A DNA stretch of 64,000 nt, taken from the NCBI RefSeq assembly GCF_030209375.1, contig NZ_JARVSC010000001.1:310001-374000 (forward strand). Reading direction: 5' to 3'. This DNA comes from Plantibacter sp. ME-Dv--P-122b (GTDB lineage Bacteria > Actinomycetota > Actinomycetes > Actinomycetales > Microbacteriaceae). The position numbers were made by a program, and so were the translations under genes. Below the pieces are notes generated by a model that had not been told where the DNA came from, did no database searches, and saw only the letters and a list, made by a program, of their open reading frames with translations. Each line of letters opens with the position of its first letter. The first letter of the stretch is position 1. Of the stretch, positions 1-64,000 are shown piece after piece.

Positions 1-431
1 TCCCGGAGCTCATCCTCGCGATCCTCCTCATCGTCGTCACCGGGCTCGGTGCCCAGGCGGGGACGCTCGCGCTCGGCATCTGCGGGATCGGCCTCCTCGG
101 CAAGCTCATCGCGGACTCCTTCGAGGAGGTCGCGCCCGGACCCGAGCGCGCCCTGACCGCCGTCGGCGCGACGCGACCGCAGGTCTACGCCGCCGCGACG
201 CTTCCGCAGGGCGCCCGTGCACTGGTCGGGCACACCTTCTACACGCTCGACACGAACATCCGCGCCGCGACGATGCTCGGCATCGTCGGTGGCGGCGGGA
301 TCGGCTACTACCTGATCCAGGCCGACCAGGGCGGGAACTACGACCAGGTCACGGCCTTCGTGCTGATGATCCTCGCGGTCGTCCTCGTCGTCGAGGGCAT
401 CGCCATGTGGATGCGGAGGGTGTTCTCGTGA
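1..431 (+). CDS. phnE: Phosphonate ABC transporter permease (PhnE type), 3' end only
   Basis: This is the C-terminal part of an inner-membrane permease of a binding-protein-dependent ABC importer. The visible stretch is read in the frame starting at base 3. It contains the cytoplasmic EAA-type loop that docks on the ATPase (EEVAPGPERALTAVGA), then a GIVGGGGIGYYL segment and a final hydrophobic helix, as in PhnE proteins. The substrate class is inferred from the next three genes, which resemble phosphonate-catabolism genes. The 5' end lies outside the window. The stop overlaps the next start in a GTGA arrangement, so the genes are probably co-transcribed and translationally coupled. Confidence 0.8.
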   Translation, partial: PELILAILLIVVTGLGAQAGTLALGICGIGLLGKLIADSFEEVAPGPERALTAVGATRPQVYAAATLPQGARALVGHTFYTLDTNIRAATMLGIVGGGGIGYYLIQADQGGNYDQVTAFVLMILAVVLVVEGIAMWMRRVFS

Positions 432-1690
432 ACGGACGACGGATGAGCGGCGGGTCGTCGAACCCGCGGGTGGGCCTCGGTGTCGGGTCGCTCGGTGCGG
501 CGGCGGACCGCGCCGACGTCGTGGTCGTCGGTGCCGGGATCGTGGGGCTGTCGGCGGCGCTCGCCGCCGTGGACGCCGGTGCCGAGGTCGTCGTCGTCGA
601 ACGCTCGGCCGAAGCCCAGGGCGCGTCGGTCCGCAACTTCGGCCATCTGGCGGCGACGCCGCAGGCCGGGCTCGCCTCGCGCCTCGCCGCGCGCTCGGCC
701 GAGATCTGGCAGCGACTCGAACAGGACGCGGGCCTGTGGGTCCGGCGCTCGGGCACGCACGTGGTCGCCCGGCACCTCGACGAGCTGCGCGTCCTCGAGG
801 ACTTCGCGGCATCCCGTGCCCAGGCGGGGGCCGCGGCCGACGTCCGCCTGTACGAGGCGGCCGAGTTCCTGCAGCAGGTGCCGATCATCGCCGACGACGT
901 GGTGGGCGGCGCCTGGCTCCCACGCGACCTCCAGGTCAACCCTCGTCAGGCCCTGGGCGCCGTCACGGCGTACTTGGAACGCCGCGGTGTCGAGTTCCGA
1001 CGCCGGACGACCGTGACCGGACTGCGCTCCGGGTTCGTCGACACCAGCCGCGGCGTCATCGCCGCAGGCCTCACCGTGGTCGCGGTGAACCACGACATCG
1101 ACACGCTGCTCCCCGAGCTGGCCGAGCGGGCGGTCGTCCGTCGATGCGCGCTCGACATGGTCCGGGTGCGCGCCGAGCTCCCGATGCCGATGCCGGCACC
1201 GCTCCTGACCGGGTGGTCGCTCCTGCGCTACGCGGGTTTCGCCGACTCACCGGCCATCCCGGCGCTCCGGGAACGACTGCAGCAGGACCACCCCGGACTC
1301 GCCTCACTCGACGTCAACCTCATGGCGACCCAGTTGCCGGACGGCTCGATCGTCCTCGGCGACACCCACAGCCGCGGCGAGGCGGTGTCCCCGTTCCAGT
1401 CCGAGCACGCCTTCGACGAACTCCTACGGGCCGGAAGCGAGCTGTTCGGGACGAGGCTCGACGTCCTCGAACGCTGGCAGGGTGTGTACGCCACCGCCCC
1501 GGAGGAGTTCCTCATCGACGAGCCGACCCCGGGTGTCCGCGTGGTCGCCGCGACGACGGGCATCGGGATGACCACCGGACCTGCGCTCGGCGAGCTGGCC
1601 GTCGCCGAGCACCTCGGCCCGACCTTCTCACCGGCGCAGCCGGCCAGTATCCGCGCCGCATCAGCCCACCTTCAGAAAGGCCTCTCGTGA
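428..1690 (+). CDS. FAD-dependent oxidoreductase, HpnW type (TIGR03364), phosphonate-linked
   Basis: This is a DAO-family flavoprotein of about 420 residues. The N-terminal Rossmann motif VVVGAGIVG (about residues 32-40) is followed by the FAD-ribose-binding acidic end VVVVER. The strand is typical of glycine-oxidase-like amine oxidases. TIGR03364 proteins recur beside phosphonatase-like genes, where they are thought to oxidise an aminophosphonate to an aldehyde; that role is inferred here from family and neighbours. GTG at 428 was chosen because GGAGGG lies 7 nt upstream and the start overlaps the phnE stop by 4 nt. ATG 407 and ATG 443 are in-frame alternatives. The stop overlaps the GTG of the next gene. 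Confidence 0.75.
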   Translation: MNGRRMSGGSSNPRVGLGVGSLGAAADRADVVVVGAGIVGLSAALAAVDAGAEVVVVERSAEAQGASVRNFGHLAATPQAGLASRLAARSAEIWQRLEQDAGLWVRRSGTHVVARHLDELRVLEDFAASRAQAGAAADVRLYEAAEFLQQVPIIADDVVGGAWLPRDLQVNPRQALGAVTAYLERRGVEFRRRTTVTGLRSGFVDTSRGVIAAGLTVVAVNHDIDTLLPELAERAVVRRCALDMVRVRAELPMPMPAPLLTGWSLLRYAGFADSPAIPALRERLQQDHPGLASLDVNLMATQLPDGSIVLGDTHSRGEAVSPFQSEHAFDELLRAGSELFGTRLDVLERWQGVYATAPEEFLIDEPTPGVRVVAATTGIGMTTGPALGELAVAEHLGPTFSPAQPASIRAASAHLQKGLS

Positions 1691-2487
1691 CCAGCACCGA
1701 TCGATCCCAGCAGGACAGCACCACGGCTCCCGACCTCGTCGACGACGTGGAGACCGACCTCGACGACCTCGACGAGTTGGAGGACGGGTTCGACGACGCG
1801 CACGAGGACGACCTCCTGCTCGAACTGGTGGTCCTCGACCTCGCCGGGACGACGGTCTCGGACGACGGCGTCGTCGAGGACGCCTTCCGCGTCGCTGCGG
1901 AGACGATCGGCATCGACACCCAGGAGGCGCTCGACGCGGCCATCGAGCTCGTCCGCGACACGATGGGTCAGTCGAAGCTCGACGTGTTCCTCATGCTGAC
2001 CGACGGCGACGAGGTTCGAGCCGCCTCCGGCAACGCCGCCTTCGAAGAGGCCTACGAGCGCCTCGTCGGCGAGGGGCGCGTCGCGGCGATCCCCGGAGCC
2101 GAGGACACGGTGCGTCGGCTTCGCGAACTCGGCGTGGGTGTCGTGTTCACGACCGGGTTCGCCCCGGCCACGCGCGACGCACTCCTCACGAGCCTCGGAT
2201 GGTCCGAGCTCGCCGACGACGCCCTCTCGCCCGCCGACGCCGGCCGAGGGCGTCCAGCGCCGGACCTGCCGCTGACGGCGCTCCTCCGGTTCGGTGCAAG
2301 CGCCGTCGACACCGTGGTCGTCGTCGGCGACACGGCCAGCGACATGCTGTCCGGGGTGAACGCCGGCGCAGGGCTCGTCGTCGGGGTGCTCACCGGAGCG
2401 CACGACGAGGAGACGCTGCTCGCGGCGGGAGCCGACGAGATCATCACGAGCATCGCCGAGTTGCCCGCGCTCCTCGGTCTCGACTGA
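1687..2487 (+). CDS. Phosphonatase-like HAD hydrolase (PhnX-like, TIGR03351)
   Basis: This is a HAD-superfamily hydrolase of 266 residues, expected to break a C-P bond of a phosphonoaldehyde-type substrate. Motif I is DLAGTTV (Asp51). The late acidic motif is VVVGDTASDM (about 212-221). The cap sequence TMGQSKLDVF aligns with the MGxxK segment that carries the Schiff-base lysine of phosphonoacetaldehyde hydrolase, pointing to Lys97. The first 43 residues are an unusual Asp/Glu-rich extension before the HAD fold. The GTG start overlaps the preceding stop (GTGA), and AGAAAGG lies upstream. The pairing with an HpnW-like oxidase and an HpnZ-like dehydrogenase supports phosphonate catabolism. Confidence 0.75.
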   Translation: MTSTDRSQQDSTTAPDLVDDVETDLDDLDELEDGFDDAHEDDLLLELVVLDLAGTTVSDDGVVEDAFRVAAETIGIDTQEALDAAIELVRDTMGQSKLDVFLMLTDGDEVRAASGNAAFEEAYERLVGEGRVAAIPGAEDTVRRLRELGVGVVFTTGFAPATRDALLTSLGWSELADDALSPADAGRGRPAPDLPLTALLRFGASAVDTVVVVGDTASDMLSGVNAGAGLVVGVLTGAHDEETLLAAGADEIITSIAELPALLGLD

Positions 2488-2506
2488 ACGACCGACCGGG
2501 GGAACC

Positions 2507-3634
2507 ATGCACACGACGCTCACCGCGCACGAAGGCAACGACGTCTTCGTCAGACCGTCGCCGATCGCGATGGTCTGGCAGGGGCCGGGGCACCCGCACC
2601 AGGCGATGGCGGTGCCCGGGGTGACGCTCGGGCCGGGCGACGTCCTCGTCGAGGTGGAACTGGCGACCGTGTGCGGCTCCGACGTGCACACCGTCCTGGG
2701 GCACCGTGACGCCGCCACACCGCTCGTCCTCGGGCACGAGCAGGTCGGACGCGTCGTGGCGGTCGGGGGACCCGTCACCGCAGTCGACGGCACGGTCCTC
2801 GTCGCGGGGATGCGGGTCGTGTGGTCGGTCGTCGTGAGCTGCGGCGTCTGCGACCGCTGCTCCGCCGGCCTGGAGCAGAAGTGCCGCCGGCTCGCGAAGT
2901 ACGGGCACGACCGGGTCCACCGCGGCTGGGAGTTGAGCGGCGGGTTCGCGACCCATGTCGAACTCCTCGAGGGCACGGCCATCGTGATCGTGGGGGAGAC
3001 GCCGCCCGCCGCCGTCTTCGCCCCCGCGTCCTGCGCGACGGCCACCGCGATCGCCGCGCTGGATGCGGCCGGGCACGACCTGCCCGGCACGGCGGTGCTC
3101 GTGACCGGCGCCGGGATGCTCGGGCTGACTGTCGCGGCCATCGCGACCGATGCCGGGGCGCGTGTGGTCGTGAGCGATCCGGACCCCGCCCGCCGGCTGC
3201 TCGCCGGTCGCTTCGGTGCCATCGCGACGGTCGACCCCACGATCGGTGCCGCTGAGCATCTGGACGCCGCACACCTCGCGGCGGGCGTCGAGGGCTTCCC
3301 CGTGGCCATCGAGATGTCCGGAGACGCCCGTGCCGTCGACGCCGCCATCGCGTCGCTGTCGATCGGCGGGACGGCGGTCCTCGTCGGCAGCGTGTCGCCA
3401 GGTGCGCCGCTCGGCATCGACGCCGAACGCATCGTCCGACGCCTCCTCACGGTGCGCGGCGCGCACAACTACCGATCTCGGGATCTGGCGCGCGCGGTCG
3501 ACTTCCTGACCGGTGCGTGGCGTCGGTATCCGTTCGCCGAGCTCGTGGGTCCGGAGTTCCCCCTGCAGGACGTCGACGAGGCGCTCGTCGCCGCTGCATC
3601 GGGCGCCTTTCCACGCGTCGGTGTCCGACCCTGA
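2507..3634 (+). CDS. Zinc-binding alcohol dehydrogenase, HpnZ type (TIGR03366), phosphonate-linked
   Basis: This is a medium-chain zinc-dependent dehydrogenase of 375 residues. Catalytic-zinc ligands are visible as CGSD (Cys56) and GHE (His77, Glu78). The structural-zinc loop carries Cys112, Cys115, Cys118 and Cys126. The NAD-binding motif GAGMLG is at 201-206. Members of this subfamily occur beside the phosphonatase-like hydrolase and HpnW-like oxidase, as here, so it probably processes the aldehyde or alcohol product. The true substrate is unknown. The ATG is preceded by GGGGGAA 4 nt away and lies 19 nt after the previous stop. It is the last gene of the operon on this strand. Confidence 0.75.
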   Translation: MHTTLTAHEGNDVFVRPSPIAMVWQGPGHPHQAMAVPGVTLGPGDVLVEVELATVCGSDVHTVLGHRDAATPLVLGHEQVGRVVAVGGPVTAVDGTVLVAGMRVVWSVVVSCGVCDRCSAGLEQKCRRLAKYGHDRVHRGWELSGGFATHVELLEGTAIVIVGETPPAAVFAPASCATATAIAALDAAGHDLPGTAVLVTGAGMLGLTVAAIATDAGARVVVSDPDPARRLLAGRFGAIATVDPTIGAAEHLDAAHLAAGVEGFPVAIEMSGDARAVDAAIASLSIGGTAVLVGSVSPGAPLGIDAERIVRRLLTVRGAHNYRSRDLARAVDFLTGAWRRYPFAELVGPEFPLQDVDEALVAAASGAFPRVGVRP

Positions 3635-3727
3635 ACGGACCATGGGGTGCGCTTCGACCTGGCGCGGATCGTCCGATGAGCCTGGCCGGGTTCCATGAAC
3701 GACTCGGCGACGGCTCCCGAGGGTGGC

Positions 3728-3762
3728 GTGACCCCTTCGAGCGCCCCCATTCCGGGGGTCAC
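3728..3762. terminator. Weak hairpin after the phosphonate operon
   Basis: GTGACCCC (3728-3735) pairs with GGGGTCAC (3755-3762), with a C/G-rich inner loop and no T-run. It sits 94 nt after the last phosphonate gene and before the next promoter, so it may end that transcript. Nothing else is recognisable in the 211-nt gap. Confidence 0.3.
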
Positions 3763-3833
3763 CGCCGTCGATCCGCCCCGGATTTCCGCCGATCTCGGCT
3801 CGCGAATCCCGCCGCATGACCCACCTTGTGGGG

Positions 3834-3839
3834 TATCCT
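3834..3839 (+). promoter_or_regulatory. -10 box for the 3846 gene, leaderless start
   Basis: TATCCT ends 6 nt before ATG 3846, the spacing expected for a transcript that begins at or next to the start codon. Confidence 0.5.
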
Positions 3840-3845
3840 CGGGCC

Positions 3846-4550
3846 ATGACGGTCACGACTCGCCACCCCGGGGTGGTCCGTGTCGGTGGTCGCCTCATGG
3901 TCGTGGATCCCTTCGCGGAACGAGGTGAGCTCACCGAGGGTCAGCAGCGCGGTCATCAGCTGCGGCGGAGGATCACCCTCCTGCTCGGTGGCTTCCTCCT
4001 GCTGACGGGCTTCGTCATCGGCGCGACAGTGGGGGTGGTCGTCGAGTGGTGGCTCGTCCACGACGAACGCTCGTCCGTGTCGCTCCCTGGCTTCGACCCG
4101 GAGTGGGCGCCCGGATTCGACGTCGTCGGTGCCCTGCTCGGTGCCATCCTCGTCGCCGTGTTCCTGCTCGTGTCGGCCGAACGACGCAATCGTCGTCGTC
4201 GCCTCGACGGCGGGCACCAGCCGTCGCGGTGGATCGACCCGCTCAACGTCCACCTCATCGGGTTGAGCGACGACCTCCCGTGGACCTCGCTCTGGACGCT
4301 GACGCGGATGTACGCCACCGCGGAGCGACTGCAGCGCGAGCTCGTGGAGCGCAGCGGCACCCGCAGCGAGGTGGGCAGCGACGATTCCTGCGATCTCGTC
4401 GAGGCGCGGCTCGCGGCCGACGACGCACGCGACGCACTCGAGAAGACGGCCACGCTCATGGGTGTCATCGTGCCGGAGGGGCCGCTGCCCGATGCGCAGG
4501 CCATCCTGGCCGACAACGCTCGGCTCCGCGCCCGTCGGAAGACGAGCTGA
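3846..4550 (+). CDS. Hypothetical membrane protein with two helices
   Basis: No family was recognised. The 234-residue protein has a basic segment followed by a first membrane helix (LLLGGFLLLTGFVIGATVG) and a second helix (VVGALLGAILVAVFLLVSA). An arginine-rich stretch follows (ERRNRRRR). The C-terminal soluble half is predicted helical and acidic/basic, and ends in LRARRKTS. ATG 3846 was chosen over an upstream ATG at 3816 because a -10 box lies 6 nt before it. The gene converges on purC with only 12 nt between stops. Function is unknown; the topology suggests a cytoplasmic C-terminal domain. Confidence 0.6.
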   Translation: MTVTTRHPGVVRVGGRLMVVDPFAERGELTEGQQRGHQLRRRITLLLGGFLLLTGFVIGATVGVVVEWWLVHDERSSVSLPGFDPEWAPGFDVVGALLGAILVAVFLLVSAERRNRRRRLDGGHQPSRWIDPLNVHLIGLSDDLPWTSLWTLTRMYATAERLQRELVERSGTRSEVGSDDSCDLVEARLAADDARDALEKTATLMGVIVPEGPLPDAQAILADNARLRARRKTS

Positions 4551-4562
4551 CCGGCACCTCGG

Positions 4563-5483
4563 TCAGCGACCGCTGCCGGTGAGGCGCTCCAGGAGTTCGC
4601 GGTAGCGGGCTGCCGTCTGGGTGACGATCTCGGCAGGCAGGGTCGGCGGCGTGGGCGTCGACGTGTCCTCCTGGTCCCAGTTGTGGGCCAGCCAGTTGCG
4701 GACGATCTGCTTGTCGAAGCTGGCCATCCGTGTAGTGGGGTCGTCGCTCGTCAGGTAGACGTCGCGGTCCCAGTACCGGCTGGAGTCGGAGGTGAGCACT
4801 TCGTCGCCGAGCGTGATGACGCCGGTCGCCGGGTTGCGGCCGAATTCAAACTTCGTGTCGGCGAGGATGACGCCGTGGCGTTCCGCCGTCAGTGATGCCG
4901 TCTCGTAGATGCCGAGTGACAGGTCCTTCAGCGCGACCGCGTCGTCCTCGCCGATCAGCTCGACCATGCGGCTGAACGAGATGTTCTCGTCGTGCTCGCC
5001 GAGCGGTGCCTTGTAGGCCGGGGTGAACAGTGGCTCGGGCAGGCGATCGCCGTCGCGCAGGCCGTCGGGCAGCGGGATGCCGCAGACGGTGCGGTTCGTG
5101 ACGTACTCCTTCCAGCCGGAACCGGTGAGGTAGCCACGGACGACGCACTCGACGGGGAACATGTCGAGCTTCCGGACGAGCATCGCCCGCCCGGCGAACT
5201 CCGCCGGAATGCTGGACACCGCGACACCCGCGGCGTCGAGCTCGTGGTCGGGGACGAGGTGGTTCGGCACCTCGCGGAGCTGGTCGAACCACCAGAGGCT
5301 CAGACTGGTGAGCAGATCGCCCTTGCCGGGGATGCCCGGCTCGAGCACGTGGTCGAAGGCGCTCACCCGGTCGCTCGCCACGACGAGCAACAGGTCGTCG
5401 GGGCCGGCGGCCGGCTCGTACAGGTCGCGGACCTTGCCCGAGTAGACGTGGTTCCAGGCGTTGGTCTCCGAGGGTGCGCTCAC
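4563..5483 (-). CDS. purC: Phosphoribosylaminoimidazole-succinocarboxamide synthase
   Basis: SAICAR synthetase joins aspartate to CAIR in purine biosynthesis, using ATP. The N-terminal YSGKVRDLYE motif, SDRVSAFDHVLE, VRGYLTGSGWKEY and the later DTKFEFG motif are diagnostic. The length of 306 residues fits the actinobacterial family. GTG 5483 was chosen because a GATAAT box sits exactly 6 nt upstream. ATG 5501 would lie upstream of that promoter and would add only six residues. It is a stand-alone gene; purD, purM and purF lie 4-13 kb away. Confidence 0.93.
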   Translation of the reverse strand: MSAPSETNAWNHVYSGKVRDLYEPAAGPDDLLLVVASDRVSAFDHVLEPGIPGKGDLLTSLSLWWFDQLREVPNHLVPDHELDAAGVAVSSIPAEFAGRAMLVRKLDMFPVECVVRGYLTGSGWKEYVTNRTVCGIPLPDGLRDGDRLPEPLFTPAYKAPLGEHDENISFSRMVELIGEDDAVALKDLSLGIYETASLTAERHGVILADTKFEFGRNPATGVITLGDEVLTSDSSRYWDRDVYLTSDDPTTRMASFDKQIVRNWLAHNWDQEDTSTPTPPTLPAEIVTQTAARYRELLERLTGSGR

Positions 5484-5489
5484 CCGTTC

Positions 5490-5495
5490 ATTATC
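5490..5495 (-). promoter_or_regulatory. -10 box of purC (leaderless)
   Basis: On the minus strand GATAAT is followed by six bases and then the GTG of purC. No ribosome binding site is visible, so a leaderless transcript is likely. Confidence 0.5.
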
Positions 5496-5529
5496 GTGCA
5501 TCGGCGATGTCCGGACCGGTCTCCGTGGG

Positions 5530-5570
5530 TTGCGTCGTCGGGCCGGTACGCGTATATTCCATGTGGAATA
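5530..5570 (+). promoter_or_regulatory. Promoter and palindromic operator of the padR-DHA2 operon
   Basis: TTGCGT (5530-5535), a 17-nt spacer and TATATT (5553-5558) form a good housekeeping promoter. The palindrome TATTCCATGTGGAATA (5555-5570; 7-bp arms, 2-nt centre) overlaps the -10. This is the expected place for an autoregulatory PadR operator. A further GGAAT half-site follows near 5580. Confidence 0.65.
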
Positions 5571-5595
5571 GTTCGAGCGGAATGATCGGAGCGAC

Positions 5596-6246
5596 GTGGG
5601 TAGGGTCAAACCGCTCGGCATGCTCGCCGTCGCCGCGCTCGGCTACCTGGCCGAGCGCCCCATGCATCCGTACGAGATGTACCAACTCGCGCTCCACCGC
5701 CAGGAGGACCGGGTCGTCAAGGTGAGCCCCGGCTCGTTGTATCGAGCCGTCTACGCACTCGAGGCCGACGGACTCGTGGCCGCGTCGGGAATCGACCGCG
5801 AGGGTGCCCGGCCCGAGCGGACCACGTTCGAGATCACCGAACGCGGTCGACACCTGCACGGGGAGCGGCTGCGCGAGCTGCTCAGCACCCCCACGAACGA
5901 GTACCCGGAGTTCGGGCTCGCGCTGTCCGAGGCGCACGAACTCGGCGCCGACGAGGTGCGGATGCTCCTCGAGACCCGCATCCTCCGGCAGCGGGCCGAA
6001 CTCGCCGACCTCGAGCGACGGATGGCCTGGGCGCTGGAGCGCGAGGTCCCGCGCGTCTACCTCATGAACGTCCCCTACTCGGCGGCCATGGTGCGTGCCG
6101 AGATCACCCACCTCGAATCCCTCCTCGGCGAGATCGCCGACGGCACCCTCGCCTGGCACGTGTCGGGTACCCGTGCTCCGCACCACGAGCACGAGGCGAC
6201 CTCGCCCGCGTCCGCGCAGCCCACTTCCTCCGCACCCTCCACCTGA
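5596..6246 (+). CDS. PadR-family transcriptional regulator
   Basis: This is a 216-residue PadR protein with an N-terminal winged helix (LAVAALGYLAERPMHPYEMYQ, then VSPGSLYRAVYALEADGLV) and a helical C-terminal dimerisation part. The GTG start has GGAG 4 nt upstream. The tail is rich in His, Glu, Ala and Pro. It lies 88 nt upstream of a DHA2 exporter in the same direction and probably represses both, binding the palindrome over its own promoter. PadR proteins controlling multidrug pumps are well known; the inducer here is unknown. Confidence 0.85.
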   Translation: MGRVKPLGMLAVAALGYLAERPMHPYEMYQLALHRQEDRVVKVSPGSLYRAVYALEADGLVAASGIDREGARPERTTFEITERGRHLHGERLRELLSTPTNEYPEFGLALSEAHELGADEVRMLLETRILRQRAELADLERRMAWALEREVPRVYLMNVPYSAAMVRAEITHLESLLGEIADGTLAWHVSGTRAPHHEHEATSPASAQPTSSAPST

Positions 6247-6334
6247 TCCTTCGGGACCGACGACCCGTCCGGTCGCGGTCCCGCTCAGCCTCGCGTCCCG
6301 AACGCGATCCGTCCTCCATGCAGAAAGGGACATC

Positions 6335-7909
6335 ATGTCCGCATCACCCACGCCGCCGCCCGCCGGCGTCGCGTCTCCCACGAAGGGGGCCGTGCGCCCC
6401 TGGCCCGCGCTCTGGTCGCTCGTCATCGGCTTCTTCATGATCCTTATCGACACGACCATCGTGTCCGTGGCCAACCCCGCGATCATGCGCGGCCTCGACA
6501 CCGACATCAACAACGTCATCTGGGTGACGAGCGCCTACCTGCTCGCCTACGCCGTGCCGCTGCTCATCACCGGCCGCCTCGGCGACCGGTTCGGCCCGAA
6601 GAACCTCTACCTCATCGGCCTCGTCGTCTTCACACTCGCCTCACTCTGGTGCGGCCTGTCGGGCTCCATCGAGATGCTCATCGTCGCCCGCGTCGTGCAG
6701 GGGCTCGGTGCGGCGCTCATGACCCCGCAGACGATGGCCGTCATCACCCGCATCTTCCCGCCCGACCGCCGTGGTGCGGCCATGGGCCTCTGGGGCGCGA
6801 CCGCGGGTGTGGCGACGCTCGTCGGCCCGATCCTGGGCGGCGTGCTCGTCGACGGCTTCGGCTGGGAGTGGATCTTCTTCATCAACGTGCCCGTCGGGAT
6901 CATCGGCTTCATCATGGTCTGGCGCAACGTCCCCTCGCTCGCCACGCACCCGCACAAGTTCGACGTCCTCGGGGTCGTCCTGAGCGGGCTCGGCATGTTC
7001 CTCCTCGTGTTCGGCATCCAGGAGGGTCAGAGCTACGAGTGGGGCACGATCGCCGGCCCGATCACGGTGTGGAGCCTCATCATCGCCGGCGTCGTCGTCC
7101 TCGGTCTGTTCGTCGTATGGCAGGCCGTCATGAAGGGTGAGCCACTGCTCCCGCTGGCGTTGTTCCGCGACCGCAACTTCTCGGTCGGCAACCTCGCGAT
7201 CTCGACGATCGGGTTCACGATCACGAGCATGTCCCTGCCGCTCGTCTTCTTCTACCAGACCGTCCGCGGCCTGACCCCGACGCAGTCCGCGCTCATGCTC
7301 GTGCCGATGGCCGTGCTCTCCGCCGGCCTCGCGCCCGTGGTCGGGCGGGCGATCGACCGCGTGAACCCGAAGTGGTTCGCGCTCGCGGGGCTCCTCCTGC
7401 TGGCCCTCGCACTCGGCTGGTACTCGATCCTCCTCACGCCCGAGCAGCCGATCCTGATGCTGCTCCTCCCGAGCGCCGTCCTGGGCCTCGCCAACGGGTT
7501 CATGTGGGGTCCGGTCTCCAACCTCACCACCCGTGGGCTCCCGCAGCACCAGGCCGGCGCCGGCTCGGGCGTGTTCAACACGACCCGTCAGATCGGAGCC
7601 GTCCTCGGTAGCGCGGCCATCGCCGCGCTCATCCAGGGACGCCTCGCGGCCGAGCTGCCTGCGGCACCCGGCGGGGCGGCCGGTGGTGTGAGCGAGGTGA
7701 CGGGCGGTGAGCTGCCCGAGGTCCTGCACGCCGGATTCACCGCCGCCATGGCCCAGTCGTTGCTCCTCCCGGCAGCCCTCGCGCTCGTCGGCGCGGTCGT
7801 GGTCCTGTTCTTCCAGAAGCCGAAGGCGGCCGCCTGGTCGACCCCGGAGACCCAGCACGGACAGGCCGCCGCGGCGGCCGAAGCCGCGACCCGCGCAGCC
7901 GCCGAGTAG
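6335..7909 (+). CDS. MFS exporter, DHA2 (EmrB/QacA-like) family, 14 helices
   Basis: This is a drug:H+ antiporter of 524 residues. The sequence opens with a short Pro-rich segment, then a first helix with FFMILIDTTIVSVANPAI, the DHA2 motif around the acidic residue of TM1. TM2-3 carry TGRLGDRFGPK (motif A). TM5 carries the antiporter motif C region (GATAGVATLVGPILGG). The length and 14 hydrophobic segments fit DHA2. The tail is alanine-rich and acidic. GAAAGGGA lies 4 nt before the ATG. Its position after a padR gene suggests induction by toxic compounds, but the substrate cannot be read from sequence. Confidence 0.87.
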   Translation: MSASPTPPPAGVASPTKGAVRPWPALWSLVIGFFMILIDTTIVSVANPAIMRGLDTDINNVIWVTSAYLLAYAVPLLITGRLGDRFGPKNLYLIGLVVFTLASLWCGLSGSIEMLIVARVVQGLGAALMTPQTMAVITRIFPPDRRGAAMGLWGATAGVATLVGPILGGVLVDGFGWEWIFFINVPVGIIGFIMVWRNVPSLATHPHKFDVLGVVLSGLGMFLLVFGIQEGQSYEWGTIAGPITVWSLIIAGVVVLGLFVVWQAVMKGEPLLPLALFRDRNFSVGNLAISTIGFTITSMSLPLVFFYQTVRGLTPTQSALMLVPMAVLSAGLAPVVGRAIDRVNPKWFALAGLLLLALALGWYSILLTPEQPILMLLLPSAVLGLANGFMWGPVSNLTTRGLPQHQAGAGSGVFNTTRQIGAVLGSAAIAALIQGRLAAELPAAPGGAAGGVSEVTGGELPEVLHAGFTAAMAQSLLLPAALALVGAVVVLFFQKPKAAAWSTPETQHGQAAAAAEAATRAAAE

Positions 7910-7937
7910 TCGGAATGGTGCGGCGGCACCGGGCGGT

Positions 7938-8438
7938 TCACGGACCGAGGAGGTCCGTGACGGTCCTGGTGTCGCCGTTCCAGAACCGGAGGCCGAGGAT
8001 ACGGCCGTCGGGGAGCGGTCCGAGCGACGCCAACGCCTCGAGCGCCGCACCGGTCCGCTCCCAGGGGAGCCGACGGGAGAGCGTGACGTGGGGTGTCCAC
8101 GACCTGGGCTCGGTGTGATCGAACGCACCCGTCACCGCGTCGGCGACGCCACGGTGCAGGTGCAGGAGCTCCGTCGACGGCACGACGCCGAGGGCGAGCA
8201 CGGCGCCCGACCGTCGGGCGAAGAGCACCGGCGCCCCCAGCCGGACGACGATGGGCGCGAAGTCCGGTCGTGCTGCGAGGTCCAGTGTCGTACCGGCAGC
8301 GAGCGTGACGTGCGGGCGGTTGCTAGCGCCCTGATGCGAGGCGAGGCTCGGGAGGCCGAGATCGGCGAGGGCACGCCATCGAGTCCGAACGGCCGCATCG
8401 AGCTCGTCGTCGAACGTCACGTCGACACTGTGCACCAT
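7938..8438 (-). CDS. 2'-5' RNA ligase-like 2H phosphoesterase
   Basis: This is a 166-residue member of the 2H superfamily. The two signature HxT motifs are intact: RPHVTLAAG in the first half and TPHVTLSRR in the second. These supply the paired His/Thr residues for cyclic phosphodiester hydrolysis or RNA ligation. The natural substrate of bacterial family members is mostly unknown. Its ATG overlaps the TGA of the upstream gene (TGATG on the minus strand), so the two are translationally coupled. No membrane or signal sequence is seen. Confidence 0.8.
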   Translation of the reverse strand: MVHSVDVTFDDELDAAVRTRWRALADLGLPSLASHQGASNRPHVTLAAGTTLDLAARPDFAPIVVRLGAPVLFARRSGAVLALGVVPSTELLHLHRGVADAVTGAFDHTEPRSWTPHVTLSRRLPWERTGAALEALASLGPLPDGRILGLRFWNGDTRTVTDLLGP

Positions 8439-8887
8439 CAGGCCGCCGGCACCGGCCAGACGTAGTCCAGCGTGGCAGGGTCGTCGGGGAACACGTCGGC
8501 GTAGAACTCCGGAGCCTTCGCGAGGAGCTTGGAGCGGTGGGACCGATGGACGTCGGGCCGGCCGAGCCACGGTGGGAGCTCGAAGTCGTCCGCCTCGTAC
8601 GCTGCGAGGTCGGACGGCGCGTCGGCGAGTGCCAGCAGGGTCTTCTCGAGGCAGGTGTCCGCGTGGCCCCGGCCGATCCAGACCGCGCAGGTGGCCACCT
8701 GGTAGTCCATGAGCGCCGGTCGGTATCCGCGCCACATCGCCGTCACTGGATGGTGCTGCCAGCCGTATCCGGGGACGATGAGCGCCTTCATCACCTGCAG
8801 GGTCTCCACGCGTTGCTTCCCCAGTCGCTTGTCGTCGAGGACCTCTGCGCTGGCATGGAAGTCGGGGTACGGGAGAAACGTCTGCAT
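8438..8887 (-). CDS. MSMEG_6728-family protein, Pyr_excise (pyrimidine-dimer glycosylase-like) domain
   Basis: This 149-residue protein begins MQTFLPYPDFHASAEVLD, then DKRLGKQRVE and GYGWQHHPVTAMWRG, the pattern of the Pyr_excise family related to T4 endonuclease V-like DNA repair proteins. Activity has not been shown for this subgroup as far as I know. ATG 8887 fits the family start; a TTG 12 nt upstream is possible. It is the first gene of a two-gene unit, with its stop overlapping the start of the 2H phosphoesterase. The C-terminus ends in WPVPAA. Confidence 0.75.
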   Translation of the reverse strand: MQTFLPYPDFHASAEVLDDKRLGKQRVETLQVMKALIVPGYGWQHHPVTAMWRGYRPALMDYQVATCAVWIGRGHADTCLEKTLLALADAPSDLAAYEADDFELPPWLGRPDVHRSHRSKLLAKAPEFYADVFPDDPATLDYVWPVPAA

Positions 8888-8944
8888 GGTCCGAGTCAAC
8901 CGGTCACCGACGGACGGCGACAGGGCTTGCGGTGCTCGCGTTCG

Positions 8945-9823
8945 TCAGCCGACGGGGAAGAAGCCGTGCACAGCTGCGGCGAAGGACCGCGGCTGCTCCA
9001 CCCAGGGGTAGTGTCCGCACCCGTCGAGCACGATGGCCTGGCCGAGCGGGAACCGCTTCGCGAGGTCGACGACGGGCGCGAGTCCAGTCAGGCCGTCCTC
9101 GGAGCCCGCGACCACGAGCACGGGCGCGGTGACGGTGCGGAGGGCGTCGCGGATGTCCTCGACCTCGTCGATCGTGGGAGTGTGCACGAACGCGTCCTGC
9201 GCGGCCGGGTGCCAGGCGCCCAGACGCTCGTGTTCGCGGGCGGTGTCGTCCCACTCGCCCCAGGCGATTGGCGCCACCGCCGGGAACAAGCGGTTCCCCG
9301 ACGCGGAGTCCGGGGCTGCGAGCAGCGCGGGCAGTGCCTCAAGGAAGCCGGGGTACCAGTCCTCCGCCGCGTGCCGGGCGATGATCTCCGCGCTGTCGTC
9401 GTCCGTGTCGACGAGCCAGGTGGCGGGCGGTGTGATGAGGCACAGGCGGTCGAGCCGGTGCGGGTAGCGGGCGGCGTAGCTGATCGCCACGCGCGTCCCG
9501 GCGGAGTGCCCGAGGAGTTCGAGGCGGTCGACGTCCAGCCAGCGACGCACGGCCTCGACGTCCTCGGCGAGTTCCGGCCAGCTCGCCGCAGCGGTCGACG
9601 ATCCGCTCTCGGACCGTCCGACCCCGCGTTGGTGCAGCACTATGAGACGACGCCTGGCGCTCAGGCCTCCGAGATCACCTAGGTAGACCGGGTGACGCGC
9701 CGGACCGCCGGCGAGGACGACCAGGGGCGGCAGGGCGTCGTCGCCGATCACGTCCACGTGCAGTCTGGTGCCGTCGTGACTCTCGACGACGGCCGACGAT
9801 CCGGTCCCCGCTGCGCCGCTCAT
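8945..9823 (-). CDS. Alpha/beta hydrolase, prolyl-aminopeptidase-like
   Basis: This is a 292-residue alpha/beta-hydrolase fold enzyme. The nucleophile elbow is LLGHSAGTR (Ser107). An acid follows in VVAGSEDG, and the histidine is in DGCGHYPWVEQP near the C-terminus. The region VVLAGGPARHP stands where proline iminopeptidases have HGGPG, and LHQRGVGRSE matches DQRGxGRS. It may be an aminopeptidase-like or esterase enzyme; the substrate is unknown. The start is 11 nt after the purD stop on the same strand, suggesting read-through from purD. Confidence 0.75.
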   Translation of the reverse strand: MSGAAGTGSSAVVESHDGTRLHVDVIGDDALPPLVVLAGGPARHPVYLGDLGGLSARRRLIVLHQRGVGRSESGSSTAAASWPELAEDVEAVRRWLDVDRLELLGHSAGTRVAISYAARYPHRLDRLCLITPPATWLVDTDDDSAEIIARHAAEDWYPGFLEALPALLAAPDSASGNRLFPAVAPIAWGEWDDTAREHERLGAWHPAAQDAFVHTPTIDEVEDIRDALRTVTAPVLVVAGSEDGLTGLAPVVDLAKRFPLGQAIVLDGCGHYPWVEQPRSFAAAVHGFFPVG

Positions 9824-9834
9824 CCGGGCCGCGA

Positions 9835-11100
9835 TCAGGAGACGCGTGCGGCGATGTCGGTGCGGTACTGACCGCCCTCGAGTTCGATGCGCGACAGTGC
9901 CTCGTACGCACGGCCGCGTGCCTCCGGGAACGTGGATCCGAGCGCCACGACGTTGAGGACGCGGCCGCCGGTGGCGACCAGGCCACCGTCGACGTCGGCC
10001 GTGGCCGCGTGGACGAGGTGGACCCCCTCGACGGCGACGGCGGCGTCGAGGCCGGTGATGCTCCGGCCGGTGACGGGCGTCTCGGGGTAGTTCTGGCTCG
10101 CGAGCACCACGGTCACGGCGGTCGCCTCGGCGAACACGGGCCTCGGCTGCTCGCCGAGCGTGCCGGTGGCCGAGCCGAGCAGGAGGGCCGACAACGGGGT
10201 GACGAGCCGGGGGAGGACGACCTGCGTCTCCGGGTCGCCGAAACGCGCGTTGAACTCGATCACCCGGATGCCGCGCTCGGTGAGGATGAGCCCGGCGTAG
10301 AGGAGGCCCTGGAACGGGTTGCCCTCCGACGCCAGCTGCCGCACGACGGGGACGGCGACGGTCTCGAGGACCTCGTCGACGAAGGCCGTCTCGCTCCCGA
10401 ACCGGTTGTCGAGCCAGGGGAGTGGGGAGTAGGCGCCCATCCCGCCGGTGTTCGGGCCGGCGTCGCCGTCGAGCAGGCGTTTGTAGTCCTGCGCGGGGGA
10501 GAGCGGGAGCACCGTCTCACCGTCGGTGATGAAGAAGAGGGAGACCTCCTGGCCGTCGAGGAACTCCTCGACGAGGACGCCGCCGTAACCGAGCCAGTTG
10601 GTGGCGTGCTGGATGGCCGCGTCGCGGTCGTGGGTGACGAGGACGCCCTTGCCCGCTGCGAGGCCGTCGGCCTTGACGACGTAGGGGGCCCCGAAGTCGT
10701 CGAGCGCGGCGATCGCTGCGTCGAGGTCTTCGGCGCGGACCGCGCGACCGGTGGGCACACCGGCCTCGTCCATGATCCGCTTCGCGAAGGACTTCGAACC
10801 CTCGAGTGCGGCCGCCGAGCGGTTGGGGCCGAAGACCGGGATGCCGGCGGCACGCAGCTTGTCGGCCACGCCGGCGACGAGCGGGGCCTCGGGCCCGATG
10901 ACGACGAGGTCGACCGCTTCGTCGCGGGCGAAGTCGCGCACGATCGAGGGGTTCTCCTGGTCGATGCCGACCACGGTCACATCCCCCGCGATGCCCGCGT
11001 TGCCAGGGGCGGCGATGATGTGGTGCCCGGCCCCTTCGGAGAGGAGAGCCTTGATGATGGCGTGCTCGCGAGCACCGGAACCGAGGACGAGGATCTTCAC
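9835..11100 (-). CDS. purD: Phosphoribosylamine-glycine ligase
   Basis: GAR synthetase makes glycinamide ribonucleotide in the second step of purine synthesis. The N-terminus MKILVLGSGAREHAI is the standard purD start, and PGNAG follows. The ATP-grasp domain shows VVKADGLAAGKGV, NTGGMGAYSP and EFNARFGDPE. Its length of 421 residues is normal. The GTG start lies 6 nt after a TAAGCT -10 box on the minus strand, so the message is probably leaderless. The gene is divergent from an SCP-like gene 39 nt away. Confidence 0.95.
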   Translation of the reverse strand: MKILVLGSGAREHAIIKALLSEGAGHHIIAAPGNAGIAGDVTVVGIDQENPSIVRDFARDEAVDLVVIGPEAPLVAGVADKLRAAGIPVFGPNRSAAALEGSKSFAKRIMDEAGVPTGRAVRAEDLDAAIAALDDFGAPYVVKADGLAAGKGVLVTHDRDAAIQHATNWLGYGGVLVEEFLDGQEVSLFFITDGETVLPLSPAQDYKRLLDGDAGPNTGGMGAYSPLPWLDNRFGSETAFVDEVLETVAVPVVRQLASEGNPFQGLLYAGLILTERGIRVIEFNARFGDPETQVVLPRLVTPLSALLLGSATGTLGEQPRPVFAEATAVTVVLASQNYPETPVTGRSITGLDAAVAVEGVHLVHAATADVDGGLVATGGRVLNVVALGSTFPEARGRAYEALSRIELEGGQYRTDIAARVS

Positions 11101-11106
11101 CCGTCT

Positions 11107-11131
11107 AGCTTAAGGCGCAATGGCCTAGCCT
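11107..11131. promoter_or_regulatory. Divergent -10 boxes for purD and the SCP-like gene
   Basis: The minus-strand box TAAGCT (11107-11112) ends 6 nt before the purD GTG. The plus-strand box TAGCCT (11126-11131) ends 7 nt before ATG 11139. Both genes thus look leaderless and share a 38-nt intergenic region. Confidence 0.45.
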
Positions 11132-11138
11132 CGAATGC

Positions 11139-11504
11139 ATGGCCAGACCCAGGATCACGGACGCCGTCGGTCGCGCTGCCCTGGAGCAGGCGCTCGGTGA
11201 CGGACCGGCGTCGCGCACGGACACGGCGACCGCGGTCCGCTACCTGCTGGAGCTCCTCGTCGAGCGGGCACCCGGCAACACCGTCGAGGTGCGGGTGCCG
11301 CCGTTCGGTGCCGTGCAGTGCATCGAGGGCCCCCGCCACACCCGCGGCACCCCGCCGAACGTCATCGAGATGGATGCACCGACCTGGCTCGCCCTCGCGT
11401 CCGGCCGCATCGACTGGACCACGGCGATGGCCGGCGGAACGGTGCACGCGTCCGGCCAGCGGGCGGACCTCACCGGTCTCGTGCCACTGCTGCTGCCGCG
11501 CTGA
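11139..11504 (+). CDS. Sterol-carrier-like family protein (SCP_3 type)
   Basis: This is a 121-residue cytoplasmic protein matching the small actinobacterial SCP-like proteins: a charged N-terminus, TAVRYLLELL, VEVRVPPFGAVQCIEGP, a TPPNVIEMDAPTWLALA segment and a C-terminal VHASGQRADLTGLVPLL. This fold resembles the SCP2 / mycothiol-dependent isomerase accessory domain, but the ligand is unknown. It starts 7 nt after a -10 box. It is followed 21 nt later by a glycosyltransferase gene that has its own -10 box. Confidence 0.7.
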   Translation: MARPRITDAVGRAALEQALGDGPASRTDTATAVRYLLELLVERAPGNTVEVRVPPFGAVQCIEGPRHTRGTPPNVIEMDAPTWLALASGRIDWTTAMAGGTVHASGQRADLTGLVPLLLPR

Positions 11505-11525
11505 CGTTCCGGGTACATTGGTCCG

Positions 11526-12527
11526 GTGACCTCTGACATCGAAGCCCCAGCGGAGACGACGCTCGACGCGACGATCGTCATCCCCACCTACAACGGTGAG
11601 ATGTACCTCGAACAGATCCTCTCCGCGATCGAAGCCCAGGAGTACGACGGCACGTTCGAGACCCTCGTCATCGATTCCGGCTCCACCGACCGCACGCTCG
11701 ACATCGTCGCCGCCCACCCGGACGTCCGGCTGCACGTCATCCCGAACAGCGAGTTCGGCCACGGCCGGACCCGCCAGCTCGCGGCCCGGCTCGCTCGAGG
11801 CAAGTACGTCGCCTATCTCACGCACGATGCGATCCCCGGCGACTCCCGCTGGCTGCACGAGCTGACCACGCCCTTGGACCCGGACGGCATGGACGTCGTC
11901 GCGGTCATGGGCAAGCAGATCGCCCGCCCGACCTGCTTCCCGCTGCTGAAGTACGAGATCCACGACGTCTTCCGCAACTTCGGGCCGGACTTCGGGACGA
12001 CGGTGTTCGCGAACGACGGCTTCGCCGACGGGAACGGCGGACTGCTCGACGCCCTCGCGTTCTACTCAGACGTCAACTCGGCCACGCGCCGCGAGCTCCT
12101 GCTCGGCGACATCCCGTACCGCGACCTCCCGTACTCCGAGGACATGGCCTTCGGCGCCGACATCATCGCGGCCGGCCTGCGGAAGGCCTACGCGCCGCGG
12201 GGCTGGGTCATCCACTCCAACGACCTGACCCTCGACGAGTACCGCAAGCGCATCTTCGATGAGACGACGGCACTCCGCCGGATCGGCAAGCCGGTCGCGC
12301 GGCTCCGACGGTCGCGACAGATCGGCTACACCGTCGTCGGAGCGATCCGCGATGCGAAGCGGATCGTCCGGGACAAGGAGTACGGCTGGAAGCGCCGGGC
12401 GTACTGGTTCGTCATGAACCCCGCGTACCACGCGGCGAAGTGGAGCAGCTACTACGTGGCCTCCCGTGTCGACCTGAACGACGAGGCCGCCATGCGAGCC
12501 GGATCGCTCGAGCACAGCCGCAAGTAG
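11526..12527 (+). CDS. Family 2 glycosyltransferase
   Basis: This is a 333-residue GT-A fold glycosyltransferase of family GT2. IVIPTYNG (17-24) and IDSGSTDRTLDI (49-60) form the nucleotide-binding part. YLTHDAIP (97-104) holds the metal-binding acidic residue, and PYSEDMAFG carries the likely catalytic acid/base pair. The sequence resembles rhamnosyltransferase-type proteins, so a cell-wall or exopolysaccharide role is likely, but the sugar and acceptor are not known. The GTG start is 6 nt after TACATT (11514-11519), consistent with leaderless expression. A hairpin follows the stop. Confidence 0.8.
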   Translation: MTSDIEAPAETTLDATIVIPTYNGEMYLEQILSAIEAQEYDGTFETLVIDSGSTDRTLDIVAAHPDVRLHVIPNSEFGHGRTRQLAARLARGKYVAYLTHDAIPGDSRWLHELTTPLDPDGMDVVAVMGKQIARPTCFPLLKYEIHDVFRNFGPDFGTTVFANDGFADGNGGLLDALAFYSDVNSATRRELLLGDIPYRDLPYSEDMAFGADIIAAGLRKAYAPRGWVIHSNDLTLDEYRKRIFDETTALRRIGKPVARLRRSRQIGYTVVGAIRDAKRIVRDKEYGWKRRAYWFVMNPAYHAAKWSSYYVASRVDLNDEAAMRAGSLEHSRK

Positions 12528-12547
12528 TCCGCGCCCCTCCAGACCGG

Positions 12548-12571
12548 CGGTTCGCTGCTCCCAGCGAACCG
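12548..12571 (+). terminator. Hairpin after the glycosyltransferase gene
   Basis: CGGTTCGCT (12548-12556) and AGCGAACCG (12563-12571) form a perfect 9-bp stem with a 6-nt loop, 20 nt after the stop. There is no T-run, as is common in this window. Confidence 0.5.
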
Positions 12572-12609
12572 GGGTGGTGCATCACCGCCTCGTGCGCTGT
12601 GATGGAGGC

Positions 12610-13614
12610 ATGAGCACGAATCGGCTGTTGGTCCTGGGCGGGACCGAGTTCGTCGGGCGGGCCGTCGTCGACGAGGCCGTCGCCGCCGGCTGGGACGTCA
12701 CCGTCTTCCATCGCGGCACGAACCGCTCGTCGCCGTCGGACGCGGTCAGCGTGCTGCATGGCGACCGGACGCTGCCCGGTGGACTCGACCCGCTCCGGGT
12801 CGGGTCGTGGGACATCGTCGTCGACACCTGGTCAGGGGCTCCGGTCGCCGTCCGCGACGCGGCCGCGCTGCTGGCCGACCGGGTCCGGAGCTATGTCTAC
12901 GTCTCGAGTCGTTCGGTCTACGCCGACCCGCTCCCCGCCGGTGCCGCCGAGGACGCACCGGTCGTCGAGGGGTCGGCCTACGACGAGGACTCCACGGACT
13001 ACGCCCGTGCGAAGCGTGGTGGCGAACTGGCCGTCGTGCAGGCGTTCGGCGACCGAGCGGTCCTGGCGCGAGCCGGCCTCATCCTCGGCCCGCACGAGAA
13101 CATCGGACGACTGCCCTGGTGGCTGACGCGGATCGCCGAGGGCGGTGACGTCCTCGCACCCGGTGCCGCCGCCGATCCCATCCAGTACATCGATGCGCGG
13201 GATCTCGCGGCGTTCCTCCTCGCCGCCGGTTCGACGGGAGCGAGCGGTGCGTTCAACGTCGTGAGCGAGCCGCGGGCGACGACGCTGGGGGAGCTGCTCG
13301 ACGCCTGCATCACCGCGACCGGGTCCGATGCGACCCTCCGCTGGGTGGATCAGGAGCAGGTGCTCGCCGCCGGGATCCGGCCCTGGACCCAGCTGCCCGT
13401 CTGGCTCCCGTCCGGACCGGACGCCGACGCGATGCATCACGGTGACGTCTCGCGCGCGATGGTGGCGGGTCTCCGTCGTCGTCCGCTCGCCGAGACCGTC
13501 GCTGACACCTGGAGTTGGTTGCAGGCCCTCGGCGGCGTTGCGCCGCAGCGTCAGGACCGGTCCGCCGTCGGACTGGACCGCGCCGTGGAGCGGGCCGTGC
13601 TCGCCGCGAGCTGA
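12610..13614 (+). CDS. NAD-dependent epimerase/dehydratase (extended SDR)
   Basis: This is a 334-residue extended short-chain dehydrogenase. VLGGTEFVGRAVV (8-20) is the NAD(P)-binding glycine motif, and YARAK (Tyr131-Lys135) is the catalytic YxxxK. SSRSVYADP (99-107) supplies the conserved serine region. This subtype often acts on nucleotide sugars or is uncharacterised. The start at 12610 has a GGAGG only 1 nt away, and a TGTGAT box 6 nt upstream suggests a leaderless start; GTG 12574 is a longer alternative. It converges on zapE with 7 nt between stops. Confidence 0.75.
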   Translation: MSTNRLLVLGGTEFVGRAVVDEAVAAGWDVTVFHRGTNRSSPSDAVSVLHGDRTLPGGLDPLRVGSWDIVVDTWSGAPVAVRDAAALLADRVRSYVYVSSRSVYADPLPAGAAEDAPVVEGSAYDEDSTDYARAKRGGELAVVQAFGDRAVLARAGLILGPHENIGRLPWWLTRIAEGGDVLAPGAAADPIQYIDARDLAAFLLAAGSTGASGAFNVVSEPRATTLGELLDACITATGSDATLRWVDQEQVLAAGIRPWTQLPVWLPSGPDADAMHHGDVSRAMVAGLRRRPLAETVADTWSWLQALGGVAPQRQDRSAVGLDRAVERAVLAAS

Positions 13615-13621
13615 GCGGCGG

Positions 13622-14767
13622 TCAGCGGACCTCGCGGAGGAGGGCGAGCCGACTGCGCGTCCTGACCGCGTCGCGGGCGAAGCCACCCTGCCCGAGGGCG
13701 GGATCGGTCATGAAGGTCTCCCGGTCGGTGGTGGACACGACGTGGAGTTCGACGCCGAGATCGCACAGGGCGTCGACGAGGTGGACGAACCGGGCGCGCG
13801 CCTCCCGGGTGAGGGCGTGGGACTCGGGCAGGGCGTCGAGGACCCACCGGTCGTAGTCCGCCGCCCAGGCGAGGTAGTCGCCGACGGACGTCGGACGCTC
13901 GATGAGTTCGGCGCTGTCGAACCACACGAGGCCGTCGCGCGCGGCGGCGGCGTGGAACGTGTGGCCGCTGATCGTCAGCGTCGTCGCCTCGCTCGCCCCC
14001 GGACGGCGGAGGCCGAGTGTCGCGAGGTGTGCGTCAGCGGCCGCGCCGGCGACGGACCAGCTGCCGCGGGCGAAGCCGTCGCGGTGCCTGACCGGGGAGC
14101 TGCGACGGTGGTCGGTCGAGCCGGCGAGTTCGAGCACCTGCATGTTCGCCTCGATCAGCGCGATGCCGGGCTCGAAGATGTGGTGGTAGGCCGGGTCCGG
14201 CAGCAGGTCCTGCGGCGCGGAGTTCGAGCTCGTCAACAGGGTCACCTGACGTGCGAAGAGCGCGTCGAGCAGCCGGATCATGAGCATGCCGTCGCCGGGA
14301 TCGTGCACCTGGAACTCGTCGAACAGCACGACGTCCACCTCGTCCAGCAGGTCGTCGACGGCTTGCCCGACCGCGTTCGTCACCGCCCCGGCCGCCGCGC
14401 GGGACCCGGCGCCCGGCTCACCCGTCGCCCGAGCGGCGTCGGCGGCCTCCGTGCGGACCCGGTGGATCGCGGCGTGCAGTCCGCGGAAGAAGGAGTGGAA
14501 GTGGACGCGCCGCCGCCGATGCGTCGGGAGCGCTTCGAAGTACGCGTCGAGGAGCCAGGTCTTGCCCCGCCCGGCCGCACCCCACAGGTACAGGTGCGCT
14601 GGTCGGTCCTCGCCGATCCGCAGTGACGCGAGGCGCCTCGCCACCTCCAGCTGCTCCGGCTCGAGCGTGAACCCGGCTTCGGCGGCGGTGGACTCGACCG
14701 CCGTGAGCACGGCGTCGTCGGGGTCGACCTCGGCGGGATCGTTCGTCTCGATCCCGGTCGTGTCCAC
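13622..14767 (-). CDS. zapE: Cell division protein ZapE (AFG1-like ATPase)
   Basis: This is an AAA-type ATPase of 381 residues related to ZapE/AFG1, which acts at the Z-ring in proteobacteria. Walker A is WGAAGRGKT (62-70) and Walker B is VVLFDEFQVHD (146-156). FHSFFRGLH (90-98) is the family motif after the P-loop. GTG 14767 was chosen because TACGAT sits exactly 6 nt upstream (14774-14779, minus strand). Longer in-frame reading upstream has no start signal. In actinobacteria the role is less studied than in E. coli. It is divergent from the small membrane-protein gene preceding purM. Confidence 0.87.
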   Translation of the reverse strand: MDTTGIETNDPAEVDPDDAVLTAVESTAAEAGFTLEPEQLEVARRLASLRIGEDRPAHLYLWGAAGRGKTWLLDAYFEALPTHRRRRVHFHSFFRGLHAAIHRVRTEAADAARATGEPGAGSRAAAGAVTNAVGQAVDDLLDEVDVVLFDEFQVHDPGDGMLMIRLLDALFARQVTLLTSSNSAPQDLLPDPAYHHIFEPGIALIEANMQVLELAGSTDHRRSSPVRHRDGFARGSWSVAGAAADAHLATLGLRRPGASEATTLTISGHTFHAAAARDGLVWFDSAELIERPTSVGDYLAWAADYDRWVLDALPESHALTREARARFVHLVDALCDLGVELHVVSTTDRETFMTDPALGQGGFARDAVRTRSRLALLREVR

Positions 14768-14773
14768 CGCTCG

Positions 14774-14779
14774 ATCGTA
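14774..14779 (-). promoter_or_regulatory. -10 box of zapE (leaderless)
   Basis: TACGAT on the minus strand is followed by CGAGCG and then GTG, the 6-nt spacing repeated at many genes here. Confidence 0.5.
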
Positions 14780-14851
14780 CCCGCCGGCACGTGGGCGGCG
14801 GCCGTTCACCAACGGTTCACGATGCCCAGGATCGTAAGGGAGAATGGAAGC

Positions 14852-15331
14852 ATGACAGACGCCACCGGGCAGCCAGCACCGGAAGCTCAGCACCCATCCG
14901 AACCGACCGGTCCGACCCCCTCGACCGAGCCCGACACCGAGGTCGCGACCGTGTACTCCTCCGGTTCGGTCTCCGTGCGCCGATCGCCCCGCTACTGGCG
15001 GTTCCTCGTCATCGGTGCCTTCGTCGGTGTCATCGCCGCGCTGATCCTCACCTTCGCGTTCCCGGGGAGCGCCGACTACTCGCTCACCCAGGTGTTCGGC
15101 TTCCTCCTGCTCGTGTGCGTCGTGGTGTTCGGCGCGATCGCCCTCGTCATCGGCCTCCTCATCGACCGTTCCATGGCGGGACGGACGCGGATCGTCGCAG
15201 CGGATAGAGTTGACGTGCATCCAGCCGGGACCCCCGCGGCCGACGCGGAACCGACCGGCTCCGTCAGTGCCGAGCCAGGTGAGTCCGGCCCCCCGAATCC
15301 ACCCACCGCAGAAGGTTCAGGACGGTCATGA
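14852..15331 (+). CDS. Hypothetical two-helix membrane protein upstream of purM
   Basis: No known family was recognised. The 159-residue protein has a Pro/Thr/Glu-rich N-terminal 45 residues, a first helix (FLVIGAFVGVIAALILTFAF), a short loop with GSADYS, a second helix (VFGFLLLVCVVVFGAIALVIGLL) and a Pro/Glu-rich C-terminal tail. The stop overlaps the purM ATG (ATGA), so it is coupled to purM. GAGAAT lies 6 nt before the ATG, and AAGGGAG is also nearby. The function is unknown; the tight coupling may serve only expression. Confidence 0.65.
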   Translation: MTDATGQPAPEAQHPSEPTGPTPSTEPDTEVATVYSSGSVSVRRSPRYWRFLVIGAFVGVIAALILTFAFPGSADYSLTQVFGFLLLVCVVVFGAIALVIGLLIDRSMAGRTRIVAADRVDVHPAGTPAADAEPTGSVSAEPGESGPPNPPTAEGSGRS

Positions 15332-16440
15332 CCTCATCCACCAGCTACCGGGAGGCCGGTGTCGACACGGCAGCCGGTGACCGCGCCGTCGAGCTCATGA
15401 AGGCCGCCGTCGCGAAGACGCATGGTCCGGAGGTCTTCGGCGGGTTCGGCGGGTTCGCCGGCCTGTTCGACGCCTCGGCGCTCACCGCCTTCCGTCGGCC
15501 CCTGCTCGCGACGTCGACCGACGGCGTCGGCACGAAGGTCGCGATCGCCCAGGCCATCGACAAGCACGACACCATCGGTCAGGACCTCGTCGGCATGGTC
15601 GTCGACGACATCGTCGTCGTCGGCGCGAAGCCGCTCTTCATGACCGACTACATCGCCTGCGGCAAGGTGCACCCGGAGCGCATCGCCTCCATCGTCGCGG
15701 GCATCGCCCGAGCCTGCTCCGACACCGGGACGGCGCTCATCGGCGGCGAGACCGCGGAGCACCCCGGCCTCCTCGGGGTCGACGACTACGACGTCGCCGG
15801 CGCCTGCACCGGTGCGGTCGAGGCGGACGCCATCCTCGGCGAGCACCGCGTCGAAGACGGTGACGTCGTCCTGGCACTCGCGTCCTCGGGTCTGCACTCG
15901 AACGGCTTCTCGCTCGTGCGGCACATCCTCGCCCAGGCGGGTGTCGGCTACGCCGACCACAGCGACGAGCTCGGCACGACGTTCGGTGAGGCCCTCCTCG
16001 AGCCCACGCGGCTCTACACCCTGCCCCTCCTGCGGCTGCTCGACGCCCCGGCCTTCGCCGGTGGCGTCCACTCGCTCAGCCACGTCACCGGAGGCGGGAT
16101 CGCCGCCAACCTCGCGCGCGTCCTGCCCAAGGGGTCCTGGGCCGAGGTCGACCGCTCCACCTGGAGCCCGTCGCCGGTGTTCCGGACGCTGAGCGAGCTG
16201 GCCGGATCCTCGCTCGAGTCGAGCGAGGGCACCTGGAACCTGGGCGTCGGATTCTTCGCGGTGGTCTCGCCGGCGGTCGCCGCCGGTGTCACGGCCGCGC
16301 TCGAGGCCGACGGGATCGCGACCTGGCAGGTCGGCACCGTGCACCTCGGCGACGACGCCGCAGACCTCAGCGCGTTCGAACAGGGTGCCAAGGGGGTCGA
16401 CGGCGGTGCCGTCCGCCTCGTCGGCGCCTACCGCGACTAG
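15328..16440 (+). CDS. purM: Phosphoribosylformylglycinamidine cyclo-ligase
   Basis: AIR synthetase closes the imidazole ring in purine biosynthesis. The 370-residue protein shows the N-terminal YREAGVDTAAGDRAVELMK pattern, GGFGGFAGLFD, TDGVGTKV, DIVVVGAKPLFMTDYIA, GGETAEHPG and SGLHSNGFSLVR, all classic purM signatures. The ATG overlaps the stop of the upstream membrane-protein gene, and purF follows 70 nt later. This purM-purF order (reversed from many operons) together with a nearby DUF3073 gene is familiar in actinobacteria. Confidence 0.95.
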   Translation: MTSSTSYREAGVDTAAGDRAVELMKAAVAKTHGPEVFGGFGGFAGLFDASALTAFRRPLLATSTDGVGTKVAIAQAIDKHDTIGQDLVGMVVDDIVVVGAKPLFMTDYIACGKVHPERIASIVAGIARACSDTGTALIGGETAEHPGLLGVDDYDVAGACTGAVEADAILGEHRVEDGDVVLALASSGLHSNGFSLVRHILAQAGVGYADHSDELGTTFGEALLEPTRLYTLPLLRLLDAPAFAGGVHSLSHVTGGGIAANLARVLPKGSWAEVDRSTWSPSPVFRTLSELAGSSLESSEGTWNLGVGFFAVVSPAVAAGVTAALEADGIATWQVGTVHLGDDAADLSAFEQGAKGVDGGAVRLVGAYRD

Positions 16441-16510
16441 CCGCGCCGCCCCGGCCCACCTTCCTCCGTTCCGTCACTCGCCCAGCACGAACCCCAAGGA
16501 GTCCCCACGC

Positions 16511-17968
16511 ATGTGCGGCATCGTCGGCATCGTCTCAACCGAGCCTGCCAACCAGCAGGTCTACGACAGCCTCCTGCTCCTCCAGCACCGCGGTCAGGAC
16601 TCCACCGGCATCGCCACCGCCGACGGCAGCACCTTCCACATGGTCAAGGCCAAAGGCCAGGTGCGAGAAGCCTTCCGCACCCGCGACATGCGCTCCCTCC
16701 TCGGCAACATGGGCCTCGGCCACGTGCGCTACGCGACGAAGGGCGACGCCGCCAACGAGAGCGAGGCTCAGCCGTTCTACGTGAACGCGCCGTACGGCAT
16801 CACGCTCATCCACAACGGCAACCTCACGAACACCCGCGAGCTCAGCAAGGACCTGTTCCACGTCGACCGCCGCCACGTGAACTCCACGAGCGACACCGAG
16901 CTGCTGCTCAACGTCCTCGCCACGGAGCTGCAGGGACAGATCAGCGGCCTCGACCTCGATCCCGACCAGGTGTTCAACGCCGTCGAGAACGTGCACGAGC
17001 GGGTCGAAGGCTCCTACGCGACGATCGCCCTCATCGCCGGGCACGGCCTGCTCGCCTTCCGAGACCCGTTCGGCATCCGTCCGCTCATCCTCGGCAAGCG
17101 CCAGACGGGCATGGTCGGCAACGACTGGGTGGTCGCCTCCGAGTCGCTCGTCCTCGAAGCCGGTGGCTACGAGATCGTCCGCGAGATCGCCCCGGGCGAG
17201 GCCGTCTTCATCACGGCCTCGGGCGAGCTCTACTCGCGTCAGTGCGCGAAGAACCCGCGGCTCGTGCCGTGCTCCTTCGAGTACGTGTACCTCGCACGCC
17301 CCGACTCCGTCATGAACGGCATCTCGGTGTACGAGGCCCGACTGCGTCTCGGCAACCGGCTCGCCGACACCATCGCCGAGTACACGCCGATGGGCGACAT
17401 CGACGTCGTCATGCCGATCCCGGACTCCTCCCGTCCAGCGGCCATGCAGGTCGCGCAGAAGCTCGGCATCGAGTACCGCGAGGGCTTCTACAAGAACCGG
17501 TACGTGGGGCGCACCTTCATCATGCCGGGCCAGGCGCAGCGTAAGAAGAGCGTCCGTCAGAAGCTCAACGCGATGGGCTCCGAGTTCAAGGGCAAGAACA
17601 TCCTCATCGTCGACGACTCGATCGTCCGCGGCACGACGTCGAAGGAGATCGTCGACATGGCGCGTCTCGCCGGTGCCAACAAGGTGACGTTCACCTCTGC
17701 TGCACCGCCGGTCCGATACCCGCACGTGTACGGCATCAACATGCCGTCCCGACAGGAGCTCGTCGCGCACGGCAAGAAGATCCCCGACATCGCCCGCGAA
17801 CTGGGCGCCGACAACCTCATCTACCAGGAGGTCGCCGACATGAAGGCCGCCATCCTCGAGGGCTCCGGCATCAGCGACCTCGAGATGAGCTGTTTCACCG
17901 GCGAGTACGTCACCGGTACGGTCTCCGAGGAGTACCTCGAGTGGGTGGAGCGCTCGCAGCTCTCCTGA
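16511..17968 (+). CDS. purF: Amidophosphoribosyltransferase
   Basis: PurF carries out the committed step of purine synthesis. The N-terminus is MCGIVGIV, so Cys2 becomes the glutaminase nucleophile after Met removal. QHRGQDSTGIAT, GHVRYATKG and HNGNLTN are glutaminase-site motifs. The PRPP loop is IVDDSIVRGTTS. The 485-residue length fits. AAGGAG (16496-16501) lies 9 nt before the ATG. Conserved cysteines of an Fe-S cluster type may be present (for example CAKNPRLVPC and MSCF), as in B. subtilis-type enzymes. A very strong hairpin follows. Confidence 0.96.
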   Translation: MCGIVGIVSTEPANQQVYDSLLLLQHRGQDSTGIATADGSTFHMVKAKGQVREAFRTRDMRSLLGNMGLGHVRYATKGDAANESEAQPFYVNAPYGITLIHNGNLTNTRELSKDLFHVDRRHVNSTSDTELLLNVLATELQGQISGLDLDPDQVFNAVENVHERVEGSYATIALIAGHGLLAFRDPFGIRPLILGKRQTGMVGNDWVVASESLVLEAGGYEIVREIAPGEAVFITASGELYSRQCAKNPRLVPCSFEYVYLARPDSVMNGISVYEARLRLGNRLADTIAEYTPMGDIDVVMPIPDSSRPAAMQVAQKLGIEYREGFYKNRYVGRTFIMPGQAQRKKSVRQKLNAMGSEFKGKNILIVDDSIVRGTTSKEIVDMARLAGANKVTFTSAAPPVRYPHVYGINMPSRQELVAHGKKIPDIARELGADNLIYQEVADMKAAILEGSGISDLEMSCFTGEYVTGTVSEEYLEWVERSQLS

Positions 17969-17976
17969 GTCCCGCC

Positions 17977-18026
17977 CGAACGACGAAGCGCGCGAGCCCA
18001 GAGGGGCTCGCGCGCTTCGTCGTTCG
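17977..18026. terminator. 23-bp hairpin between purF and the convergent 2TM gene
   Basis: The arms 17977-17999 and 18004-18026 are perfectly complementary over 23 bp, with the 4-nt loop AGAG. The stem starts CGAACGACGAAGCG. It lies between two convergent genes (18026 is 12 nt from the next stop) and has no T-run on either side. It can serve both strands. Confidence 0.8.
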
Positions 18027-18037
18027 AGAACCGACCG

Positions 18038-19228
18038 CTACTCCGGCGTACCGGGCTGCTCGAGCGGCGCCGGCGCGGCCACAGGGGCCGCCTTCGGCTT
18101 CGTCGTCCGCGGCTTCGCCGGTGCCTTCGCGGTGGCCGGCTTCGCTGCGGCGCCCGTTGCCTTCGTCGTCGCCTTCGTGGCTGCGGCCTTCGGCGTCGTG
18201 GTCTTGGCCGCTGTTGCCTTGGGCGTCGTCGAGCCGGTGGTGGCGCGCGTCGAACTCGTCTTGCGGACGGTGGTCCCGGCTGCCGTCGCCGCCGTGGTCG
18301 TCTTCGCGGCGGGCTTCCGGGCCGTCGTCGAACGCGTCGTCGTCGAGCGGCCGGTCGAGGTGCGGGGCGCGCTCACGGCTGCTGCCGGTGCAGCGGACGA
18401 AGCGGTCTCGTCGCGTCCGGTCGTGCCAGGGGTCGTCGTGTCGGCGGCTCCGGTCTCGTCGCTCGCGAGGCGCGCCTCGGTCTCGTCGGCGGCGGCTGCG
18501 ACGGTCTCGGCGTCGCCGGTGGACGTCGACTCGAGGACGATCGACTCGGCCGGTTCGGCGGAGGCGCCTGGTGCGGCCGCAGCCTCGGGTGCGCGGTCGG
18601 TGCCGGAGAAGACCGCGGCGAACTGCTCGGTGGGGGTGGGCTCGGCCGCGCGCACCCAGTCCGAGGTGGGCTCCGCTGCTGAGGCCTCAGGGGCCGGTGC
18701 CTGGTAGGCGCTGTACTGCTGCGTCGCCTGGGCGCCCTGCTGGGTCTGCGGCGTGCCGTATCCGCCCGTCTGGCCGCCCGCGTACTGCGAGGTGTCGTCG
18801 GCGGCCGTCTGTCCGTACTGTGCGGGGTCGTACGCCGGCGCCTGCCCGGTCTGGCCCGTCTGGTACGGGTGCTGCTCGTAGCCGTTCTGACCGGCGGCGT
18901 ACGGAGCCTGCGCCTGGCTCGGCTGCGAGGCGGCCTCACGAGCGGCAGCGCGCTGCTGCTGCTGGTTCACGAGGCGCGCGACCTCGGCGTCGATGGCGTC
19001 CTCGGTGATGTGCTTGGACGGACCGTAGGCGTCGAGCCCGACGAAGACCAGGGCGATGCCCATCACGAAGATCGGCCAGATCGGCCAGAAGTATCCCCAG
19101 GCACCGGTAAGGAGCCAGATGACGATCAGGAGGACGGAGACCGCACCCCAGACGGCAAGAAACTGCTTGAAATCGTGCTGCGCCTTCAGGCGCTTCTTGG
19201 CGGCAACGCGGAGTTCGTCGGTGTTCAT
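18038..19228 (-). CDS. 2TM-domain membrane protein with a histone-H1-like C-terminal tail
   Basis: The first 70 residues form a 2TM domain (PF13239 type): a basic RVAAKKRLKAQ segment, helix FLAVWGAVSVLLIVIWLL (23-40), a Trp-rich turn GYFWPIWP and helix IFVMGIALVFVGLDA. Residues about 80-180 are Gln/Tyr/Gly/Ala-rich. From about residue 285 to the end (396) the sequence is almost only Ala, Thr, Lys, Pro and Arg, with repeated AAKTTT, KATA and KPA units like bacterial histone-H1 tails. The linker between is acidic. Function is unknown; a membrane-tethered, positively charged tail could touch nucleic acid or cell wall polymers. Confidence 0.75.
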   Translation of the reverse strand: MNTDELRVAAKKRLKAQHDFKQFLAVWGAVSVLLIVIWLLTGAWGYFWPIWPIFVMGIALVFVGLDAYGPSKHITEDAIDAEVARLVNQQQQRAAAREAASQPSQAQAPYAAGQNGYEQHPYQTGQTGQAPAYDPAQYGQTAADDTSQYAGGQTGGYGTPQTQQGAQATQQYSAYQAPAPEASAAEPTSDWVRAAEPTPTEQFAAVFSGTDRAPEAAAAPGASAEPAESIVLESTSTGDAETVAAAADETEARLASDETGAADTTTPGTTGRDETASSAAPAAAVSAPRTSTGRSTTTRSTTARKPAAKTTTAATAAGTTVRKTSSTRATTGSTTPKATAAKTTTPKAAATKATTKATGAAAKPATAKAPAKPRTTKPKAAPVAAPAPLEQPGTPE

Positions 19229-19362
19229 CCGTCCAGGCTAGTCTCCGCCCAGCGAGAACTCCATTTGCCGACACTCGTCTGAGAGATCACCCAGCCGTGA
19301 CGTGCTGGAGCGACGGTGAACCGTCGATACAGGTCCGCCCTGGAACGGTGGGAAGGGCGCGT

Positions 19363-19578
19363 CTACGCGCCCTTCGCCTCACCGTCGGCGTACTTCTCGG
19401 CGTACTCAGCCCACTTGGCGATCTCGTCGTCGTAGCTCTCGTCGACGCCCGTGCCCGGGTGGTCGACGGAGTGCCCCGTGAGCTCGCGCTCGAGCGCGTT
19501 GTAGTTCACGTCCGGGCTGAACGACTTGAGCTCACGAGCGATCTTCGTGTGCTTTGCCTTTTGACGGCCACGACCCAT
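19363..19578 (-). CDS. DUF3073 protein
   Basis: This is a 71-residue protein matching DUF3073: it begins MGRGRQKAKHTKIARELKSF and continues SPDVNYNALERELTG with an acidic C-terminus. It is small, soluble and basic at its N-terminus; its function is not known. ATG 19578 was chosen because AGGGGG lies 6 nt upstream; an ATG at 19593 would overlap that ribosome site. In many actinobacteria a DUF3073 gene lies next to purF/purM, and the same holds here with one gene between. Confidence 0.88.
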   Translation of the reverse strand: MGRGRQKAKHTKIARELKSFSPDVNYNALERELTGHSVDHPGTGVDESYDDEIAKWAEYAEKYADGEAKGA

Positions 19579-19784
19579 GCGAGACCCCCTCATGATTTTC
19601 TGACCGGCCGCGCTTGCGGGGCGTCCGGGGCTTTCGCCTACCAGGGAACGATAAAGACTAGCGTTGAGCTTACCATGCCGCCCGTGGGCGGGGCGCTCGT
19701 ACGGGAGGGGCTGCCGGTCACGGACACCAACACCGCGTCGGAACGGGACTGTGCCAGGACGCGGAGTGGTGGGACGATGGACCC

Positions 19785-20369
19785 ATGACCGGAACCTTGC
19801 ACATCACCGGGGATGCGGACGCCGACCGCCTGTTGTCGACCGACCCGCTCGCCCTGCTCATCGGCATGCTGCTCGACCAGCAGGTGCCGATGGAGACCGC
19901 GTTCGCGGGCCCGCGCAAGATCAGCGACCGGCTCGGTTCCTTCGACGCGGCCACCATCGCGCAGGCGGAACCCGAGGCGTTCGTCTCCCTCTTCAAGGAG
20001 AGTCCGGCCGTGCACCGGTTCCCGGGTTCCATGGCCGGTCGGGTACAGGGGCTCTGCGCCGCGATCGTCGACGACTGGGGCGGCGATGCAGCGGCGATCT
20101 GGACGCGGGATGCTCCCGACGGCCCGGAGATCCTGAAGCGCCTGCTCGCCCTGCCGGGGTTCGGCGAACAGAAGGCGAAGATCTTCCTCGCACTCCTCGG
20201 GAAGCAGTACGGGCTCGACGCGGCCGACTGGCGGAAGGCCTCCGCGCCCTACGGCGAGGACGGCAGCCTCCGGTCCGTGGCCGACATCGTCGACCCGGAG
20301 TCGCTCGCGCAGGTGCGGGCGGCGAAGCAGGCGGCCAAGGCCGCCGCGAAGCGCGCGAAGGGGGAGTGA
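19785..20369 (+). CDS. HhH-GPD family base-excision-repair-like protein (TIGR03252)
   Basis: This is a 194-residue protein related to HhH-GPD DNA glycosylases. The N-terminal half has LALLIGMLLDQQVPMETAF, a family signature. The helix-hairpin-helix is LLALPGFGEQKAKIFLALLG. The C-terminal 20 residues are Lys/Ala-rich. The usual catalytic aspartate and Fe-S cysteines of Nth are not evident, so glycosylase activity is uncertain. GACGAT lies 6 nt before the ATG. It is the first gene of a same-strand run with uspA and two fluC genes. Confidence 0.78.
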   Translation: MTGTLHITGDADADRLLSTDPLALLIGMLLDQQVPMETAFAGPRKISDRLGSFDAATIAQAEPEAFVSLFKESPAVHRFPGSMAGRVQGLCAAIVDDWGGDAAAIWTRDAPDGPEILKRLLALPGFGEQKAKIFLALLGKQYGLDAADWRKASAPYGEDGSLRSVADIVDPESLAQVRAAKQAAKAAAKRAKGE

Positions 20370-20373
20370 CGAC

Positions 20374-20898
20374 ATGGGCGAAGCGCAACGGGCGACCGCG
20401 ATCGTGGTCGGTGTCACGCCGGGGCAACCCGACACCGTGCTCGTCGAGGCGGCGTCGTTCGCGCAGGCCTTCGCCTGCCGGCTCGTCCTCGCCCACGTCG
20501 ATGCGAGTCGATTCGTCGTGGTCGAGAACGTCGACGGCACCGTCACCTCACTGCCGTTCGACGCCGATCTGCACGACTTCGATCCGGAGCCCGCCGATCC
20601 GGGCCTCGAGGCGACGGCGCATCGCCTCCTCGACCACACCGGCGTGGCTTGGGAACTGACGCAGCTCGCCGGTGACCCGGCGCGTGCCCTCGGTCGGCTC
20701 GCCGACTCGGTGTCCGCGCGGGCGATCATCGTGGGAACCCGCGAGCGCGGCCTCCGCAAGGGGATCCTCGAGTTCTTCAACGGTTCCGTCGCCGCGACGC
20801 TGGCCCACCGGCAGGCGCGTCCGGTGATCGTGGTCCCACTCGCGCCGAGCGCCACCGACGAACCGCTCTGGGACGCCTCCGCCGGCGACCTGCGGTGA
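20374..20898 (+). CDS. Universal stress protein (UspA) family protein
   Basis: This is a single Usp domain of 174 residues. The opening ATAIVVGVTPGQPDTVLVEAA is the Usp strand 1, and LADSVSARAIIVGTRERGLRKGILEFFNGSVA contains the Gly-rich ATP-binding stretch (GTRERG then NGSVA), ending in ARPVIVVP. The ATP-binding glycine pattern G-2x-G-9x-G(S) is roughly kept. The ATG lies 4 nt after the HhH-GPD stop, and the stop overlaps the fluC GTG (GTGA), so this is an operon. Stress role is inferred from the family. Confidence 0.83.
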   Translation: MGEAQRATAIVVGVTPGQPDTVLVEAASFAQAFACRLVLAHVDASRFVVVENVDGTVTSLPFDADLHDFDPEPADPGLEATAHRLLDHTGVAWELTQLAGDPARALGRLADSVSARAIIVGTRERGLRKGILEFFNGSVAATLAHRQARPVIVVPLAPSATDEPLWDASAGDLR

Positions 20899-21329
20899 CG
20901 GCCGCTCCGACGGGGACACGGGCTCCGCACCTGCAACCCGCCACGATCGCGATGGTCGCGCTCGGTGGCGCGCTCGGGACGGGCGCCCGCGAGGCGATCT
21001 CCCTCGCGGTCCCGTCGATCGGTGGTGTCCCGGTGGCCATCCTCGGCATCAACGTCGTCGGCGCCTTCCTGCTCGGCCTCCTCCTCGAGTCGCTGCTCCG
21101 ACGCGGGCCCGACGCCGGCCGTCGGCGCGATCTCCGCCTCTTCCTCGGCACCGGCGTCCTCGGCGGTTTCACGACGTACAGCGCGCTTGCGGCCGACAGC
21201 AGTGTCCTCCTCATCGAGGGGAACGCTCTGGTGGGGGTGCTGTACGCGGTGGGGAGCGTCGTGCTTGGCGTCCTCGCGAGCTGGGGCGGCATCGTCCTCG
21301 CCCGACGGATCGGCGGTGGCCGCTCGTGA
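20895..21329 (+). CDS. crcB: Fluoride channel subunit FluC/CrcB (first of a pair)
   Basis: This is a 144-residue four-helix membrane protein exporting fluoride. GGALGTGAREAIS, ILGINVVGAFLLG and FLGTGVLGGFTTYSAL are CrcB signatures, with the Asn of helix 2 and the TTYS loop at the pore. Fluc channels are antiparallel dimers; two adjacent genes as here usually give a heterodimer of opposite topologies. The GTG start overlaps the uspA stop, and its own stop overlaps the GTG of the second gene. Confidence 0.88.
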   Translation: MTAAPTGTRAPHLQPATIAMVALGGALGTGAREAISLAVPSIGGVPVAILGINVVGAFLLGLLLESLLRRGPDAGRRRDLRLFLGTGVLGGFTTYSALAADSSVLLIEGNALVGVLYAVGSVVLGVLASWGGIVLARRIGGGRS

Positions 21330-21706
21330 CGCCCTGGCTCTTCCTCGCGATCGCGGCGGCCGGTGGTGTCGGTGCCGCGGCCCGCTTCGTCGTCGACGGC
21401 CTCGTCCGCTCCCGTGTCGGCGGCGCCTACCCCTGGGGCACGACCGTGATCAACGTCAGCGGGTCGCTCCTACTCGGCCTCGTCACCGCGCTGGCCCTCG
21501 GCGGGGTCGTCGACGAGGCGTGGCGGCTCGTCCTCGGCGGTGGCCTGCTCGGTGGGTACACGACGTTCAGCACCGCGAGCATCGAGACCGTCCGACTGCT
21601 CCACGACGGACGTTCCCGGGCCGGACTGGTGAACGCATTCGGCATGCTCGTCGCATCGGTGATCGCGGCCCTGGTCGGCTACGGGCTCGGTTCGATCCTC
21701 GCCTAG
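21326..21706 (+). CDS. crcB: Fluoride channel subunit FluC/CrcB (second of a pair)
   Basis: This is a 126-residue partner of the preceding gene. GGVGAAARFVVDG, TTVINVSGSLLLG and VLGGGLLGGYTTFSTASIE match the family. It lacks the long N-terminal segment of the first copy. The GTGA overlap with the upstream gene indicates coupled translation and near-equal amounts, as expected for a heterodimeric channel. No fluoride riboswitch is visible before the operon. A double hairpin follows the stop. Confidence 0.88.
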   Translation: MTPWLFLAIAAAGGVGAAARFVVDGLVRSRVGGAYPWGTTVINVSGSLLLGLVTALALGGVVDEAWRLVLGGGLLGGYTTFSTASIETVRLLHDGRSRAGLVNAFGMLVASVIAALVGYGLGSILA

Positions 21707-21709
21707 CCA

Positions 21710-21768
21710 CTCGTTCGCCCAAATAAGGGCGAACGAGCGTTCGTTCGCCCGAAGATGGGCGAACGAAC
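21710..21768. repeat. Double-hairpin palindromic repeat, copy 1 (probable bidirectional terminator)
   Basis: Two stems lie head to tail. CTCGTTCGCCC (21710-21720) pairs with GGGCGAACGAG (21727-21737), and GTTCGTTCGCCC (21739-21750) pairs with GGGCGAACGAAC (21757-21768). Both loops are 6 nt (AAATAA, GAAGAT). It fills the gap between convergent genes. A close copy lies at 50336-50392 in the same setting. Confidence 0.8.
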
Positions 21769-21775
21769 ACGGCGA

Positions 21776-22066
21776 CTATGCCTCGAAGCGGCGGTTGTGC
21801 CGGAGGTTCAGCACGATCGGGATCCCGAGGGCGACGACGAGCAGCAGGATGCTCCAGAAGCCGATCTCCGACCACAGCAGGAAGACCCCGAAGACGCCGA
21901 GTCCGCCCGACAGCCCGCGCAGGATGATCGTGAACTGTGGGAGTCGCTGCGGGCGGCCCTGCCACATCGGCAGTGGCGAGTCGGGGTTCGCGGCGATGAG
22001 ACGGACCATCGACAGCGTCCCGAAGACGGCCGCGAGGAACAGCAGCGAGAGACCCCAGGTGAACAT
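21776..22066 (-). CDS. Small hypothetical membrane protein
   Basis: No family was recognised. The 96-residue protein has three hydrophobic segments: LSLLFLAAVFGTLSMVRLI, IILRGLSGGLGVFGVFLLWS and FWSILLLVVALGIPIVLNL. Short basic ends follow (RHNRRFEA). The opening MFTWGLSLLFL suggests an N-out or N-in helix without signal cleavage. It lies 59 nt downstream of the KimA-like transporter stop on the same strand and could be co-transcribed. Length and composition resemble many small actinobacterial membrane proteins. Confidence 0.6.
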   Translation of the reverse strand: MFTWGLSLLFLAAVFGTLSMVRLIAANPDSPLPMWQGRPQRLPQFTIILRGLSGGLGVFGVFLLWSEIGFWSILLLVVALGIPIVLNLRHNRRFEA

Positions 22067-22125
22067 GTCACCAGTCTGTCAGTCTGCGACTACTCCCTCA
22101 CGCCGTCGCCGGAGCGCGTGGCCGA

Positions 22126-24183
22126 TCAGGAGCGGGGCTGCCCCGTGTTGCGGTCGATGTGCGGCTTCCGCTCGATCGGCTTCTTGACGCGGACGATCTC
22201 GCCACGTCGTTCCTGGCCGGGCAGCGGCCGTGACCGACGTCCGTAGATGAGCTCCGAGGAGTCGAGCAGCCAGGGCACGAGGGCGACGGTCACGCCGTGG
22301 ACGAGCATGATCTGGTTGCGGATCCGCGACGCCCGCCGGTTGTGGAGGAGGCTCTCCCACCAGTGTCCGACGATGTACTGCGGCATGTAGACCGTCACGA
22401 CCTCGGCGCCGTGCTCTGCACGGTGCGCCTTGATGTACTTCGCGAGCGGCATCGCGAACTCGCGGTACGGCGACTCGAGGATGACGAGCGGCACGTGGAT
22501 GTTCTGCTCGATCCACTGCTGCTCCAGCAGCTTCGTGGCCTCCGGATCGATCGACATGTGGACCGCTTCGAGGCTGTCGTGCTTCGCGGCGATCGCATAG
22601 TCCAGCGCCTTGAGGATCGGCTTCTGCATCTTGCCGACGAGGACGATCGCGTGGTCGCCGGTCGCGCCGAAGGTCGTGGTCGGGTCGACCTCGACCTCCT
22701 TCTCGACGTCGCGGTAGTAGCGGTTCACGCCGAGCATGAGGACGAAGAGGATCGGCATGAGCACGAAGACCAGCCAGGCGCCGTGGGTGAACTTCGTGAT
22801 CGTCACGACGATGAGGACGCTCGCCGTGAGCAGGGCGCCGAACGCGTTGATCGCGAGTCCGCGGTAGACGGAGCCGCGGTTGTCGCAGCCCTCCCGCAGC
22901 ATCCGCAGCCAGTGCTTCACCATGCCCGTCTGGCCGAGCGTGAACGACACGAACACGCCGATGATGTACAGCTGGATGAGCTGGGTGAGGTTCGCCTGGT
23001 AGACCACGAGGATCGCGCACGCGGCGAGACCCAGGATGATCATGCCGTTCGAGAACACGAGGCGGTCGCCACGGGTGTTGAGCGACTTCGGGGCGTAGGA
23101 ATCGCGCGCGAGGACGGCCCCGAGCAGCGGGAAGCCGTTGAACGCCGTGTTGGCCGCGAGGAGCAGGACGCACGCGGTCGCCGCCTGGATGAGGAAGAAC
23201 GGGATGCTGTTCGCACCGAACACCGCGGTCGCGACCTGGGCCATGAGGCTCGGCTGCGGCGTCGTCGCGCAATCCGCGAACCCTTCGAGGTGGCAGGCGT
23301 TCTCGGCGTAGTGCACGCGTGAGATGAGGGCGAGCGCGGTGAGGCCGACGAACAGCACGATCGCGGTGCCGCCCATGAGGACCAGCGTCTTCTGGGCGTT
23401 CTTGATCTGCGGGCGACGGAACGCCGGGACGCCGTTCGAGACGGCTTCGACACCGGTAAGCGCTGAACAACCGGAGGAGAAGGCGCGCAGGAGGAGCAGG
23501 ATGAACGCCGCCTGGGTGAGGCTCTCGCCCTGCACGGTGAACGCGGCGCTCGACGCGACGGGGGCGTCGCCCATGAAGGTGCGGGCGAGTCCTGCGACGA
23601 TCATGACGAGCACGCTCGCGATGAAGAAGTAGGTGGGGATCGCGAAGGCCTTGCTCGACTCCCGGACACCGCGGAGGTTCACGGCCATGAGGACGAGGAC
23701 GAATCCGACGGCCAGCTCGACGCGCCAGGGGTTCAGGCCCGGGATCGCGGAGATGATGTTGTCGACGCCCGAGGCCACCGACACGGCGACCGTGAGGACG
23801 TAGTCCACCAGGAGAGCGGACGCGACGACGAGGCCGGCCTTCTCGCCGAGGTTCCGGTGGGCGACCTCGTAGTCGCCACCGCCCGACGGGTACGCCTTGA
23901 TGAGCTGCCGGTAGCTCGCGACGACCACCACGAGGAGGATCACGACGCACGCGGCGACCCACGGCGCGAAGCTCAGGAAGGCGAGTCCGCCGAGCGTCAG
24001 GATCATGAGGAGTTCCTGCGGCGCGTATGCCACGCTCGACAGTGCGTCGCTCGCGAAGATCGGCAGGGCGAGCCGTTTGGGGAGGAGCTGGCCCTCCAGG
24101 TTCTCGGTCGGCAGCGGGTCCCCGATCAACCAGCGTTTTGCCGATCGTGGTTCTGTCCCGGGCTCTCGACCCTCAGTTGTCAC
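22126..24183 (-). CDS. APC-superfamily transporter, KimA (YdaO)-like, probable potassium importer
   Basis: This is a 685-residue transporter with about 12 helices and a soluble C-terminal domain of Usp type (about residues 475-660). Signatures include IFASDALSSVAYAPQE, YPSGGGDYEVAHRNLGEKAGL, LRAFSSGCSALTGVEAVSNGVP and AANTAFNGFPLL, all typical of KimA-like proteins. B. subtilis KimA is a high-affinity K+/H+ symporter controlled by c-di-AMP. Substrate assignment here is by similarity only. GTG 24183 was chosen because a full promoter (TTGACT, 16 nt, TAATAT) lies just upstream; an in-frame ATG at 24252 would lie before that promoter. Confidence 0.83.
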   Translation of the reverse strand: MTTEGREPGTEPRSAKRWLIGDPLPTENLEGQLLPKRLALPIFASDALSSVAYAPQELLMILTLGGLAFLSFAPWVAACVVILLVVVVASYRQLIKAYPSGGGDYEVAHRNLGEKAGLVVASALLVDYVLTVAVSVASGVDNIISAIPGLNPWRVELAVGFVLVLMAVNLRGVRESSKAFAIPTYFFIASVLVMIVAGLARTFMGDAPVASSAAFTVQGESLTQAAFILLLLRAFSSGCSALTGVEAVSNGVPAFRRPQIKNAQKTLVLMGGTAIVLFVGLTALALISRVHYAENACHLEGFADCATTPQPSLMAQVATAVFGANSIPFFLIQAATACVLLLAANTAFNGFPLLGAVLARDSYAPKSLNTRGDRLVFSNGMIILGLAACAILVVYQANLTQLIQLYIIGVFVSFTLGQTGMVKHWLRMLREGCDNRGSVYRGLAINAFGALLTASVLIVVTITKFTHGAWLVFVLMPILFVLMLGVNRYYRDVEKEVEVDPTTTFGATGDHAIVLVGKMQKPILKALDYAIAAKHDSLEAVHMSIDPEATKLLEQQWIEQNIHVPLVILESPYREFAMPLAKYIKAHRAEHGAEVVTVYMPQYIVGHWWESLLHNRRASRIRNQIMLVHGVTVALVPWLLDSSELIYGRRSRPLPGQERRGEIVRVKKPIERKPHIDRNTGQPRS

Positions 24184-24191
24184 GAGCGGCG

Positions 24192-24219
24192 ATATTACTC
24201 CTTCGGGAACCGGAGTCAA
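24192..24219 (-). promoter_or_regulatory. Promoter of the KimA-like gene
   Basis: On the minus strand TTGACT (24214-24219) and TAATAT (24192-24197) are separated by 16 nt, the best sigma-70-type match in the window. The GTG start follows the -10 by 8 nt, so little or no leader is transcribed and no room remains for a riboswitch. Confidence 0.7.
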
Positions 24220-24390
24220 GCGGGATCCGGGGCGCCCAGGGCGCATCGTCACCCGACCGTGACGGAGTGTCCATCGAGCGGGGGAGTGGCGGACGCGGAT
24301 CGTCGACCAATATCCTGATCGACGGCTGGTACCTGGCTGTGAGCCCGGACCGTCGCTCGTGATCGACCACCCACCTCAAGGACCCTCATC

Positions 24391-24897
24391 GTGACCGCTC
24401 GCCGTCGTCTCCTCCCGCTCGCCCTCGCCGCTCTCGCAGCGGCTCTGACGCTCTCCGGTTGCAGTGTCGTGGAGGGCATCCTCCCGAAGCCCGCCGAGAC
24501 CCGGGACGCCCAGTCCGGCGAGATCGTCGGTGGAGGCACCACGGACGTCTTCACGCTCTCGATGGGCGACTGCCTGAACGACGAGTCGTCCTCGGAGGAG
24601 GTCTCGGAGGTGCCCACCGTCCCGTGCTCCGAACCCCACCAGTACGAGGTGTATGGCGAGGTCACCCTGACCGGTGACGAGTGGCCCGGCGACGACGCCG
24701 TCACGCAGCAGGCCGACGACGGCTGCTACGCGCAGTTCCAGCCGTTCGCCGGCATCGTCTACGAGGACTCCACGCTCGAGTTCAACTACTACACGCCGAC
24801 CAAGGGCAGCTGGGAGGAGATGGGTGACCGGCTCGTCACCTGCGTCATCTTCGACACTGCGGCGACGACGGGCTCGCTGGCCGGCGCGGCACGCTAG
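24391..24897 (+). CDS. Lipoprotein of the septum-formation (Septum_form) type
   Basis: This is a 168-residue exported lipoprotein. The signal is TARRRLLPLALAALAAALT, and the lipobox LSGC places the lipidated Cys near residue 24. The mature part has FTLSMGDCLNDE, VPCSEPHQYEVYGEV and a late TCVIF cysteine, matching the actinobacterial septum-formation domain with paired cysteines. The precise role is not known. It starts at GTG with AAGGA upstream and is divergent from the KimA-like gene. A strong hairpin follows. Confidence 0.75.
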   Translation: MTARRRLLPLALAALAAALTLSGCSVVEGILPKPAETRDAQSGEIVGGGTTDVFTLSMGDCLNDESSSEEVSEVPTVPCSEPHQYEVYGEVTLTGDEWPGDDAVTQQADDGCYAQFQPFAGIVYEDSTLEFNYYTPTKGSWEEMGDRLVTCVIFDTAATTGSLAGAAR

Positions 24898-24919
24898 GCC
24901 GGCCGCACGCGCCGCACCG

Positions 24920-24960
24920 ACGGAACCGCCCGACTCCGGACAGGAGTCGGGCGGTTCCGT
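24920..24960. terminator. 18-bp hairpin between lipoprotein and PadR genes
   Basis: The arms 24920-24937 and 24943-24960 pair perfectly over 18 bp with the 5-nt loop GGACA. It lies 22 nt after the lipoprotein stop and 23 nt from the convergent padR stop, so it can act for both strands. Confidence 0.8.
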
Positions 24961-24983
24961 GTCTCGGCCGTGTGTCGGGGCGC

Positions 24984-25613
24984 TCAGCTCTGCAGGCGCT
25001 CCCGCAGGCGGTCGCGGACGGCGACGAGGTCGGCACGCAGGGCGGAGACGGTGTCGTCGTCGAGCACGCCCCCACGGGCGACGTGCTCGCGGAGTTCGGC
25101 TCGGACCGCCTGCCGGAACTCGTTGAGCGACACGTCGGTCTCGTGGAGCGCCAGGCGACCCTGCACCTTCTGGTCGGCGCTCTCCTCGGCGGTCGATGTC
25201 CAGCTCGGACCGGGCTTCGCGGACTGTTTCGCGTCGCGAGCGGCGGAGGCGAGATCGGCCCGGAGGCTCTTCATGGCAGCTGTGACCCCGCTGCGGACCT
25301 CGTCGGCGATGCGGCGGACGGAATCGGTGAGCTGGTCCTCGATGCCGTCGAGCTCACCCGCCCGTGCCGCGAGTTCCGCCCGGCCCGCCTCGGTGATCTC
25401 GTAGACGGTCTTCCGCCCGTCGCTCGTCTTCGTGACGAGTCCCTCCTCCTCGAGCTTCGCGAGGCGCGGGTAGATGGTGCCGGCGCTCGGGCTGTAGGTG
25501 CCGCCGCTCCGGTCGGTGAGCGCCTGGATGAGCTCGTAGCCGTGCTTCGGGGACTCGTCGAGCAGGCTCAGGAGGTACAGCCGCAGGCTGCCGTGGGCGA
25601 AGACGGGGCTCAT
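24984..25613 (-). CDS. PadR-family transcriptional regulator
   Basis: This is a 209-residue PadR protein. The winged helix shows LYLLSLLDESPKHGYELIQAL, then YSPSAGTIYPRLAKLEEEGLV and RKTVYEITEAGRAEL. The C-terminal half is a long, charged helical region. Its ATG overlaps the TGA of the DUF4097 gene (ATGA), so it is translated with it. The pair PadR/DUF4097 is common in actinobacteria and Firmicutes. It probably binds the two palindromes before DUF4097 and represses its own operon. Confidence 0.87.
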   Translation of the reverse strand: MSPVFAHGSLRLYLLSLLDESPKHGYELIQALTDRSGGTYSPSAGTIYPRLAKLEEEGLVTKTSDGRKTVYEITEAGRAELAARAGELDGIEDQLTDSVRRIADEVRSGVTAAMKSLRADLASAARDAKQSAKPGPSWTSTAEESADQKVQGRLALHETDVSLNEFRQAVRAELREHVARGGVLDDDTVSALRADLVAVRDRLRERLQS

Positions 25614-26467
25614 GCGCCTGCCTCGCTCCCTGCGGTGGTGGACGCGCCGGCCGGCTCGGCGGCCGATCGCCGGAGGACGGTCACCGCGCCGCCGACGGTG
25701 TTCATCCGCACCTCGGCGAACTGCCCGGACAGGACGCCGGTGTGCGAGTTGTACCCGCCACCGCGCAGTCCCTTGAGGACGACGCCGTCGATCGCCAGGC
25801 GACCGCCGACCGAGTTCGCCGTGTAGCGCGCGGCGAGTTCTTCGTCGAGACGGACCGTGATCGCGCCGCTGACGGTGTTCAGATCGAGCTGCTCGCACGC
25901 ACCGTGGATGTCGAGGAGCAGGTCGGAGGAGACGCCGTCGATCGAGGCGCGCGTGATGTCGCCGGAGACGGTGACGTCGCCCGAGACCGTGTGCGCCTGG
26001 ATGCGACCCGTGTGGTTCTGGACCGTGAGCTCGCCGCTCACCGAGTTGAGGTCGAGTCGCCCCGTCATCCGGTCGGCCACGAGGTCGCCGGACACCGTGT
26101 TGAGCTTCGCGTCTGCGGTGAGTCCTGAGACCAGTCCACTGGCGCTCACGACGCCGAACGTCAGGGCGATGTCGCGGGGGACGAGGACGCTGACCTGGGC
26201 CGTGGCGCGGTTGGCGCCGAAGTTCGAGAACACCTCGAGGAAGTTGTCCCAACGCAGCTGCGGGTGGTCGATCTCGGCGACGTCGCCGTCGATGGTGATC
26301 TTGAGGTCCTTGCCGGTGACGGCGCCCACCTCGATGCGTGCGCCGGGCTCGTCGTGTCCGATGATGTCGACCTGACCGCCGATGAGGCCGACCTTGAGTC
26401 GTCTCACGAGTTCGAGGTCGATGATGCGGCTCTCGCCGGGAGCGATGATCCACTTCTCCTGTGCCAT
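25610..26467 (-). CDS. DUF4097 family beta-strand repeat protein
   Basis: This is a 285-residue protein with short beta-repeats typical of DUF4097: repeated units such as LNTVSGDLVADRMTG, LNSVSGELTVQNHTG, AHTVSGDVTVSGD and LNTVSGAITVRLDE form a likely right-handed beta solenoid. There is no signal peptide or membrane helix, so it is probably cytoplasmic. Function is unknown, although paired PadR control points to stress or envelope sensing. GGAAGGAA lies 7 nt before the ATG. It is the first gene of a two-gene operon. Confidence 0.82.
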   Translation of the reverse strand: MAQEKWIIAPGESRIIDLELVRRLKVGLIGGQVDIIGHDEPGARIEVGAVTGKDLKITIDGDVAEIDHPQLRWDNFLEVFSNFGANRATAQVSVLVPRDIALTFGVVSASGLVSGLTADAKLNTVSGDLVADRMTGRLDLNSVSGELTVQNHTGRIQAHTVSGDVTVSGDITRASIDGVSSDLLLDIHGACEQLDLNTVSGAITVRLDEELAARYTANSVGGRLAIDGVVLKGLRGGGYNSHTGVLSGQFAEVRMNTVGGAVTVLRRSAAEPAGASTTAGSEAGA

Positions 26468-26490
26468 GGTGCGGTTCCTTCCGAGTGATC

Positions 26491-26529
26491 GCGATATATC
26501 GCGTTGAACTGGAATTCACGATATATCGC
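26491..26529 (-). promoter_or_regulatory. Paired palindromic operators upstream of DUF4097-padR
   Basis: CGCGATATATCGCG (26491-26504) is a perfect 14-bp palindrome, and CGATATATCG (26520-26529) is a second, with centres 27 bp apart. The direct repeat GATATATCGCG is found in both. They lie 24 nt or more upstream of the ATG and are probably PadR sites overlapping the promoter. Confidence 0.65.
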
Positions 26530-26631
26530 GTCTCGGCGCGAGGCAACCCCCGGAACCTCCGGGATCACCCTGAGCCGACCCTGGGATCAGCGGCCGGACG
26601 GCGTCAGCCCGCGGGCATCGCGGCCGCGTGC

Positions 26632-27339
26632 TCATCGCCAGCGGTACTCGAGCTCCGGGCGCCCCGGGGTTCCATAGCGCGGCGACCGCTCGACGGCACC
26701 CGTCTCGGCGAGGTACTCGAGGTAGCGCCGGGCCGTCACCCGCGACAGCGACCCGGCGGCCGCCGCCTCGCTCGCCGAGAGCGGTCCGGCTGCCTGCCGC
26801 AACACGTCCGAGACCAGACGCAGTGTGTCCTCCGACAGGCCCTTCGCCAGCTGCGGACGGGATGACGGCGCTCGCAGCGTGGCGAGGGTGAGGTCCACCT
26901 CGTGCTGGCTCGCGACCGCGCCGTCCGCCGTCATCGTGCGCCGGAAGGTGCGATACGCCTCCAGCTTGTCGGCGAACGCGGGGAACGCGAACGGCTTGAT
27001 GAGGTACTGGACGATGCCCGCCGAGACCGCCGCACGGACGATCCGCAGGTCGCGAGCCGCGGTGATCGCGATGACGTCGACGTCGATGCCCGCCGTCCGG
27101 ATGCGGCGGCAGAGCTCGAGGCCGTGCGCATCCGGCAGGTTGAGGTCGAGCAGGACGAGGTCGATCCGGTCGTCGGGGGAGCGGTGCGCCGCAGTCGCCC
27201 GCAGCAGGTGCATCGCGCTGGCGGCATCGCCCGCCACACCGGCGAGCTCGAAGCCCTCGACGCGATGCAGGTAGGACGCATGGGCCTGCTGGGCGATCGG
27301 TTCGTCCTCGACGACCATGACCCGGATGAGCTGGCTCAT
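26632..27339 (-). CDS. Response regulator, CitB/DcuR type
   Basis: This is a 235-residue response regulator. The receiver domain has the acidic pair in VVEDEP (11-13), phosphoacceptor Asp65 in LVLLDLNLPD and Lys115 in YLIKPF. The C-terminal part has a winged-helix-like domain with LSRVTARRYLEYLAETG, as in CitB/DctR-family regulators that control dicarboxylate uptake. Its ATG overlaps the TGA of the sensor kinase gene. The divergent neighbour beyond the kinase is dctA, the probable target. Confidence 0.87.
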   Translation of the reverse strand: MSQLIRVMVVEDEPIAQQAHASYLHRVEGFELAGVAGDAASAMHLLRATAAHRSPDDRIDLVLLDLNLPDAHGLELCRRIRTAGIDVDVIAITAARDLRIVRAAVSAGIVQYLIKPFAFPAFADKLEAYRTFRRTMTADGAVASQHEVDLTLATLRAPSSRPQLAKGLSEDTLRLVSDVLRQAAGPLSASEAAAAGSLSRVTARRYLEYLAETGAVERSPRYGTPGRPELEYRWR

Positions 27340-28994
27340 GTGCCTGCCTCGTCCCGGACGCCGACCGCGGACGGCAGCGTCACGACGAATACCGAGGACG
27401 GATCGCGGACGACCTCGATCGTGCCGCCGAGCCGCGTCACGGCCTGCTGGACCAATGCGAGACCGAAGCCTCGACCGTAACGGCCTGGCTCCTTCGTGGA
27501 CCAGCCGCGCACGAACGCGAGGTCGAGCGCCTCCGGGGGGAGCCCCGGTCCGCTGTCGGTCACCTGGATCACGAGCTCCGTCGTCTCGGCGTCGGCGGAC
27601 CGCTCCGCGTCCAGCGGGTCCGGCAACCCCTGCCCGAGGTAGACCTCCACCCAGGGGCGATCACCGGACGCCGCGTCGATCGCGTTGTCGATGAGGTTGC
27701 CGAGGATGGTGACGATCACCGCCGGGTCGACCCGCACGCGTCCGAGCGCGGGGTCGCTCTCGAGGTGCAGTTCGACCCCCTGCTCGGCCGCCTGCGCCGT
27801 CTTGCCGAGCAGCAGTGCCGAGATCACCGGCTCCTGCTCCGCCGCGAGCACGCGGTCGGTCAGCCGTTGACTCGCTCCGAGTCCCTGCGCCGCGAGGTCG
27901 AGTGCCTCCTCCCGTCGGTCGAGTTCGATGAGCGAGACGATCGTGTGCAGCCGGTTCGCGAACTCGTGGGTCTGCGAGCGCAGGGCGTCACTCATCGTCC
28001 GCATCGACGCCAGCTCACCGCTCAGGTGTTCGATCTCGGTGTGGTCGCGCAGCGTCATCACCCACCCGCGCGGGTGCGGGCCGGCCGTCTCGCCCGGACC
28101 GACCGCCGGCTCCTGGTTCACGACGAGCACGTGATCGCGCGTGAGGTGGATCTCGTCCACGGCCTGGCGTCCGCTCGCGAGAAGGTCCCGCAGGCCGGTG
28201 TCGATCGGCAGCTCGTCGACCGGTAGTGCTCCCGGGGAACGTTCACCGAGGGGCAGCCCCAGCAGTTCGGCCGCCTGGTCGTTGACGAGCACGAGTCTGC
28301 GGTGCCGGTCGACGAGGACGAGCCCCTCCCGCACCGAGTGGAGCACCGACTCGTAGTAGTCGAACATCCTGGCGAGGTCCTCGGGCCCGCGTGACCCGGT
28401 GACCCGCGAGAGGTAGCGGCGCAGCGTCCAGGATCCGATCGCGCCGATGACGAGCACGAGCAGGGCGGTACCGAGCAACCACGGCACCCGGGTCTCGAAG
28501 GTCTCGGACACGTTGCTGACCGTGACGCCAGCGGCGACCAGGGCGACGACCTCGCCCGTGTCGTCACGGATGGGCGCGACGGCGCGAACCGAGGGGCCGA
28601 GCGTGCCCGTGTACGTCTCGGTGAAGGTCCGTCCCTCGAGTGCCGGCTCGATCGTGCCGATGAACGGCTTGCCGATCTGGTCGCGCTCACGGTGCGTGTA
28701 CCGGGTGCGATCCGGAGCCATGATCGTCACGAAGTCGACGCCGGTGTCGCGCATGAGTGCCTCGGCGTAGGGCTGGAGCGCGTCCGACGGGCGATCCGAG
28801 CCGAGCTGCGCGACGACGTACGGATTGTCCGCGACGCCGTTCGCGACGTCGAGGCACTTCGCGACCGCGCGGTCCTCGGTCTCGGTGCGGGTCTGGAACC
28901 AGAGCAGCACGCCGGCGACGAGCGTCATCGCGACGACCGCGACGAGCTGCACGAGGAAGAGCCGCGAGGCGATACTCATGGACCGACCGGCCAT
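27336..28994 (-). CDS. Sensor histidine kinase, CitA/DcuS type
   Basis: This is a 552-residue membrane sensor. TM1 (LFLVQLVAVVAMTLVAGVLLW) and TM2 (LLGTALLVLVIGAIGSWTL) flank an extracellular PASTA-free PDC/PAS sensor of about 135 residues. A cytoplasmic PAS domain follows. The H-box SQTHEFANRLHTIVSLIEL is typical of the CitA/DcuS class. N-box NLIDNAIDA, DSGPGLP and GRGFGLALV complete the ATPase. ATG 28994 has GGAGGTGA 5-6 nt upstream. A C4-dicarboxylate or citrate-like ligand is inferred from dctA next to it. Confidence 0.87.
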   Translation of the reverse strand: MAGRSMSIASRLFLVQLVAVVAMTLVAGVLLWFQTRTETEDRAVAKCLDVANGVADNPYVVAQLGSDRPSDALQPYAEALMRDTGVDFVTIMAPDRTRYTHRERDQIGKPFIGTIEPALEGRTFTETYTGTLGPSVRAVAPIRDDTGEVVALVAAGVTVSNVSETFETRVPWLLGTALLVLVIGAIGSWTLRRYLSRVTGSRGPEDLARMFDYYESVLHSVREGLVLVDRHRRLVLVNDQAAELLGLPLGERSPGALPVDELPIDTGLRDLLASGRQAVDEIHLTRDHVLVVNQEPAVGPGETAGPHPRGWVMTLRDHTEIEHLSGELASMRTMSDALRSQTHEFANRLHTIVSLIELDRREEALDLAAQGLGASQRLTDRVLAAEQEPVISALLLGKTAQAAEQGVELHLESDPALGRVRVDPAVIVTILGNLIDNAIDAASGDRPWVEVYLGQGLPDPLDAERSADAETTELVIQVTDSGPGLPPEALDLAFVRGWSTKEPGRYGRGFGLALVQQAVTRLGGTIEVVRDPSSVFVVTLPSAVGVRDEAGT

Positions 28995-29078
28995 CGCGTC
29001 ACCTCCGTCTGCTCCGTCGCGTCGACCCCTCAAGTATCGGGGGTGACGAGGGCCTCAGGCGTCGCCGACCGCGACCAG

Positions 29079-29108
29079 TACGACCACAAGCGGCCACTAC
29101 GACCACAA
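29079..29108 (+). promoter_or_regulatory. Direct repeat upstream of dctA, probable response-regulator sites
   Basis: TACGACCACAA occurs at 29079-29089 and again at 29098-29108, a 19-bp spacing near two helical turns. It lies between the divergent kinase operon and dctA, about 85 nt before the dctA ATG. A CitB-type regulator usually binds such sites; this is inferred from position. Confidence 0.5.
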
Positions 29109-29193
29109 CCCGGTCGATCCGCCGGTGCGGTCGCAGCATGGGTCGATCGACCACCCGCTGCCGCACTGACGCGGCCGACGAAACGGATCCGGA

Positions 29194-30516
29194 ATGGCAA
29201 TGACGCTCTCCTCCCTGAAACGGCTGGACAAGACCCACTACCTCTACCTCGCGGTGATCGTCGCGGTGCTCGCCGGCATCGTCGTCGGCCTCGCCGCCCC
29301 GGAGTTCGCGAAGGGACTCAAGCCCATCGGCGACGCCTTCGTGGCGCTGATCAAGATGATGATCGCCCCGGTCATCTTCTGCACCATCGTGATCGGCGTC
29401 GGGTCGATCGCGAAGGCCGCGACCGTCGGCAAGGTCGGCGGGCTCGCGCTGCTCTACTTCATCGTGATGTCGACCTTCGCCCTCGCGATCGGCCTCGTCG
29501 TCGGCAACCTCATCCAGCCTGGCGCCGGCTTGAACCTCGCCGAGACGAGCTACCAGGTCGAGGGGGAGGCCAAGAGCACGACCGAGTTCCTCCTCGGCAT
29601 CATCCCTACGACGCTCGTGTCCTCGCTGACCGGCGGCAACATCCTGCAGGTCCTCTTCGTCGCCCTGCTCGTCGGCTTCGGCCTGCAGAAGATGGGGACG
29701 ACGGGTGAACCGATCCTGCGCGGCATCAAGCTCATCCAGGCGCTCGTGTTCCGGGTGCTCGCGATGATCATGTGGATCGCGCCCATCGGTGCGTTCGGTG
29801 CGATCGCCGCCGTGACCGGGTCCGCCGGCGCGAGCGCGCTCGTCGGGCTCGCCACGCTCATGATCGCGTTCTACATCACCTGCGCGTTGTTCATCGTCGT
29901 CGTGCTCGGTGGCGTCCTGCGCCTCGCGACGGGCTTCAACATCTTCAAGCTCATGAAGTACCTCGGCCGTGAGTACCTCCTCATCGTCGGCACCTCCTCC
30001 TCCGAGGCGGCGCTGCCGCGACTCATCGCGAAGATGGAGCACCTCGGCGTCTCCAAGCCGGTCGTCGGCATCACCGTTCCCACGGGCTACTCCTTCAACC
30101 TCGACGGCACCGCGATCTACCTCACCATGGCGTCGATCTTCATCGCCGACGTCATGGGTGTCCCGATGAACCTCGGGGAGCAGATCTCGCTCCTCGTGTT
30201 CATGATCATCGCGTCGAAGGGCGCCGCGGGCGTCACCGGCGCCGGTCTCGCGACGCTGGCCGGTGGCCTGCAGGCCAATCGTCCCGACCTCGTCGACGGC
30301 GTCGGCCTCATCGTCGGCATCGACCGCTTCATGTCGGAGGCGCGTGCCCTCACGAACTTCACCGGTAACGCGGTCGCCACGATCATCATCGGCACCTGGG
30401 TGAAGGAGGTCGACCGGGTGCAGGTCGGCGAGGTCCTCTCCGGTCGCTCGCGGTTCGACGAGGCGACGATGAGTGTCGACGACCACACGGGCGCAGTCGC
30501 GGTGGCGAAGCCCTGA
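29194..30516 (+). CDS. dctA: C4-dicarboxylate:cation symporter (DAACS family)
   Basis: This is a 440-residue secondary transporter of the glutamate/dicarboxylate symporter fold. The re-entrant hairpins show the serine-rich GTSSSEAALPRLIAK and VPTGYSFNLDGTAIYL (the NxDGT motif), with the later substrate-site helices ASKGAAGVTGAGLATL and ALTNFTGNAVAT. Succinate, fumarate or malate are the usual substrates. The ATG follows GGATCCGGA closely. It is divergent from a CitA/CitB system that likely induces it. A palindromic repeat follows the stop. Confidence 0.88.
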   Translation: MAMTLSSLKRLDKTHYLYLAVIVAVLAGIVVGLAAPEFAKGLKPIGDAFVALIKMMIAPVIFCTIVIGVGSIAKAATVGKVGGLALLYFIVMSTFALAIGLVVGNLIQPGAGLNLAETSYQVEGEAKSTTEFLLGIIPTTLVSSLTGGNILQVLFVALLVGFGLQKMGTTGEPILRGIKLIQALVFRVLAMIMWIAPIGAFGAIAAVTGSAGASALVGLATLMIAFYITCALFIVVVLGGVLRLATGFNIFKLMKYLGREYLLIVGTSSSEAALPRLIAKMEHLGVSKPVVGITVPTGYSFNLDGTAIYLTMASIFIADVMGVPMNLGEQISLLVFMIIASKGAAGVTGAGLATLAGGLQANRPDLVDGVGLIVGIDRFMSEARALTNFTGNAVATIIIGTWVKEVDRVQVGEVLSGRSRFDEATMSVDDHTGAVAVAKP

Positions 30517-30528
30517 CGGATCGGCCCG

Positions 30529-30573
30529 TCGACAGGCTGAGGGACCGGACAACCCGGTCCCTGAGCCTGTCGA
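30529..30573. repeat. Palindromic REP-like element after dctA
   Basis: Arm TCGACAGGCTGAGGGACCGG (30529-30548) pairs with 30554-30573 across a 5-nt loop, with one G-G mismatch. The core GGTCCCTGAGCCTGTCGAAGGG belongs to a repeat family frequent in actinobacteria; related pieces lie at 57542, 59890 and 36873. It sits between convergent genes and may also terminate transcription. Confidence 0.7.
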
Positions 30574-30582
30574 AGGGTGGCT

Positions 30583-31248
30583 TCAGTTGGCCGGGGAGTC
30601 GACGATCGGCTTCGACGGCGGGGTGTCGCCCTCCAGCACCGCCTCGTCCAAGGCGGCCGTCGATCCCTCCGTCCGCGGAGCGATCCGGAACAACGGGATC
30701 GTGTAGCCGCAGATCGGGCCGATGAGCACGGCGAAGACCACCGTTCCGATGCCGACGTTCCCGCCGAGCAGCCACCCGACAGCGAGGACGACGAGCTCCA
30801 CGCCCGTGCGCCCGACCCAGATCGGCCACCCGGTGACGCGGTGGATGCCGGTCATGAGGCCGTCCCGCGGGCCGGGGCCGAAGTTGCCGCCGATGTAGAG
30901 GCCCGAGGCGACGCCGAGGAGGAGCAGTCCACCGGCGAACAGCAGGATGCGCGCCCACAGGTCGAGGTCCGCGGGGATGAACGCCAGCCCGATGTCGGCC
31001 GAGGGGCCCACGAGGAGGACGTTCAGGACGGTGCCGACACCCGGCCGCTGCTTGAGCGGGATCCAGGCGAGGAGCACGAGCCCGCCGACGATGATCGTGA
31101 TGAGTCCGAAGCTCAGACCGGTCCGCAGGTTGAGCCCCTGGGTGAGGACGTCCCACGGGGCGACGCCGACCGCACCGCGCACGATCATCGCGATGGCGAT
31201 GCCGTACAGGAAGAGGCCGATGAGGAGTTGGAGCACACGACGGGTCAT
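30583..31248 (-). CDS. YczE-family membrane protein
   Basis: This is a 221-residue protein of about six helices of the YczE (COG2364) family. The first helix follows MTRRVLQLLIGLFLYG. GVGVAPWDV-like AVGVAPWDVLTQGL and NFGPGPRDGLMTGI are family motifs with internal duplication. The function is unknown; YczE-type proteins are often next to MocR regulators and are suspected to move a pyridoxal-, amine- or amino-acid-type compound. ATG 31248 lies divergently 63 nt from the MocR start. Confidence 0.8.
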   Translation of the reverse strand: MTRRVLQLLIGLFLYGIAIAMIVRGAVGVAPWDVLTQGLNLRTGLSFGLITIIVGGLVLLAWIPLKQRPGVGTVLNVLLVGPSADIGLAFIPADLDLWARILLFAGGLLLLGVASGLYIGGNFGPGPRDGLMTGIHRVTGWPIWVGRTGVELVVLAVGWLLGGNVGIGTVVFAVLIGPICGYTIPLFRIAPRTEGSTAALDEAVLEGDTPPSKPIVDSPAN

Positions 31249-31254
31249 GGTGGA

Positions 31255-31305
31255 CAATCCAATTGCAGGATTGGCTTTGGCGCTAGAGGCCAATCCGGGT
31301 ATCGT
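31255..31305. promoter_or_regulatory. MocR/YczE intergenic region with repeated GGATTGG boxes
   Basis: Three copies of the core are present: CAATCC (31255-31260), GGATTGGC (31268-31275) and GCCAATCC (31289-31296), forming two nested inverted pairs. TATCGT (31300-31305) ends 6 nt before the mocR ATG. These look like operator boxes for the MocR protein, which would control both divergent genes. Confidence 0.55.
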
Positions 31306-31311
31306 GGTTCA

Positions 31312-32754
31312 ATGGCTTCCATCACCCTGAGTGCCCGATCGCTCGCCGCCTTGCTCGGGCAATGGAAGACCGGTGCGCCCGCGTACCGCGGTCTCGCCGA
31401 CCGCATCCGACTCCTCGTCCTCGACGGACGCATCCCGGTCGGCACCCGTCTGCCGGCCGAGCGGGAACTGGCCGATCGGCTCGCACTGAGCCGCACCACG
31501 GTCACCGCGGCGTACCGCGAACTGCGCGAGGCGGGCTACCTCCGCAGCATCCGCGGTTCGGGCAGCGTCACCCTCCTGCCGTCGGCGCCCACAGCGCTGG
31601 CACCCGTGCCACAGGGCGGGTTCCTCGACTTCAGCAAGGCGGCCGTCCCACCGTGCCCCGAGATCATCGACGCCGTGGCCGCCGCCGCCGCCGAGCTGCC
31701 GCGGTACATGCACGACTTCGACTACGACCTCGTCGGCATGCCCGAGCTCCGGCAGGGCATCGCCGACCGCTACACCGCGCGTGGCTTGCCCACCGACCCC
31801 GACGAGATCATGGTGACCGTCGGGGCTCAGCACGCGATCGCCCTCATCGCCCGCACCCTGCTCAGTCGAGGCGACCGCGTCCTCGTCGAGATGCCGAGCT
31901 ATCCCCACGCCTACGAGGCGCTCCGAGCGGCCGGGGCCCGGCTCGGCGCGGCGACCGTCTCCTCGGAGACCGGCTGGGACGTCCGCGAGCTCGAGCAGTG
32001 GTTCGAACGCACGAGCCCCGCGATGGCCTACCTCATGCCGGACTTCCACAACCCGACCGGGGCCTCGATGCCGCTCGAGACCCGCCGACGGGTCGCCGCA
32101 GCGGCCGAGCGGCACGGAACGGTCCTCGTGATCGACGAGACCACGGCCGAACTCGACATCGACCGGCCGACGGACCAGGGCCTCGACGGCACCCCGTTCG
32201 CCGCGCTCCCGGGCGCGCCGGCGTCGATCATCACGATCGGTTCGGTGGGCAAGACGATCTGGGGAGGGCTCCGCATCGGGTGGATCCGGGCCGAGCGCGG
32301 CACGATCAGGAAGCTCGTCTCGGCGCGCTCGCTCGGCGACCTCGGCACGCCGATCCTCGACCAGCTGACGGTGCAGCAGCTCATGCCGGCCATGGACGGC
32401 ATCGTCGCGAGGCGCGGGGTCGCGCTCGGCGAGACCCGCGACCGGCTCGTCGACCTCCTGGCCGACCGTCTTCCCGAGTGGACCGTGCCGCGGGTCGACG
32501 GGGGGATCGCCACCTGGGTGAACCTCGGCGAGGCCGCGTCATCGCAGCTCTCGCTCGCGGCGCGGAGTCACGGGCTCGTGATCGTCGCCGGGCCGCGGTT
32601 CGGGATCGACGGTGCGTTCGAACGCTACCTACGCATCCCGATCAGTTATCCGTGGGCCCAGACCGAGCAGGCGGTCGAACTGTTGACGCAGACGTGGCAC
32701 TCCGCGATGTTCGGGCACGTGCCGGCCCTGGACTACCTCGAAGACGTCGTCTGA
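31312..32754 (+). CDS. MocR-family transcriptional regulator (GntR HTH fused to aminotransferase-like domain)
   Basis: This is a 480-residue chimeric regulator. The N-terminal GntR winged helix shows LADRIRLLVLDGRIPVGTRLP then LALSRTTVTAAYRELREAGYL. The C-terminal domain is a fold-type I aminotransferase, with MPDFHNPTGASM and the PLP-lysine region TIGSVGKTIWGG; the lysine is residue 314. PLP or an aldimine is the likely signal. It is divergent from a YczE-family gene, a pairing also known in B. subtilis (YczR/YczE). A leaderless start is likely. Confidence 0.88.
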   Translation: MASITLSARSLAALLGQWKTGAPAYRGLADRIRLLVLDGRIPVGTRLPAERELADRLALSRTTVTAAYRELREAGYLRSIRGSGSVTLLPSAPTALAPVPQGGFLDFSKAAVPPCPEIIDAVAAAAAELPRYMHDFDYDLVGMPELRQGIADRYTARGLPTDPDEIMVTVGAQHAIALIARTLLSRGDRVLVEMPSYPHAYEALRAAGARLGAATVSSETGWDVRELEQWFERTSPAMAYLMPDFHNPTGASMPLETRRRVAAAAERHGTVLVIDETTAELDIDRPTDQGLDGTPFAALPGAPASIITIGSVGKTIWGGLRIGWIRAERGTIRKLVSARSLGDLGTPILDQLTVQQLMPAMDGIVARRGVALGETRDRLVDLLADRLPEWTVPRVDGGIATWVNLGEAASSQLSLAARSHGLVIVAGPRFGIDGAFERYLRIPISYPWAQTEQAVELLTQTWHSAMFGHVPALDYLEDVV

Positions 32755-32898
32755 GGTCGTCGCCGACGAGCGTGACACCACTCCACACGCATCGCTCGTG
32801 CGTGCCGTGTCCACCCTCCGCGCGAGACCGCCGTGGGGCGCGCACGCGGTGACATACTTGCAGAGTCGGCACCTCTCGCATCAACCGAAAGCGGCTCC

Positions 32899-35800
32899 GT
32901 GCATCTGCTCTCCGTCCTCAGCATGAAGAACCGCGCGTTGATCGCGCTCGTCACCATCGTGGCCGCCGTGTTCGGCGTCCTGGCGGTGGGCGGTCTCAAG
33001 CAGGAACTCATCCCGTCGGTCCAGTTCCCGCAGCTCGCGATCATCACGAGCTACCCGGGGGCGGCACCCGAGGTCGTCAACGACGACGTCTCGACCCCGA
33101 TCGAGACGGCCATCCAGGGCGTGCCCGGCATCGAGTCCACCTCGGCGACGTCGAGCACGAACTCGAGCCTCATCAGCGCGACCTTCACCTACGGCACCGA
33201 CCTCGCCACCGCCGAGCAGAAGATCACCCAGGCGATCAACCGCATCAAGTCGACCCTGCCCGACACCGTCGACCCCCAGGTGGTCAGCGGCAGCATCGAC
33301 GACCTCCCGGTGATCCAGATCGCCGTGTCCGGCGCGGCCGACCAGGACTCCCTGGCCGAGGTGCTCTCGAGCTCCGTGGTCCCCGACATCAAGGACGTCG
33401 ACGGCGTCCGCGACGCGGCGATCGTCGGCGAGGTGGGCAAGCGGGTCACGATCACCCCCGACGACGCCAAACTCGCCCTCGCGGGGCAGACCAGCCGGGT
33501 CATCGGGACGACGCTGCAGCAGAACGGTTCCCTGCAGCCCGCGGGCGACATCACCGAGGGCGACAAGACGTTCTCCGTGCAGACGGGCACCAAGCTCACC
33601 TCGGTCGACGACATCGCCGCCCTGCCGATCACGGGCGCCTTCGCCGCCGACGGGTCTGTCCTGACCATCGGCGACGTCGCGACGGTCGCCCTGAGCGACG
33701 ACCCGATCACCTCGATCTCGCGCGTCGACGGCGAGCCGGCGCTCACCATCGCCGTCACGAAACTGCCAGCGGCGAACACCGTCGAGGTCTCGCAGGGCGT
33801 GCGCGACATCCTCCCCGAGCTCGAGCGCACCATCGGGTCCGACGCGAAGCTCACCGTCGTCTTCGATCAGGCGCCGTACATCGAGCAGTCCATCGAGGCC
33901 CTGACGACGGAAGGCCTGCTCGGCCTCGTCTTCGCGGTGCTCATCATCCTCGTCTTCCTCCTCGACGTCCGGGCCACGCTGGTGACCGCGATCTCCATCC
34001 CGACCTCGGTGCTCATCACCTTCATCGGCCTCCAGGTCGCCGAGTACTCGCTCAACATCCTCACGCTCGGTGCGCTGACGATCGCCATCGGGCGCGTGGT
34101 CGACGACTCGATCGTCGTCATCGAGAACATCAAGCGGCATCTCTCGTTCGGCGACAACCGCACCGGTGCGCAGCGTGCCGGATCGATCCTGAGCGCCGTC
34201 CAAGAGGTCGCGGGCGCGATCACCGCCTCGACCATCACCACGGTGGCCGTGTTCCTGCCCATCGCGTTCGTCGGCGACGTCACCGGAGAACTCTTCCGAC
34301 CCTTCGCCCTCACCGTCACGATCGCGCTGCTCGCGTCGCTCCTCGTCGCGCTCACCATCGTCCCCGTGCTCGCCTACTGGTTCCTCCGCGCACCGAAGGC
34401 CCAGCGACTCGCGGCTGCAGCCGCAGCGGAGGAGGCGCCGTCCGACGCGACGACCGGACCGGTCCGGAGCCGACGCGAGCGCCGGGTCAGCGTGCAGGAC
34501 GAAGACGACCTCGAGAAGCCGTCGCGGCTCCAGAAGGCGTACCTCCCGATCATCCACTGGACGCTCAAGCATTCGGTCACCACGCTGCTGCTGTCGGTGC
34601 TCGTGCTCGTCGGCACCTTCGCGCTCACGCCGTTCATGAAGACCAACTTCCTCGGTGACTCCGGCCAGAACACCCTCACGGTCACGCAGACCCTGCCGGT
34701 CGGCACGAGCCTCGACGCTCAGGACGCGGCGGCGAAGCAGGTCGAGACGAAGCTGCGCGACATCGACGGCATCGACACCGTCCAGCTCTCGATCGGGTCG
34801 AGCGGAAGCTCCTTGCGCGACGCGTTCTCGGGCGGCGGTGGCGGAGCCATCACCTACTCGATCACGACGAGCGAAGACGCCGATCAGACGGCACTCCAGA
34901 AGACGGTCCGCAAGGACCTGTCCGGGCTCGACGACGTCGGCAAGATCGAGGTCGCCGCGTCCGCGGGCTTCGGCGGGTCGAGCGACATCGAGATCGACAT
35001 CACGTCAGCCCGGCAGAGCGATCTCGCTGAGGCCGCCGACGCGATCCAGCAGGCCGTCACCGGCCTCGACGGCATCGACCAGGTCACGAGCAACCTCAGC
35101 GAATCGCGACCCTACGTCCAGGTGGCCGTCGACCGCGACGCCGCTGCCGCCGCAGGGTTCAGCGAGGTCGCGCTCGGTGCGTACGTGTCGCAACTCATGC
35201 AGCCGACCACGGTGGGCTCGATCGTCATCGACGACACCACCCTCACCATCTACGTCGACGCCCAGGACCCGCCGACCACCGTCGACGCCCTTGCAGCGAC
35301 GGAGGTCCCGACCGCCACCGGCCCGAGGCGCCTCGACGCCCTCGCGACGGTCTCCCAGGTCGACGGACCCGCGACGATCTCGACGGTCAAGGGGCTGCGT
35401 TCGGCGACGATCAGCGCGACTCCGGGCAGCGACAACCTCGGCACCGCGAGCGCCGAGGTGCAGACGGCGATCGACGACGTCAAGCTGCCTGCCGGCACCA
35501 CGGCGACCCTCGGAGGTGTCACCGCTTCGCAGAGTGACGCGTTCGGACAGCTGGGCCTTGCGCTCCTCGCGGCGATCCTCATCGTGTACGTCATCATGGT
35601 CGCGACGTTCCGTTCGCTGCGGCAGCCGCTCCTCCTGCTGGTGTCGGTACCGTTCGCCGCGACCGGCGCGATCGGACTCCAGGTGATCACCGGCGTACCG
35701 CTCGGCGTCCCGTCCCTCATCGGCGTGTTGATGCTCATCGGTATCGTCGTGACGAACGCGATCGTGCTGGTCGACCTCGTCAACCAGTACCGGCGCCGCG

Positions 35801-36855
35801 GCATGACGGTGATCGAGGCGGTCGAGCACGGGGCCGCGCGCAGGCTCCGCCCGATCCTCATGACGGCGCTCGCGACGATCTTCGCGCTCACCCCGATGGC
35901 ACTCGGCATCACCGGGCACGGCGGTTTCATCTCGCAGCCACTCGCGATCGTGGTCATCGGCGGGCTCGTCTCCTCGACCATCCTGACGCTCGTCGTGCTC
36001 CCCACCCTCTACAACCTCGTCGAGGGGTTCCGCGAACGTCGCGAGCAGCGACGGGCCGCAGCCGAGCCGAAGCCGACGCCGCGCTCGGTCGCCGCGATCG
36101 AGGGGCCGCGGGCCGCGACGGTCCCCGCTGAGGAGCCGGCCCTCGTCGGCGCCGGTGGCGGAAGCGCTGCAACCGCGCCGAGCGCGCCTGACGCATCCGT
36201 TCCGTCGGCCTCGGCGGACGTGGCTCCGGCGGACGTGGCTCCGGCGGACGTGGCTCCGGTGGACGCGGCTCCGGTGGACGCGGCTCCAGACGGCGCCGCT
36301 CCCGCTGACGCGGAACCGGCTGAGGCGGCCCCGACCGATTCGGTTCCTGCCGACGCCCACCCTGCCGACGCGGTTCCCGCGGACTCAGATGAGGCACCCG
36401 AGCCGCCGGTCGAGGCATCGAGTGAGCCGGCGGTGGATCGACCGATGACGCGCCCGGCCGCGCACGAGGTGCACGAAGCCCACGAGGTGCACGGGGCGCA
36501 TGTGGCGACGGGTGACGAGCTGCCGCGTACCGAGGCCATCACCCTTCCCGACGCGGTCTCCGACGCCCCGGCGGAGGAGGTCGTGCACTCCGGCGAACAC
36601 GTCGCCCCAGCGGTGCAGCCTAAGCCGGAAGCGAAGCCTGAGCCGGTCGCCGAGCCCGAGCCGGTCCTGGAGACGGAGCCGGTCGGACAGGCTGAGCCGG
36701 CAGCGGAGTCCGAGCTCTCTGCTCACTCCAGCCCGACGAGCGACACTGCGCCGACGCCTGACGCTGAGCCGACGCCCGATGCCGACACGGCACCCGGGAC
36801 CGAGCCGTCTTCGGGCACCGAACGACCGAAGCGTCGCCGCGCGCAGTGGCCGTGA
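32899..36855 (+). CDS. RND transporter, HAE1/AcrB-like, with a long acidic C-terminal tail
   Basis: This is a 1318-residue RND pump with two six-helix halves and two large external loops. It starts VHLLSVLSMKNRALIALVTI as in HAE1 proteins. Asp402-Asp403 in GRVVDDSIVVIENIKRH match the proton-relay pair of AcrB TM4. Ser/Ala/Pro/Glu-rich sequence fills about the last 270 residues after the final helix, ending in RPKRRRAQWP. GTG 32899 gives the usual N-terminus. No membrane-fusion or outer-membrane partner gene is next to it, as expected for a monoderm. Substrate unknown. Confidence 0.85.
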   Translation: MHLLSVLSMKNRALIALVTIVAAVFGVLAVGGLKQELIPSVQFPQLAIITSYPGAAPEVVNDDVSTPIETAIQGVPGIESTSATSSTNSSLISATFTYGTDLATAEQKITQAINRIKSTLPDTVDPQVVSGSIDDLPVIQIAVSGAADQDSLAEVLSSSVVPDIKDVDGVRDAAIVGEVGKRVTITPDDAKLALAGQTSRVIGTTLQQNGSLQPAGDITEGDKTFSVQTGTKLTSVDDIAALPITGAFAADGSVLTIGDVATVALSDDPITSISRVDGEPALTIAVTKLPAANTVEVSQGVRDILPELERTIGSDAKLTVVFDQAPYIEQSIEALTTEGLLGLVFAVLIILVFLLDVRATLVTAISIPTSVLITFIGLQVAEYSLNILTLGALTIAIGRVVDDSIVVIENIKRHLSFGDNRTGAQRAGSILSAVQEVAGAITASTITTVAVFLPIAFVGDVTGELFRPFALTVTIALLASLLVALTIVPVLAYWFLRAPKAQRLAAAAAAEEAPSDATTGPVRSRRERRVSVQDEDDLEKPSRLQKAYLPIIHWTLKHSVTTLLLSVLVLVGTFALTPFMKTNFLGDSGQNTLTVTQTLPVGTSLDAQDAAAKQVETKLRDIDGIDTVQLSIGSSGSSLRDAFSGGGGGAITYSITTSEDADQTALQKTVRKDLSGLDDVGKIEVAASAGFGGSSDIEIDITSARQSDLAEAADAIQQAVTGLDGIDQVTSNLSESRPYVQVAVDRDAAAAAGFSEVALGAYVSQLMQPTTVGSIVIDDTTLTIYVDAQDPPTTVDALAATEVPTATGPRRLDALATVSQVDGPATISTVKGLRSATISATPGSDNLGTASAEVQTAIDDVKLPAGTTATLGGVTASQSDAFGQLGLALLAAILIVYVIMVATFRSLRQPLLLLVSVPFAATGAIGLQVITGVPLGVPSLIGVLMLIGIVVTNAIVLVDLVNQYRRRGMTVIEAVEHGAARRLRPILMTALATIFALTPMALGITGHGGFISQPLAIVVIGGLVSSTILTLVVLPTLYNLVEGFRERREQRRAAAEPKPTPRSVAAIEGPRAATVPAEEPALVGAGGGSAATAPSAPDASVPSASADVAPADVAPADVAPVDAAPVDAAPDGAAPADAEPAEAAPTDSVPADAHPADAVPADSDEAPEPPVEASSEPAVDRPMTRPAAHEVHEAHEVHGAHVATGDELPRTEAITLPDAVSDAPAEEVVHSGEHVAPAVQPKPEAKPEPVAEPEPVLETEPVGQAEPAAESELSAHSSPTSDTAPTPDAEPTPDADTAPGTEPSSGTERPKRRRAQWP
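36216..36290 (+). repeat. Five tandem 15-bp repeats in the RND pump tail
   Basis: The unit GGACGTGGCTCCGGC occurs five times in a row with small changes (36216, 36231, 36246, 36261, 36276). It encodes repeats of the form PADVA/PVDAA. Slippage could easily change the tail length between strains. Confidence 0.85.
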
Positions 36856-36903
36856 TCGACCACCTGCCGCTCGGTCGCTGAGCTGAGGCTCGAGCCGTTC
36901 GAT

Positions 36904-36947
36904 ACGAAGCCCTCGGGAACGCCGTCACCGGCGCCCGAGGGCTTCGT
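36904..36947. terminator. Hairpin between RND pump and hutH
   Basis: ACGAAGCCCTCGGG (36904-36917) pairs perfectly with 36934-36947, and the loop contains a further small GCCG/CGGC stem. It lies between convergent genes and probably ends both. A REP-like GGTCGCTGAGC piece precedes it at 36873. Confidence 0.7.
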
Positions 36948-36962
36948 CGTGTGACGCCCGAC

Positions 36963-38579
36963 TCAGCGGAGATCGCCGACCGCGCCGGTGACCGCCCGCA
37001 GGACCTCGCCCGACTGCACCAGCGCGGTGACCGCCTCGATCTCGGGGGAGAGGAACCGGTCGGGACCGGGACCCGTGACCTGCTCACGCACCCGGTGGAG
37101 CACCGCCCCGGTGCCGACGGCCGGCTCGAGCGGGTTGCGCAGGTCGAGGCCCCGGGCCGCCGTCATGACCTCGATCGCCAGCACCCGGCTGAGGCCGTCG
37201 ATCGCCCGACGGAGCTTCCGCGCCGCCGCCCAGCCCATCGAGACATGGTCCTCCTGCATCGCGGACGACGGGATCGAGTCGACGGACGCCGGGTGCGCCA
37301 GGCGTTTCAGCTCGCTCACGATGCCGGCCGCCGTGTACTGGGCGATCATGAGGCCCGAGTCGACACCGACCTCGTGTGCGAGGAACGGCGGGAGGCCGTT
37401 GCTCCGACTCCGGTCCAGGAAACGGTCGGTGCGGCGCTCCGACATGGACGCGACATCGGCGACGGCGATCGCGAGGAAGTCGAGCACGTAGGCGACCGGT
37501 GCGCCGTGGAAGTTCCCGTTCGACTCGACGCGTCCGTCCGGGGTGAGCACCGGGTTGTCGACGGCACTCGCGAGTTCCCGCTCGGCGACCGTCGCGGCAT
37601 GGTCGACGGTGTCCCTGGCGGCACCGTGCACCTGCGGGGCGCAGCGCAGTGAGTAGGCGTCCTGCACCCGGGTGCACTCGGGACCCCGGTGGCTCGCGAC
37701 GATCGGGGAGCCGTCGAGCAGCAACCGCAGGTTTGCGGCGCTCTCGGCTTGACCCGATTGCGGGCGCAGGGCCTGCAGGTCTGCGGCGAACACGGCGTCC
37801 GTGCCGAGCAGGCCCTCGACGCTCATCGCCGCGGCGACGTCGGCGGTGCGCAGGAGCATCCGCAGGTCGTCCACGGCGAGCGCCAGCATCCCCAGCATGC
37901 CGTCGGTGCCGTTGATGAGGGCGAGCCCCTCCTTCTCGGCGAGCTGTACCGGCTGGAGGCCGGCGTCCGCGAGGGCCTCCGCCGCGGAGCGCGTGCGCCC
38001 GGACGCATCGGTCACCTCGCCCTCGCCCATCACCGCCAGCGCGCAGTGTGCGAGGGGCGCGAGGTCGCCGGAGCAGCCGAGCGATCCGTACTCGCGCACG
38101 ACCGGGGTGATGTCGGCGTTCAGCATCGCCACGTAGGCGCGGACCGTCTCCACCCGCACCCCGGTGCGGCCCGTCATGAGCGTCGAGAGGCGCAGCGTCA
38201 TGAGAGAACGCACGACCTCCCGCTCGACGACCTCGCCGCTGCCGGCGGCGTGCGAGCGGACGAGACTCGCCTGTAACTGCGCGCGGCGCGCCGGCTCGAT
38301 GAACGTGGTCGCGAGCGCACCGAACCCGGTCGAGATCCCGTAGTGGGGCTCGGGGTCGGAGGCGAGCGCCTCGATGATCCGACGGGATGCGGCGACACCG
38401 TCGAGGGCCTCGCCGTCGAGGTCGATCCGCGCGCCGTGCCGGGCGACGGCGACGACCTCGTCGATCGACAGCGGCCCGGCGCCGAGGACGACCGAGGTCG
38501 GGCCGGCGGGTTCGGGATACGAGCGACTGGAGGTCGTCGGGTCGATGGTGGTCGGGGTCGCGCCGGGCTGGATGTCCAT
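36963..38579 (-). CDS. hutH: Histidine ammonia-lyase
   Basis: Histidase deaminates histidine to urocanate. The MIO prosthetic triad region is YGSLGCSGDLAPLAH, so the self-cyclising triad would be Cys-Ser-Gly instead of the more usual Ala-Ser-Gly. YGISTGFGALA, GTDGMLGMLALA and SNGNFHGAPVAYVLDF are conserved. The 538-residue length fits, with about 30 extra N-terminal residues. ATG 38579 was chosen; an ATG at 38651 is possible but lies inside the divergent operator. No other hut gene is visible in the window. Confidence 0.87.
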   Translation of the reverse strand: MDIQPGATPTTIDPTTSSRSYPEPAGPTSVVLGAGPLSIDEVVAVARHGARIDLDGEALDGVAASRRIIEALASDPEPHYGISTGFGALATTFIEPARRAQLQASLVRSHAAGSGEVVEREVVRSLMTLRLSTLMTGRTGVRVETVRAYVAMLNADITPVVREYGSLGCSGDLAPLAHCALAVMGEGEVTDASGRTRSAAEALADAGLQPVQLAEKEGLALINGTDGMLGMLALAVDDLRMLLRTADVAAAMSVEGLLGTDAVFAADLQALRPQSGQAESAANLRLLLDGSPIVASHRGPECTRVQDAYSLRCAPQVHGAARDTVDHAATVAERELASAVDNPVLTPDGRVESNGNFHGAPVAYVLDFLAIAVADVASMSERRTDRFLDRSRSNGLPPFLAHEVGVDSGLMIAQYTAAGIVSELKRLAHPASVDSIPSSAMQEDHVSMGWAAARKLRRAIDGLSRVLAIEVMTAARGLDLRNPLEPAVGTGAVLHRVREQVTGPGPDRFLSPEIEAVTALVQSGEVLRAVTGAVGDLR

Positions 38580-38632
38580 GTTCCGATGGAACACCCGGAC
38601 GCCGACCGCGGCGGTGCGCGTAGAGTCGTCCG

Positions 38633-38650
38633 TGTCTGGGATGACAGACA
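38633..38650. promoter_or_regulatory. Palindrome between hutH and IclR regulator
   Basis: TGTCTG (38633-38638) and CAGACA (38645-38650) form a perfect 6-bp inverted repeat with a 6-nt spacer. It lies centrally in the hutH-iclR intergenic region, 46 nt before the regulator start and about 54 nt before the hutH ATG, the expected place for an IclR operator. Confidence 0.5.
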
Positions 38651-38695
38651 TGGACGACAGGCGGCCGCGTCCGAGCCGCGGAGACGAGGCCCACC

Positions 38696-39448
38696 GTGAG
38701 TCAGGTCCCGGCAGCCGACGCCACCCTGCGCGTGCTGAGCCATCTCGCCGGTGCCCGCGGCCCGCTTCCGGCCGCTGCCATCGCCTCGGCACTCGACCTG
38801 CCGAGGTCGACGGTCTACCACCTCCTCAGCGTGTTGCAGGAGCACGGCTTCGTGGTCCACCTGCCCGAAGCCCGTCGCTACGGGCTCGGGGTCGCCGCCT
38901 TCGAGCTCTCCGGTGGATACGCGCGACAGGAGCCGCTCAGCATGCTCGGGCGCCCGCTGCTCGCCGAGCTGGTCGACCGGGTGGGCGAGAGCGCGCATCT
39001 CGCCGTGCTGCACGGGCGGGACGTGCTCTACATCGTGGACGAGCGTGCCCCGCGTCGGCCGCACCTCGTCACCGATGTCGGTGTGCGCCTCCCGGCACAC
39101 CTGACCGCCAGCGGCTGCGCGATCCTCGCCGCACTCCCGGCCGGCCAGCTGCGCGCTCTGTTCCCCGACCAGGCGGCGTTCGTCGACCGCACCGGCCACG
39201 GGCCGAAGCGGTACCGGGAGCTCCGCCAAGTCCTCGCCCAGACGACCCAGGACGGCTATGCGCGCGAGGCGGGCGGGGTGACGCTCGGTCTCGCGAGTGT
39301 CGGAGTGGTCGTGCGCGACCACACCGGCTGGCCGGCGGCGGCCATCGCGGTCACGTACGACGCCGATGCCGGGCTCGACCCGGCGTGGCTGGCGCGCGAG
39401 ATCCACCCGGCGGCGGCCGAGCTGTCGCGGCGGATCAGGGGTCGCTGA
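38696..39448 (+). CDS. IclR-family transcriptional regulator
   Basis: This is a 250-residue IclR protein. The N-terminal winged helix has LRVLSHLAGARGPLPAAAIASAL and LPRSTVYHLLSVLQEHGFV. The C-terminal ligand domain shows LASRELA-like GESAHLAVLHGRDVLYIVDE, LPAHLTASGCAILAALP and GYAREAGGVTLGLASV. It is divergent from hutH, which it probably controls; the inducer would then be histidine or urocanate, but this is inferred. Some IclR proteins activate and others repress, and the sequence does not tell which. It starts at GTG. Confidence 0.85.
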   Translation: MSQVPAADATLRVLSHLAGARGPLPAAAIASALDLPRSTVYHLLSVLQEHGFVVHLPEARRYGLGVAAFELSGGYARQEPLSMLGRPLLAELVDRVGESAHLAVLHGRDVLYIVDERAPRRPHLVTDVGVRLPAHLTASGCAILAALPAGQLRALFPDQAAFVDRTGHGPKRYRELRQVLAQTTQDGYAREAGGVTLGLASVGVVVRDHTGWPAAAIAVTYDADAGLDPAWLAREIHPAAAELSRRIRGR

Positions 39449-39494
39449 GCGCTCGGCAGCGTGGGCGGGCGGTGCCGCGGCTCCGAAGGTGCGG

Positions 39495-39977
39495 TCAGGC
39501 GACCGAGCGCAGGATGAGCTCGAGCAGCGCGGTCGCGTAGGCGTCGGGAGCCGTCGCGGCGCTGAACCGACGCAGCTCGCCCCCGAGTTCCACGACCACC
39601 GTGTAGGCCTCGGCGTCGCCGAGCGACAGCAGGACGTCGAGCTCGTCGTCGAGCGTCGGCTCGGCGTCGGTCGGAGCGGCCGGGGACACCGCGCGTTCGA
39701 GCGCTCGGAACGACCCGCGGAGCAGCGCCCGCAACTGGTGCTCCGACGGCAGCCAGAGCGTCTCCTCCTGATCGACGGAGTCCAACGCCCACTCGGTCGT
39801 CCCGTTGAAGCCGAAGCTGCGGCCGCCCGGGTGCTCGTGTACCTCGACGGTCATCTCGCTCACCGTGAACACGTCGCCGGCGAGTTCACCGCCGTCGATG
39901 GTGAACCGGTCGCCGGGTTCGGGGGTCCAGCGGAGGCCGGCGGTGCGGAGCGCTCGGGCGAGGTCAGCGGAGATCAT
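39495..39977 (-). CDS. Hypothetical protein (actinobacterial, no clear domain)
   Basis: This is a 160-residue soluble protein with no signal or helix. It contains ARALRTAGLRWTPEPGDRF, VFTVSEMTVEVHEHPGG, FNGTTEWALDSVDQEETLWLP and a C-terminal ATALLELILRSVA. Similar proteins are widespread in actinobacteria, sometimes under a doubtful 'pilus assembly CpaE' label; nothing here supports a pilus role. It is divergent from an AraC-type gene. The strong Trp/Glu motif WALDSVDQEE looks like the core of the family. Confidence 0.6.
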   Translation of the reverse strand: MISADLARALRTAGLRWTPEPGDRFTIDGGELAGDVFTVSEMTVEVHEHPGGRSFGFNGTTEWALDSVDQEETLWLPSEHQLRALLRGSFRALERAVSPAAPTDAEPTLDDELDVLLSLGDAEAYTVVVELGGELRRFSAATAPDAYATALLELILRSVA

Positions 39978-40073
39978 CCGTCCAGTATCGCCGACCACCG
40001 TGCGATGCGGCTGGCAACCCCTCGATTCGAGCGGAACCCTGTGCGAGGGTGGAGGTCCTGTTCGAAGGGTCAG

Positions 40074-41045
40074 ATGATGCCCGCACCCGATGATGGCCTG
40101 TCCGGTCGGTTCCCTGCGCGCGGCCGCGTCACCACACGACGGTTCGAGGGCGCGATCGGGATGCAGGAGGCGTCGGGCGCGCTGCGATTCGTGGACGTGG
40201 ACCCCGACCGGTTCTCGATGACCGTCGACTCGGTCGTGCTCGGCGAGTACGTCGTCCATCGCAACACCGTCGGCCCCGGGACGTTCGACGTCGCCGCCGA
40301 CGCCTACGGGCTCGATGAGCCGGTTGCGACGATCGTGCTGCTCACCGACGGCGCAGCCAGCCTGGTCCACGGCCGGCAGCAGCTCGATTTGGCCCCCGGG
40401 ACCGGCACGCTCACCATCGGGACGGAGACGTACCGGACGACGATCGAGGAGCATGCGACCTACCTGTACGTGTTCGTGCCCATGCGCGCGCTCCGTCGGC
40501 TCGGCATCACCCCGACGAGCGCCCTCGGCCCGTTGGCGCCGTCGCCGCTGCTGCGGGGGAGTGCCGCATTCCTCGTGGAGGTCATCTCCGCGTTCGAACC
40601 GATCGGCGGCGCTGCGCAGCTCAGGCTCTGCCGGGTGATCGACACGATGCTCGCGACCCTCTACGTCGAGAACGACCTCTTCCGGGCCGAGGGTGAAGCG
40701 GGGCGGGTTCCGCTCCGGCTCCGGATCATCGAGCACATCGCCGCGTCATTCGCCGAGCGGGAGCTGCGACCGGAGACGCTGGCGCGTCGCTTCAACATGT
40801 CGACCAGGTCCCTGCAACGGGTGTTCGAGGGGTCGGGCACGAGCGCCGCGGGCGAGATCGCCGAGCGGCGGGTGCAGCTCGCGCTCGCCCTCCTCTCGGA
40901 CCCCGATCACCGAAGCCTGTCGATCGCCGAGGTCGCGGCCCGGTGCGGCTACCACTCGCAGGCGCACCTCCGTCGAGCGGTCGTCGCGCACACCGGTCTC
41001 AGCCCGAGCCAGTTCCGGGAGCGGACGAAGGCGGAGGACGCCTGA
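40074..41045 (+). CDS. AraC-family transcriptional regulator
   Basis: This is a 323-residue regulator with a C-terminal AraC DNA-binding domain. The first helix-turn-helix shows LRPETLARRFNMSTRSLQRVF and the second LSIAEVAARCGYHSQAHLRRA, ending in GLSPSQFRER. The N-terminal 210 residues form a cupin-like ligand domain resembling AraC_binding_2 (VDVDPDRFSMTVDSVVLGEY). GAAGGG lies 4 nt before ATG 40074; ATG 40077 is equally possible. The target and ligand are unknown; neighbouring genes do not obviously belong. Confidence 0.8.
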   Translation: MMPAPDDGLSGRFPARGRVTTRRFEGAIGMQEASGALRFVDVDPDRFSMTVDSVVLGEYVVHRNTVGPGTFDVAADAYGLDEPVATIVLLTDGAASLVHGRQQLDLAPGTGTLTIGTETYRTTIEEHATYLYVFVPMRALRRLGITPTSALGPLAPSPLLRGSAAFLVEVISAFEPIGGAAQLRLCRVIDTMLATLYVENDLFRAEGEAGRVPLRLRIIEHIAASFAERELRPETLARRFNMSTRSLQRVFEGSGTSAAGEIAERRVQLALALLSDPDHRSLSIAEVAARCGYHSQAHLRRAVVAHTGLSPSQFRERTKAEDA

Positions 41046-41071
41046 GGGCGCGCTGCCGTCCGATGACCGGA

Positions 41072-41686
41072 TCAGGTCGCGGCGGGCCCGCTTCGACGCG
41101 GGGCCGTCAACCACGGACGCAGCAGCTTCGTGACGAGCGGCAGGAGCCAGTAGGTCATGATCGGCGTCAGGACGAGCGTCGAGATGAGCACGTGGAGGAA
41201 CACGCCGAGCGGTTCCCAACCGGGCACGAGCGCCGTGACGAGGAGGGTGAAGACGAGGTTGAGCGGGAAGAAGCCCAACCAGATGCTCACCGCCTGCTTC
41301 CAGCGCGGCGGTGCGGGCGGGATCGGGTCCGGGTCGCCGGAGAGCTCGGCCTCCTCGACGCGGAGGATGCCGTCCGGTGCGTCGAACCACCCTTCGATCC
41401 CGCTGCGCCGCTCGACGCGGGACTGCTCCATGAACTCGCGGCCGCTCGAGAGCCACCAGGCGCGTTCCTTGGAGTCCTCCCAGTCGGTGAGCGTCTGTTC
41501 GTCCGCGAAGCGGTAGAGCATGTACCAGACGTCGCTCTCGGCACCCGCGCGCACCCAGCCGGAGCCGAGGAAGCCGGGGTATCGGTTGGCCAGGTTGATG
41601 CCCGCCTGGACCCAGATGGTGGCCTCGGAGATCGACGCCGGGTTGACGCGTCGCTCGATCGAGACGGTGATGGGATCGTGTTCCAT
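41072..41686 (-). CDS. Antibiotic-biosynthesis-monooxygenase-like domain fused to two membrane helices (COG3224 type)
   Basis: The first about 110 residues form a ferredoxin-like ABM domain (TVSIERRVNPASISEA, YPGFLGSGWV, VWYMLYRFADEQTLTDW). An acidic linker follows. The last part has two helices, AVSIWLGFFPLNLVFTLLVTALV and PLGVFLHVLISTLVLTPIMTYWLLPLV. The 204-residue protein thus places a small enzyme-like domain in the cytoplasm at the membrane. The function is unknown. It is divergent from a Nudix gene 65 nt away. Confidence 0.72.
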   Translation of the reverse strand: MEHDPITVSIERRVNPASISEATIWVQAGINLANRYPGFLGSGWVRAGAESDVWYMLYRFADEQTLTDWEDSKERAWWLSSGREFMEQSRVERRSGIEGWFDAPDGILRVEEAELSGDPDPIPPAPPRWKQAVSIWLGFFPLNLVFTLLVTALVPGWEPLGVFLHVLISTLVLTPIMTYWLLPLVTKLLRPWLTAPRRSGPAAT

Positions 41687-41739
41687 GCGCCCAGTAGACC
41701 GCACTCGTGTTTCGATCTCGTGTCCCGGTGTCGCGCCCG

Positions 41740-41745
41740 TAGAGT
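41740..41745 (+). promoter_or_regulatory. -10 box of the Nudix gene (leaderless)
   Basis: TAGAGT ends 6 nt before ATG 41752, and no ribosome site is visible. Confidence 0.45.
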
Positions 41746-41751
41746 CGAGGC

Positions 41752-42237
41752 ATGGCGACTCCTGACTTCGTGCTGGCCCTCCGTGAGCGGATCGGGCATG
41801 CACCCCTCTGGCTGACCGGCGTGACCGCGGTCGTCCTGCGCGGTCTCGGGACACCCGAGGCCCAGGTCCTGCTCGTCCGGCGACAGGACAACGGGGCGTG
41901 GACACCGGTCACCGGCATCATCGACCCGGGCGAGGAGCCCGCGGTGGCGGCCGAGCGTGAGGTCCTCGAAGAGGCGGCCGTGGTCGCCGTCGCCGAACGC
42001 CTCGCCCAGGTGCAGGTGCTCCCGCAGAACGTCTACGACAACGGCGACATCACGCAGTACATCGACCTCGTGTTCCGATGCCGGTACGAGTCGGGCGAGC
42101 CGTATCCAGCGGACGGCGAGAACTCCGAGGCGCGGTGGTTCCCGCTCGACGCCCTGCCGGAGCAGGTCTCGCAGAACTTCCGCACCCGCATCGCGCTCGC
42201 CGCCTCCGATGAGCGTGAGGCCCGCTTCACCCGCTGA
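41752..42237 (+). CDS. Nudix hydrolase
   Basis: This is a 161-residue Nudix protein. The box runs G55 x5 E61 x7 R69-E70-V-L-E73-E74-A-A-V; the last glycine of the consensus is replaced by Ala76, which is tolerated in several subfamilies. The acidic residues for Mg2+ are kept. The substrate is a nucleoside diphosphate linked to a group X, not identifiable from sequence. It is followed by the palindromic repeat shared with the convergent GH15 gene. Confidence 0.83.
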   Translation: MATPDFVLALRERIGHAPLWLTGVTAVVLRGLGTPEAQVLLVRRQDNGAWTPVTGIIDPGEEPAVAAEREVLEEAAVVAVAERLAQVQVLPQNVYDNGDITQYIDLVFRCRYESGEPYPADGENSEARWFPLDALPEQVSQNFRTRIALAASDEREARFTR

Positions 42238-42250
42238 CGTCCCTCCCCCT

Positions 42251-42317
42251 GCCCGCGAACTGTCACTTGAGGCTAGTTCCGGGGCCCGTGACTAGCGTTT
42301 GGTGACAGTTCGCGGGC
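42251..42317. repeat. 16-bp inverted repeat at the Nudix/GH15 junction
   Basis: GCCCGCGAACTGTCAC (42251-42266) and its exact complement GTGACAGTTCGCGGGC (42302-42317) enclose 35 nt, in which CTAGT and ACTAG can pair further. The right arm lies inside the 3' end of the GH15 gene and codes for its last ARELSP residues. Confidence 0.75.
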
Positions 42318-44093
42318 CGGAGAGGGTGACGCGGCTGCGGCGATGGCGTCGGCGGCTCGGACGAGGGTGAGGTGCGAGAGCGCCTGCGGGGTGTTGCCGA
42401 CCTGCCGCGCCTGCTGCACGTCGTACTCCTCGGACAGCAGGCCCAGGTCGTTGCGGAAGGACAGCAGCCGGTCCATCAGCTCGCGGGCGTCGTCGAGTCG
42501 GCCCGAGGCCGCGTACTGCTGCACGAGCCAGAACGAGCACGCGAGGAACGGGTGCTCGTCGCCCGGCAGGCCGTCGACCCCGCTCGTCGTGCGGTAGCGC
42601 AGGAGCAGACCGTCCTGGAGGAGGTCCTCCTCGATCGCGGCCACCGTCGCGAGCATGCGCGGGTCGTCGGGCGCCACATAGCCGATCTGCGCGAGCACGA
42701 GCAGCGACGCGTCGACCTCGGTCGTCCCGGCGTGCTGGACGTAGCAGCCGCGGGCGTGGTCGACGTTCTCACGCTCGATCGTCTCGCGGAGGGTCTCGCG
42801 CAGGGCCTCCCAGCGCTCGACGGGTCCGTCCAGACCGTGCTCGCGGACCGCCCGGACGCCGCGGTCGAGCGCCGCCCAGATCATGGCGCGCGAGTGCGTG
42901 AAGTGCTGCTCGTCCCCTCGAACCTCCCAGATGCCGCGGTCGGGACGGTTCCAGTGCTCCTCGAGGACGCCGAGCAGGGCGCGCTGGAGACTCCACGAGA
43001 AGTCGTCGTCCGCGAGACCGACCGAGCGCGCCTCATCGAGGGCGATCATCACTGACCCGAAGACATCGCCCTGGTACTGCGTGTAGGCGCCGTTGCCGAC
43101 GCGCACGGGGGCGGCGCCGAGGTACCCGGGGAGGCTGTCGAGCTCCTCCTCCACGAGATGGCGCTCGCCCGCGAGGCCGTACATGATCTGCAGGTCGTTC
43201 GGATCACCGGCGATCGCCCGGAGGAGCCACCTGCGCCAGTCGTGCGCCTCCTCGGTGAAGCCGTGCTGCATGAGGGCTTCAAGGGTCAGCGAGGCGTCGC
43301 GCAGCCAGACGTAGCGGTAGTCCCAGTTGCGGACGCCCCCGAACGACTCCGGCAGGCTCGTGGTCGCGGCGGCGACGATGCCCCCGGTGTCCTCGTGTGT
43401 GAGCGCGCGGAGGACGAGCAGCGACCGCACGACCGCCTCCTCGTACTCGTCGGCGGGATCGCAGCGGGACGCCCAGTCGCGCCACCAGGCGATCGTGTGG
43501 TCGATGCGCGGGCCGACGTCGACCGGGTCCGGTACCTCGCGATGCGAGGGGTACCAGGTGAGGGTGAGGTCGACGGTGTCGCCCGCGGAGACCTCGACGG
43601 TCGCCGAGTGGGCGTGATCGGACGCCGTCAGGTGCACGCCGCGGACCACGACGGCGTCGGGTCCGGCGACCGCGACGATCCCGGAGCCGTCCGGGAGCTG
43701 TCGCACCCACGGGATCGCGTCGGCGTACCCGAAGCGGAGGCGCACCTCGACGTCGACCGCCACGGTTCCGCTGATGCCCTCGACGCGCCGGACGACATCC
43801 GCCCGGCGGTCGCCGTGGGGCATGAGGTCGGTCACACGCACCTGGCCGTCGGGGGTCGTCCAGACCGTCTCGAGGACGAAGGTGTCGTCGCGGTAGGCGC
43901 GGCTCGCCGTCGCCCAAGCGTCGGCGGGCCGGACCGTCCAGCAGCCGTGGTCCTCGGTGCCGAGCAGCGCACCGAACATCGACGGCGAGTCGAACCGGGG
44001 GAGGCACAGCCAGTCGATGCTGCCTTCCGACGAGACGAGCGCGGCGGTGTGGCAATCACCGATGAGGGCGTAATCCTCGATGGGGCTGGGCAT
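42273..44093 (-). CDS. Glycoside hydrolase family 15 protein (trehalase/glucoamylase type)
   Basis: This is a 606-residue cytoplasmic GH15 enzyme. The N-terminal domain starts PSPIEDYALIGDCHTAALVSSEGSIDW, as in mycobacterial trehalases of this family. The catalytic (alpha/alpha)6 barrel has VRNWDYRYVWLRDASLTLEAL, GIWEVRGDEQHFTHS and GLLSEEYD, where the two acidic catalytic residues are expected. The trehalase function is likely but not certain, because glucoamylases share these motifs. The last about 10 residues come from the palindromic repeat. Confidence 0.82.
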   Translation of the reverse strand: MPSPIEDYALIGDCHTAALVSSEGSIDWLCLPRFDSPSMFGALLGTEDHGCWTVRPADAWATASRAYRDDTFVLETVWTTPDGQVRVTDLMPHGDRRADVVRRVEGISGTVAVDVEVRLRFGYADAIPWVRQLPDGSGIVAVAGPDAVVVRGVHLTASDHAHSATVEVSAGDTVDLTLTWYPSHREVPDPVDVGPRIDHTIAWWRDWASRCDPADEYEEAVVRSLLVLRALTHEDTGGIVAAATTSLPESFGGVRNWDYRYVWLRDASLTLEALMQHGFTEEAHDWRRWLLRAIAGDPNDLQIMYGLAGERHLVEEELDSLPGYLGAAPVRVGNGAYTQYQGDVFGSVMIALDEARSVGLADDDFSWSLQRALLGVLEEHWNRPDRGIWEVRGDEQHFTHSRAMIWAALDRGVRAVREHGLDGPVERWEALRETLRETIERENVDHARGCYVQHAGTTEVDASLLVLAQIGYVAPDDPRMLATVAAIEEDLLQDGLLLRYRTTSGVDGLPGDEHPFLACSFWLVQQYAASGRLDDARELMDRLLSFRNDLGLLSEEYDVQQARQVGNTPQALSHLTLVRAADAIAAAASPSPARELSPNASHGPRN

Positions 44094-44397
44094 GCACCCA
44101 TGCTGCCACGCCGCCGCTCGCCTGCCTGGGAGCGATGCTCCGTGACTTCTCAGGGTGGATCGGGTAACGTAGGTGAGTCGGCTCGAGACACCGCGTTTGT
44201 ACCGCGGAGGGTTATGTCAGTCTGGTGGGCCGGTTTCGTCGGAGAGCACTCCGCGAACACACACATGATGTGGACGGCCCCGGCCAGTGATCGCCCGGGT
44301 ATGAGCATGCCGCAGCGCAGCCGAGGTTTCGGATGGCGCTGTGTGAGTCATGCAGGTTGTTCATGCGAACGAGTTATAACCCGGAAAGCATTTCTCC
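44094..44397 (+). other. Intergenic region with promoter and long leader of the DEAD-box gene
   Basis: No gene is visible in these 304 nt. A promoter-like pair TGACTT (44143-44148), 16-nt spacer and TAACGT (44165-44170) would give a leader of about 220 nt. GTTCATGCGAAC is a palindrome at 44359-44370, and TATAAC (44375-44380) lies close to the start. A long leader is common for cold-induced DEAD-box genes, but this was not tested. Confidence 0.4.
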
Positions 44398-46770
44398 ATG
44401 CCCAAGAACAACACCCCCGCCGGCAAACGCCCGGCCAAGAACTTCGACCCCAAGTCCAAGTACGGCGAGAACAAGCGGCCCTTCGGCTCGCGCCCCGGCG
44501 CGAAGTCCGGTAGCAAGAGCGAAGGCCACCGCGGCTACCGCCCCGACGCCGGTGGAGCGCCGCAGAAGTCCCGCTGGAACGCCGACGAGCGTGCCGAACG
44601 CGCCGCCCGCTTCGAGTCGGAGGAGCGCGGCGACCGCGCACCCCGCGGCGACCGCAACGACCGTCCCGCGTACAACCGTGGCGGCGACCGGAACGAGCGT
44701 CCTGCGTACAACCGTGGTGGCGACCGCAATGAGCGTCCCGCGTACAACCGTGGCGAGCGGACTGAGCGTCCGTCTTACGGCGACCGCAACGACCGTCCTG
44801 CGTACAACCGCGGTGGCGACCGGAACGAGCGTCCGTCGTACAACCGTGGCGAGCGATCCGAGCGTCCGTCGTACGGTGACCGGAACGAGCGTCCGGCGTA
44901 CAACCGTGGCGAGCGGTCCGAGCGTCCGTCGTACGGTGACCGGAACGAGCGTCCCGCGTACAACCGTGGTGAGCGGTCCGAGCGTCCGTCGTACGGTGAC
45001 CGGAACGATCGTCCGGCGTACAACCGTGGTGGCGACCGCAATGAGCGTCCCGCGTACAACCGTGGCGAGCGGTCCGAGCGTCCTTCGTACGGCGACCGCA
45101 ATGAGCGTCCCGCGTACAACCGTGGTGGCGACCGCAATGAGCGTCCCGCGTACAACCGTGGCGAGCGGTCCGAGCGTCCTTCGTACGGTGACCGCACCGA
45201 GCGTCCCGCGTACAACCGTGGTGAGCGCACCGAGCGTCCTTCGTACGGTGACCGCACCGAGCGTCCCGCGTACAACCGTGGCGAGCGGACCGAGCGCCCC
45301 TCCTACGGTGACCGCCCGGCCCGTCAGGGTGACCCGCGTCAGGCGAACCGCACCGACCGTCCCGCGCGTTCCTACGACGACCGTCCGAAGCGTTCCTTCG
45401 AGGAGCGCCCGGTGCGTTCGTACGACGACCGCCCCAAGCGTTCCTTCGACGACCGCCCGAAGCGCTCGTTCGACGACCGCGGCGCGTCCGACGCCGGCCG
45501 TGGCAGCGACTACTACCCGAAGCGCGACGCCGGCTCCTACACGCCCCAGGACGACGTGGTGCTCGAGCGCCTCGAGGCCGACGCGATCCAGGCCGGCGAC
45601 GTCGAGGGTGTGACCTTCGAGAGCCTCGGCCTCGGCGGCAACATCGTCCGTGCGCTCGCCGAGCTCGGTGCCGACAGCCCGTTCCCGATCCAGGCGGCGA
45701 CCATCCCGGACGTCATCGCGGGTCGCGACGTCCTCGGCCGTGGTCGCACCGGCTCCGGCAAGACCATCGCCTTCGGCGCCCCGCTCGTCGAGAAGCTCAT
45801 GGAGAACGGCGGCGGCAAGAACCGCAAGCCGGGTCGCAAGCCCCGCGCCCTCATCCTCGCCCCGACACGTGAGCTCGCCCTGCAGATCGACCGCACCGTG
45901 CAGCCCATCGCGCGCGCCGTCGGCCTCTTCACCACGCAGATCTACGGCGGTGTCCCGCAGGGTCGCCAGGTCGGCGCTCTGCAGCGCGGCGTCGACATCA
46001 TCGTCGGCACGCCCGGTCGCATCGAGGACCTCATCGAGCAGGGTCGCCTCGACCTCTCGCAGGTCACCGTGACCGTCCTCGACGAGGCCGACCACATGTG
46101 CGACCTCGGCTTCCTCGAGCCCGTGCAGCGCATCCTGCGTCGCACCGCGCCCGACGGCCAGAAGCTCCTCTTCTCCGCCACCCTCGACAAGGGTGTCGCA
46201 GCCCTCGTCAACGAGTTCCTCCCGAACCCGTCAGTGCACGAGGTCGCCGGTGAGGACCAGGCGTCCTCCACGATCGACCACCGTGTGCTGGTGGTGGAGC
46301 ACAAGGGCAAGGACCGCCTCATCGAGGAGCTCGTCAACCGCACCGAGAAGACCCTCGTGTTCGCCCGCACCCGCGCCTACGCCGAGCGTCTCGCGGAGCA
46401 GCTCGGCATGGCGGGTATCCCCGCCGTCTCGCTCCACGGCGACCTCAACCAGGCGCGCCGCACGCGCAACCTGGAGAAGCTCACCTCGGGTCGGGTCAAT
46501 GTGCTCGTCGCCACCGACGTCGCCGCCCGCGGCATCCACGTCGACGACATCACGCTCGTCGTGCAGGCCGACGCCCCGGACGAGTACAAGACGTACCTGC
46601 ACCGTGCCGGCCGCACCGGTCGTGCCGGCAAGATCGGTCGCGTCGTCACGATCATCCCCAAGGCCCGTCGCCGCCGGATGACCGAACTGCTCGACCGCGC
46701 TGAGATCGAGGCCGCGTTCGACGACGCAGCCCCCGGCGACCAGCTCGTCGAGGACATCGCCACCGCATAG
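44398..46770 (+). CDS. DEAD-box RNA helicase with N-terminal Arg/Tyr repeat array
   Basis: This is a 790-residue helicase. Residues 84-303 form 13 copies of a 12-residue module GDRNERPAYNRG and 8 copies of ERSERPSY, in mixed order. A further Arg/Asp/Ser-rich part follows (about 304-365). The helicase core starts near residue 400: Q-motif FESLGLGGN, Walker A GRTGSGKT, DEAD in VLDEADHMCD, SAT in FSATLD and HRAGRTGRAG. Most bacterial relatives have such basic tails at the C-terminus. The array is probably disordered and may support RNA binding or condensate formation. The role in RNA remodelling or cold growth is inferred. Confidence 0.88.
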   Translation: MPKNNTPAGKRPAKNFDPKSKYGENKRPFGSRPGAKSGSKSEGHRGYRPDAGGAPQKSRWNADERAERAARFESEERGDRAPRGDRNDRPAYNRGGDRNERPAYNRGGDRNERPAYNRGERTERPSYGDRNDRPAYNRGGDRNERPSYNRGERSERPSYGDRNERPAYNRGERSERPSYGDRNERPAYNRGERSERPSYGDRNDRPAYNRGGDRNERPAYNRGERSERPSYGDRNERPAYNRGGDRNERPAYNRGERSERPSYGDRTERPAYNRGERTERPSYGDRTERPAYNRGERTERPSYGDRPARQGDPRQANRTDRPARSYDDRPKRSFEERPVRSYDDRPKRSFDDRPKRSFDDRGASDAGRGSDYYPKRDAGSYTPQDDVVLERLEADAIQAGDVEGVTFESLGLGGNIVRALAELGADSPFPIQAATIPDVIAGRDVLGRGRTGSGKTIAFGAPLVEKLMENGGGKNRKPGRKPRALILAPTRELALQIDRTVQPIARAVGLFTTQIYGGVPQGRQVGALQRGVDIIVGTPGRIEDLIEQGRLDLSQVTVTVLDEADHMCDLGFLEPVQRILRRTAPDGQKLLFSATLDKGVAALVNEFLPNPSVHEVAGEDQASSTIDHRVLVVEHKGKDRLIEELVNRTEKTLVFARTRAYAERLAEQLGMAGIPAVSLHGDLNQARRTRNLEKLTSGRVNVLVATDVAARGIHVDDITLVVQADAPDEYKTYLHRAGRTGRAGKIGRVVTIIPKARRRRMTELLDRAEIEAAFDDAAPGDQLVEDIATA
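44647..45306 (+). repeat. Coding tandem repeat, 36-bp and 24-bp modules
   Basis: 660 bp made of 13 copies of a 36-bp unit and 8 copies of a 24-bp unit within the DEAD-box gene. Copies differ mainly in third codon positions and in Asn/Thr or Ala/Ser swaps, so recent duplication is likely. Confidence 0.9.
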
Positions 46771-46784
46771 TCCGCACCGCATCA

Positions 46785-46820
46785 GGAACGCCCGCCGAGC
46801 TCACGCTCGGCGGGCGTTCC
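46785..46820 (+). terminator. Terminator of the DEAD-box gene
   Basis: GGAACGCCCGCCGAGC (46785-46800) pairs perfectly with 46805-46820 over 16 bp, with the loop TCAC. It begins 15 nt after the stop. Confidence 0.75.
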
Positions 46821-46872
46821 GCGTTCCGGTCGGCGTACTGTCGCCTCTCTTGAAGCGGCCGATGGTGATGAG

Positions 46873-46878
46873 TAGGCT
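46873..46878 (+). promoter_or_regulatory. -10 box of the XseA-like gene
   Basis: TAGGCT is followed by an A/T-rich 8 nt and ATG 46887, so the message has little or no leader. Confidence 0.45.
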
Positions 46879-46886
46879 CAAAATAT

Positions 46887-48284
46887 ATGAGCGAGTCCCG
46901 CGAAGCGATCGTCGATGCAGCAACCGAACGCGTCGTCGATGCCGCGCGGAAACCGCTGGGCCGCCGACCGGTCGACGTGAGCCGCGGCGCAACGCTCTAC
47001 GCCGATGCAGTTGCAGCGATCGGGGCTGTGGCGCTGGTCGGCGAGTGCCGAGCGGCCCAGACGTCGGTTGACCGCCGCACTGCCTGGTTCGACCTTGCAG
47101 ATCCGAGTGGACAGTGGACGTCCATGCTGGTGCTGGCGCCCGAGCGGAAGCGCATCGAGGGTTTCCTACGCATGGACCTCCTCGAATTCTTGACCGAGGG
47201 CAAGGTAATCGCGGTCAGCGGCCACTTCGTGCCGGGGAGACGAAGCGGCGAGCGACAACTTCGCGTGGAGAAGATCAGTGCGACTGCTGTCGAGGACGCA
47301 GGAGCCGCCTTCTTGGCTCGAGCGGAGGCTCAATCCTTCCTCGAGTCGGCCTTCGCGCAGGATCCTGAACGGTACGGCGTCAGGGATGCGACTCGTCCGT
47401 ACCGGGGCAGTGCCAAGCACCTCGCGCAGCGGCTCTCCGATCGAGGGGTGCACGTGAAGCGGGTCGTCACATTGCGGCCGGCCAGCTCTCAGACCCAGGA
47501 CGAGTTCTCTCGGGGGTTCGCTCGAGTCGGGCTCCACGAGGAGCAGCGGTCCGTGCTCTTCGACCCGACGGGTCTCTCTACGGCGCTCGACGCGATCGAG
47601 CCGGCCGATGATGTCGTCGTGGCGATCCATCGGGGAGGTGGACATTGGAGTGACCGTTCGGCGCTGGACGACGTCCAGGTCGTGCGATCGATTATCGACT
47701 GTGCAGCCCCTGTGTTCACCGGGGTGGGTCACTGGGCGGATGAGACCGTCGCGGATCGAGCGGCCTTCGCCTCGGCGGCCACACCGACCATGCTCGGAAG
47801 TCTGATCACCTCGCTCGCGCGTGAACAGGCTCAGGAGCGCTCACGGCGTTCAGCGCGGAGCGCTACTCCACCATCCACCACAGCGCCGGTTGCGATGCCG
47901 AGACCCGAGACGCTTCGCGCCGCGCAGCGATCCGCCGATTGGCAGTTCCGCCGACGGATCGACGAGGCGAGAGCCGCGGCGCTCTATCGCGTGCGGATGC
48001 GAGGCGCGATTCTGGCGTTGCTTTGGGCGGCGCTCACGTTCGTCCTCGCCGGTTCGGCGCTGTCGGTGCTCGAAAACGGCCTGGCCGCATCAGCAGTCTG
48101 GGTGTGGTTGGCGCTGGCAAGCCTCATTCTGACGTTGTGGAGTGCGTCAGCCCAGCGACGTGCGACCCGGGTGACTGTCAGACAACGGAAGCGAGGCTGG
48201 CCGCCGATCGATGATGAATCGTGGTTCGTCACCGCGGCTCAGGTGCGAACTCCGAGACAATTCCGACGGCACTTCGCCGAATGA
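46887..48284 (+). CDS. Membrane-anchored exonuclease VII large-subunit (XseA)-like protein
   Basis: This is a 465-residue protein that resembles the catalytic core of XseA. An OB-fold-like part covers about residues 28-135 (VDVSRGATLYADAV, VIAVSGHFVPG). The nuclease core has DDVVVAIHRGGGHWSD and FTGVGHWADETVADRAA; Arg249, His282 and Asp285 align with the Arg, His and Asp reported as essential in E. coli XseA. The long XseB-binding coiled coil is replaced by a linker and two helices (about 372-393 and 399-419), then a basic tail. Codon use looks less GC-biased than the neighbours. No XseB gene is adjacent. Activity is unproven. Confidence 0.68.
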   Translation: MSESREAIVDAATERVVDAARKPLGRRPVDVSRGATLYADAVAAIGAVALVGECRAAQTSVDRRTAWFDLADPSGQWTSMLVLAPERKRIEGFLRMDLLEFLTEGKVIAVSGHFVPGRRSGERQLRVEKISATAVEDAGAAFLARAEAQSFLESAFAQDPERYGVRDATRPYRGSAKHLAQRLSDRGVHVKRVVTLRPASSQTQDEFSRGFARVGLHEEQRSVLFDPTGLSTALDAIEPADDVVVAIHRGGGHWSDRSALDDVQVVRSIIDCAAPVFTGVGHWADETVADRAAFASAATPTMLGSLITSLAREQAQERSRRSARSATPPSTTAPVAMPRPETLRAAQRSADWQFRRRIDEARAAALYRVRMRGAILALLWAALTFVLAGSALSVLENGLAASAVWVWLALASLILTLWSASAQRRATRVTVRQRKRGWPPIDDESWFVTAAQVRTPRQFRRHFAE

Positions 48285-48319
48285 GCCGTCCCGTGGAGTA
48301 CCGCCCCGCCAAGCGCCCG

Positions 48320-49837
48320 CTACCGGGTGAGGGCCGCCCGCTCGTCGTCGCGCGGCGCGAGGACGACGGCGTCGTCGACCCCGTCGAAGGTCCGGACCGG
48401 TCGGGTGGCGTCCCAACGCTGCCAGCCCGGGTCGCCTGCCTTCGCGAACGCGACCCAGGCGTCGTGCATCGCGGTCGCGAGCGACTGCGGGGCCGAGGGG
48501 CCCGCCATGCGGACGGCCTCCGGGGAGTCGAGGTGGTCGAACACGAAGCCGATCTCCATCGCGTGTGCGGCACCGAGCTCGCCTTCGCCGTCCGCTCCGA
48601 CCGGGCTCCGCCAGGCGAACTCGTACACCCAGGTGTCCGAGCCGTTGTCGGCGCGTGCGTCCGCCAGTTGATTGAGCGGGACCCGGAGCAGGATGTCGGT
48701 GGCGATCGCCCCGAGGATCTCGCCGGGCCTCGCCTTCGGACGGTTGCGGCGGAACGTCCGCACGGCTGAGGCGCTGACGCCGAAGCGCAGTCGCGCCACG
48801 AACAGCTGGAGGCGCGTGATCCGCCGGGAGATACCGGTCGGGACGAGGAACAGTCGGTGCTCCTCCGTCGTCGTGCCGATGAGGACCGGGATGTCGGCGG
48901 AGCCGCCCGACACCAGGGCGTCCAGGGGACTCAGTGGCGCGAGTGGCGACGACGTCGTGATCGAGAATCCAGGGCCGCCGGTCAGCGGGTTGCCCCCGCC
49001 CATCACCCGCTCCTGGGCCGCGACGAGCCCTTCGGGCGGCACACGGCGGAAACCGGCCCTGGTGGCAGGGACGCCGAGGTCCTTGCCCATGAGCTTCGAG
49101 ATCCGGCCGGAGCGCTCGCGCGGCTCCGAGCGCAGCGGGCCGCTCTGGATGATCGCCCGCCGCATCACCGACGAGGCGTCCGGGTGTGCGAGGAGCGCGG
49201 CGACCGAGGCCCCGCCCGCGGACTCACCGAACACGGTGACGTTGTCGGGGTCACCGCCGAACCGCGCGATCTCGTCCTGCACCCACGTCAGCGCCGCGAG
49301 TTGGTCGGCGAGACCGAGGTTCAGCGGGACGTCGTCGAGCACCGAGAAGCCCTCGGACCCGAGGCGATAGTTGACGGAGACGAGCACGACGCCGTCGCGC
49401 GCGAACGCGGTGCCGTCGTACGAGTCGAGTGCGTTGGAGCCGTGGACGAGCGAGCCGCCGTGGATCCACACCATGACGGGGAGCGGGTCGTCCGACCGCT
49501 CGGCCGGTGTCCAGACGTTGAGGTTCAGGATCTCGTTGCCCGGCACCGTCACCGTGGGGAGCAGCTCACCGACCGCGCCGGCGTAGGGCGGCTGCGGGGC
49601 GGTCGCACCGGGACGGGTCGCATCGCGGGGGTCGTCCCAGGGCACGACCGGCTGGGGGAGTCGGAAGCGGTCGTCGCCGTACGGCGCTGCCGCGTAGGGG
49701 ACACCGAGGAATCGCAAGACACCCGCTTCGGTGAGGCCGGTGATCGGGCCGCTGCCGGTGGCGATGGTGACCGTTGTCGATCCGTCAGGCGCCGGGATCG
49801 GGTCGCCGGTCGGTTCCAGGCCAGGGTCGATGCTCAT
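48320..49837 (-). CDS. Type-B carboxylesterase/lipase family protein
   Basis: This is a 505-residue serine esterase. The oxyanion motif is WIHGGSLVHG (125-134), and the nucleophile elbow is FGESAGGAS (Ser206). The LGVPYAAAP and NLNVWTPAE strands, LGLADQLAALTWVQDEIARFGGDP and the C-terminal HAMEIGFVFDHLD (His) complete the para-nitrobenzyl-esterase type. There is no signal peptide, so it is cytoplasmic. The substrate is unknown. It converges on the XseA-like gene with 35 nt between stops and is divergent from a GNAT gene. Confidence 0.83.
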   Translation of the reverse strand: MSIDPGLEPTGDPIPAPDGSTTVTIATGSGPITGLTEAGVLRFLGVPYAAAPYGDDRFRLPQPVVPWDDPRDATRPGATAPQPPYAGAVGELLPTVTVPGNEILNLNVWTPAERSDDPLPVMVWIHGGSLVHGSNALDSYDGTAFARDGVVLVSVNYRLGSEGFSVLDDVPLNLGLADQLAALTWVQDEIARFGGDPDNVTVFGESAGGASVAALLAHPDASSVMRRAIIQSGPLRSEPRERSGRISKLMGKDLGVPATRAGFRRVPPEGLVAAQERVMGGGNPLTGGPGFSITTSSPLAPLSPLDALVSGGSADIPVLIGTTTEEHRLFLVPTGISRRITRLQLFVARLRFGVSASAVRTFRRNRPKARPGEILGAIATDILLRVPLNQLADARADNGSDTWVYEFAWRSPVGADGEGELGAAHAMEIGFVFDHLDSPEAVRMAGPSAPQSLATAMHDAWVAFAKAGDPGWQRWDATRPVRTFDGVDDAVVLAPRDDERAALTR

Positions 49838-49904
49838 ACGGGTCCGTTCGTCGATGCTCGGGTGACCAACTGTATCGACGCCGCGTGTGCGGAAGACTGG
49901 GCTG

Positions 49905-50327
49905 ATGCCGATCCGTCCCTTCACGCCGTCCGACACCGAGCCCGTCATCGCCCTCTGGCACACCGTCGGGCTCACCCGACCGTGGAACGACCCGGCGAAG
50001 GACATCGAGCGCAAGTCGACGACGCAGCCCGAGCTGTTCCTCGTCGCCACCGACGGCGACGGCGCCCTCGTCGGCACGGCGATGGTGGGGTACGACGGTC
50101 ACCGCGGATGGGTGCACTACCTGGCGGTGTCGCCGGCCCAGCAGGGCGGCGGGCTCGGACGGCGGCTCATGGCCGAGGCCGAGCGTCTGCTCATCGAACT
50201 CGGTTGCCCGAAGATCAACCTCATGGTCCGGACGGGCAACGACCGCGTGATCGGCTTCTACGAAGCGCTCGGGTACGGCACCGACGAGGTCGCGCTGCTG
50301 AGCAAGCGGCTCATTCCCGACGCCTGA
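49905..50327 (+). CDS. GNAT-family N-acetyltransferase (YpeA-like)
   Basis: This is a 140-residue acetyltransferase. The acetyl-CoA-binding motif A is LAVSPAQQGGGLGRRLMAEAE (with Q/G-x-G-x-G/A). Strand and helix after it read INLMVRTGNDRVIGFYEALGY, as in YpeA-type GNAT proteins. The acceptor is unknown; an amino-acid, peptide or small amine is possible. ATG 49905 gives the family start MPIRPFTPSD; ATG 49887 is a longer alternative. The double-hairpin repeat follows the stop. Confidence 0.83.
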   Translation: MPIRPFTPSDTEPVIALWHTVGLTRPWNDPAKDIERKSTTQPELFLVATDGDGALVGTAMVGYDGHRGWVHYLAVSPAQQGGGLGRRLMAEAERLLIELGCPKINLMVRTGNDRVIGFYEALGYGTDEVALLSKRLIPDA

Positions 50328-50335
50328 AGCCGATT

Positions 50336-50392
50336 CGTTCGCCCATCTTTGGGCGAACGGGCGTTCGGTCGCCCAGAAATGGGCGAATGAAC
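50336..50392. repeat. Double-hairpin palindromic repeat, copy 2 (probable bidirectional terminator)
   Basis: CGTTCGCCC (50336-50344) pairs with GGGCGAACG (50351-50359). GTTCGGTCGCCC (50363-50374) pairs with GGGCGAATGAAC (50381-50392) with one mismatch and one G-T pair. Loops are 6 nt. It lies between two convergent genes, just like copy 1 at 21710-21768. Confidence 0.8.
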
Positions 50393-50395
50393 GGG

Positions 50396-51487
50396 TCAGA
50401 AGAGGGTCGGCTGGACCTGCAGGCCGGTCGTGACGAACTCCGGGGCGCGCTTGCGCAGCTCGGCCCGCTCGCCGTACCCGTCGCGCAGCATGCCGAGTGC
50501 CGACGAGCGGACACCCCCGGTGGCGGGGTCCTCGGTGCCGCGCTCGAGCCCGTGATCGCGGATCATCGGACGGATGCGCGCGGCCAGCCACTTCCGGTAC
50601 TCCTTCGGGGCGTAGGCGCCGTCGGCGTACATCGAGGTGTAGCGGTCGACGAGCTCCGGGTGCTCCCGCGACAGCCACTGCATGAACCAGGGTTTGACGC
50701 CGGCCTTCAGGTACAGGGTCGAGAAGAGGACGGTGCTCGCGCCGGCCTCGCGGATGCGTGACAGGGCGAGGTCGAGGTGGTCGACGGTGTCGGTCAGGTA
50801 CGGGAGGATCGGCATCATGAAGACCCCGACGTCGAAGCCGAGGTCGGCAGCGGCGCGGACGGTCGCGAGTCTGGCCGCCGCCGTCGGGGTGCCGGGTTCG
50901 ATCGACTGCTGGAGCTCGTCGTCGTAGATGGCGATCGACATGGCGAGGTCGACCGGTACTCGCTGAGCGACCTCGGCCAGGAGGGGCAGGTCTCGCCGGA
51001 GCAGCGTGCCCTTCGTCAGGATCGAGAACGGGGTTCCCGAGTCGGCGAGGGCGTTGATGATCCCCGGCATGAGCCGGTACTTGCCCTCGGCGCGCTGGTA
51101 CGGGTCGGTGTTCGTTCCGAGTGCCACCGGGTGCCTGCCCCAGCTCGCCTTCGCGAGCTCCTTCTCGAGGACCTCGGCGACGTTCACCTTGACGATGAGC
51201 TGTGAGTCGAAGTCCTTCCCCGCATCGAGGTCCAGATACGAATGCGTCGATCGGGCGAAGCAGTACACGCAGGCATGTGAGCAGCCCCGATAGGGGTTGA
51301 TGGTCCACCCGAACGGCATCACGGACTGGCCGGGTACGCGGTTGAGCGCCGACTTCGCGAGCACCTCGTGGAAGGTGATCCCGGCGAACTCCGGCGTCTG
51401 GACGCTGCGCACGAGGTTGTTCAGCTTCGCGAGGCCCGGTAGCGCCGACGTCGTCTCAACCCCGAGTTCCTGTCCGCTCCACCGCAT
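50396..51487 (-). CDS. Rv2578c-family radical SAM protein
   Basis: This is a 363-residue radical SAM enzyme. The cluster motif is YRGCSHACVYCFAR (CxxxCxxC), preceded by GWTINP, as in Rv2578c and spore-photoproduct-lyase-like proteins. LGTNTDPYQRAEGKYRLMPGI and FSILTKGTLLRRDLPLL follow. The substrate is unknown; a DNA-related role is suggested by a LexA-like box at the promoter. ATG 51487 lies 6 nt after a TCTAAT -10 box on the minus strand. Confidence 0.82.
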   Translation of the reverse strand: MRWSGQELGVETTSALPGLAKLNNLVRSVQTPEFAGITFHEVLAKSALNRVPGQSVMPFGWTINPYRGCSHACVYCFARSTHSYLDLDAGKDFDSQLIVKVNVAEVLEKELAKASWGRHPVALGTNTDPYQRAEGKYRLMPGIINALADSGTPFSILTKGTLLRRDLPLLAEVAQRVPVDLAMSIAIYDDELQQSIEPGTPTAAARLATVRAAADLGFDVGVFMMPILPYLTDTVDHLDLALSRIREAGASTVLFSTLYLKAGVKPWFMQWLSREHPELVDRYTSMYADGAYAPKEYRKWLAARIRPMIRDHGLERGTEDPATGGVRSSALGMLRDGYGERAELRKRAPEFVTTGLQVQPTLF

Positions 51488-51493
51488 GCCTCC

Positions 51494-51511
51494 ATTAGAA
51501 CATATGTTCGA
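51494..51511 (-). promoter_or_regulatory. LexA-like SOS box overlapping the -10 of the radical SAM gene
   Basis: TAGAACATATGTTCGA (51496-51511, plus strand) matches the actinobacterial SOS box TCGAACN4GTTCGA except for one base. It overlaps the TCTAAT -10 (51494-51499, minus strand) placed 6 nt before the ATG. Confidence 0.65.
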
Positions 51512-51534
51512 GTCCTCCGGGTGACTCCGGACGA

Positions 51535-52365
51535 TCAGTTCCGGACGACGGGACCCGGGCCCGCGGTGAGACTCCACCACACGAGCACGGCGCTCACGAG
51601 CCAGAAGGCGACCATGAAGCACCAGTCGCGGGTGCGGAAGGGGATGCGGGTCCGCTCCGTGCGCTGCGGATGGGCACCGAACGCCCGCGAATCCATGGCG
51701 AGCGCGACCCGCTCCGCGTGACGGATGGCACCGGCGAGCAGCGGTACGACGGTGCCTGCGGCGCGGCGGACGGCGGCGATCGGTCCGCGACCCTCGACCA
51801 TGCCGCGGACGCGGTGGGCGGAACGGATCACCTCCAGCTCGTGCCCGAACCGCGGCACGAACCGGTAGGCGGCGAGCGCCGTGTACCCGATCCGGTAGGG
51901 CACGTGCAGCTGCTGGATCATCGCTCGGACGAACTCCGGGCCGGTCGAGGTGAGGCCGCCGATGCAGGCGAGGACGAGGAGGGCCGCGAGCCGCAGTGCC
52001 GTTGCGAGGCCGACGAGCAGCGCCCCGAGGAAGAACCGGTAGTCGCCGACCTGGAACAGCAGGACGGACTGGTCGACGCGGCTCGGGTCGGTCCACAGGC
52101 CGAAGCTGAACGACATGATCGCGACGATGAGCGGCAGCGCCACGAAGAGCAACAGGGCGACCGTCCGCGTCAGGCTGGCTCCGACGAGGATGACGACGAC
52201 CGCGAGGGCGATGAACAGCGCCGGCGTGACCGGGTCCCTCGTGAACGCGAGGAGGATCATCACCGGGAGCGGTGCACCGAGCTTCGCGAGCGGGTTCAAC
52301 CGGTACAGGAATCGACCGGCCGGGGTCGTGCTCGAGGCGTACGGGTCGATCGTCGTGGCGCTCAT
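51535..52365 (-). CDS. ECF transporter transmembrane component (EcfT/YkoC type)
   Basis: This is a 276-residue energizing membrane subunit of an energy-coupling factor importer. It has about 5-6 helices and the two cytoplasmic Ala-Arg-Gly-type coupling helices around SRAHRVRGMVEGRGP and RAMDSRAFG-like LAMDSRAFGAHPQ. It is the last of three genes in the order S (ykoE-like), double ATPase (ykoD-like), T (ykoC-like). The ATG overlaps the ATPase stop (ATGA). Thiamine-precursor transport is inferred from the YkoE-like subunit. Confidence 0.85.
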   Translation of the reverse strand: MSATTIDPYASSTTPAGRFLYRLNPLAKLGAPLPVMILLAFTRDPVTPALFIALAVVVILVGASLTRTVALLLFVALPLIVAIMSFSFGLWTDPSRVDQSVLLFQVGDYRFFLGALLVGLATALRLAALLVLACIGGLTSTGPEFVRAMIQQLHVPYRIGYTALAAYRFVPRFGHELEVIRSAHRVRGMVEGRGPIAAVRRAAGTVVPLLAGAIRHAERVALAMDSRAFGAHPQRTERTRIPFRTRDWCFMVAFWLVSAVLVWWSLTAGPGPVVRN

Positions 52366-54110
52366 CGGGCGGCCGCCCCGGGCAGGTCGTCGAGTCTCGA
52401 CAGGTGCCGCCAGTCGGGGTGGTTCGCCAGCGAGCGCATCGCCTGGGCGAGCGGCGGTGGCCGGAGCCCCGCGCGGCGCAGGAGCTCGTCGTCGCCGAGG
52501 ATCGCGGCGGTCGTGTCGTGGGCGAGGAGGCGACCGCCGGCCATCACCGCGACGTGACTCGCGTGATCGGCGACGAGCTGGAGGTCGTGGGTCACGACGA
52601 GGACCGTGGTGCCTTGCGCGTTGAGCCCGGCGAGGAGGTCCAGGAGCTCGTTCGCCCGAGCTCGGTCCTGACCGAAGGTCGGTTCGTCGAGCGCGAGCAC
52701 CGGAGCTCCGGCGATGAGGGCGCTCCCGACGGACAGTCGGCGCTTCTGGCCGCCGGAGAGGAGGAACGGGTGCACGTCGCGTGCGGATTCCAGGCCGAAC
52801 CGCCGCAGCAGGTCGTCGACGCGCCGCTCGATCCCGGTGTCGTCGACGCCCCGGATCCGCAGGCCGTGCGCGAGTTCGTCGTGGACGGTGTGGGCGATGA
52901 ACTGGTGCTCGGGGTTCTGGAAGACGAAGCCGATGTGCGCCGCGATCGTCCGGACGTCGCTGCGCCCCGGGTCGATCCCGCCGACGTCGATGTGGCCGCG
53001 GGGAGGCCGGACCACCCCGGCGATCGCCTGGAGCAGCGTCGTCTTGCCGGCACCGTTCGTCCCGATCACCGCGAGGAAGTCGCCCGTCCCGACCTCGAGG
53101 CTCACCTCGTGGAGGATCGGGGTGCGTCGGCGGCCGCGACCGCGTTCGACGCGGAGCCGGTCGAGGCGGACCGCCACCGACCGCTCGGCGGTGACCGGCG
53201 CGACGGGTGCTGTCGGCAGCGTCGGCAGTGCGGTCGCATCGAGTGCGGCGGTCAGTTCGGCAGGCGTCAGGGGGAGGTGCGGCAGGGCGACGCCGGCTGC
53301 GCGGAGGTGCAGGGCGGCGAGCGTCGCGACCGGCAGCCAGACGCCCATCGCGAGCAGTTCGTCGAGGTGCCCGAGCAGGATGTCGCGGGTCGGGCCGTCG
53401 AAGGCGAGTCGCCCGCCACGATCGAGGACGACGACCCGGTTGACGAGGTCGATGGCGGCGTCGAGATTGTGCTCGACGAGCAGGATCGCGTGCCGCTTCC
53501 CGGCGCCATCGGGTCCGGAGACGAGCGAGCGGAGGGCGGCGTAGACCTCCTCGATCCCGGCCGGATCGAGATTCGCCGTCGGCTCGTCGAGGACGAGGAG
53601 GTCGCTCCCCATGGCCAGGGCGCAGGCGATCGCGAGTCGCTGTCGCCCTCCGCCTGAGAGCCGGTCGGGATTTTCGGTCCGGCGCTCCCAGAGCCCGACC
53701 TGCCGGAGCGCGCGTTCGGCGCGGGACAGGACCTCCTCGACGGGGAGCAGGAGGTTCTCGGGACCGAAACACACCTCGTCGAGGACTGTCCCGGTGACGA
53801 TCTGGGCATCGGGGTCCTGGAACACCATCGACACGTGCTCGCTCAGCTGCGCGACCGTCGAGGTGGCCGTGTCGAGCCCGCCGGTGACCACAGCGCCCTC
53901 GAACTCGGCCGGGACGGCGTGGGGGACGAGGCCGTTGAGGGCCAGCGCCAGCGTCGACTTCCCCGAGCCGCTCGGCCCGAGCAGGAGGACCACCTCACCG
54001 GGTGCGACCTGGAACGACACGTCGTCCGGGGTCCACTCCTCGCGCTCGTCGTGACGGATGCGCACCCGCCGGACGACGGTGGCGGGATGCGTCGGCGGTA
54101 CGGGGTCCAC
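52362..54110 (-). CDS. ECF transporter double ATPase (YkoD type)
   Basis: This is a 582-residue fusion of two ABC ATPase domains. The first has GPSGSGKS, LSGGGRQRLAIA and VLDEPTANLD. The second has GTNGAGKT, LSGGQKRRLSVG and ALDEPTFGQD. They form the A/A' pair of an ECF importer in one chain, as in YkoD. GTG 54110 was taken as start; it begins immediately after the end of the EcfS stop codon. A Pro/Ala linker joins the halves near residue 290. Confidence 0.87.
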   Translation of the reverse strand: MDPVPPTHPATVVRRVRIRHDEREEWTPDDVSFQVAPGEVVLLLGPSGSGKSTLALALNGLVPHAVPAEFEGAVVTGGLDTATSTVAQLSEHVSMVFQDPDAQIVTGTVLDEVCFGPENLLLPVEEVLSRAERALRQVGLWERRTENPDRLSGGGRQRLAIACALAMGSDLLVLDEPTANLDPAGIEEVYAALRSLVSGPDGAGKRHAILLVEHNLDAAIDLVNRVVVLDRGGRLAFDGPTRDILLGHLDELLAMGVWLPVATLAALHLRAAGVALPHLPLTPAELTAALDATALPTLPTAPVAPVTAERSVAVRLDRLRVERGRGRRRTPILHEVSLEVGTGDFLAVIGTNGAGKTTLLQAIAGVVRPPRGHIDVGGIDPGRSDVRTIAAHIGFVFQNPEHQFIAHTVHDELAHGLRIRGVDDTGIERRVDDLLRRFGLESARDVHPFLLSGGQKRRLSVGSALIAGAPVLALDEPTFGQDRARANELLDLLAGLNAQGTTVLVVTHDLQLVADHASHVAVMAGGRLLAHDTTAAILGDDELLRRAGLRPPPLAQAMRSLANHPDWRHLSRLDDLPGAAAR

Positions 54111-54692
54111 TCAGGCCCGCGTGCCGGCCGAGCCGCGGTCGCGCTGCAGGGGTTTCGCGATGGACCGCCCCACACCGGCTCTCGCGAGCGCCGCCGCGAC
54201 CGCCCGCCCGAGCGCGGTGAAGGCGATCGGGCTGAGGACGAAGAGCGCGATGTAGACCGTCTGGGCGAGGGGCGCGAAGTGCTCGATCCCGAGGACGACG
54301 AGCACGGAGCCGCCGAAGACGAGTCCCGCGATGCCCGCTGCCAGGTAGAAGACCCAGGCCTTCCAGACGCGGTAGCGCGACACGGCGAAGGGGATCTCCT
54401 GCAGGAGCCCGATCGCGAGACCGGTGCCGAAGTAGCGGAAGAACCACTGCGGGCTGAACGCCGCGGAGACGAGGCCGGCGGTGAGCCCGGTCATGAGGGC
54501 CACGCCACCGCGTCGGAGGAGTGCCTGCGAGACGACACCCGGCAGGAAGTACACGCCGATGATGAGGCCGTAGAGCACGGGGGCGGTCGCGGAGATCGTG
54601 CCGCCGACGTACCCGGAGACGACGAAGACGAGGCCGCCTCCGACGCCGATGGCGGCGCAGGTCAGCAGCAGTCGCGTACTCAGACGTTGCAT
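54111..54692 (-). CDS. ECF substrate-binding (S) component, YkoE-like
   Basis: This is a 193-residue membrane protein with about five or six helices, of the YkoE family used for thiamine-precursor (HMP) uptake in Gram-positives. The pattern LYGLIIGVYFLPGVVSQALLRRGG, then SPQWFFRYFGTGLAIGLLQEIPF, is family-like. The stop touches the ATPase GTG. A -10 candidate TAGGCT lies about 70 nt upstream, and GAAGGTGGG is at the ribosome site. No TPP riboswitch motif was seen in the leader. Confidence 0.78.
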   Translation of the reverse strand: MQRLSTRLLLTCAAIGVGGGLVFVVSGYVGGTISATAPVLYGLIIGVYFLPGVVSQALLRRGGVALMTGLTAGLVSAAFSPQWFFRYFGTGLAIGLLQEIPFAVSRYRVWKAWVFYLAAGIAGLVFGGSVLVVLGIEHFAPLAQTVYIALFVLSPIAFTALGRAVAAALARAGVGRSIAKPLQRDRGSAGTRA

Positions 54693-54805
54693 GAGCCCAC
54701 CTTCACGAGCAGCCGATCTCCTGAGGACAGCCTATCCTTTATCGGCCGATCGGGACGCCGACGGACATCGCTCGGAACGGGGTCCTGAGCGCCCCGTCCG
54801 GGCGA

Positions 54806-55756
54806 TCAGATCGAGCGTCGGCGCGGGGCCAGACGGACGTTCGGCAAGGGCGGCGCCGGGATGCGGTCCGTGCCGTGGCCGGCGACCGACCCGAAGCGCG
54901 GCGACCCCGCCTCCCAGTCCTCCCGGGCGGACTCGATGTCCTCGTGAGTGCGACCGACGAAGTTCCACCACATGACCAGCTCCTCCGGGAACGGCGTCCC
55001 TCCGAGGAGCACGAAGCGGGCACCGGTCGCGCTCCGGAGCTCCAAGCGATCGCACCCGGGCGCCAGGTAGAGCAACGGTCCGGAGCCGAGTTCGACGCCA
55101 CCGACTTCGAGCATCCCGTCGAGCACGAGGACGCCGTGCTCGAAGGCCGGATCCACCGGCACCTCGACGACGGTGTCGGCCTCGAGCGTCACGTCGGCGC
55201 CGAGCAGGGGCGAATGGACGGTCGCGGTCGACGTCACCCCGCCCAGCGTGCCGACGAGGACGGTCGCCTCCAAGCCTGGAGCACGGTGCACGGGAAGGTC
55301 CGTGTGCTGTTCGAACGCCGCCGGCACCGAGGCGGCGGCTTCGGGGAGTGCCACCCACAGCTGGAGGCCGTGCATGGCGGCGGCCTCCGCGCCCACCGAG
55401 AACTCGGAGTGCGACACGCCCCGGCCGCTGGTCATGAGGTTCAGCTCGCCCGGGCGGACGACCACGTCGCTGCCCACGCTGTCGCGGTGGCGGATGTCGC
55501 CGACGAGCGGCCACGTCACGGTCTGCAGGCCGGTGTGCGGATGCGGCAGGACGCGCATCAGCGAGCGGTCCTCGTCGAAGCGGTCGAGGAAGCACCAGGC
55601 GCCGATCATCGGCAGCTCCCGCTGCGGGAGGGTGCGATGGACGCTCAGGCCACGGACGCCGCCGAGGGGGACCTCGCGAGCCTCGAGGAGTCTCGTCCCG
55701 GAACCGTCAGGTGCGTGGCAGACGCTGGGGACCGGGTCGGCGTCGAGTCTCGTCAT
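54806..55756 (-). CDS. Pirin family protein
   Basis: This is a 316-residue two-cupin protein of the pirin family. The first cupin shows HPHTGLQTVTWPLVGDIRHRDS, then GELNLMTSGRGVSHSE, where His residues bind the metal. The second cupin follows with less conserved residues. Pirins may act as quercetinases or redox-dependent regulators; the role here is unknown. AAGGAGGCG lies 4-5 nt before the ATG. It is divergent from the AI-2E-family gene. Confidence 0.88.
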   Translation of the reverse strand: MTRLDADPVPSVCHAPDGSGTRLLEAREVPLGGVRGLSVHRTLPQRELPMIGAWCFLDRFDEDRSLMRVLPHPHTGLQTVTWPLVGDIRHRDSVGSDVVVRPGELNLMTSGRGVSHSEFSVGAEAAAMHGLQLWVALPEAAASVPAAFEQHTDLPVHRAPGLEATVLVGTLGGVTSTATVHSPLLGADVTLEADTVVEVPVDPAFEHGVLVLDGMLEVGGVELGSGPLLYLAPGCDRLELRSATGARFVLLGGTPFPEELVMWWNFVGRTHEDIESAREDWEAGSPRFGSVAGHGTDRIPAPPLPNVRLAPRRRSI

Positions 55757-55874
55757 GAGCGCCTCCTTATCACGGACAACGCTACTCCCGCTCGGCCTGA
55801 CCTCGGCCCGCACCGACGTGGTTGACTGGGCGCGGGGCCCGTCCGGCTCCGCCGCTGCCGAGATTGGGGATCCC

Positions 55875-56993
55875 ATGGGCCTGTTCGACAAGCATGAGGA
55901 CGCACCGGAGCCGCTCGCCCGCGGCCTCTGGCACGACCGCATCGGCACGTTCGCGACCCGGAGCATCCAGACGCTCGCCATCGTCGCGGTCGCCGCGCTG
56001 ATCGTCTTCGCGCTGACGCAGCTCTCGCTCGTGATGATCCCCGTCGTCATCGCACTCATCCTCGCCTCGGCGATCTACCCGCTCATGCGGTGGATGCGGT
56101 CGAAGGGACTCCCGTCGATCCTCGCCACCTGGATCGCCCTCGTCTCGATCCTCGTCGTCCTCGGCGGCATCGGGTGGCTCATCGTCTGGGCCGTGCGGAG
56201 CCAGTGGGACGACCTCGTCGACTCCGCCTCGAAGGGCTTCGGGCAGCTGCAGGACTGGCTCGGCACCCTGCCGTTCGACATCGACGAGAAGCAGATCGAG
56301 GACGCCAAGCAGACCGCGGTCGACTTCCTCACCTCGAGCCAGTTCGGCAGCGGGGCGCTCGCCGGCGTCTCCGCGACGGCGAGCTTCCTCACCGGCCTGG
56401 TGCTCATGGTCGTCGTCCTGTTCTTCTTCCTCAAGGACGGGCCGCGGCTCTGGGAGTTCCTGCTCCGCCCCTTCACCGGAACCGCGTACGACCGCGCCAA
56501 GCGCATCGGCGGCAAGACGGTGGACACCCTCGGCGGGTACGTGCGCGGCACCGCGACGATCGCCGCCGTCGACGCGATCGGCATCGGCGTCGGTCTCGCG
56601 ATCATCGGGGTCCCGCTCGCCCTGCCGCTCAGCGTCATCGTGTTCCTGACCGCCTTCATCCCGATCGTCGGTGCGACCGCCGCCGGTATCCTCGCGGCCC
56701 TCGTCGCACTCGTCGCCAACGGTCCGGTCGCCGCCCTCATCGTCGTCGGCATCGTCGTGCTCGTGAACCAGCTCGAGGGCAACTTCCTCCAGCCCGTCGT
56801 CATGGCACGCTCGCTCAAGCTGCACGCCCTCGTCGTCCTCCTCGCCCTGACCGCCGGCACCATCCTCGGCGGCATCGTCGGCGCGGTCCTCGCCGTCCCG
56901 ATCGCCGCGGTCGCGTGGGGCATCATCGGCGTCTGGAACGGTCCGGACCAGCCGGCCGAGCCCATGCGGCAGAAGCGACCCGAGTCCGTCTGA
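55875..56993 (+). CDS. AI-2E family transporter (PerM/YdiK-like)
   Basis: This is a 372-residue membrane protein with seven or eight helices. It has the family pattern IPVVIALILASAIYPLMRWMRSKGLPSI, GLVLMVVVLFFFLKDGPRLWE and LSVIVFLTAFIPIVGAT, then NQLEGNFLQPVVMARSLKLHALVV. These proteins are proposed to export autoinducer-2 or exchange Na+/H+; their role in actinobacteria is unclear. It starts at ATG with GGGGA 4 nt upstream. Confidence 0.85.
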   Translation: MGLFDKHEDAPEPLARGLWHDRIGTFATRSIQTLAIVAVAALIVFALTQLSLVMIPVVIALILASAIYPLMRWMRSKGLPSILATWIALVSILVVLGGIGWLIVWAVRSQWDDLVDSASKGFGQLQDWLGTLPFDIDEKQIEDAKQTAVDFLTSSQFGSGALAGVSATASFLTGLVLMVVVLFFFLKDGPRLWEFLLRPFTGTAYDRAKRIGGKTVDTLGGYVRGTATIAAVDAIGIGVGLAIIGVPLALPLSVIVFLTAFIPIVGATAAGILAALVALVANGPVAALIVVGIVVLVNQLEGNFLQPVVMARSLKLHALVVLLALTAGTILGGIVGAVLAVPIAAVAWGIIGVWNGPDQPAEPMRQKRPESV

Positions 56994-57028
56994 GCGAGGC
57001 CGTCCGAGTCGTGGGCCCGCCCGCCGGA

Positions 57029-57034
57029 TAGCAT
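57029..57034 (+). promoter_or_regulatory. -10 box of the 57041 gene
   Basis: TAGCAT ends 6 nt before GTG 57041, deciding that start over an in-frame GTG at 57035. Confidence 0.45.
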
Positions 57035-57040
57035 GTGATC

Positions 57041-57484
57041 GTGGACCCCCACGATCTCCTCGGCCTCGTCTTCGAGGTCTTCACCTGGATCGGCTTCGGC
57101 AGCGCCGTCGTCGTGCTGATCGCCATGCTCATCGCGCGGGCTGCAGACGGCAGCTGGGTGGAGACGCACGGGGTCATCGTGGACCTGCCGGACGACGCGG
57201 GCGGCGGGGACATCGATCGAGGTCCGGGGCGCGAAGTCCGTTGGATGACCGAGGCGGCCGAGCTGTACTCACGACCCGTCACGGATGCGGAGTTCGACGC
57301 GCTGCGCGACCCCGAGGAGCCGAACGTCTTCTACGCCCGCCGGGAACCGTCGCGCGCACGCTTCCGCCGGACGGCCGACCACACGAGAGCGCTCCGGCTG
57401 CTCTTCGGCGTGACCTTCGGCATCGGCGTCGTCTGCTCCATCGCCTCGATCGTGCTGTTGTTCGTCGCCGACACCGGGGCCTGA
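57041..57484 (+). CDS. Hypothetical membrane protein, two helices
   Basis: No family was recognised. The 147-residue protein has an N-terminal helix (LVFEVFTWIGFGSAVVVLIAMLIA), a soluble middle with SWVETHGVIVDLPDD and DALRDPEEPNVFYARREP, and a C-terminal helix (LLFGVTFGIGVVCSIASIVLLFV). This layout resembles DUF3592-type proteins, but the match is weak. GTG 57041 was chosen by its -10 box. Tandem repeats and a REP piece follow it. Confidence 0.6.
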   Translation: MDPHDLLGLVFEVFTWIGFGSAVVVLIAMLIARAADGSWVETHGVIVDLPDDAGGGDIDRGPGREVRWMTEAAELYSRPVTDAEFDALRDPEEPNVFYARREPSRARFRRTADHTRALRLLFGVTFGIGVVCSIASIVLLFVADTGA

Positions 57485-57491
57485 CCACCCG

Positions 57492-57561
57492 CTCCCCGGT
57501 CCCTGACCACCTTCTCCCCGGTCCCTGAGCACCCCCTCCCCGGTCACTGAGCCTGTCGAAG
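57492..57561 (+). repeat. Three 22-bp tandem repeats merging into a REP-like sequence
   Basis: CTCCCCGGTCCCTGA starts at 57492 and 57514, and CTCCCCGGTCACTGA at 57536, a 22-bp period. The last unit runs into GAGCCTGTCGAAG, giving GGTCACTGAGCCTGTCGAAG (57542-57561), a member of the family seen at 30529. The rest of the 205-nt gap to the next gene shows nothing else. Confidence 0.7.
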
Positions 57562-57689
57562 TGCCCCCGTGTGACCCGCTTGTGCGCGGGCCGATCGTCC
57601 GGGCCACCCGTCGAAGGGCCTCCACCACTCGGGTAGGCTGTGAGCACGAGCGTCGACACCTGGTCCGCTCGCTCTCCCGGAGGCATCGC

Positions 57690-58304
57690 ATGACGGAACG
57701 GTGGGCCCGTGTCGCCCGCGGCACCGCCGCAGCCGCGTTCGCCACCTTCGCCGCCGCCCTCTCGCACACGATCGGCGGAGCCGCCGCACCGTCCGCGTTC
57801 GTGCTCCTCGTCGGCGGGACGTTCGCCGTCCTCGTCTGCGTCCTGCTCGCCGGCCGCCGCATCACCGCACTCGGGGTCGTGGCATCCGTGCTCGTGAGCC
57901 AGCTCGGCTACCACGCGCTCTTCACCCTCGTCCCGAGCACCGTCAGCGCCACGGTCGCATCCGGCGGTGCGACCGGCCCCGCCAACTGGCACCGGCACGG
58001 AGTCGTCGAACTGGCGACCGGCGGTGCCACCGCAGCGCACACCCACGGCGACACCACGATGTGGGCGGCGCACCTCGTGGCGGCCGTCGCGACCATCGCC
58101 GCCATCCTGTTCGCCGAACGCGCCACACTCGCCGCGCTCGCCGCGCTGACCGTCCGGATCCTCGCCCGCCGTTCGGCACCGACGCACCTCGTCCCCGCGC
58201 CCCGTCGGGTTCGCTGGGTCCGGGTCAACCGTCGTCCGCGCAACCTCGGCGTGGTCCTGCTCCACCTGCGACACCGCGGTCCGCCGGCGCTCGCCGCCGC
58301 CTGA
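57690..58304 (+). CDS. Hypothetical membrane protein in the copper-linked cluster
   Basis: This is a 204-residue protein with about four helices. The extracellular loop has WHRHGVVELATGGATAAHTHGDTTMW, which is His-rich and could touch a metal. The C-terminal part is very basic (RRSAPTHLVPAPRRVRWVRVNRRPRN). It lies 144 nt upstream of YcnI and CopC genes, and similar proteins occur at that place in related actinobacteria. The Shine-Dalgarno GGAGG is 6-7 nt before the ATG. Copper handling is inferred only from neighbours and histidines. Confidence 0.62.
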   Translation: MTERWARVARGTAAAAFATFAAALSHTIGGAAAPSAFVLLVGGTFAVLVCVLLAGRRITALGVVASVLVSQLGYHALFTLVPSTVSATVASGGATGPANWHRHGVVELATGGATAAHTHGDTTMWAAHLVAAVATIAAILFAERATLAALAALTVRILARRSAPTHLVPAPRRVRWVRVNRRPRNLGVVLLHLRHRGPPALAAA

Positions 58305-58448
58305 CCGACGCAACACCCTCCGACCGGGACGGGTGCCGTGCGTGGCCGGGTCGGCCGCAGCGCAGCAGCACCCTTCGGCGCGCCATCCGGCGTGAGCCAT
58401 CCCCTTTCCGCACGCTCGACGTCGTGCGGAGCAGTCGACAGGACGATC

Positions 58449-59216
58449 ATGAACGCAACCACCTCCCGCCCCACCTTCCGCAAGCCCGCCGTGCTCGGTG
58501 CCGTCGCCATCGGCGCCGGAGCCCTCCTCGCGGTCGGAGCGCCGCTCGCCGCCAGCGCCCACGTCAGCGTCACGCCGACCTCCACGGCCGCCGGCTCGTA
58601 CACGGTCCTGAGCTTCGCCGTCGGTCACGGCTGCGACGGTTCGCCCACGACGAGCCTCTCCTTCGAGATCCCCGAGGAGATCAACGCCGTGACGCCGACG
58701 GTCAACCCGAACTGGACCATCGACAAGCAGATGGCTCCGCTCGCGAAGCCCATCACCGACAGCCACGGTGAGCAGCTCGCCGAGCGCGTCGGCACGGTCG
58801 TCTACACGGCCAAGACGCCGCTCGCCGACGGTTACCGTGACACCGTCTCCTTCCAGGTCCAGCTGCCCGCCGACGCCGAGGGCAAGACCCTCGTCTTCCC
58901 GGTGACGCAGACGTGCGAGGTCGGCCAGACCGACTGGACCGACGTCGCGAAGGACGGGCAGACCGAGGACGACCTCGAGTCCCCGGCGCCGGTCGTCGTC
59001 GTGACCGCTGCAGAGGCCGGCGACCACCACGGTGGAGCCGCCATGGACGACGACGGTGACGGCGACCACACCGAGGCCGCCGCGTCGTCCGACGCCGGCA
59101 GCACCGACGTGTTGGGCCGCGTCCTCGGCATCGCCGGCCTCGTCGTCGGAGCCGCGGGCATCGTGATCGCCGCGTCCGCCCGTCGCGCCGCGTCCGACGC
59201 GAAGCGCCAGGCCTGA
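58449..59216 (+). CDS. YcnI family copper-binding membrane protein (DUF1775)
   Basis: This is a 255-residue exported protein. The signal ends in PLAASA|HVSVTP, so the mature N-terminal His38 can bind Cu(II) by the amino group and side chain, as in B. subtilis YcnI. Trp in TVNPNWTIDK is the second conserved site residue. A Asp/His-rich stretch follows (DHHGGAAMDDDGDGDHTEA), then a C-terminal helix (VLGIAGLVVGAAGIVIAAS). It overlaps the CopC start by 1 nt. Copper acquisition or tolerance is likely. Confidence 0.86.
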   Translation: MNATTSRPTFRKPAVLGAVAIGAGALLAVGAPLAASAHVSVTPTSTAAGSYTVLSFAVGHGCDGSPTTSLSFEIPEEINAVTPTVNPNWTIDKQMAPLAKPITDSHGEQLAERVGTVVYTAKTPLADGYRDTVSFQVQLPADAEGKTLVFPVTQTCEVGQTDWTDVAKDGQTEDDLESPAPVVVVTAAEAGDHHGGAAMDDDGDGDHTEAAASSDAGSTDVLGRVLGIAGLVVGAAGIVIAASARRAASDAKRQA

Positions 59217-59875
59217 TGACGGTCTCCCGTCGCCGCCGCTTCGTCGGCACCGCTGCGACCGCGTTCCTCGCGGTCGCGGCGGTGCTCGCCGTGGCCCAGC
59301 CGGCCTCAGCGCACAACACCATCGTCTCGACGACGCCGGCCGAGGGGTCGACGATCACGGAGCAGCCGGAGCAGCTCGTCATCACGACGAACGACAACCT
59401 GCTCGACCTCGGGGATGCCGGCCAGTCCAACCAGATCCAGGTGACCGGCCCGGGCGATGAGCGACTGTACTACGGCTCCGCGTGCGCAGCGGTGAACGGG
59501 CCCGCGCTCGTCATGCCGCTGCAGCTCGGTGAAGCGGGTGAGTACACCGTCGTCTGGCAGCTCGTCTCGACCGACGGCCACCCGCTGTCGGGCAGCTACA
59601 CCTTCGAGTGGGCGCCGGCCGAGGGCCAGGAGCTCGCGGCGGGGAGCGAGAAGCCCGCGTGCGCGACGAGTGGCGCCTCCACGGTCGAGCCCTCATCGGA
59701 GGCGGGCGGTGTCGAGCCGCAGTCGTCGTCCGACGGCGGGTTGAGCGGCGATGTGTGGTGGATCGTCGGTGCGATCGGCGTCGTCCTGATCGCCGGCATC
59801 GGCGTGCTGCTCGTGACCCGGCGGAAGCCGGAGGCGCCTTCGGACGACCAGGGCACGGACACCTCCGCGCCCTGA
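59216..59875 (+). CDS. CopC-domain copper-binding protein
   Basis: This is a 219-residue exported CopC protein. The signal ends in QPASA|HNTIVSTTPAEGS, so His33 is the mature N-terminus and supplies the Cu(II) site. The later DGHPLSGSYTFEW supplies Asp and His of the same site. A C-terminal helix (VWWIVGAIGVVLIAGIGVLLVT) anchors it. Two cysteines (CAAV and CATS) may form a disulfide. It is the last gene of a cluster with YcnI. Confidence 0.88.
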   Translation: MTVSRRRRFVGTAATAFLAVAAVLAVAQPASAHNTIVSTTPAEGSTITEQPEQLVITTNDNLLDLGDAGQSNQIQVTGPGDERLYYGSACAAVNGPALVMPLQLGEAGEYTVVWQLVSTDGHPLSGSYTFEWAPAEGQELAAGSEKPACATSGASTVEPSSEAGGVEPQSSSDGGLSGDVWWIVGAIGVVLIAGIGVLLVTRRKPEAPSDDQGTDTSAP

Positions 59876-59889
59876 GCCGCACCCGTTCC

Positions 59890-59911
59890 GGTCCCTGAGC
59901 TCGTCGAAGGG
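59890..59911 (+). repeat. REP-like sequence after copC
   Basis: GGTCCCTGAGCTCGTCGAAG at 59890-59909 followed by GG is another member of the GGTCCCTGAGC...TCGAAGGG family, 15 nt after the copC stop. Confidence 0.6.
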
Positions 59912-59923
59912 TCCCGACACAAC

Positions 59924-59965
59924 GGAACAGCCCCACCATCCTCGAGAGGATGACGGGGCTGTTCC
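59924..59965. terminator. Terminator between copC and the FAS1 gene
   Basis: GGAACAGCCCC (59924-59934) pairs with GGGGCTGTTCC (59955-59965), and CATCCT pairs with AGGATG inside, across a 4-nt loop and a 2-nt internal mismatch. ATTGTTA follows, the only T-rich tail seen at such a hairpin in this window. The convergent FAS1 gene ends 39 nt further on. Confidence 0.8.
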
Positions 59966-60004
59966 ATTGTTACCGGTGTAGCGTGCGGGTGAACCCGCGG
60001 TCGG

Positions 60005-60661
60005 CTACTTTGCCGGCGGCATCAGCACCGAGTCGATGAGGTACACGGTCGCGTTGGCGGTCTTGACGCCACCGCAGATGACCTTGGCACCGTTGACGGT
60101 GATGTTGTCACCCGAGCCCTCGACCTTGACGGTTCCACCCTCGACAGTGGTCTGCTCACCGTCGATGTCGGACGGAGCGATCTGGCCGGGGACCACGTGG
60201 TACGTGAGGATCGAGGTCAGCGTCGCAGCGCCCTCAGGGGTCTTGAGGCTGTCGAGCGTGGCGGCGTCGATCTTCTTGAAGGCGTCGTCGACCGGGGCGA
60301 AGACGGTGAACTCGGAGCCGTTCAGCGTGTCGACGAGGTTGACGTCGGGGTTCAGCTGGCCGGAGACCGCAGCGGTGAGCGTGGTCAGCAGCGGGTTGTT
60401 GGACGCGGCGACGGCGACGGGGTCGGCCGACATGCCGGCGACGGAGCCTGCACCGTCCGGGACGGCGTCAGCGTAGGCGGCGCAGCCCGAGCCGACGAGG
60501 TCCGCTGCGGGGTCTGCAGCCATCGACTCGGTGGGAGCGGAGCTCGGCTCCATCGAGGAACCGCTGTCGGAGCTGGAGCCGCTGGAACAGGCTGCGAGGC
60601 CGAAGGTCGCGACGGCGGCGAGTGCGAGCACTGCCATGTGGTTTCGCTTGATGGTACGCAT
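60005..60661 (-). CDS. Fasciclin (FAS1) domain lipoprotein
   Basis: This is a 218-residue secreted lipoprotein. The signal ends in TFGLAAC, with the lipidated Cys near residue 25. A Ser-rich linker follows. The FAS1 domain shows [46 protein letters not shown] and [14 protein letters not shown]. The family includes mycobacterial MPT70/MPT83 and mediates adhesion or binding. AGGAGAATCAC ends at the ATG 60661, a good ribosome site. A leader of over 150 nt may precede it. Confidence 0.88.
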
Positions 60662-60857
60662 GTGATTCTCCTTTGATGAGGTATGGACCGGTTGTCGAGT
60701 GCCTCTCAGAACCGGCCCTCGATGACACTTCGGAGCCCCCACGGGGGTGGTTTGGAAAAAGATCCGATCGCGTGTCAGATGGGGTCGCGCATTAAGAGGA
60801 GCGAAATTCTTCGGATCGGTTCCTGTGGAGGGGCACCGGGGTGTCAGCTGCTGCGGC

Positions 60858-60863
60858 TACGAT
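60858..60863 (+). promoter_or_regulatory. -10 box of recQ (leaderless)
   Basis: TACGAT ends 6 nt before ATG 60870. The same hexamer and spacing occur before zapE. Confidence 0.5.
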
Positions 60864-60869
60864 CGACGG

Positions 60870-62873
60870 ATGAGCTGGAGCACCGAACCCGACTGGATCC
60901 CGGACGACGCGGACGCTCCCGACGACTTCGACGCCCCACCGCCCGACGACGCGTACCTCGGCGGTGGTGTCGCGTGGGGGAGTGGAGCGGTCACGTCCGC
61001 TTCAGCCGCTCCGCCCGCAGCGGCTCCGGTGGCCGCCCGTGCGGCGGGCCAGAAGTTCGCCACGGCACAGGAGGCACTCCACACCGTCTTCGGGTACGAC
61101 GCGTTCCGCGGCGAGCAGCAGCAGATCATCGAGCAGGTCGCCGGCGGCGGCGACGCGGTCGTCCTCATGCCGACGGGTGGGGGCAAGAGCCTCTGCTACC
61201 AGATCCCCGCGCTGCTCCGGCCGGGCACCGGTATCGTCGTCTCCCCGCTCATCGCGCTCATGCAAGACCAGGTCGACGCACTCCTCGCCGTCGGCGTCCG
61301 CGCCGCGTTCCTCAACTCGACGCAGGATCCCGCCGAGCGTTCCCGGGTCGAACAGGCCTACCTCGCCGGCGAGCTCGACCTCCTCTACGTCGCGCCCGAG
61401 CGCCTGAGCTCCGAGGCGACGCGGCGGTTCCTCGGCCAGGGCACCATCGCCTTGCTCGCGATCGACGAGGCGCACTGTGTGTCGCAGTGGGGGCACGACT
61501 TCCGTCCCGACTACCTCATGCTCGGCGAGCTCGCCGAACGCTGGCCCGACGTCCCGCGCATCGCGCTCACGGCGACCGCCACCGAGGCGACGCACCAGGA
61601 GATCACGCAGCGGCTCCACCTCGGCGAGGCGAAGCACTTCGTCTCGAGCTTCGACCGCCCGAACATCCAGTACCGGATCGTCGGCAAGAACGAGGTCCGC
61701 AAGCAGCTCGTCGCGTTCGTGAAGGAGCAGCCGGCCGGCACCGCCGGGATCGTCTACTGCCTCAGCCGCAAGACGGTGGAGCAGACGGCGCAGCTGTTGC
61801 GCGACAACGGGGTGGACGCCGTGGCGTACCACGCCGGACTCGACGCCTCCGTGCGTGCGGCTGCGCAATCGCGCTTCCTCCGCGAGGACGGCGTCGTGGT
61901 CGTCGCGACCATCGCCTTCGGCATGGGGATCGACAAGCCGGACGTCCGCTTCGTGGCCCACGTCGACCTCCCGAAGAGTGTCGAGGGCTACTACCAGGAG
62001 ACCGGCCGTGCGGGGCGCGACGGCGAGCCGTCCATCGCCTGGCTCGCCTACGGCCTGCAGGACGTCGTCCAGCAGCGACGCATGATCGCCGAGTCACCGG
62101 GCGACCTCGCGCACCAGCGCAACCTCAGCGCCCACCTCGACGCGATGCTGGCCCTCTGCGAGACCGTCGACTGCCGTCGGGTCAACCTGCTGCGCTACTT
62201 CGGTCAGCCCTCCACGCCGTGCGGCAACTGCGACACGTGTCTCGAACCCCCGGTCACCTGGGACGGCACCGTGCCGGCGCAGAAGCTCCTCTCGACGATC
62301 GTGCGCCTGAAGCGCGAGCGCAACCAGTCCTTCGGCGCAGGGCAGATCATCGACATCCTTCGCGGCAAGCGCACCGACCGCGTCGCCCAGCAGCGGCACG
62401 ACGAACTCGCGACCTTCGGCATCGGTGAGGACCTCAGCGACCAGGAGTGGCGCGGCGTCGTCCGTCAGCTGCTCGCACGCGACCTCCTGGCCACGGTCGG
62501 CGAGTACGGCACGCTCGGACTCACCGAGGGGAGTGCCGAGGTGCTCGCCGGCAACCGGCCCGTCGCCATGCGCCGTGAGCCGGAACGCGCCGCACGCTCC
62601 TCGTCGAGGTCGTCCTCCCGCTCGTCGCCCGCGAACGTCGAGCTCGAGCCCGCCGCGGCCGAGCTGTTCCAAGCACTCCGTGCCTGGCGGGCCGGTGTCG
62701 CGAAAGAACAGGGCGTCCCCGCCTACATCGTCTTCGGCGACGCGACACTGCGGGAGGTCGCGACCGCGAAGCCCGACTCGCTCGGTGCGCTCGACGGCAT
62801 CAGCGGCATCGGCGCGAAGAAGCTCGACGCCTACGGGCAGGCGCTCATCGAGGTCGTCGCCGCCAACGCCTGA
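60870..62873 (+). CDS. recQ: ATP-dependent DNA helicase RecQ
   Basis: This is a 667-residue RecQ helicase for recombination and fork repair. After an acidic N-terminal segment of about 65 residues it shows VLMPTGGGKSLCYQIPALL (motif I), LLAIDEAHCVSQWGHDFRPDY (motif II with DEAH), YYQETGRAGRDGEPS (motif VI), a zinc-binding CRRVN...CGNCDTC cluster and a C-terminal HRDC domain (FQALRAWRAGVAKEQGVPAY). The start at 60870 is supported by a -10 box 6 nt upstream. The acidic extension is not usual for E. coli RecQ. Confidence 0.92.
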   Translation: MSWSTEPDWIPDDADAPDDFDAPPPDDAYLGGGVAWGSGAVTSASAAPPAAAPVAARAAGQKFATAQEALHTVFGYDAFRGEQQQIIEQVAGGGDAVVLMPTGGGKSLCYQIPALLRPGTGIVVSPLIALMQDQVDALLAVGVRAAFLNSTQDPAERSRVEQAYLAGELDLLYVAPERLSSEATRRFLGQGTIALLAIDEAHCVSQWGHDFRPDYLMLGELAERWPDVPRIALTATATEATHQEITQRLHLGEAKHFVSSFDRPNIQYRIVGKNEVRKQLVAFVKEQPAGTAGIVYCLSRKTVEQTAQLLRDNGVDAVAYHAGLDASVRAAAQSRFLREDGVVVVATIAFGMGIDKPDVRFVAHVDLPKSVEGYYQETGRAGRDGEPSIAWLAYGLQDVVQQRRMIAESPGDLAHQRNLSAHLDAMLALCETVDCRRVNLLRYFGQPSTPCGNCDTCLEPPVTWDGTVPAQKLLSTIVRLKRERNQSFGAGQIIDILRGKRTDRVAQQRHDELATFGIGEDLSDQEWRGVVRQLLARDLLATVGEYGTLGLTEGSAEVLAGNRPVAMRREPERAARSSSRSSSRSSPANVELEPAAAELFQALRAWRAGVAKEQGVPAYIVFGDATLREVATAKPDSLGALDGISGIGAKKLDAYGQALIEVVAANA

Positions 62874-63010
62874 CGCCGCTCCTGAGAGCGAGCTGCGACA
62901 GCTGTGGGGGAGGACCAAGTCGATCGACGACGATCGGGCGAGCCCTTGTCCACATCCCACAGGCGCTCTCACCCATCGTTATGACAGTCCTACCATTGTC
63001 GGAGGTTTTC

Positions 63011-64000
63011 ATGGGTGAAAGGCAGGACACAGCGATGGTCGACACAGCGATCCGGACGAGCGTCAGCGGTACCACGGCAGCGACGGTCGAGGTGGCGCCG
63101 TCCGACGCGCGGATCGATGTCCCGGCGCTCGCGCACCAGCTGCTCGGCACCTGGCCGGAGGCCCGGCTCGCGTCGCGGGAGCTCGCGGCCAAGCCGGAGA
63201 TGCAGCGCATCGAGGGGCAGTCGATGGACGACCACCGCGATCGCGTCTTCCACCAGCTGAAGCTCCTCGTCGACAACGGCCAGGTGCTCAAGGCGTTCCC
63301 GAAGCGCCTCGGCGGCGCCGACGACCACGGCGGCAACATCGCCGGGTTCGAGGAGCTCGTCCTCGCGGACCCGTCCCTCCAGATCAAGTCCGGCGTCCAG
63401 TGGGGACTCTTCGGTGCGGCGATCCTGCACCTCGGCACCGAGCTGCACCACGACGCGTTCCTGCCCGGCGCGATGAACCTCGACGTCCCCGGTGCCTTCG
63501 CGATGACGGAGTCCGGTCACGGCTCCGACGTCGCCTCGATCGCGACCACCGCGACGTACGACCCGGAGACCCAGGAGTTCGTCATCGACACCCCGTTCCG
63601 CGCGGCGTGGAAGGACTACCTCGGCAACGCGGCCGTGCACGGCAAGGCGGCGACCCTGTTCGCGCAGCTCATCACGAACGGCGTGAACCACGGCGTGCAC
63701 TGCTTCTACGTGCCCATCCGCGACGACGAGGGTGCCTTCCTCCCCGGGATCGGTGGCGAGGACGACGGCCTGAAGGGCGGGCTCAACGGCATCGACAACG
63801 GCCGACTGCACTTCACCGGCGTCCGCGTGCCGCGCACCAACCTCCTCAACCGCTACGGCGACGTCGCCGAGGACGGCACCTACTCCTCGCCCATCACGAG
63901 CCCCGGGCGTCGCTTCTTCACCATGCTCGGGACGCTCGTCCAGGGCCGCGTGTCGCTCGACGGAGCCGCGACGTCGGCCTCCGCGCTCGCCCTGCAGATC
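63011..64000 (+). CDS. Acyl-CoA oxidase/dehydrogenase family protein, 5' part only
   Basis: The first 330 residues of an acyl-CoA oxidase are visible; the rest lies beyond the window. FAMTESGHGSDVASIATTATYD is the FAD/substrate motif of the family, and LFGAAILHLGTELHHDAFLP and VHGKAATLFAQL are typical of bacterial acyl-CoA oxidases. It probably acts in fatty-acid beta-oxidation. ATG 63011 has GGAGG 5 nt upstream; ATG 63035 is a shorter alternative. The gap before it holds GACAGTCC...TTGTC, a weak inverted repeat. Confidence 0.8.
   Translation, partial: MGERQDTAMVDTAIRTSVSGTTAATVEVAPSDARIDVPALAHQLLGTWPEARLASRELAAKPEMQRIEGQSMDDHRDRVFHQLKLLVDNGQVLKAFPKRLGGADDHGGNIAGFEELVLADPSLQIKSGVQWGLFGAAILHLGTELHHDAFLPGAMNLDVPGAFAMTESGHGSDVASIATTATYDPETQEFVIDTPFRAAWKDYLGNAAVHGKAATLFAQLITNGVNHGVHCFYVPIRDDEGAFLPGIGGEDDGLKGGLNGIDNGRLHFTGVRVPRTNLLNRYGDVAEDGTYSSPITSPGRRFFTMLGTLVQGRVSLDGAATSASALALQI

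Follow-up and report, generated by a model that had tools for sequence, protein, structure and literature searches.

Exonuclease VII is a soluble repair enzyme comprised of one large subunit (XseA) and many small subunits (XseB). What, then, is the role of an XseA-like gene that stands without an adjoining xseB and whose product carries membrane helices? The question is raised by a gene in the window, the 64,000-nucleotide stretch of Plantibacter DNA analysed here, which was initially annotated as encoding an exonuclease VII-like core anchored in the membrane. The answer preferred here, with slightly less than even confidence, is that the gene moves as cargo on its own and that its product, an XseA homologue anchored in the membrane, makes no use of XseB and most likely benefits the cell by defence against foreign DNA. 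A fast-evolving mobile branch in which the small-subunit site is swapped for a membrane anchor would be a case of the fold put to a use other than repair, and the membrane branch would be a ready test of what XseB does. No description of a membrane-bound exonuclease VII was found in the literature searched, subscription journals being mostly outside its coverage.

Layout of the gene and its product

The gene is flanked on one side by a DEAD-box helicase gene, so named by eye, and on the other by a carboxylesterase gene that converges on it; its 465 codons are open throughout between the coordinates first given for it (Table 1). By eye, TTGAAG, 17 bases, TAGGCT and eight bases precede the ATG (46850-46889), an arrangement absent from the promoter scan output, which suggests a putative promoter of the gene's own and a leaderless start. 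The helicase (window 44398-46770) has a long N-terminal repeat tract, e.g. NERPAYNRGERSERPSYGDR.

Table 1. Features of the insertion and of the gene that it carries, in window coordinates
Feature	Coordinates	Strand	Basis
Inverted repeat, GC-rich, behind the helicase gene and shared with sister genomes; insertion just downstream	46786..46820		
Segment absent from 6/6 sister-genus genomes (tightest bounds)	46836..48305		flank comparison
XseA-like membrane protein, 465 aa, ATG to TGA	46887..48284	+	ORF reading, Pfam, profile matches
OB-like N-terminal region, residues ~32-147	46980..47327	+	profile-profile match to ordinary XseA N-termini
XseA catalytic-core region, residues ~186-316	47442..47834	+	Pfam and profile matches
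Glu206, at the position of E. coli XseA catalytic Asp155; Asp205 immediately before	47502..47504	+	alignment
Arg249, first residue of RGGG; E. coli counterpart Arg205	47631..47633	+	alignment
GHxxD motif, His282 to Asp285; E. coli counterparts His238 and Asp241	47730..47741	+	alignment
First predicted membrane helix, residues 374-392	48006..48062	+	hydropathy
Second predicted membrane helix, residues 399-417	48081..48137	+	hydropathy
Basic tail common to relatives (PP, Trp446, RTPRxxR), residues 437-465	48195..48281	+	alignment

According to the initial annotation, two helices take the place of the long coiled coil of XseA. Both helices are predicted at a hydropathy cut-off of 1.25, with a short loop between them, but they are preceded by a linker of about 55 residues that follows the core, and the replacement is not exact. 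A third, weaker hydrophobic stretch (residues 34-52, ahead of the OB strands) is above the same cut-off at 1.61; outside the C-terminal part this is a lenient limit, since core stretches of several relatives exceed it too. Basic residues flank the hairpin, on the core side of the first helix and after the second, which fits a topology with both ends of the protein in the cytoplasm.

Homology to the exonuclease VII large subunit

The open reading frame is, by sequence comparison, a homologue of XseA. The middle of the protein matches Pfam PF02601 (Exonuc_VII_L) at E 2.5e-18, with 67.1 bits and a cut-off of 35.9, and when the 16-member family was aligned by hhalign with ordinary XseA (46 rows plus E. 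coli), the match extended over window residues ~30-316 with a probability of 99.8. The E. coli XseA structure 8txr was the sole solved relative found at E 0.1 or better with a five-sequence family profile (E 1.7e-19), and the window protein alone matched it at E 1.6e-4. The homology predicted for residues 28-310 is thus borne out.

An OB-like N-terminus had also been proposed, and the N-terminal part of the family alone indeed matched the N-termini of ordinary XseA in one hhalign comparison (probability 97.2, E 3.2e-11). Pfam lists no OB family for the window protein, and the OB-domain matches in two relatives are below the cut-off (E 0.0021 and 0.0031). Two AlphaFold models are of low confidence, with a mean pLDDT of 44.2 and 49.8. 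In a Foldseek search with the latter, three 8txr chains came top; most of the hits below them were lysyl-tRNA synthetases, with some RPA chains, both kinds being OB-fold proteins. The query TM-scores were 0.27-0.33. The match to 8txr in this search serves as support only, because the alignment used for modelling included three ordinary XseA rows.

The resemblance to XseA ends near residue 316, about where the coiled coil of an ordinary XseA would begin. In E. coli XseA, this coiled coil binds XseB (PMC5684230). The host genome contains an ordinary xseA with an adjoining xseB on another contig, the separate pair that the initial annotation had called for, and no other xseB was found in it; the window gene is therefore an extra copy without a partner. 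Its product could be regarded as an extra repair nuclease working with the XseB of the host, as it has the same core and a host xseB exists, but its homology to XseA does not extend to the XseB-binding coiled coil, and it has no C-terminal motif of the ordinary kind. This is the least probable of the explanations considered here, and a highly improbable one.

The catalytic positions

Work by Poleszak in 2012 is said to have identified Arg205, His238 and Asp241 of E. coli XseA as catalytic; structure 8txr is named as an H238A form. Asp155 is needed as well, and D155A serves as a catalytic mutant, according to PMC11077951, from which Phe63 of E. coli XseA was also taken. Asp155, Arg205, His238 and Asp241 are kept in all 48 ordinary XseA proteins. 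In the window protein, Arg249 of RGGG, His282 and Asp285 were found where the initial annotation had placed them and correspond to the last three, and the Asp155 position, on which the initial annotation was silent, is taken by Glu206.

Of the 16 aligned membrane-family proteins, 14 have Asp at position 155, and two, the window protein and L087, have Glu. The Arg205 position is kept in 15, with Thr in L091, and the Asp241 position in 12, with Asn in L086 and His in L089, L090 and L093. The His238 position is kept in 16/16, as is the GGG. All four catalytic positions are intact in nine of the 16, compared with 48/48 in ordinary XseA. Arg, His and Asp together are kept in 10 of 15 homologues and are thus not lost in most of them.

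The nuclease activity assumed at the outset stands on the retained Arg, His and Asp, but the Asp155 position is Glu and seven of the 16 members differ at at least one position. Because of this Glu, and because the four positions are intact in 9/16, activity of the window protein is plausible, not assured; Glu could still serve. Judged from the alignment, the nuclease reading holds for most members, is uncertain for the window protein and is doubtful for five.

Family traits and phylogeny

The C-terminal motif SP..LxRGY is present in 48/48 ordinary actinobacterial XseA proteins and in 0/16 of the membrane family (0/17 counting L035). Within the last 40% of the chain, two helices are predicted in 13 of the 16 membrane-family members and one in L091 and L093, so that membrane helices occur in nearly all of the homologues aligned; L089 has none, its best window scoring 1.22, just under the cut-off. 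Of the ordinary XseA proteins, 45/48 have no helix in this part and 3/48 have one.

In a tree of the core, for which 35 of the 48 ordinary rows were taken together with E. coli XseA and P0003, the 16 membrane-family rows are found on one side of a branch, with a support of 92/91, below the value that the program marks with a star, and in 93% of 200 bootstrap trees. The clade of its own that had been predicted for this architecture is borne out in this sense, not conclusively. The placing of single rows is unsure because of the many long branches; the window protein and L087 pair firmly (99/96).

A single-gene insertion

The window gene is a single-gene insertion. Matches of the flanks to the sister genomes stop at 46820-46835 and begin again at 48306-48325. 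These matches are separated by 6 to 102 bases in all six sister genomes compared, a gap too small for the gene, which is therefore absent at this site in all of them; the window has about 1.5 kb there, holding this gene alone. No shared repeats of at least 7 bases were found between the insertion ends in the stretches compared. The GC3 of the gene is 0.73, compared with 0.89 (sd 0.03) for 40 called window genes. Together with the empty site, this low value bears out the transfer proposed from base use. GC3 is below that of the neighbours in 16/16 loci, by about two standard deviations or more in 14 (not L036 and L093), the neighbours being 4 to 40 genes per locus of more than 150 aa, called by a simple gene caller and with genes whose GC3 is not above GC1 dropped.

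The membrane family diverges far faster than ordinary XseA or the neighbouring genes in most of the pairs compared. In one Paenarthrobacter pair, the membrane forms are 69.2% identical (dN 0.203), compared with 95.3% (dN 0.029) for ordinary XseA. In L089 and L090, the membrane XseA proteins are 44.4% identical and the PNPases 91.9%. At the SRAP site, where 6 of the 10 pairs of L081-L085 were compared, five pairs of copies are 47-72% identical and their SRAP proteins 88-90%; in the near-identical L083 and L084 the values are 97.5 and 99.2%. In L081-L085, five genomes, the membrane XseA gene and the SRAP gene lie tail to tail at one site. For L081/L082, dS is 1.78 in the membrane XseA gene and 0.93 in the SRAP gene, as if alleles had been exchanged.

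The dN/dS ratio is below 1 in every pair for which it could be estimated (the estimate failed for L089/L090, and dS was saturated in several), so that the gene is kept, though fast-changing. This finding bears on the explanation that the window gene is an acquired gene decaying without function. Such decay would agree with the Glu at the Asp155 position, with the long branch and with the score of 67.5 bits against the curated XseA equivalog (TIGR00237), below its cut-off of 180. However, all 465 codons are open, the tail is intact, the closest relative, L087, also has Glu at this position, and the ratio is below 1 in family pairs; decay is very unlikely.

Relatives and distribution

A full-length relative with the same layout is found on five Rhodococcus plasmids, two of which were read. 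These copies are hidden by automatic annotation as plain 'exodeoxyribonuclease VII large subunit'. One large Rhodococcus plasmid with the relative is typed mobilizable, with a relaxase present. Two further Rhodococcus records give partial matches, to residues 1-197 and 1-46. The first of these is a partial copy of the Rhodococcus form on Rhodococcus qingshengii pLP1 (L044:4001-4591).

A membrane-bound nuclease that controls DNA entry, in transformation or conjugation exclusion and not in phage defence, would be consistent with the membrane location, with the preference of exonuclease VII for single strands and with carriage on large Rhodococcus plasmids such as the mobilizable one. It is an unlikely explanation: the Pfam-scanned neighbours include no competence or conjugation gene, and the window copy was inserted into the chromosome by itself.

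Relatives were also found in two Paenarthrobacter genomes. In the family of one of these, G1033, 12 of 295 genomes, G1033 included, match at E 1e-23 or better, and all 12 members are without the ordinary C-terminal motif. The 16-row alignment is comprised of these 12, L093 from the order-wide search, one Rhodococcus copy, the second Paenarthrobacter copy and the window protein; G991 and G1042 (L091), which have identical coordinates, were counted as one genome.

In the window's own family, 296 of 299 genomes match at E 1e-3, the window gene apart none better than E 1.3e-10, and the 28 best-matching loci read there (L007-L034), L035 aside, are ordinary XseA. The gene is present in one of the seven genomes of the genus at E 1e-12. 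A class-wide profile search of 394 genomes returned the window gene alone at E 1e-20, a strict limit with a narrow profile. The order-wide search returned 24 of 396 genomes at E 1e-18. Three of these are the genome of the window gene and, with the membrane form, G863 and G991, the latter with a second match as well; among the remaining 21, the 17 read at locus level all have ordinary XseA. The single window protein had no match in the genome-contig and viral-contig collections, and the Rhodococcus alignment was needed. No relative was found in the phage collection, searched with the window protein only, or in four IMG/VR scans with membrane-type or Paenibacillus queries.

Two IMG/VR contigs of 92-94 kb (L111:1483-2862 and L112:1279-2742) encode ordinary-type XseA, and in L111 a short XseB-like reading frame (named by eye) follows directly. 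A Variovorax plasmid (L037:7152-9139) carries an extra xseA-xseB pair, with the xseA annotated as two overlapping pieces.

When the two-helix-plus-tail module alone was searched for, it was found in three of 298 genomes of the window's family (the window, G140 and, weakly, G113) and in 11 of 294 of the other family, where one match is marginal and the rest are 10 known members. The known members L089 and L090 were missed, their C-termini being divergent and left out of the profile. Within the limits of these searches, the only other protein with the module is that of L035 (G140; L108:5815-6450 = L035:1315-1950), from another genus of the same family. This protein of 211 aa has the hairpin and the tail and is without a recognisable nuclease core.

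The module and the catalytic substitutions lead to a further explanation, that the protein is a DNA sensor, in which the XseA-like part would bind single-stranded DNA or DNA ends and the two-helix module would then disturb the membrane, as in abortive infection. It accounts for the catalytic changes in 7/16 members while the GGG and His238 are kept in all, for the helices and tail common to the members, with one Trp invariant across the 13-row alignment (A5), and for the L035 protein. Jung et al. in 2015 reportedly linked XseA to cell death in E. coli, which was counted in its favour. On the other hand, the window protein keeps its Arg, His and Asp, and the hairpin, a putative effector, gives one weak match to SLATT (E 0.024, one of 13 members). 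A sensor is a possible, rather doubtful explanation; entry control, XseB-using repair and decay are less likely than either defence or a sensor.

Neighbouring genes and the proposed function

No partner gene is constant across the loci. The neighbours are SRAP (one site in five genomes; by Pfam in L082), PNPase (L089 and L093, by Pfam), peptidase, aldo-keto reductase, alcohol dehydrogenase, dienelactone hydrolase, DUF222-HNH, GntR regulators and HrpB helicase, and for two neighbours the Pfam scan gave no family match. Most of the Pfam-scanned immediate neighbours are ordinary metabolic, regulatory or RNA genes. In L091, a GIY-YIG protein adjoins, and a type IV restriction enzyme and a Schlafen-type helicase are at most 10 kb away; a DUF1016/PDC-S02 nuclease adjoins in L043, and a DUF1016 gene is one gene away in L092. 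Five of seven neighbours match something in PADLOC (the Schlafen-type helicase weakly), a biased count, as the seven were hand-picked with no control set and the two DUF1016 genes correspond to each other at a single site. P0001, P0002, P0006, P0003 and P0005 had no match in PADLOC-DB up to E 1.

The initial annotation left a choice among defence, uptake control and envelope-linked repair. Defence is favoured indirectly by the mobility, the fast evolution and some defence-like neighbours, but no PADLOC model describes the protein. A lone, laterally moving, fast-changing gene for a membrane-bound DNA-binding protein or nuclease looks like one for a single-gene defence protein. In the preferred explanation, that of a membrane-anchored XseA homologue in defence, the OB-like domain and the XseA core would be situated at the inner face of the membrane, both ends of the chain being cytoplasmic, and their substrate would be single-stranded DNA or DNA ends. 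The two-helix hairpin would take over from the XseB-binding coiled coil and the C-terminal domain, so that the protein would be held, and probably clustered, by the membrane instead of by XseB. The benefit would most likely be defence, by cutting, holding or sensing phage or plasmid DNA near the membrane. The Glu at the Asp155 position, the mostly ordinary neighbours, the missing PADLOC model, the third hydrophobic stretch and the lack of relatives in the phage and IMG/VR scans were counted against this explanation.

In a more specific form, which is conceivable and held with low confidence, the family would be an XseB-free membrane branch of the exonuclease VII fold that serves as a one-gene immune system, bound foreign single-stranded DNA triggering cutting or, in the catalytically changed members, the hairpin. 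The family may be a sign of a one-gene defence system of actinobacteria that is missing from current lists.

Comparison with known systems

The SLATT two-helix effectors of conflict systems (PMC7159879) resemble the family in having two membrane helices, which in those systems are sometimes fused to a C-terminus, but there is no significant sequence match between them. Membership in SLATT was rejected, the C-terminal segments matching in only the one member noted above; the whole of P0002 matches the SLATT profile at E 0.22, with 12 bits and a cut-off of 26.3. Other Pfam matches of the C-terminal segments are weak: Phage_holin_3_6 at E 0.0023 in one member and Rv2743c in 4/13, with a best E of 0.004.

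A plasmid of Paenibacillus polymyxa (L038:4428-6191) has a short XseA-like gene followed by a gene for a 241-aa protein with several hydrophobic stretches. The product of the short gene, WP_052452951.1, resembles the family in its XseA core, in a hydrophobic C-terminal stretch (by eye) and in having no XseB annotated adjacent. Unlike the family, it is only 338 aa long, with a single such stretch, no shared tail and Asn in place of Asp241; in the tree it groups with ordinary XseA and has a long branch.

The closest comparison is that with XseA itself (PF02601, TIGR00237, 8txr). The window protein has the OB-like domain and the core in the same order, with RGGG and GHxxD. It differs in having no homology to the XseB-binding coiled coil or to the C-terminal SP..LxRGY region, in its two predicted membrane helices and basic tail and in the Glu at the Asp155 position; its gene has no adjoining xseB, and its family evolves faster. 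Because it departs from XseA at Asp155, in the XseB-binding region, in the C-terminal motif and in the curated score, the window protein is not classed as XseA; it is homologous to XseA and may act in an XseA-like way.
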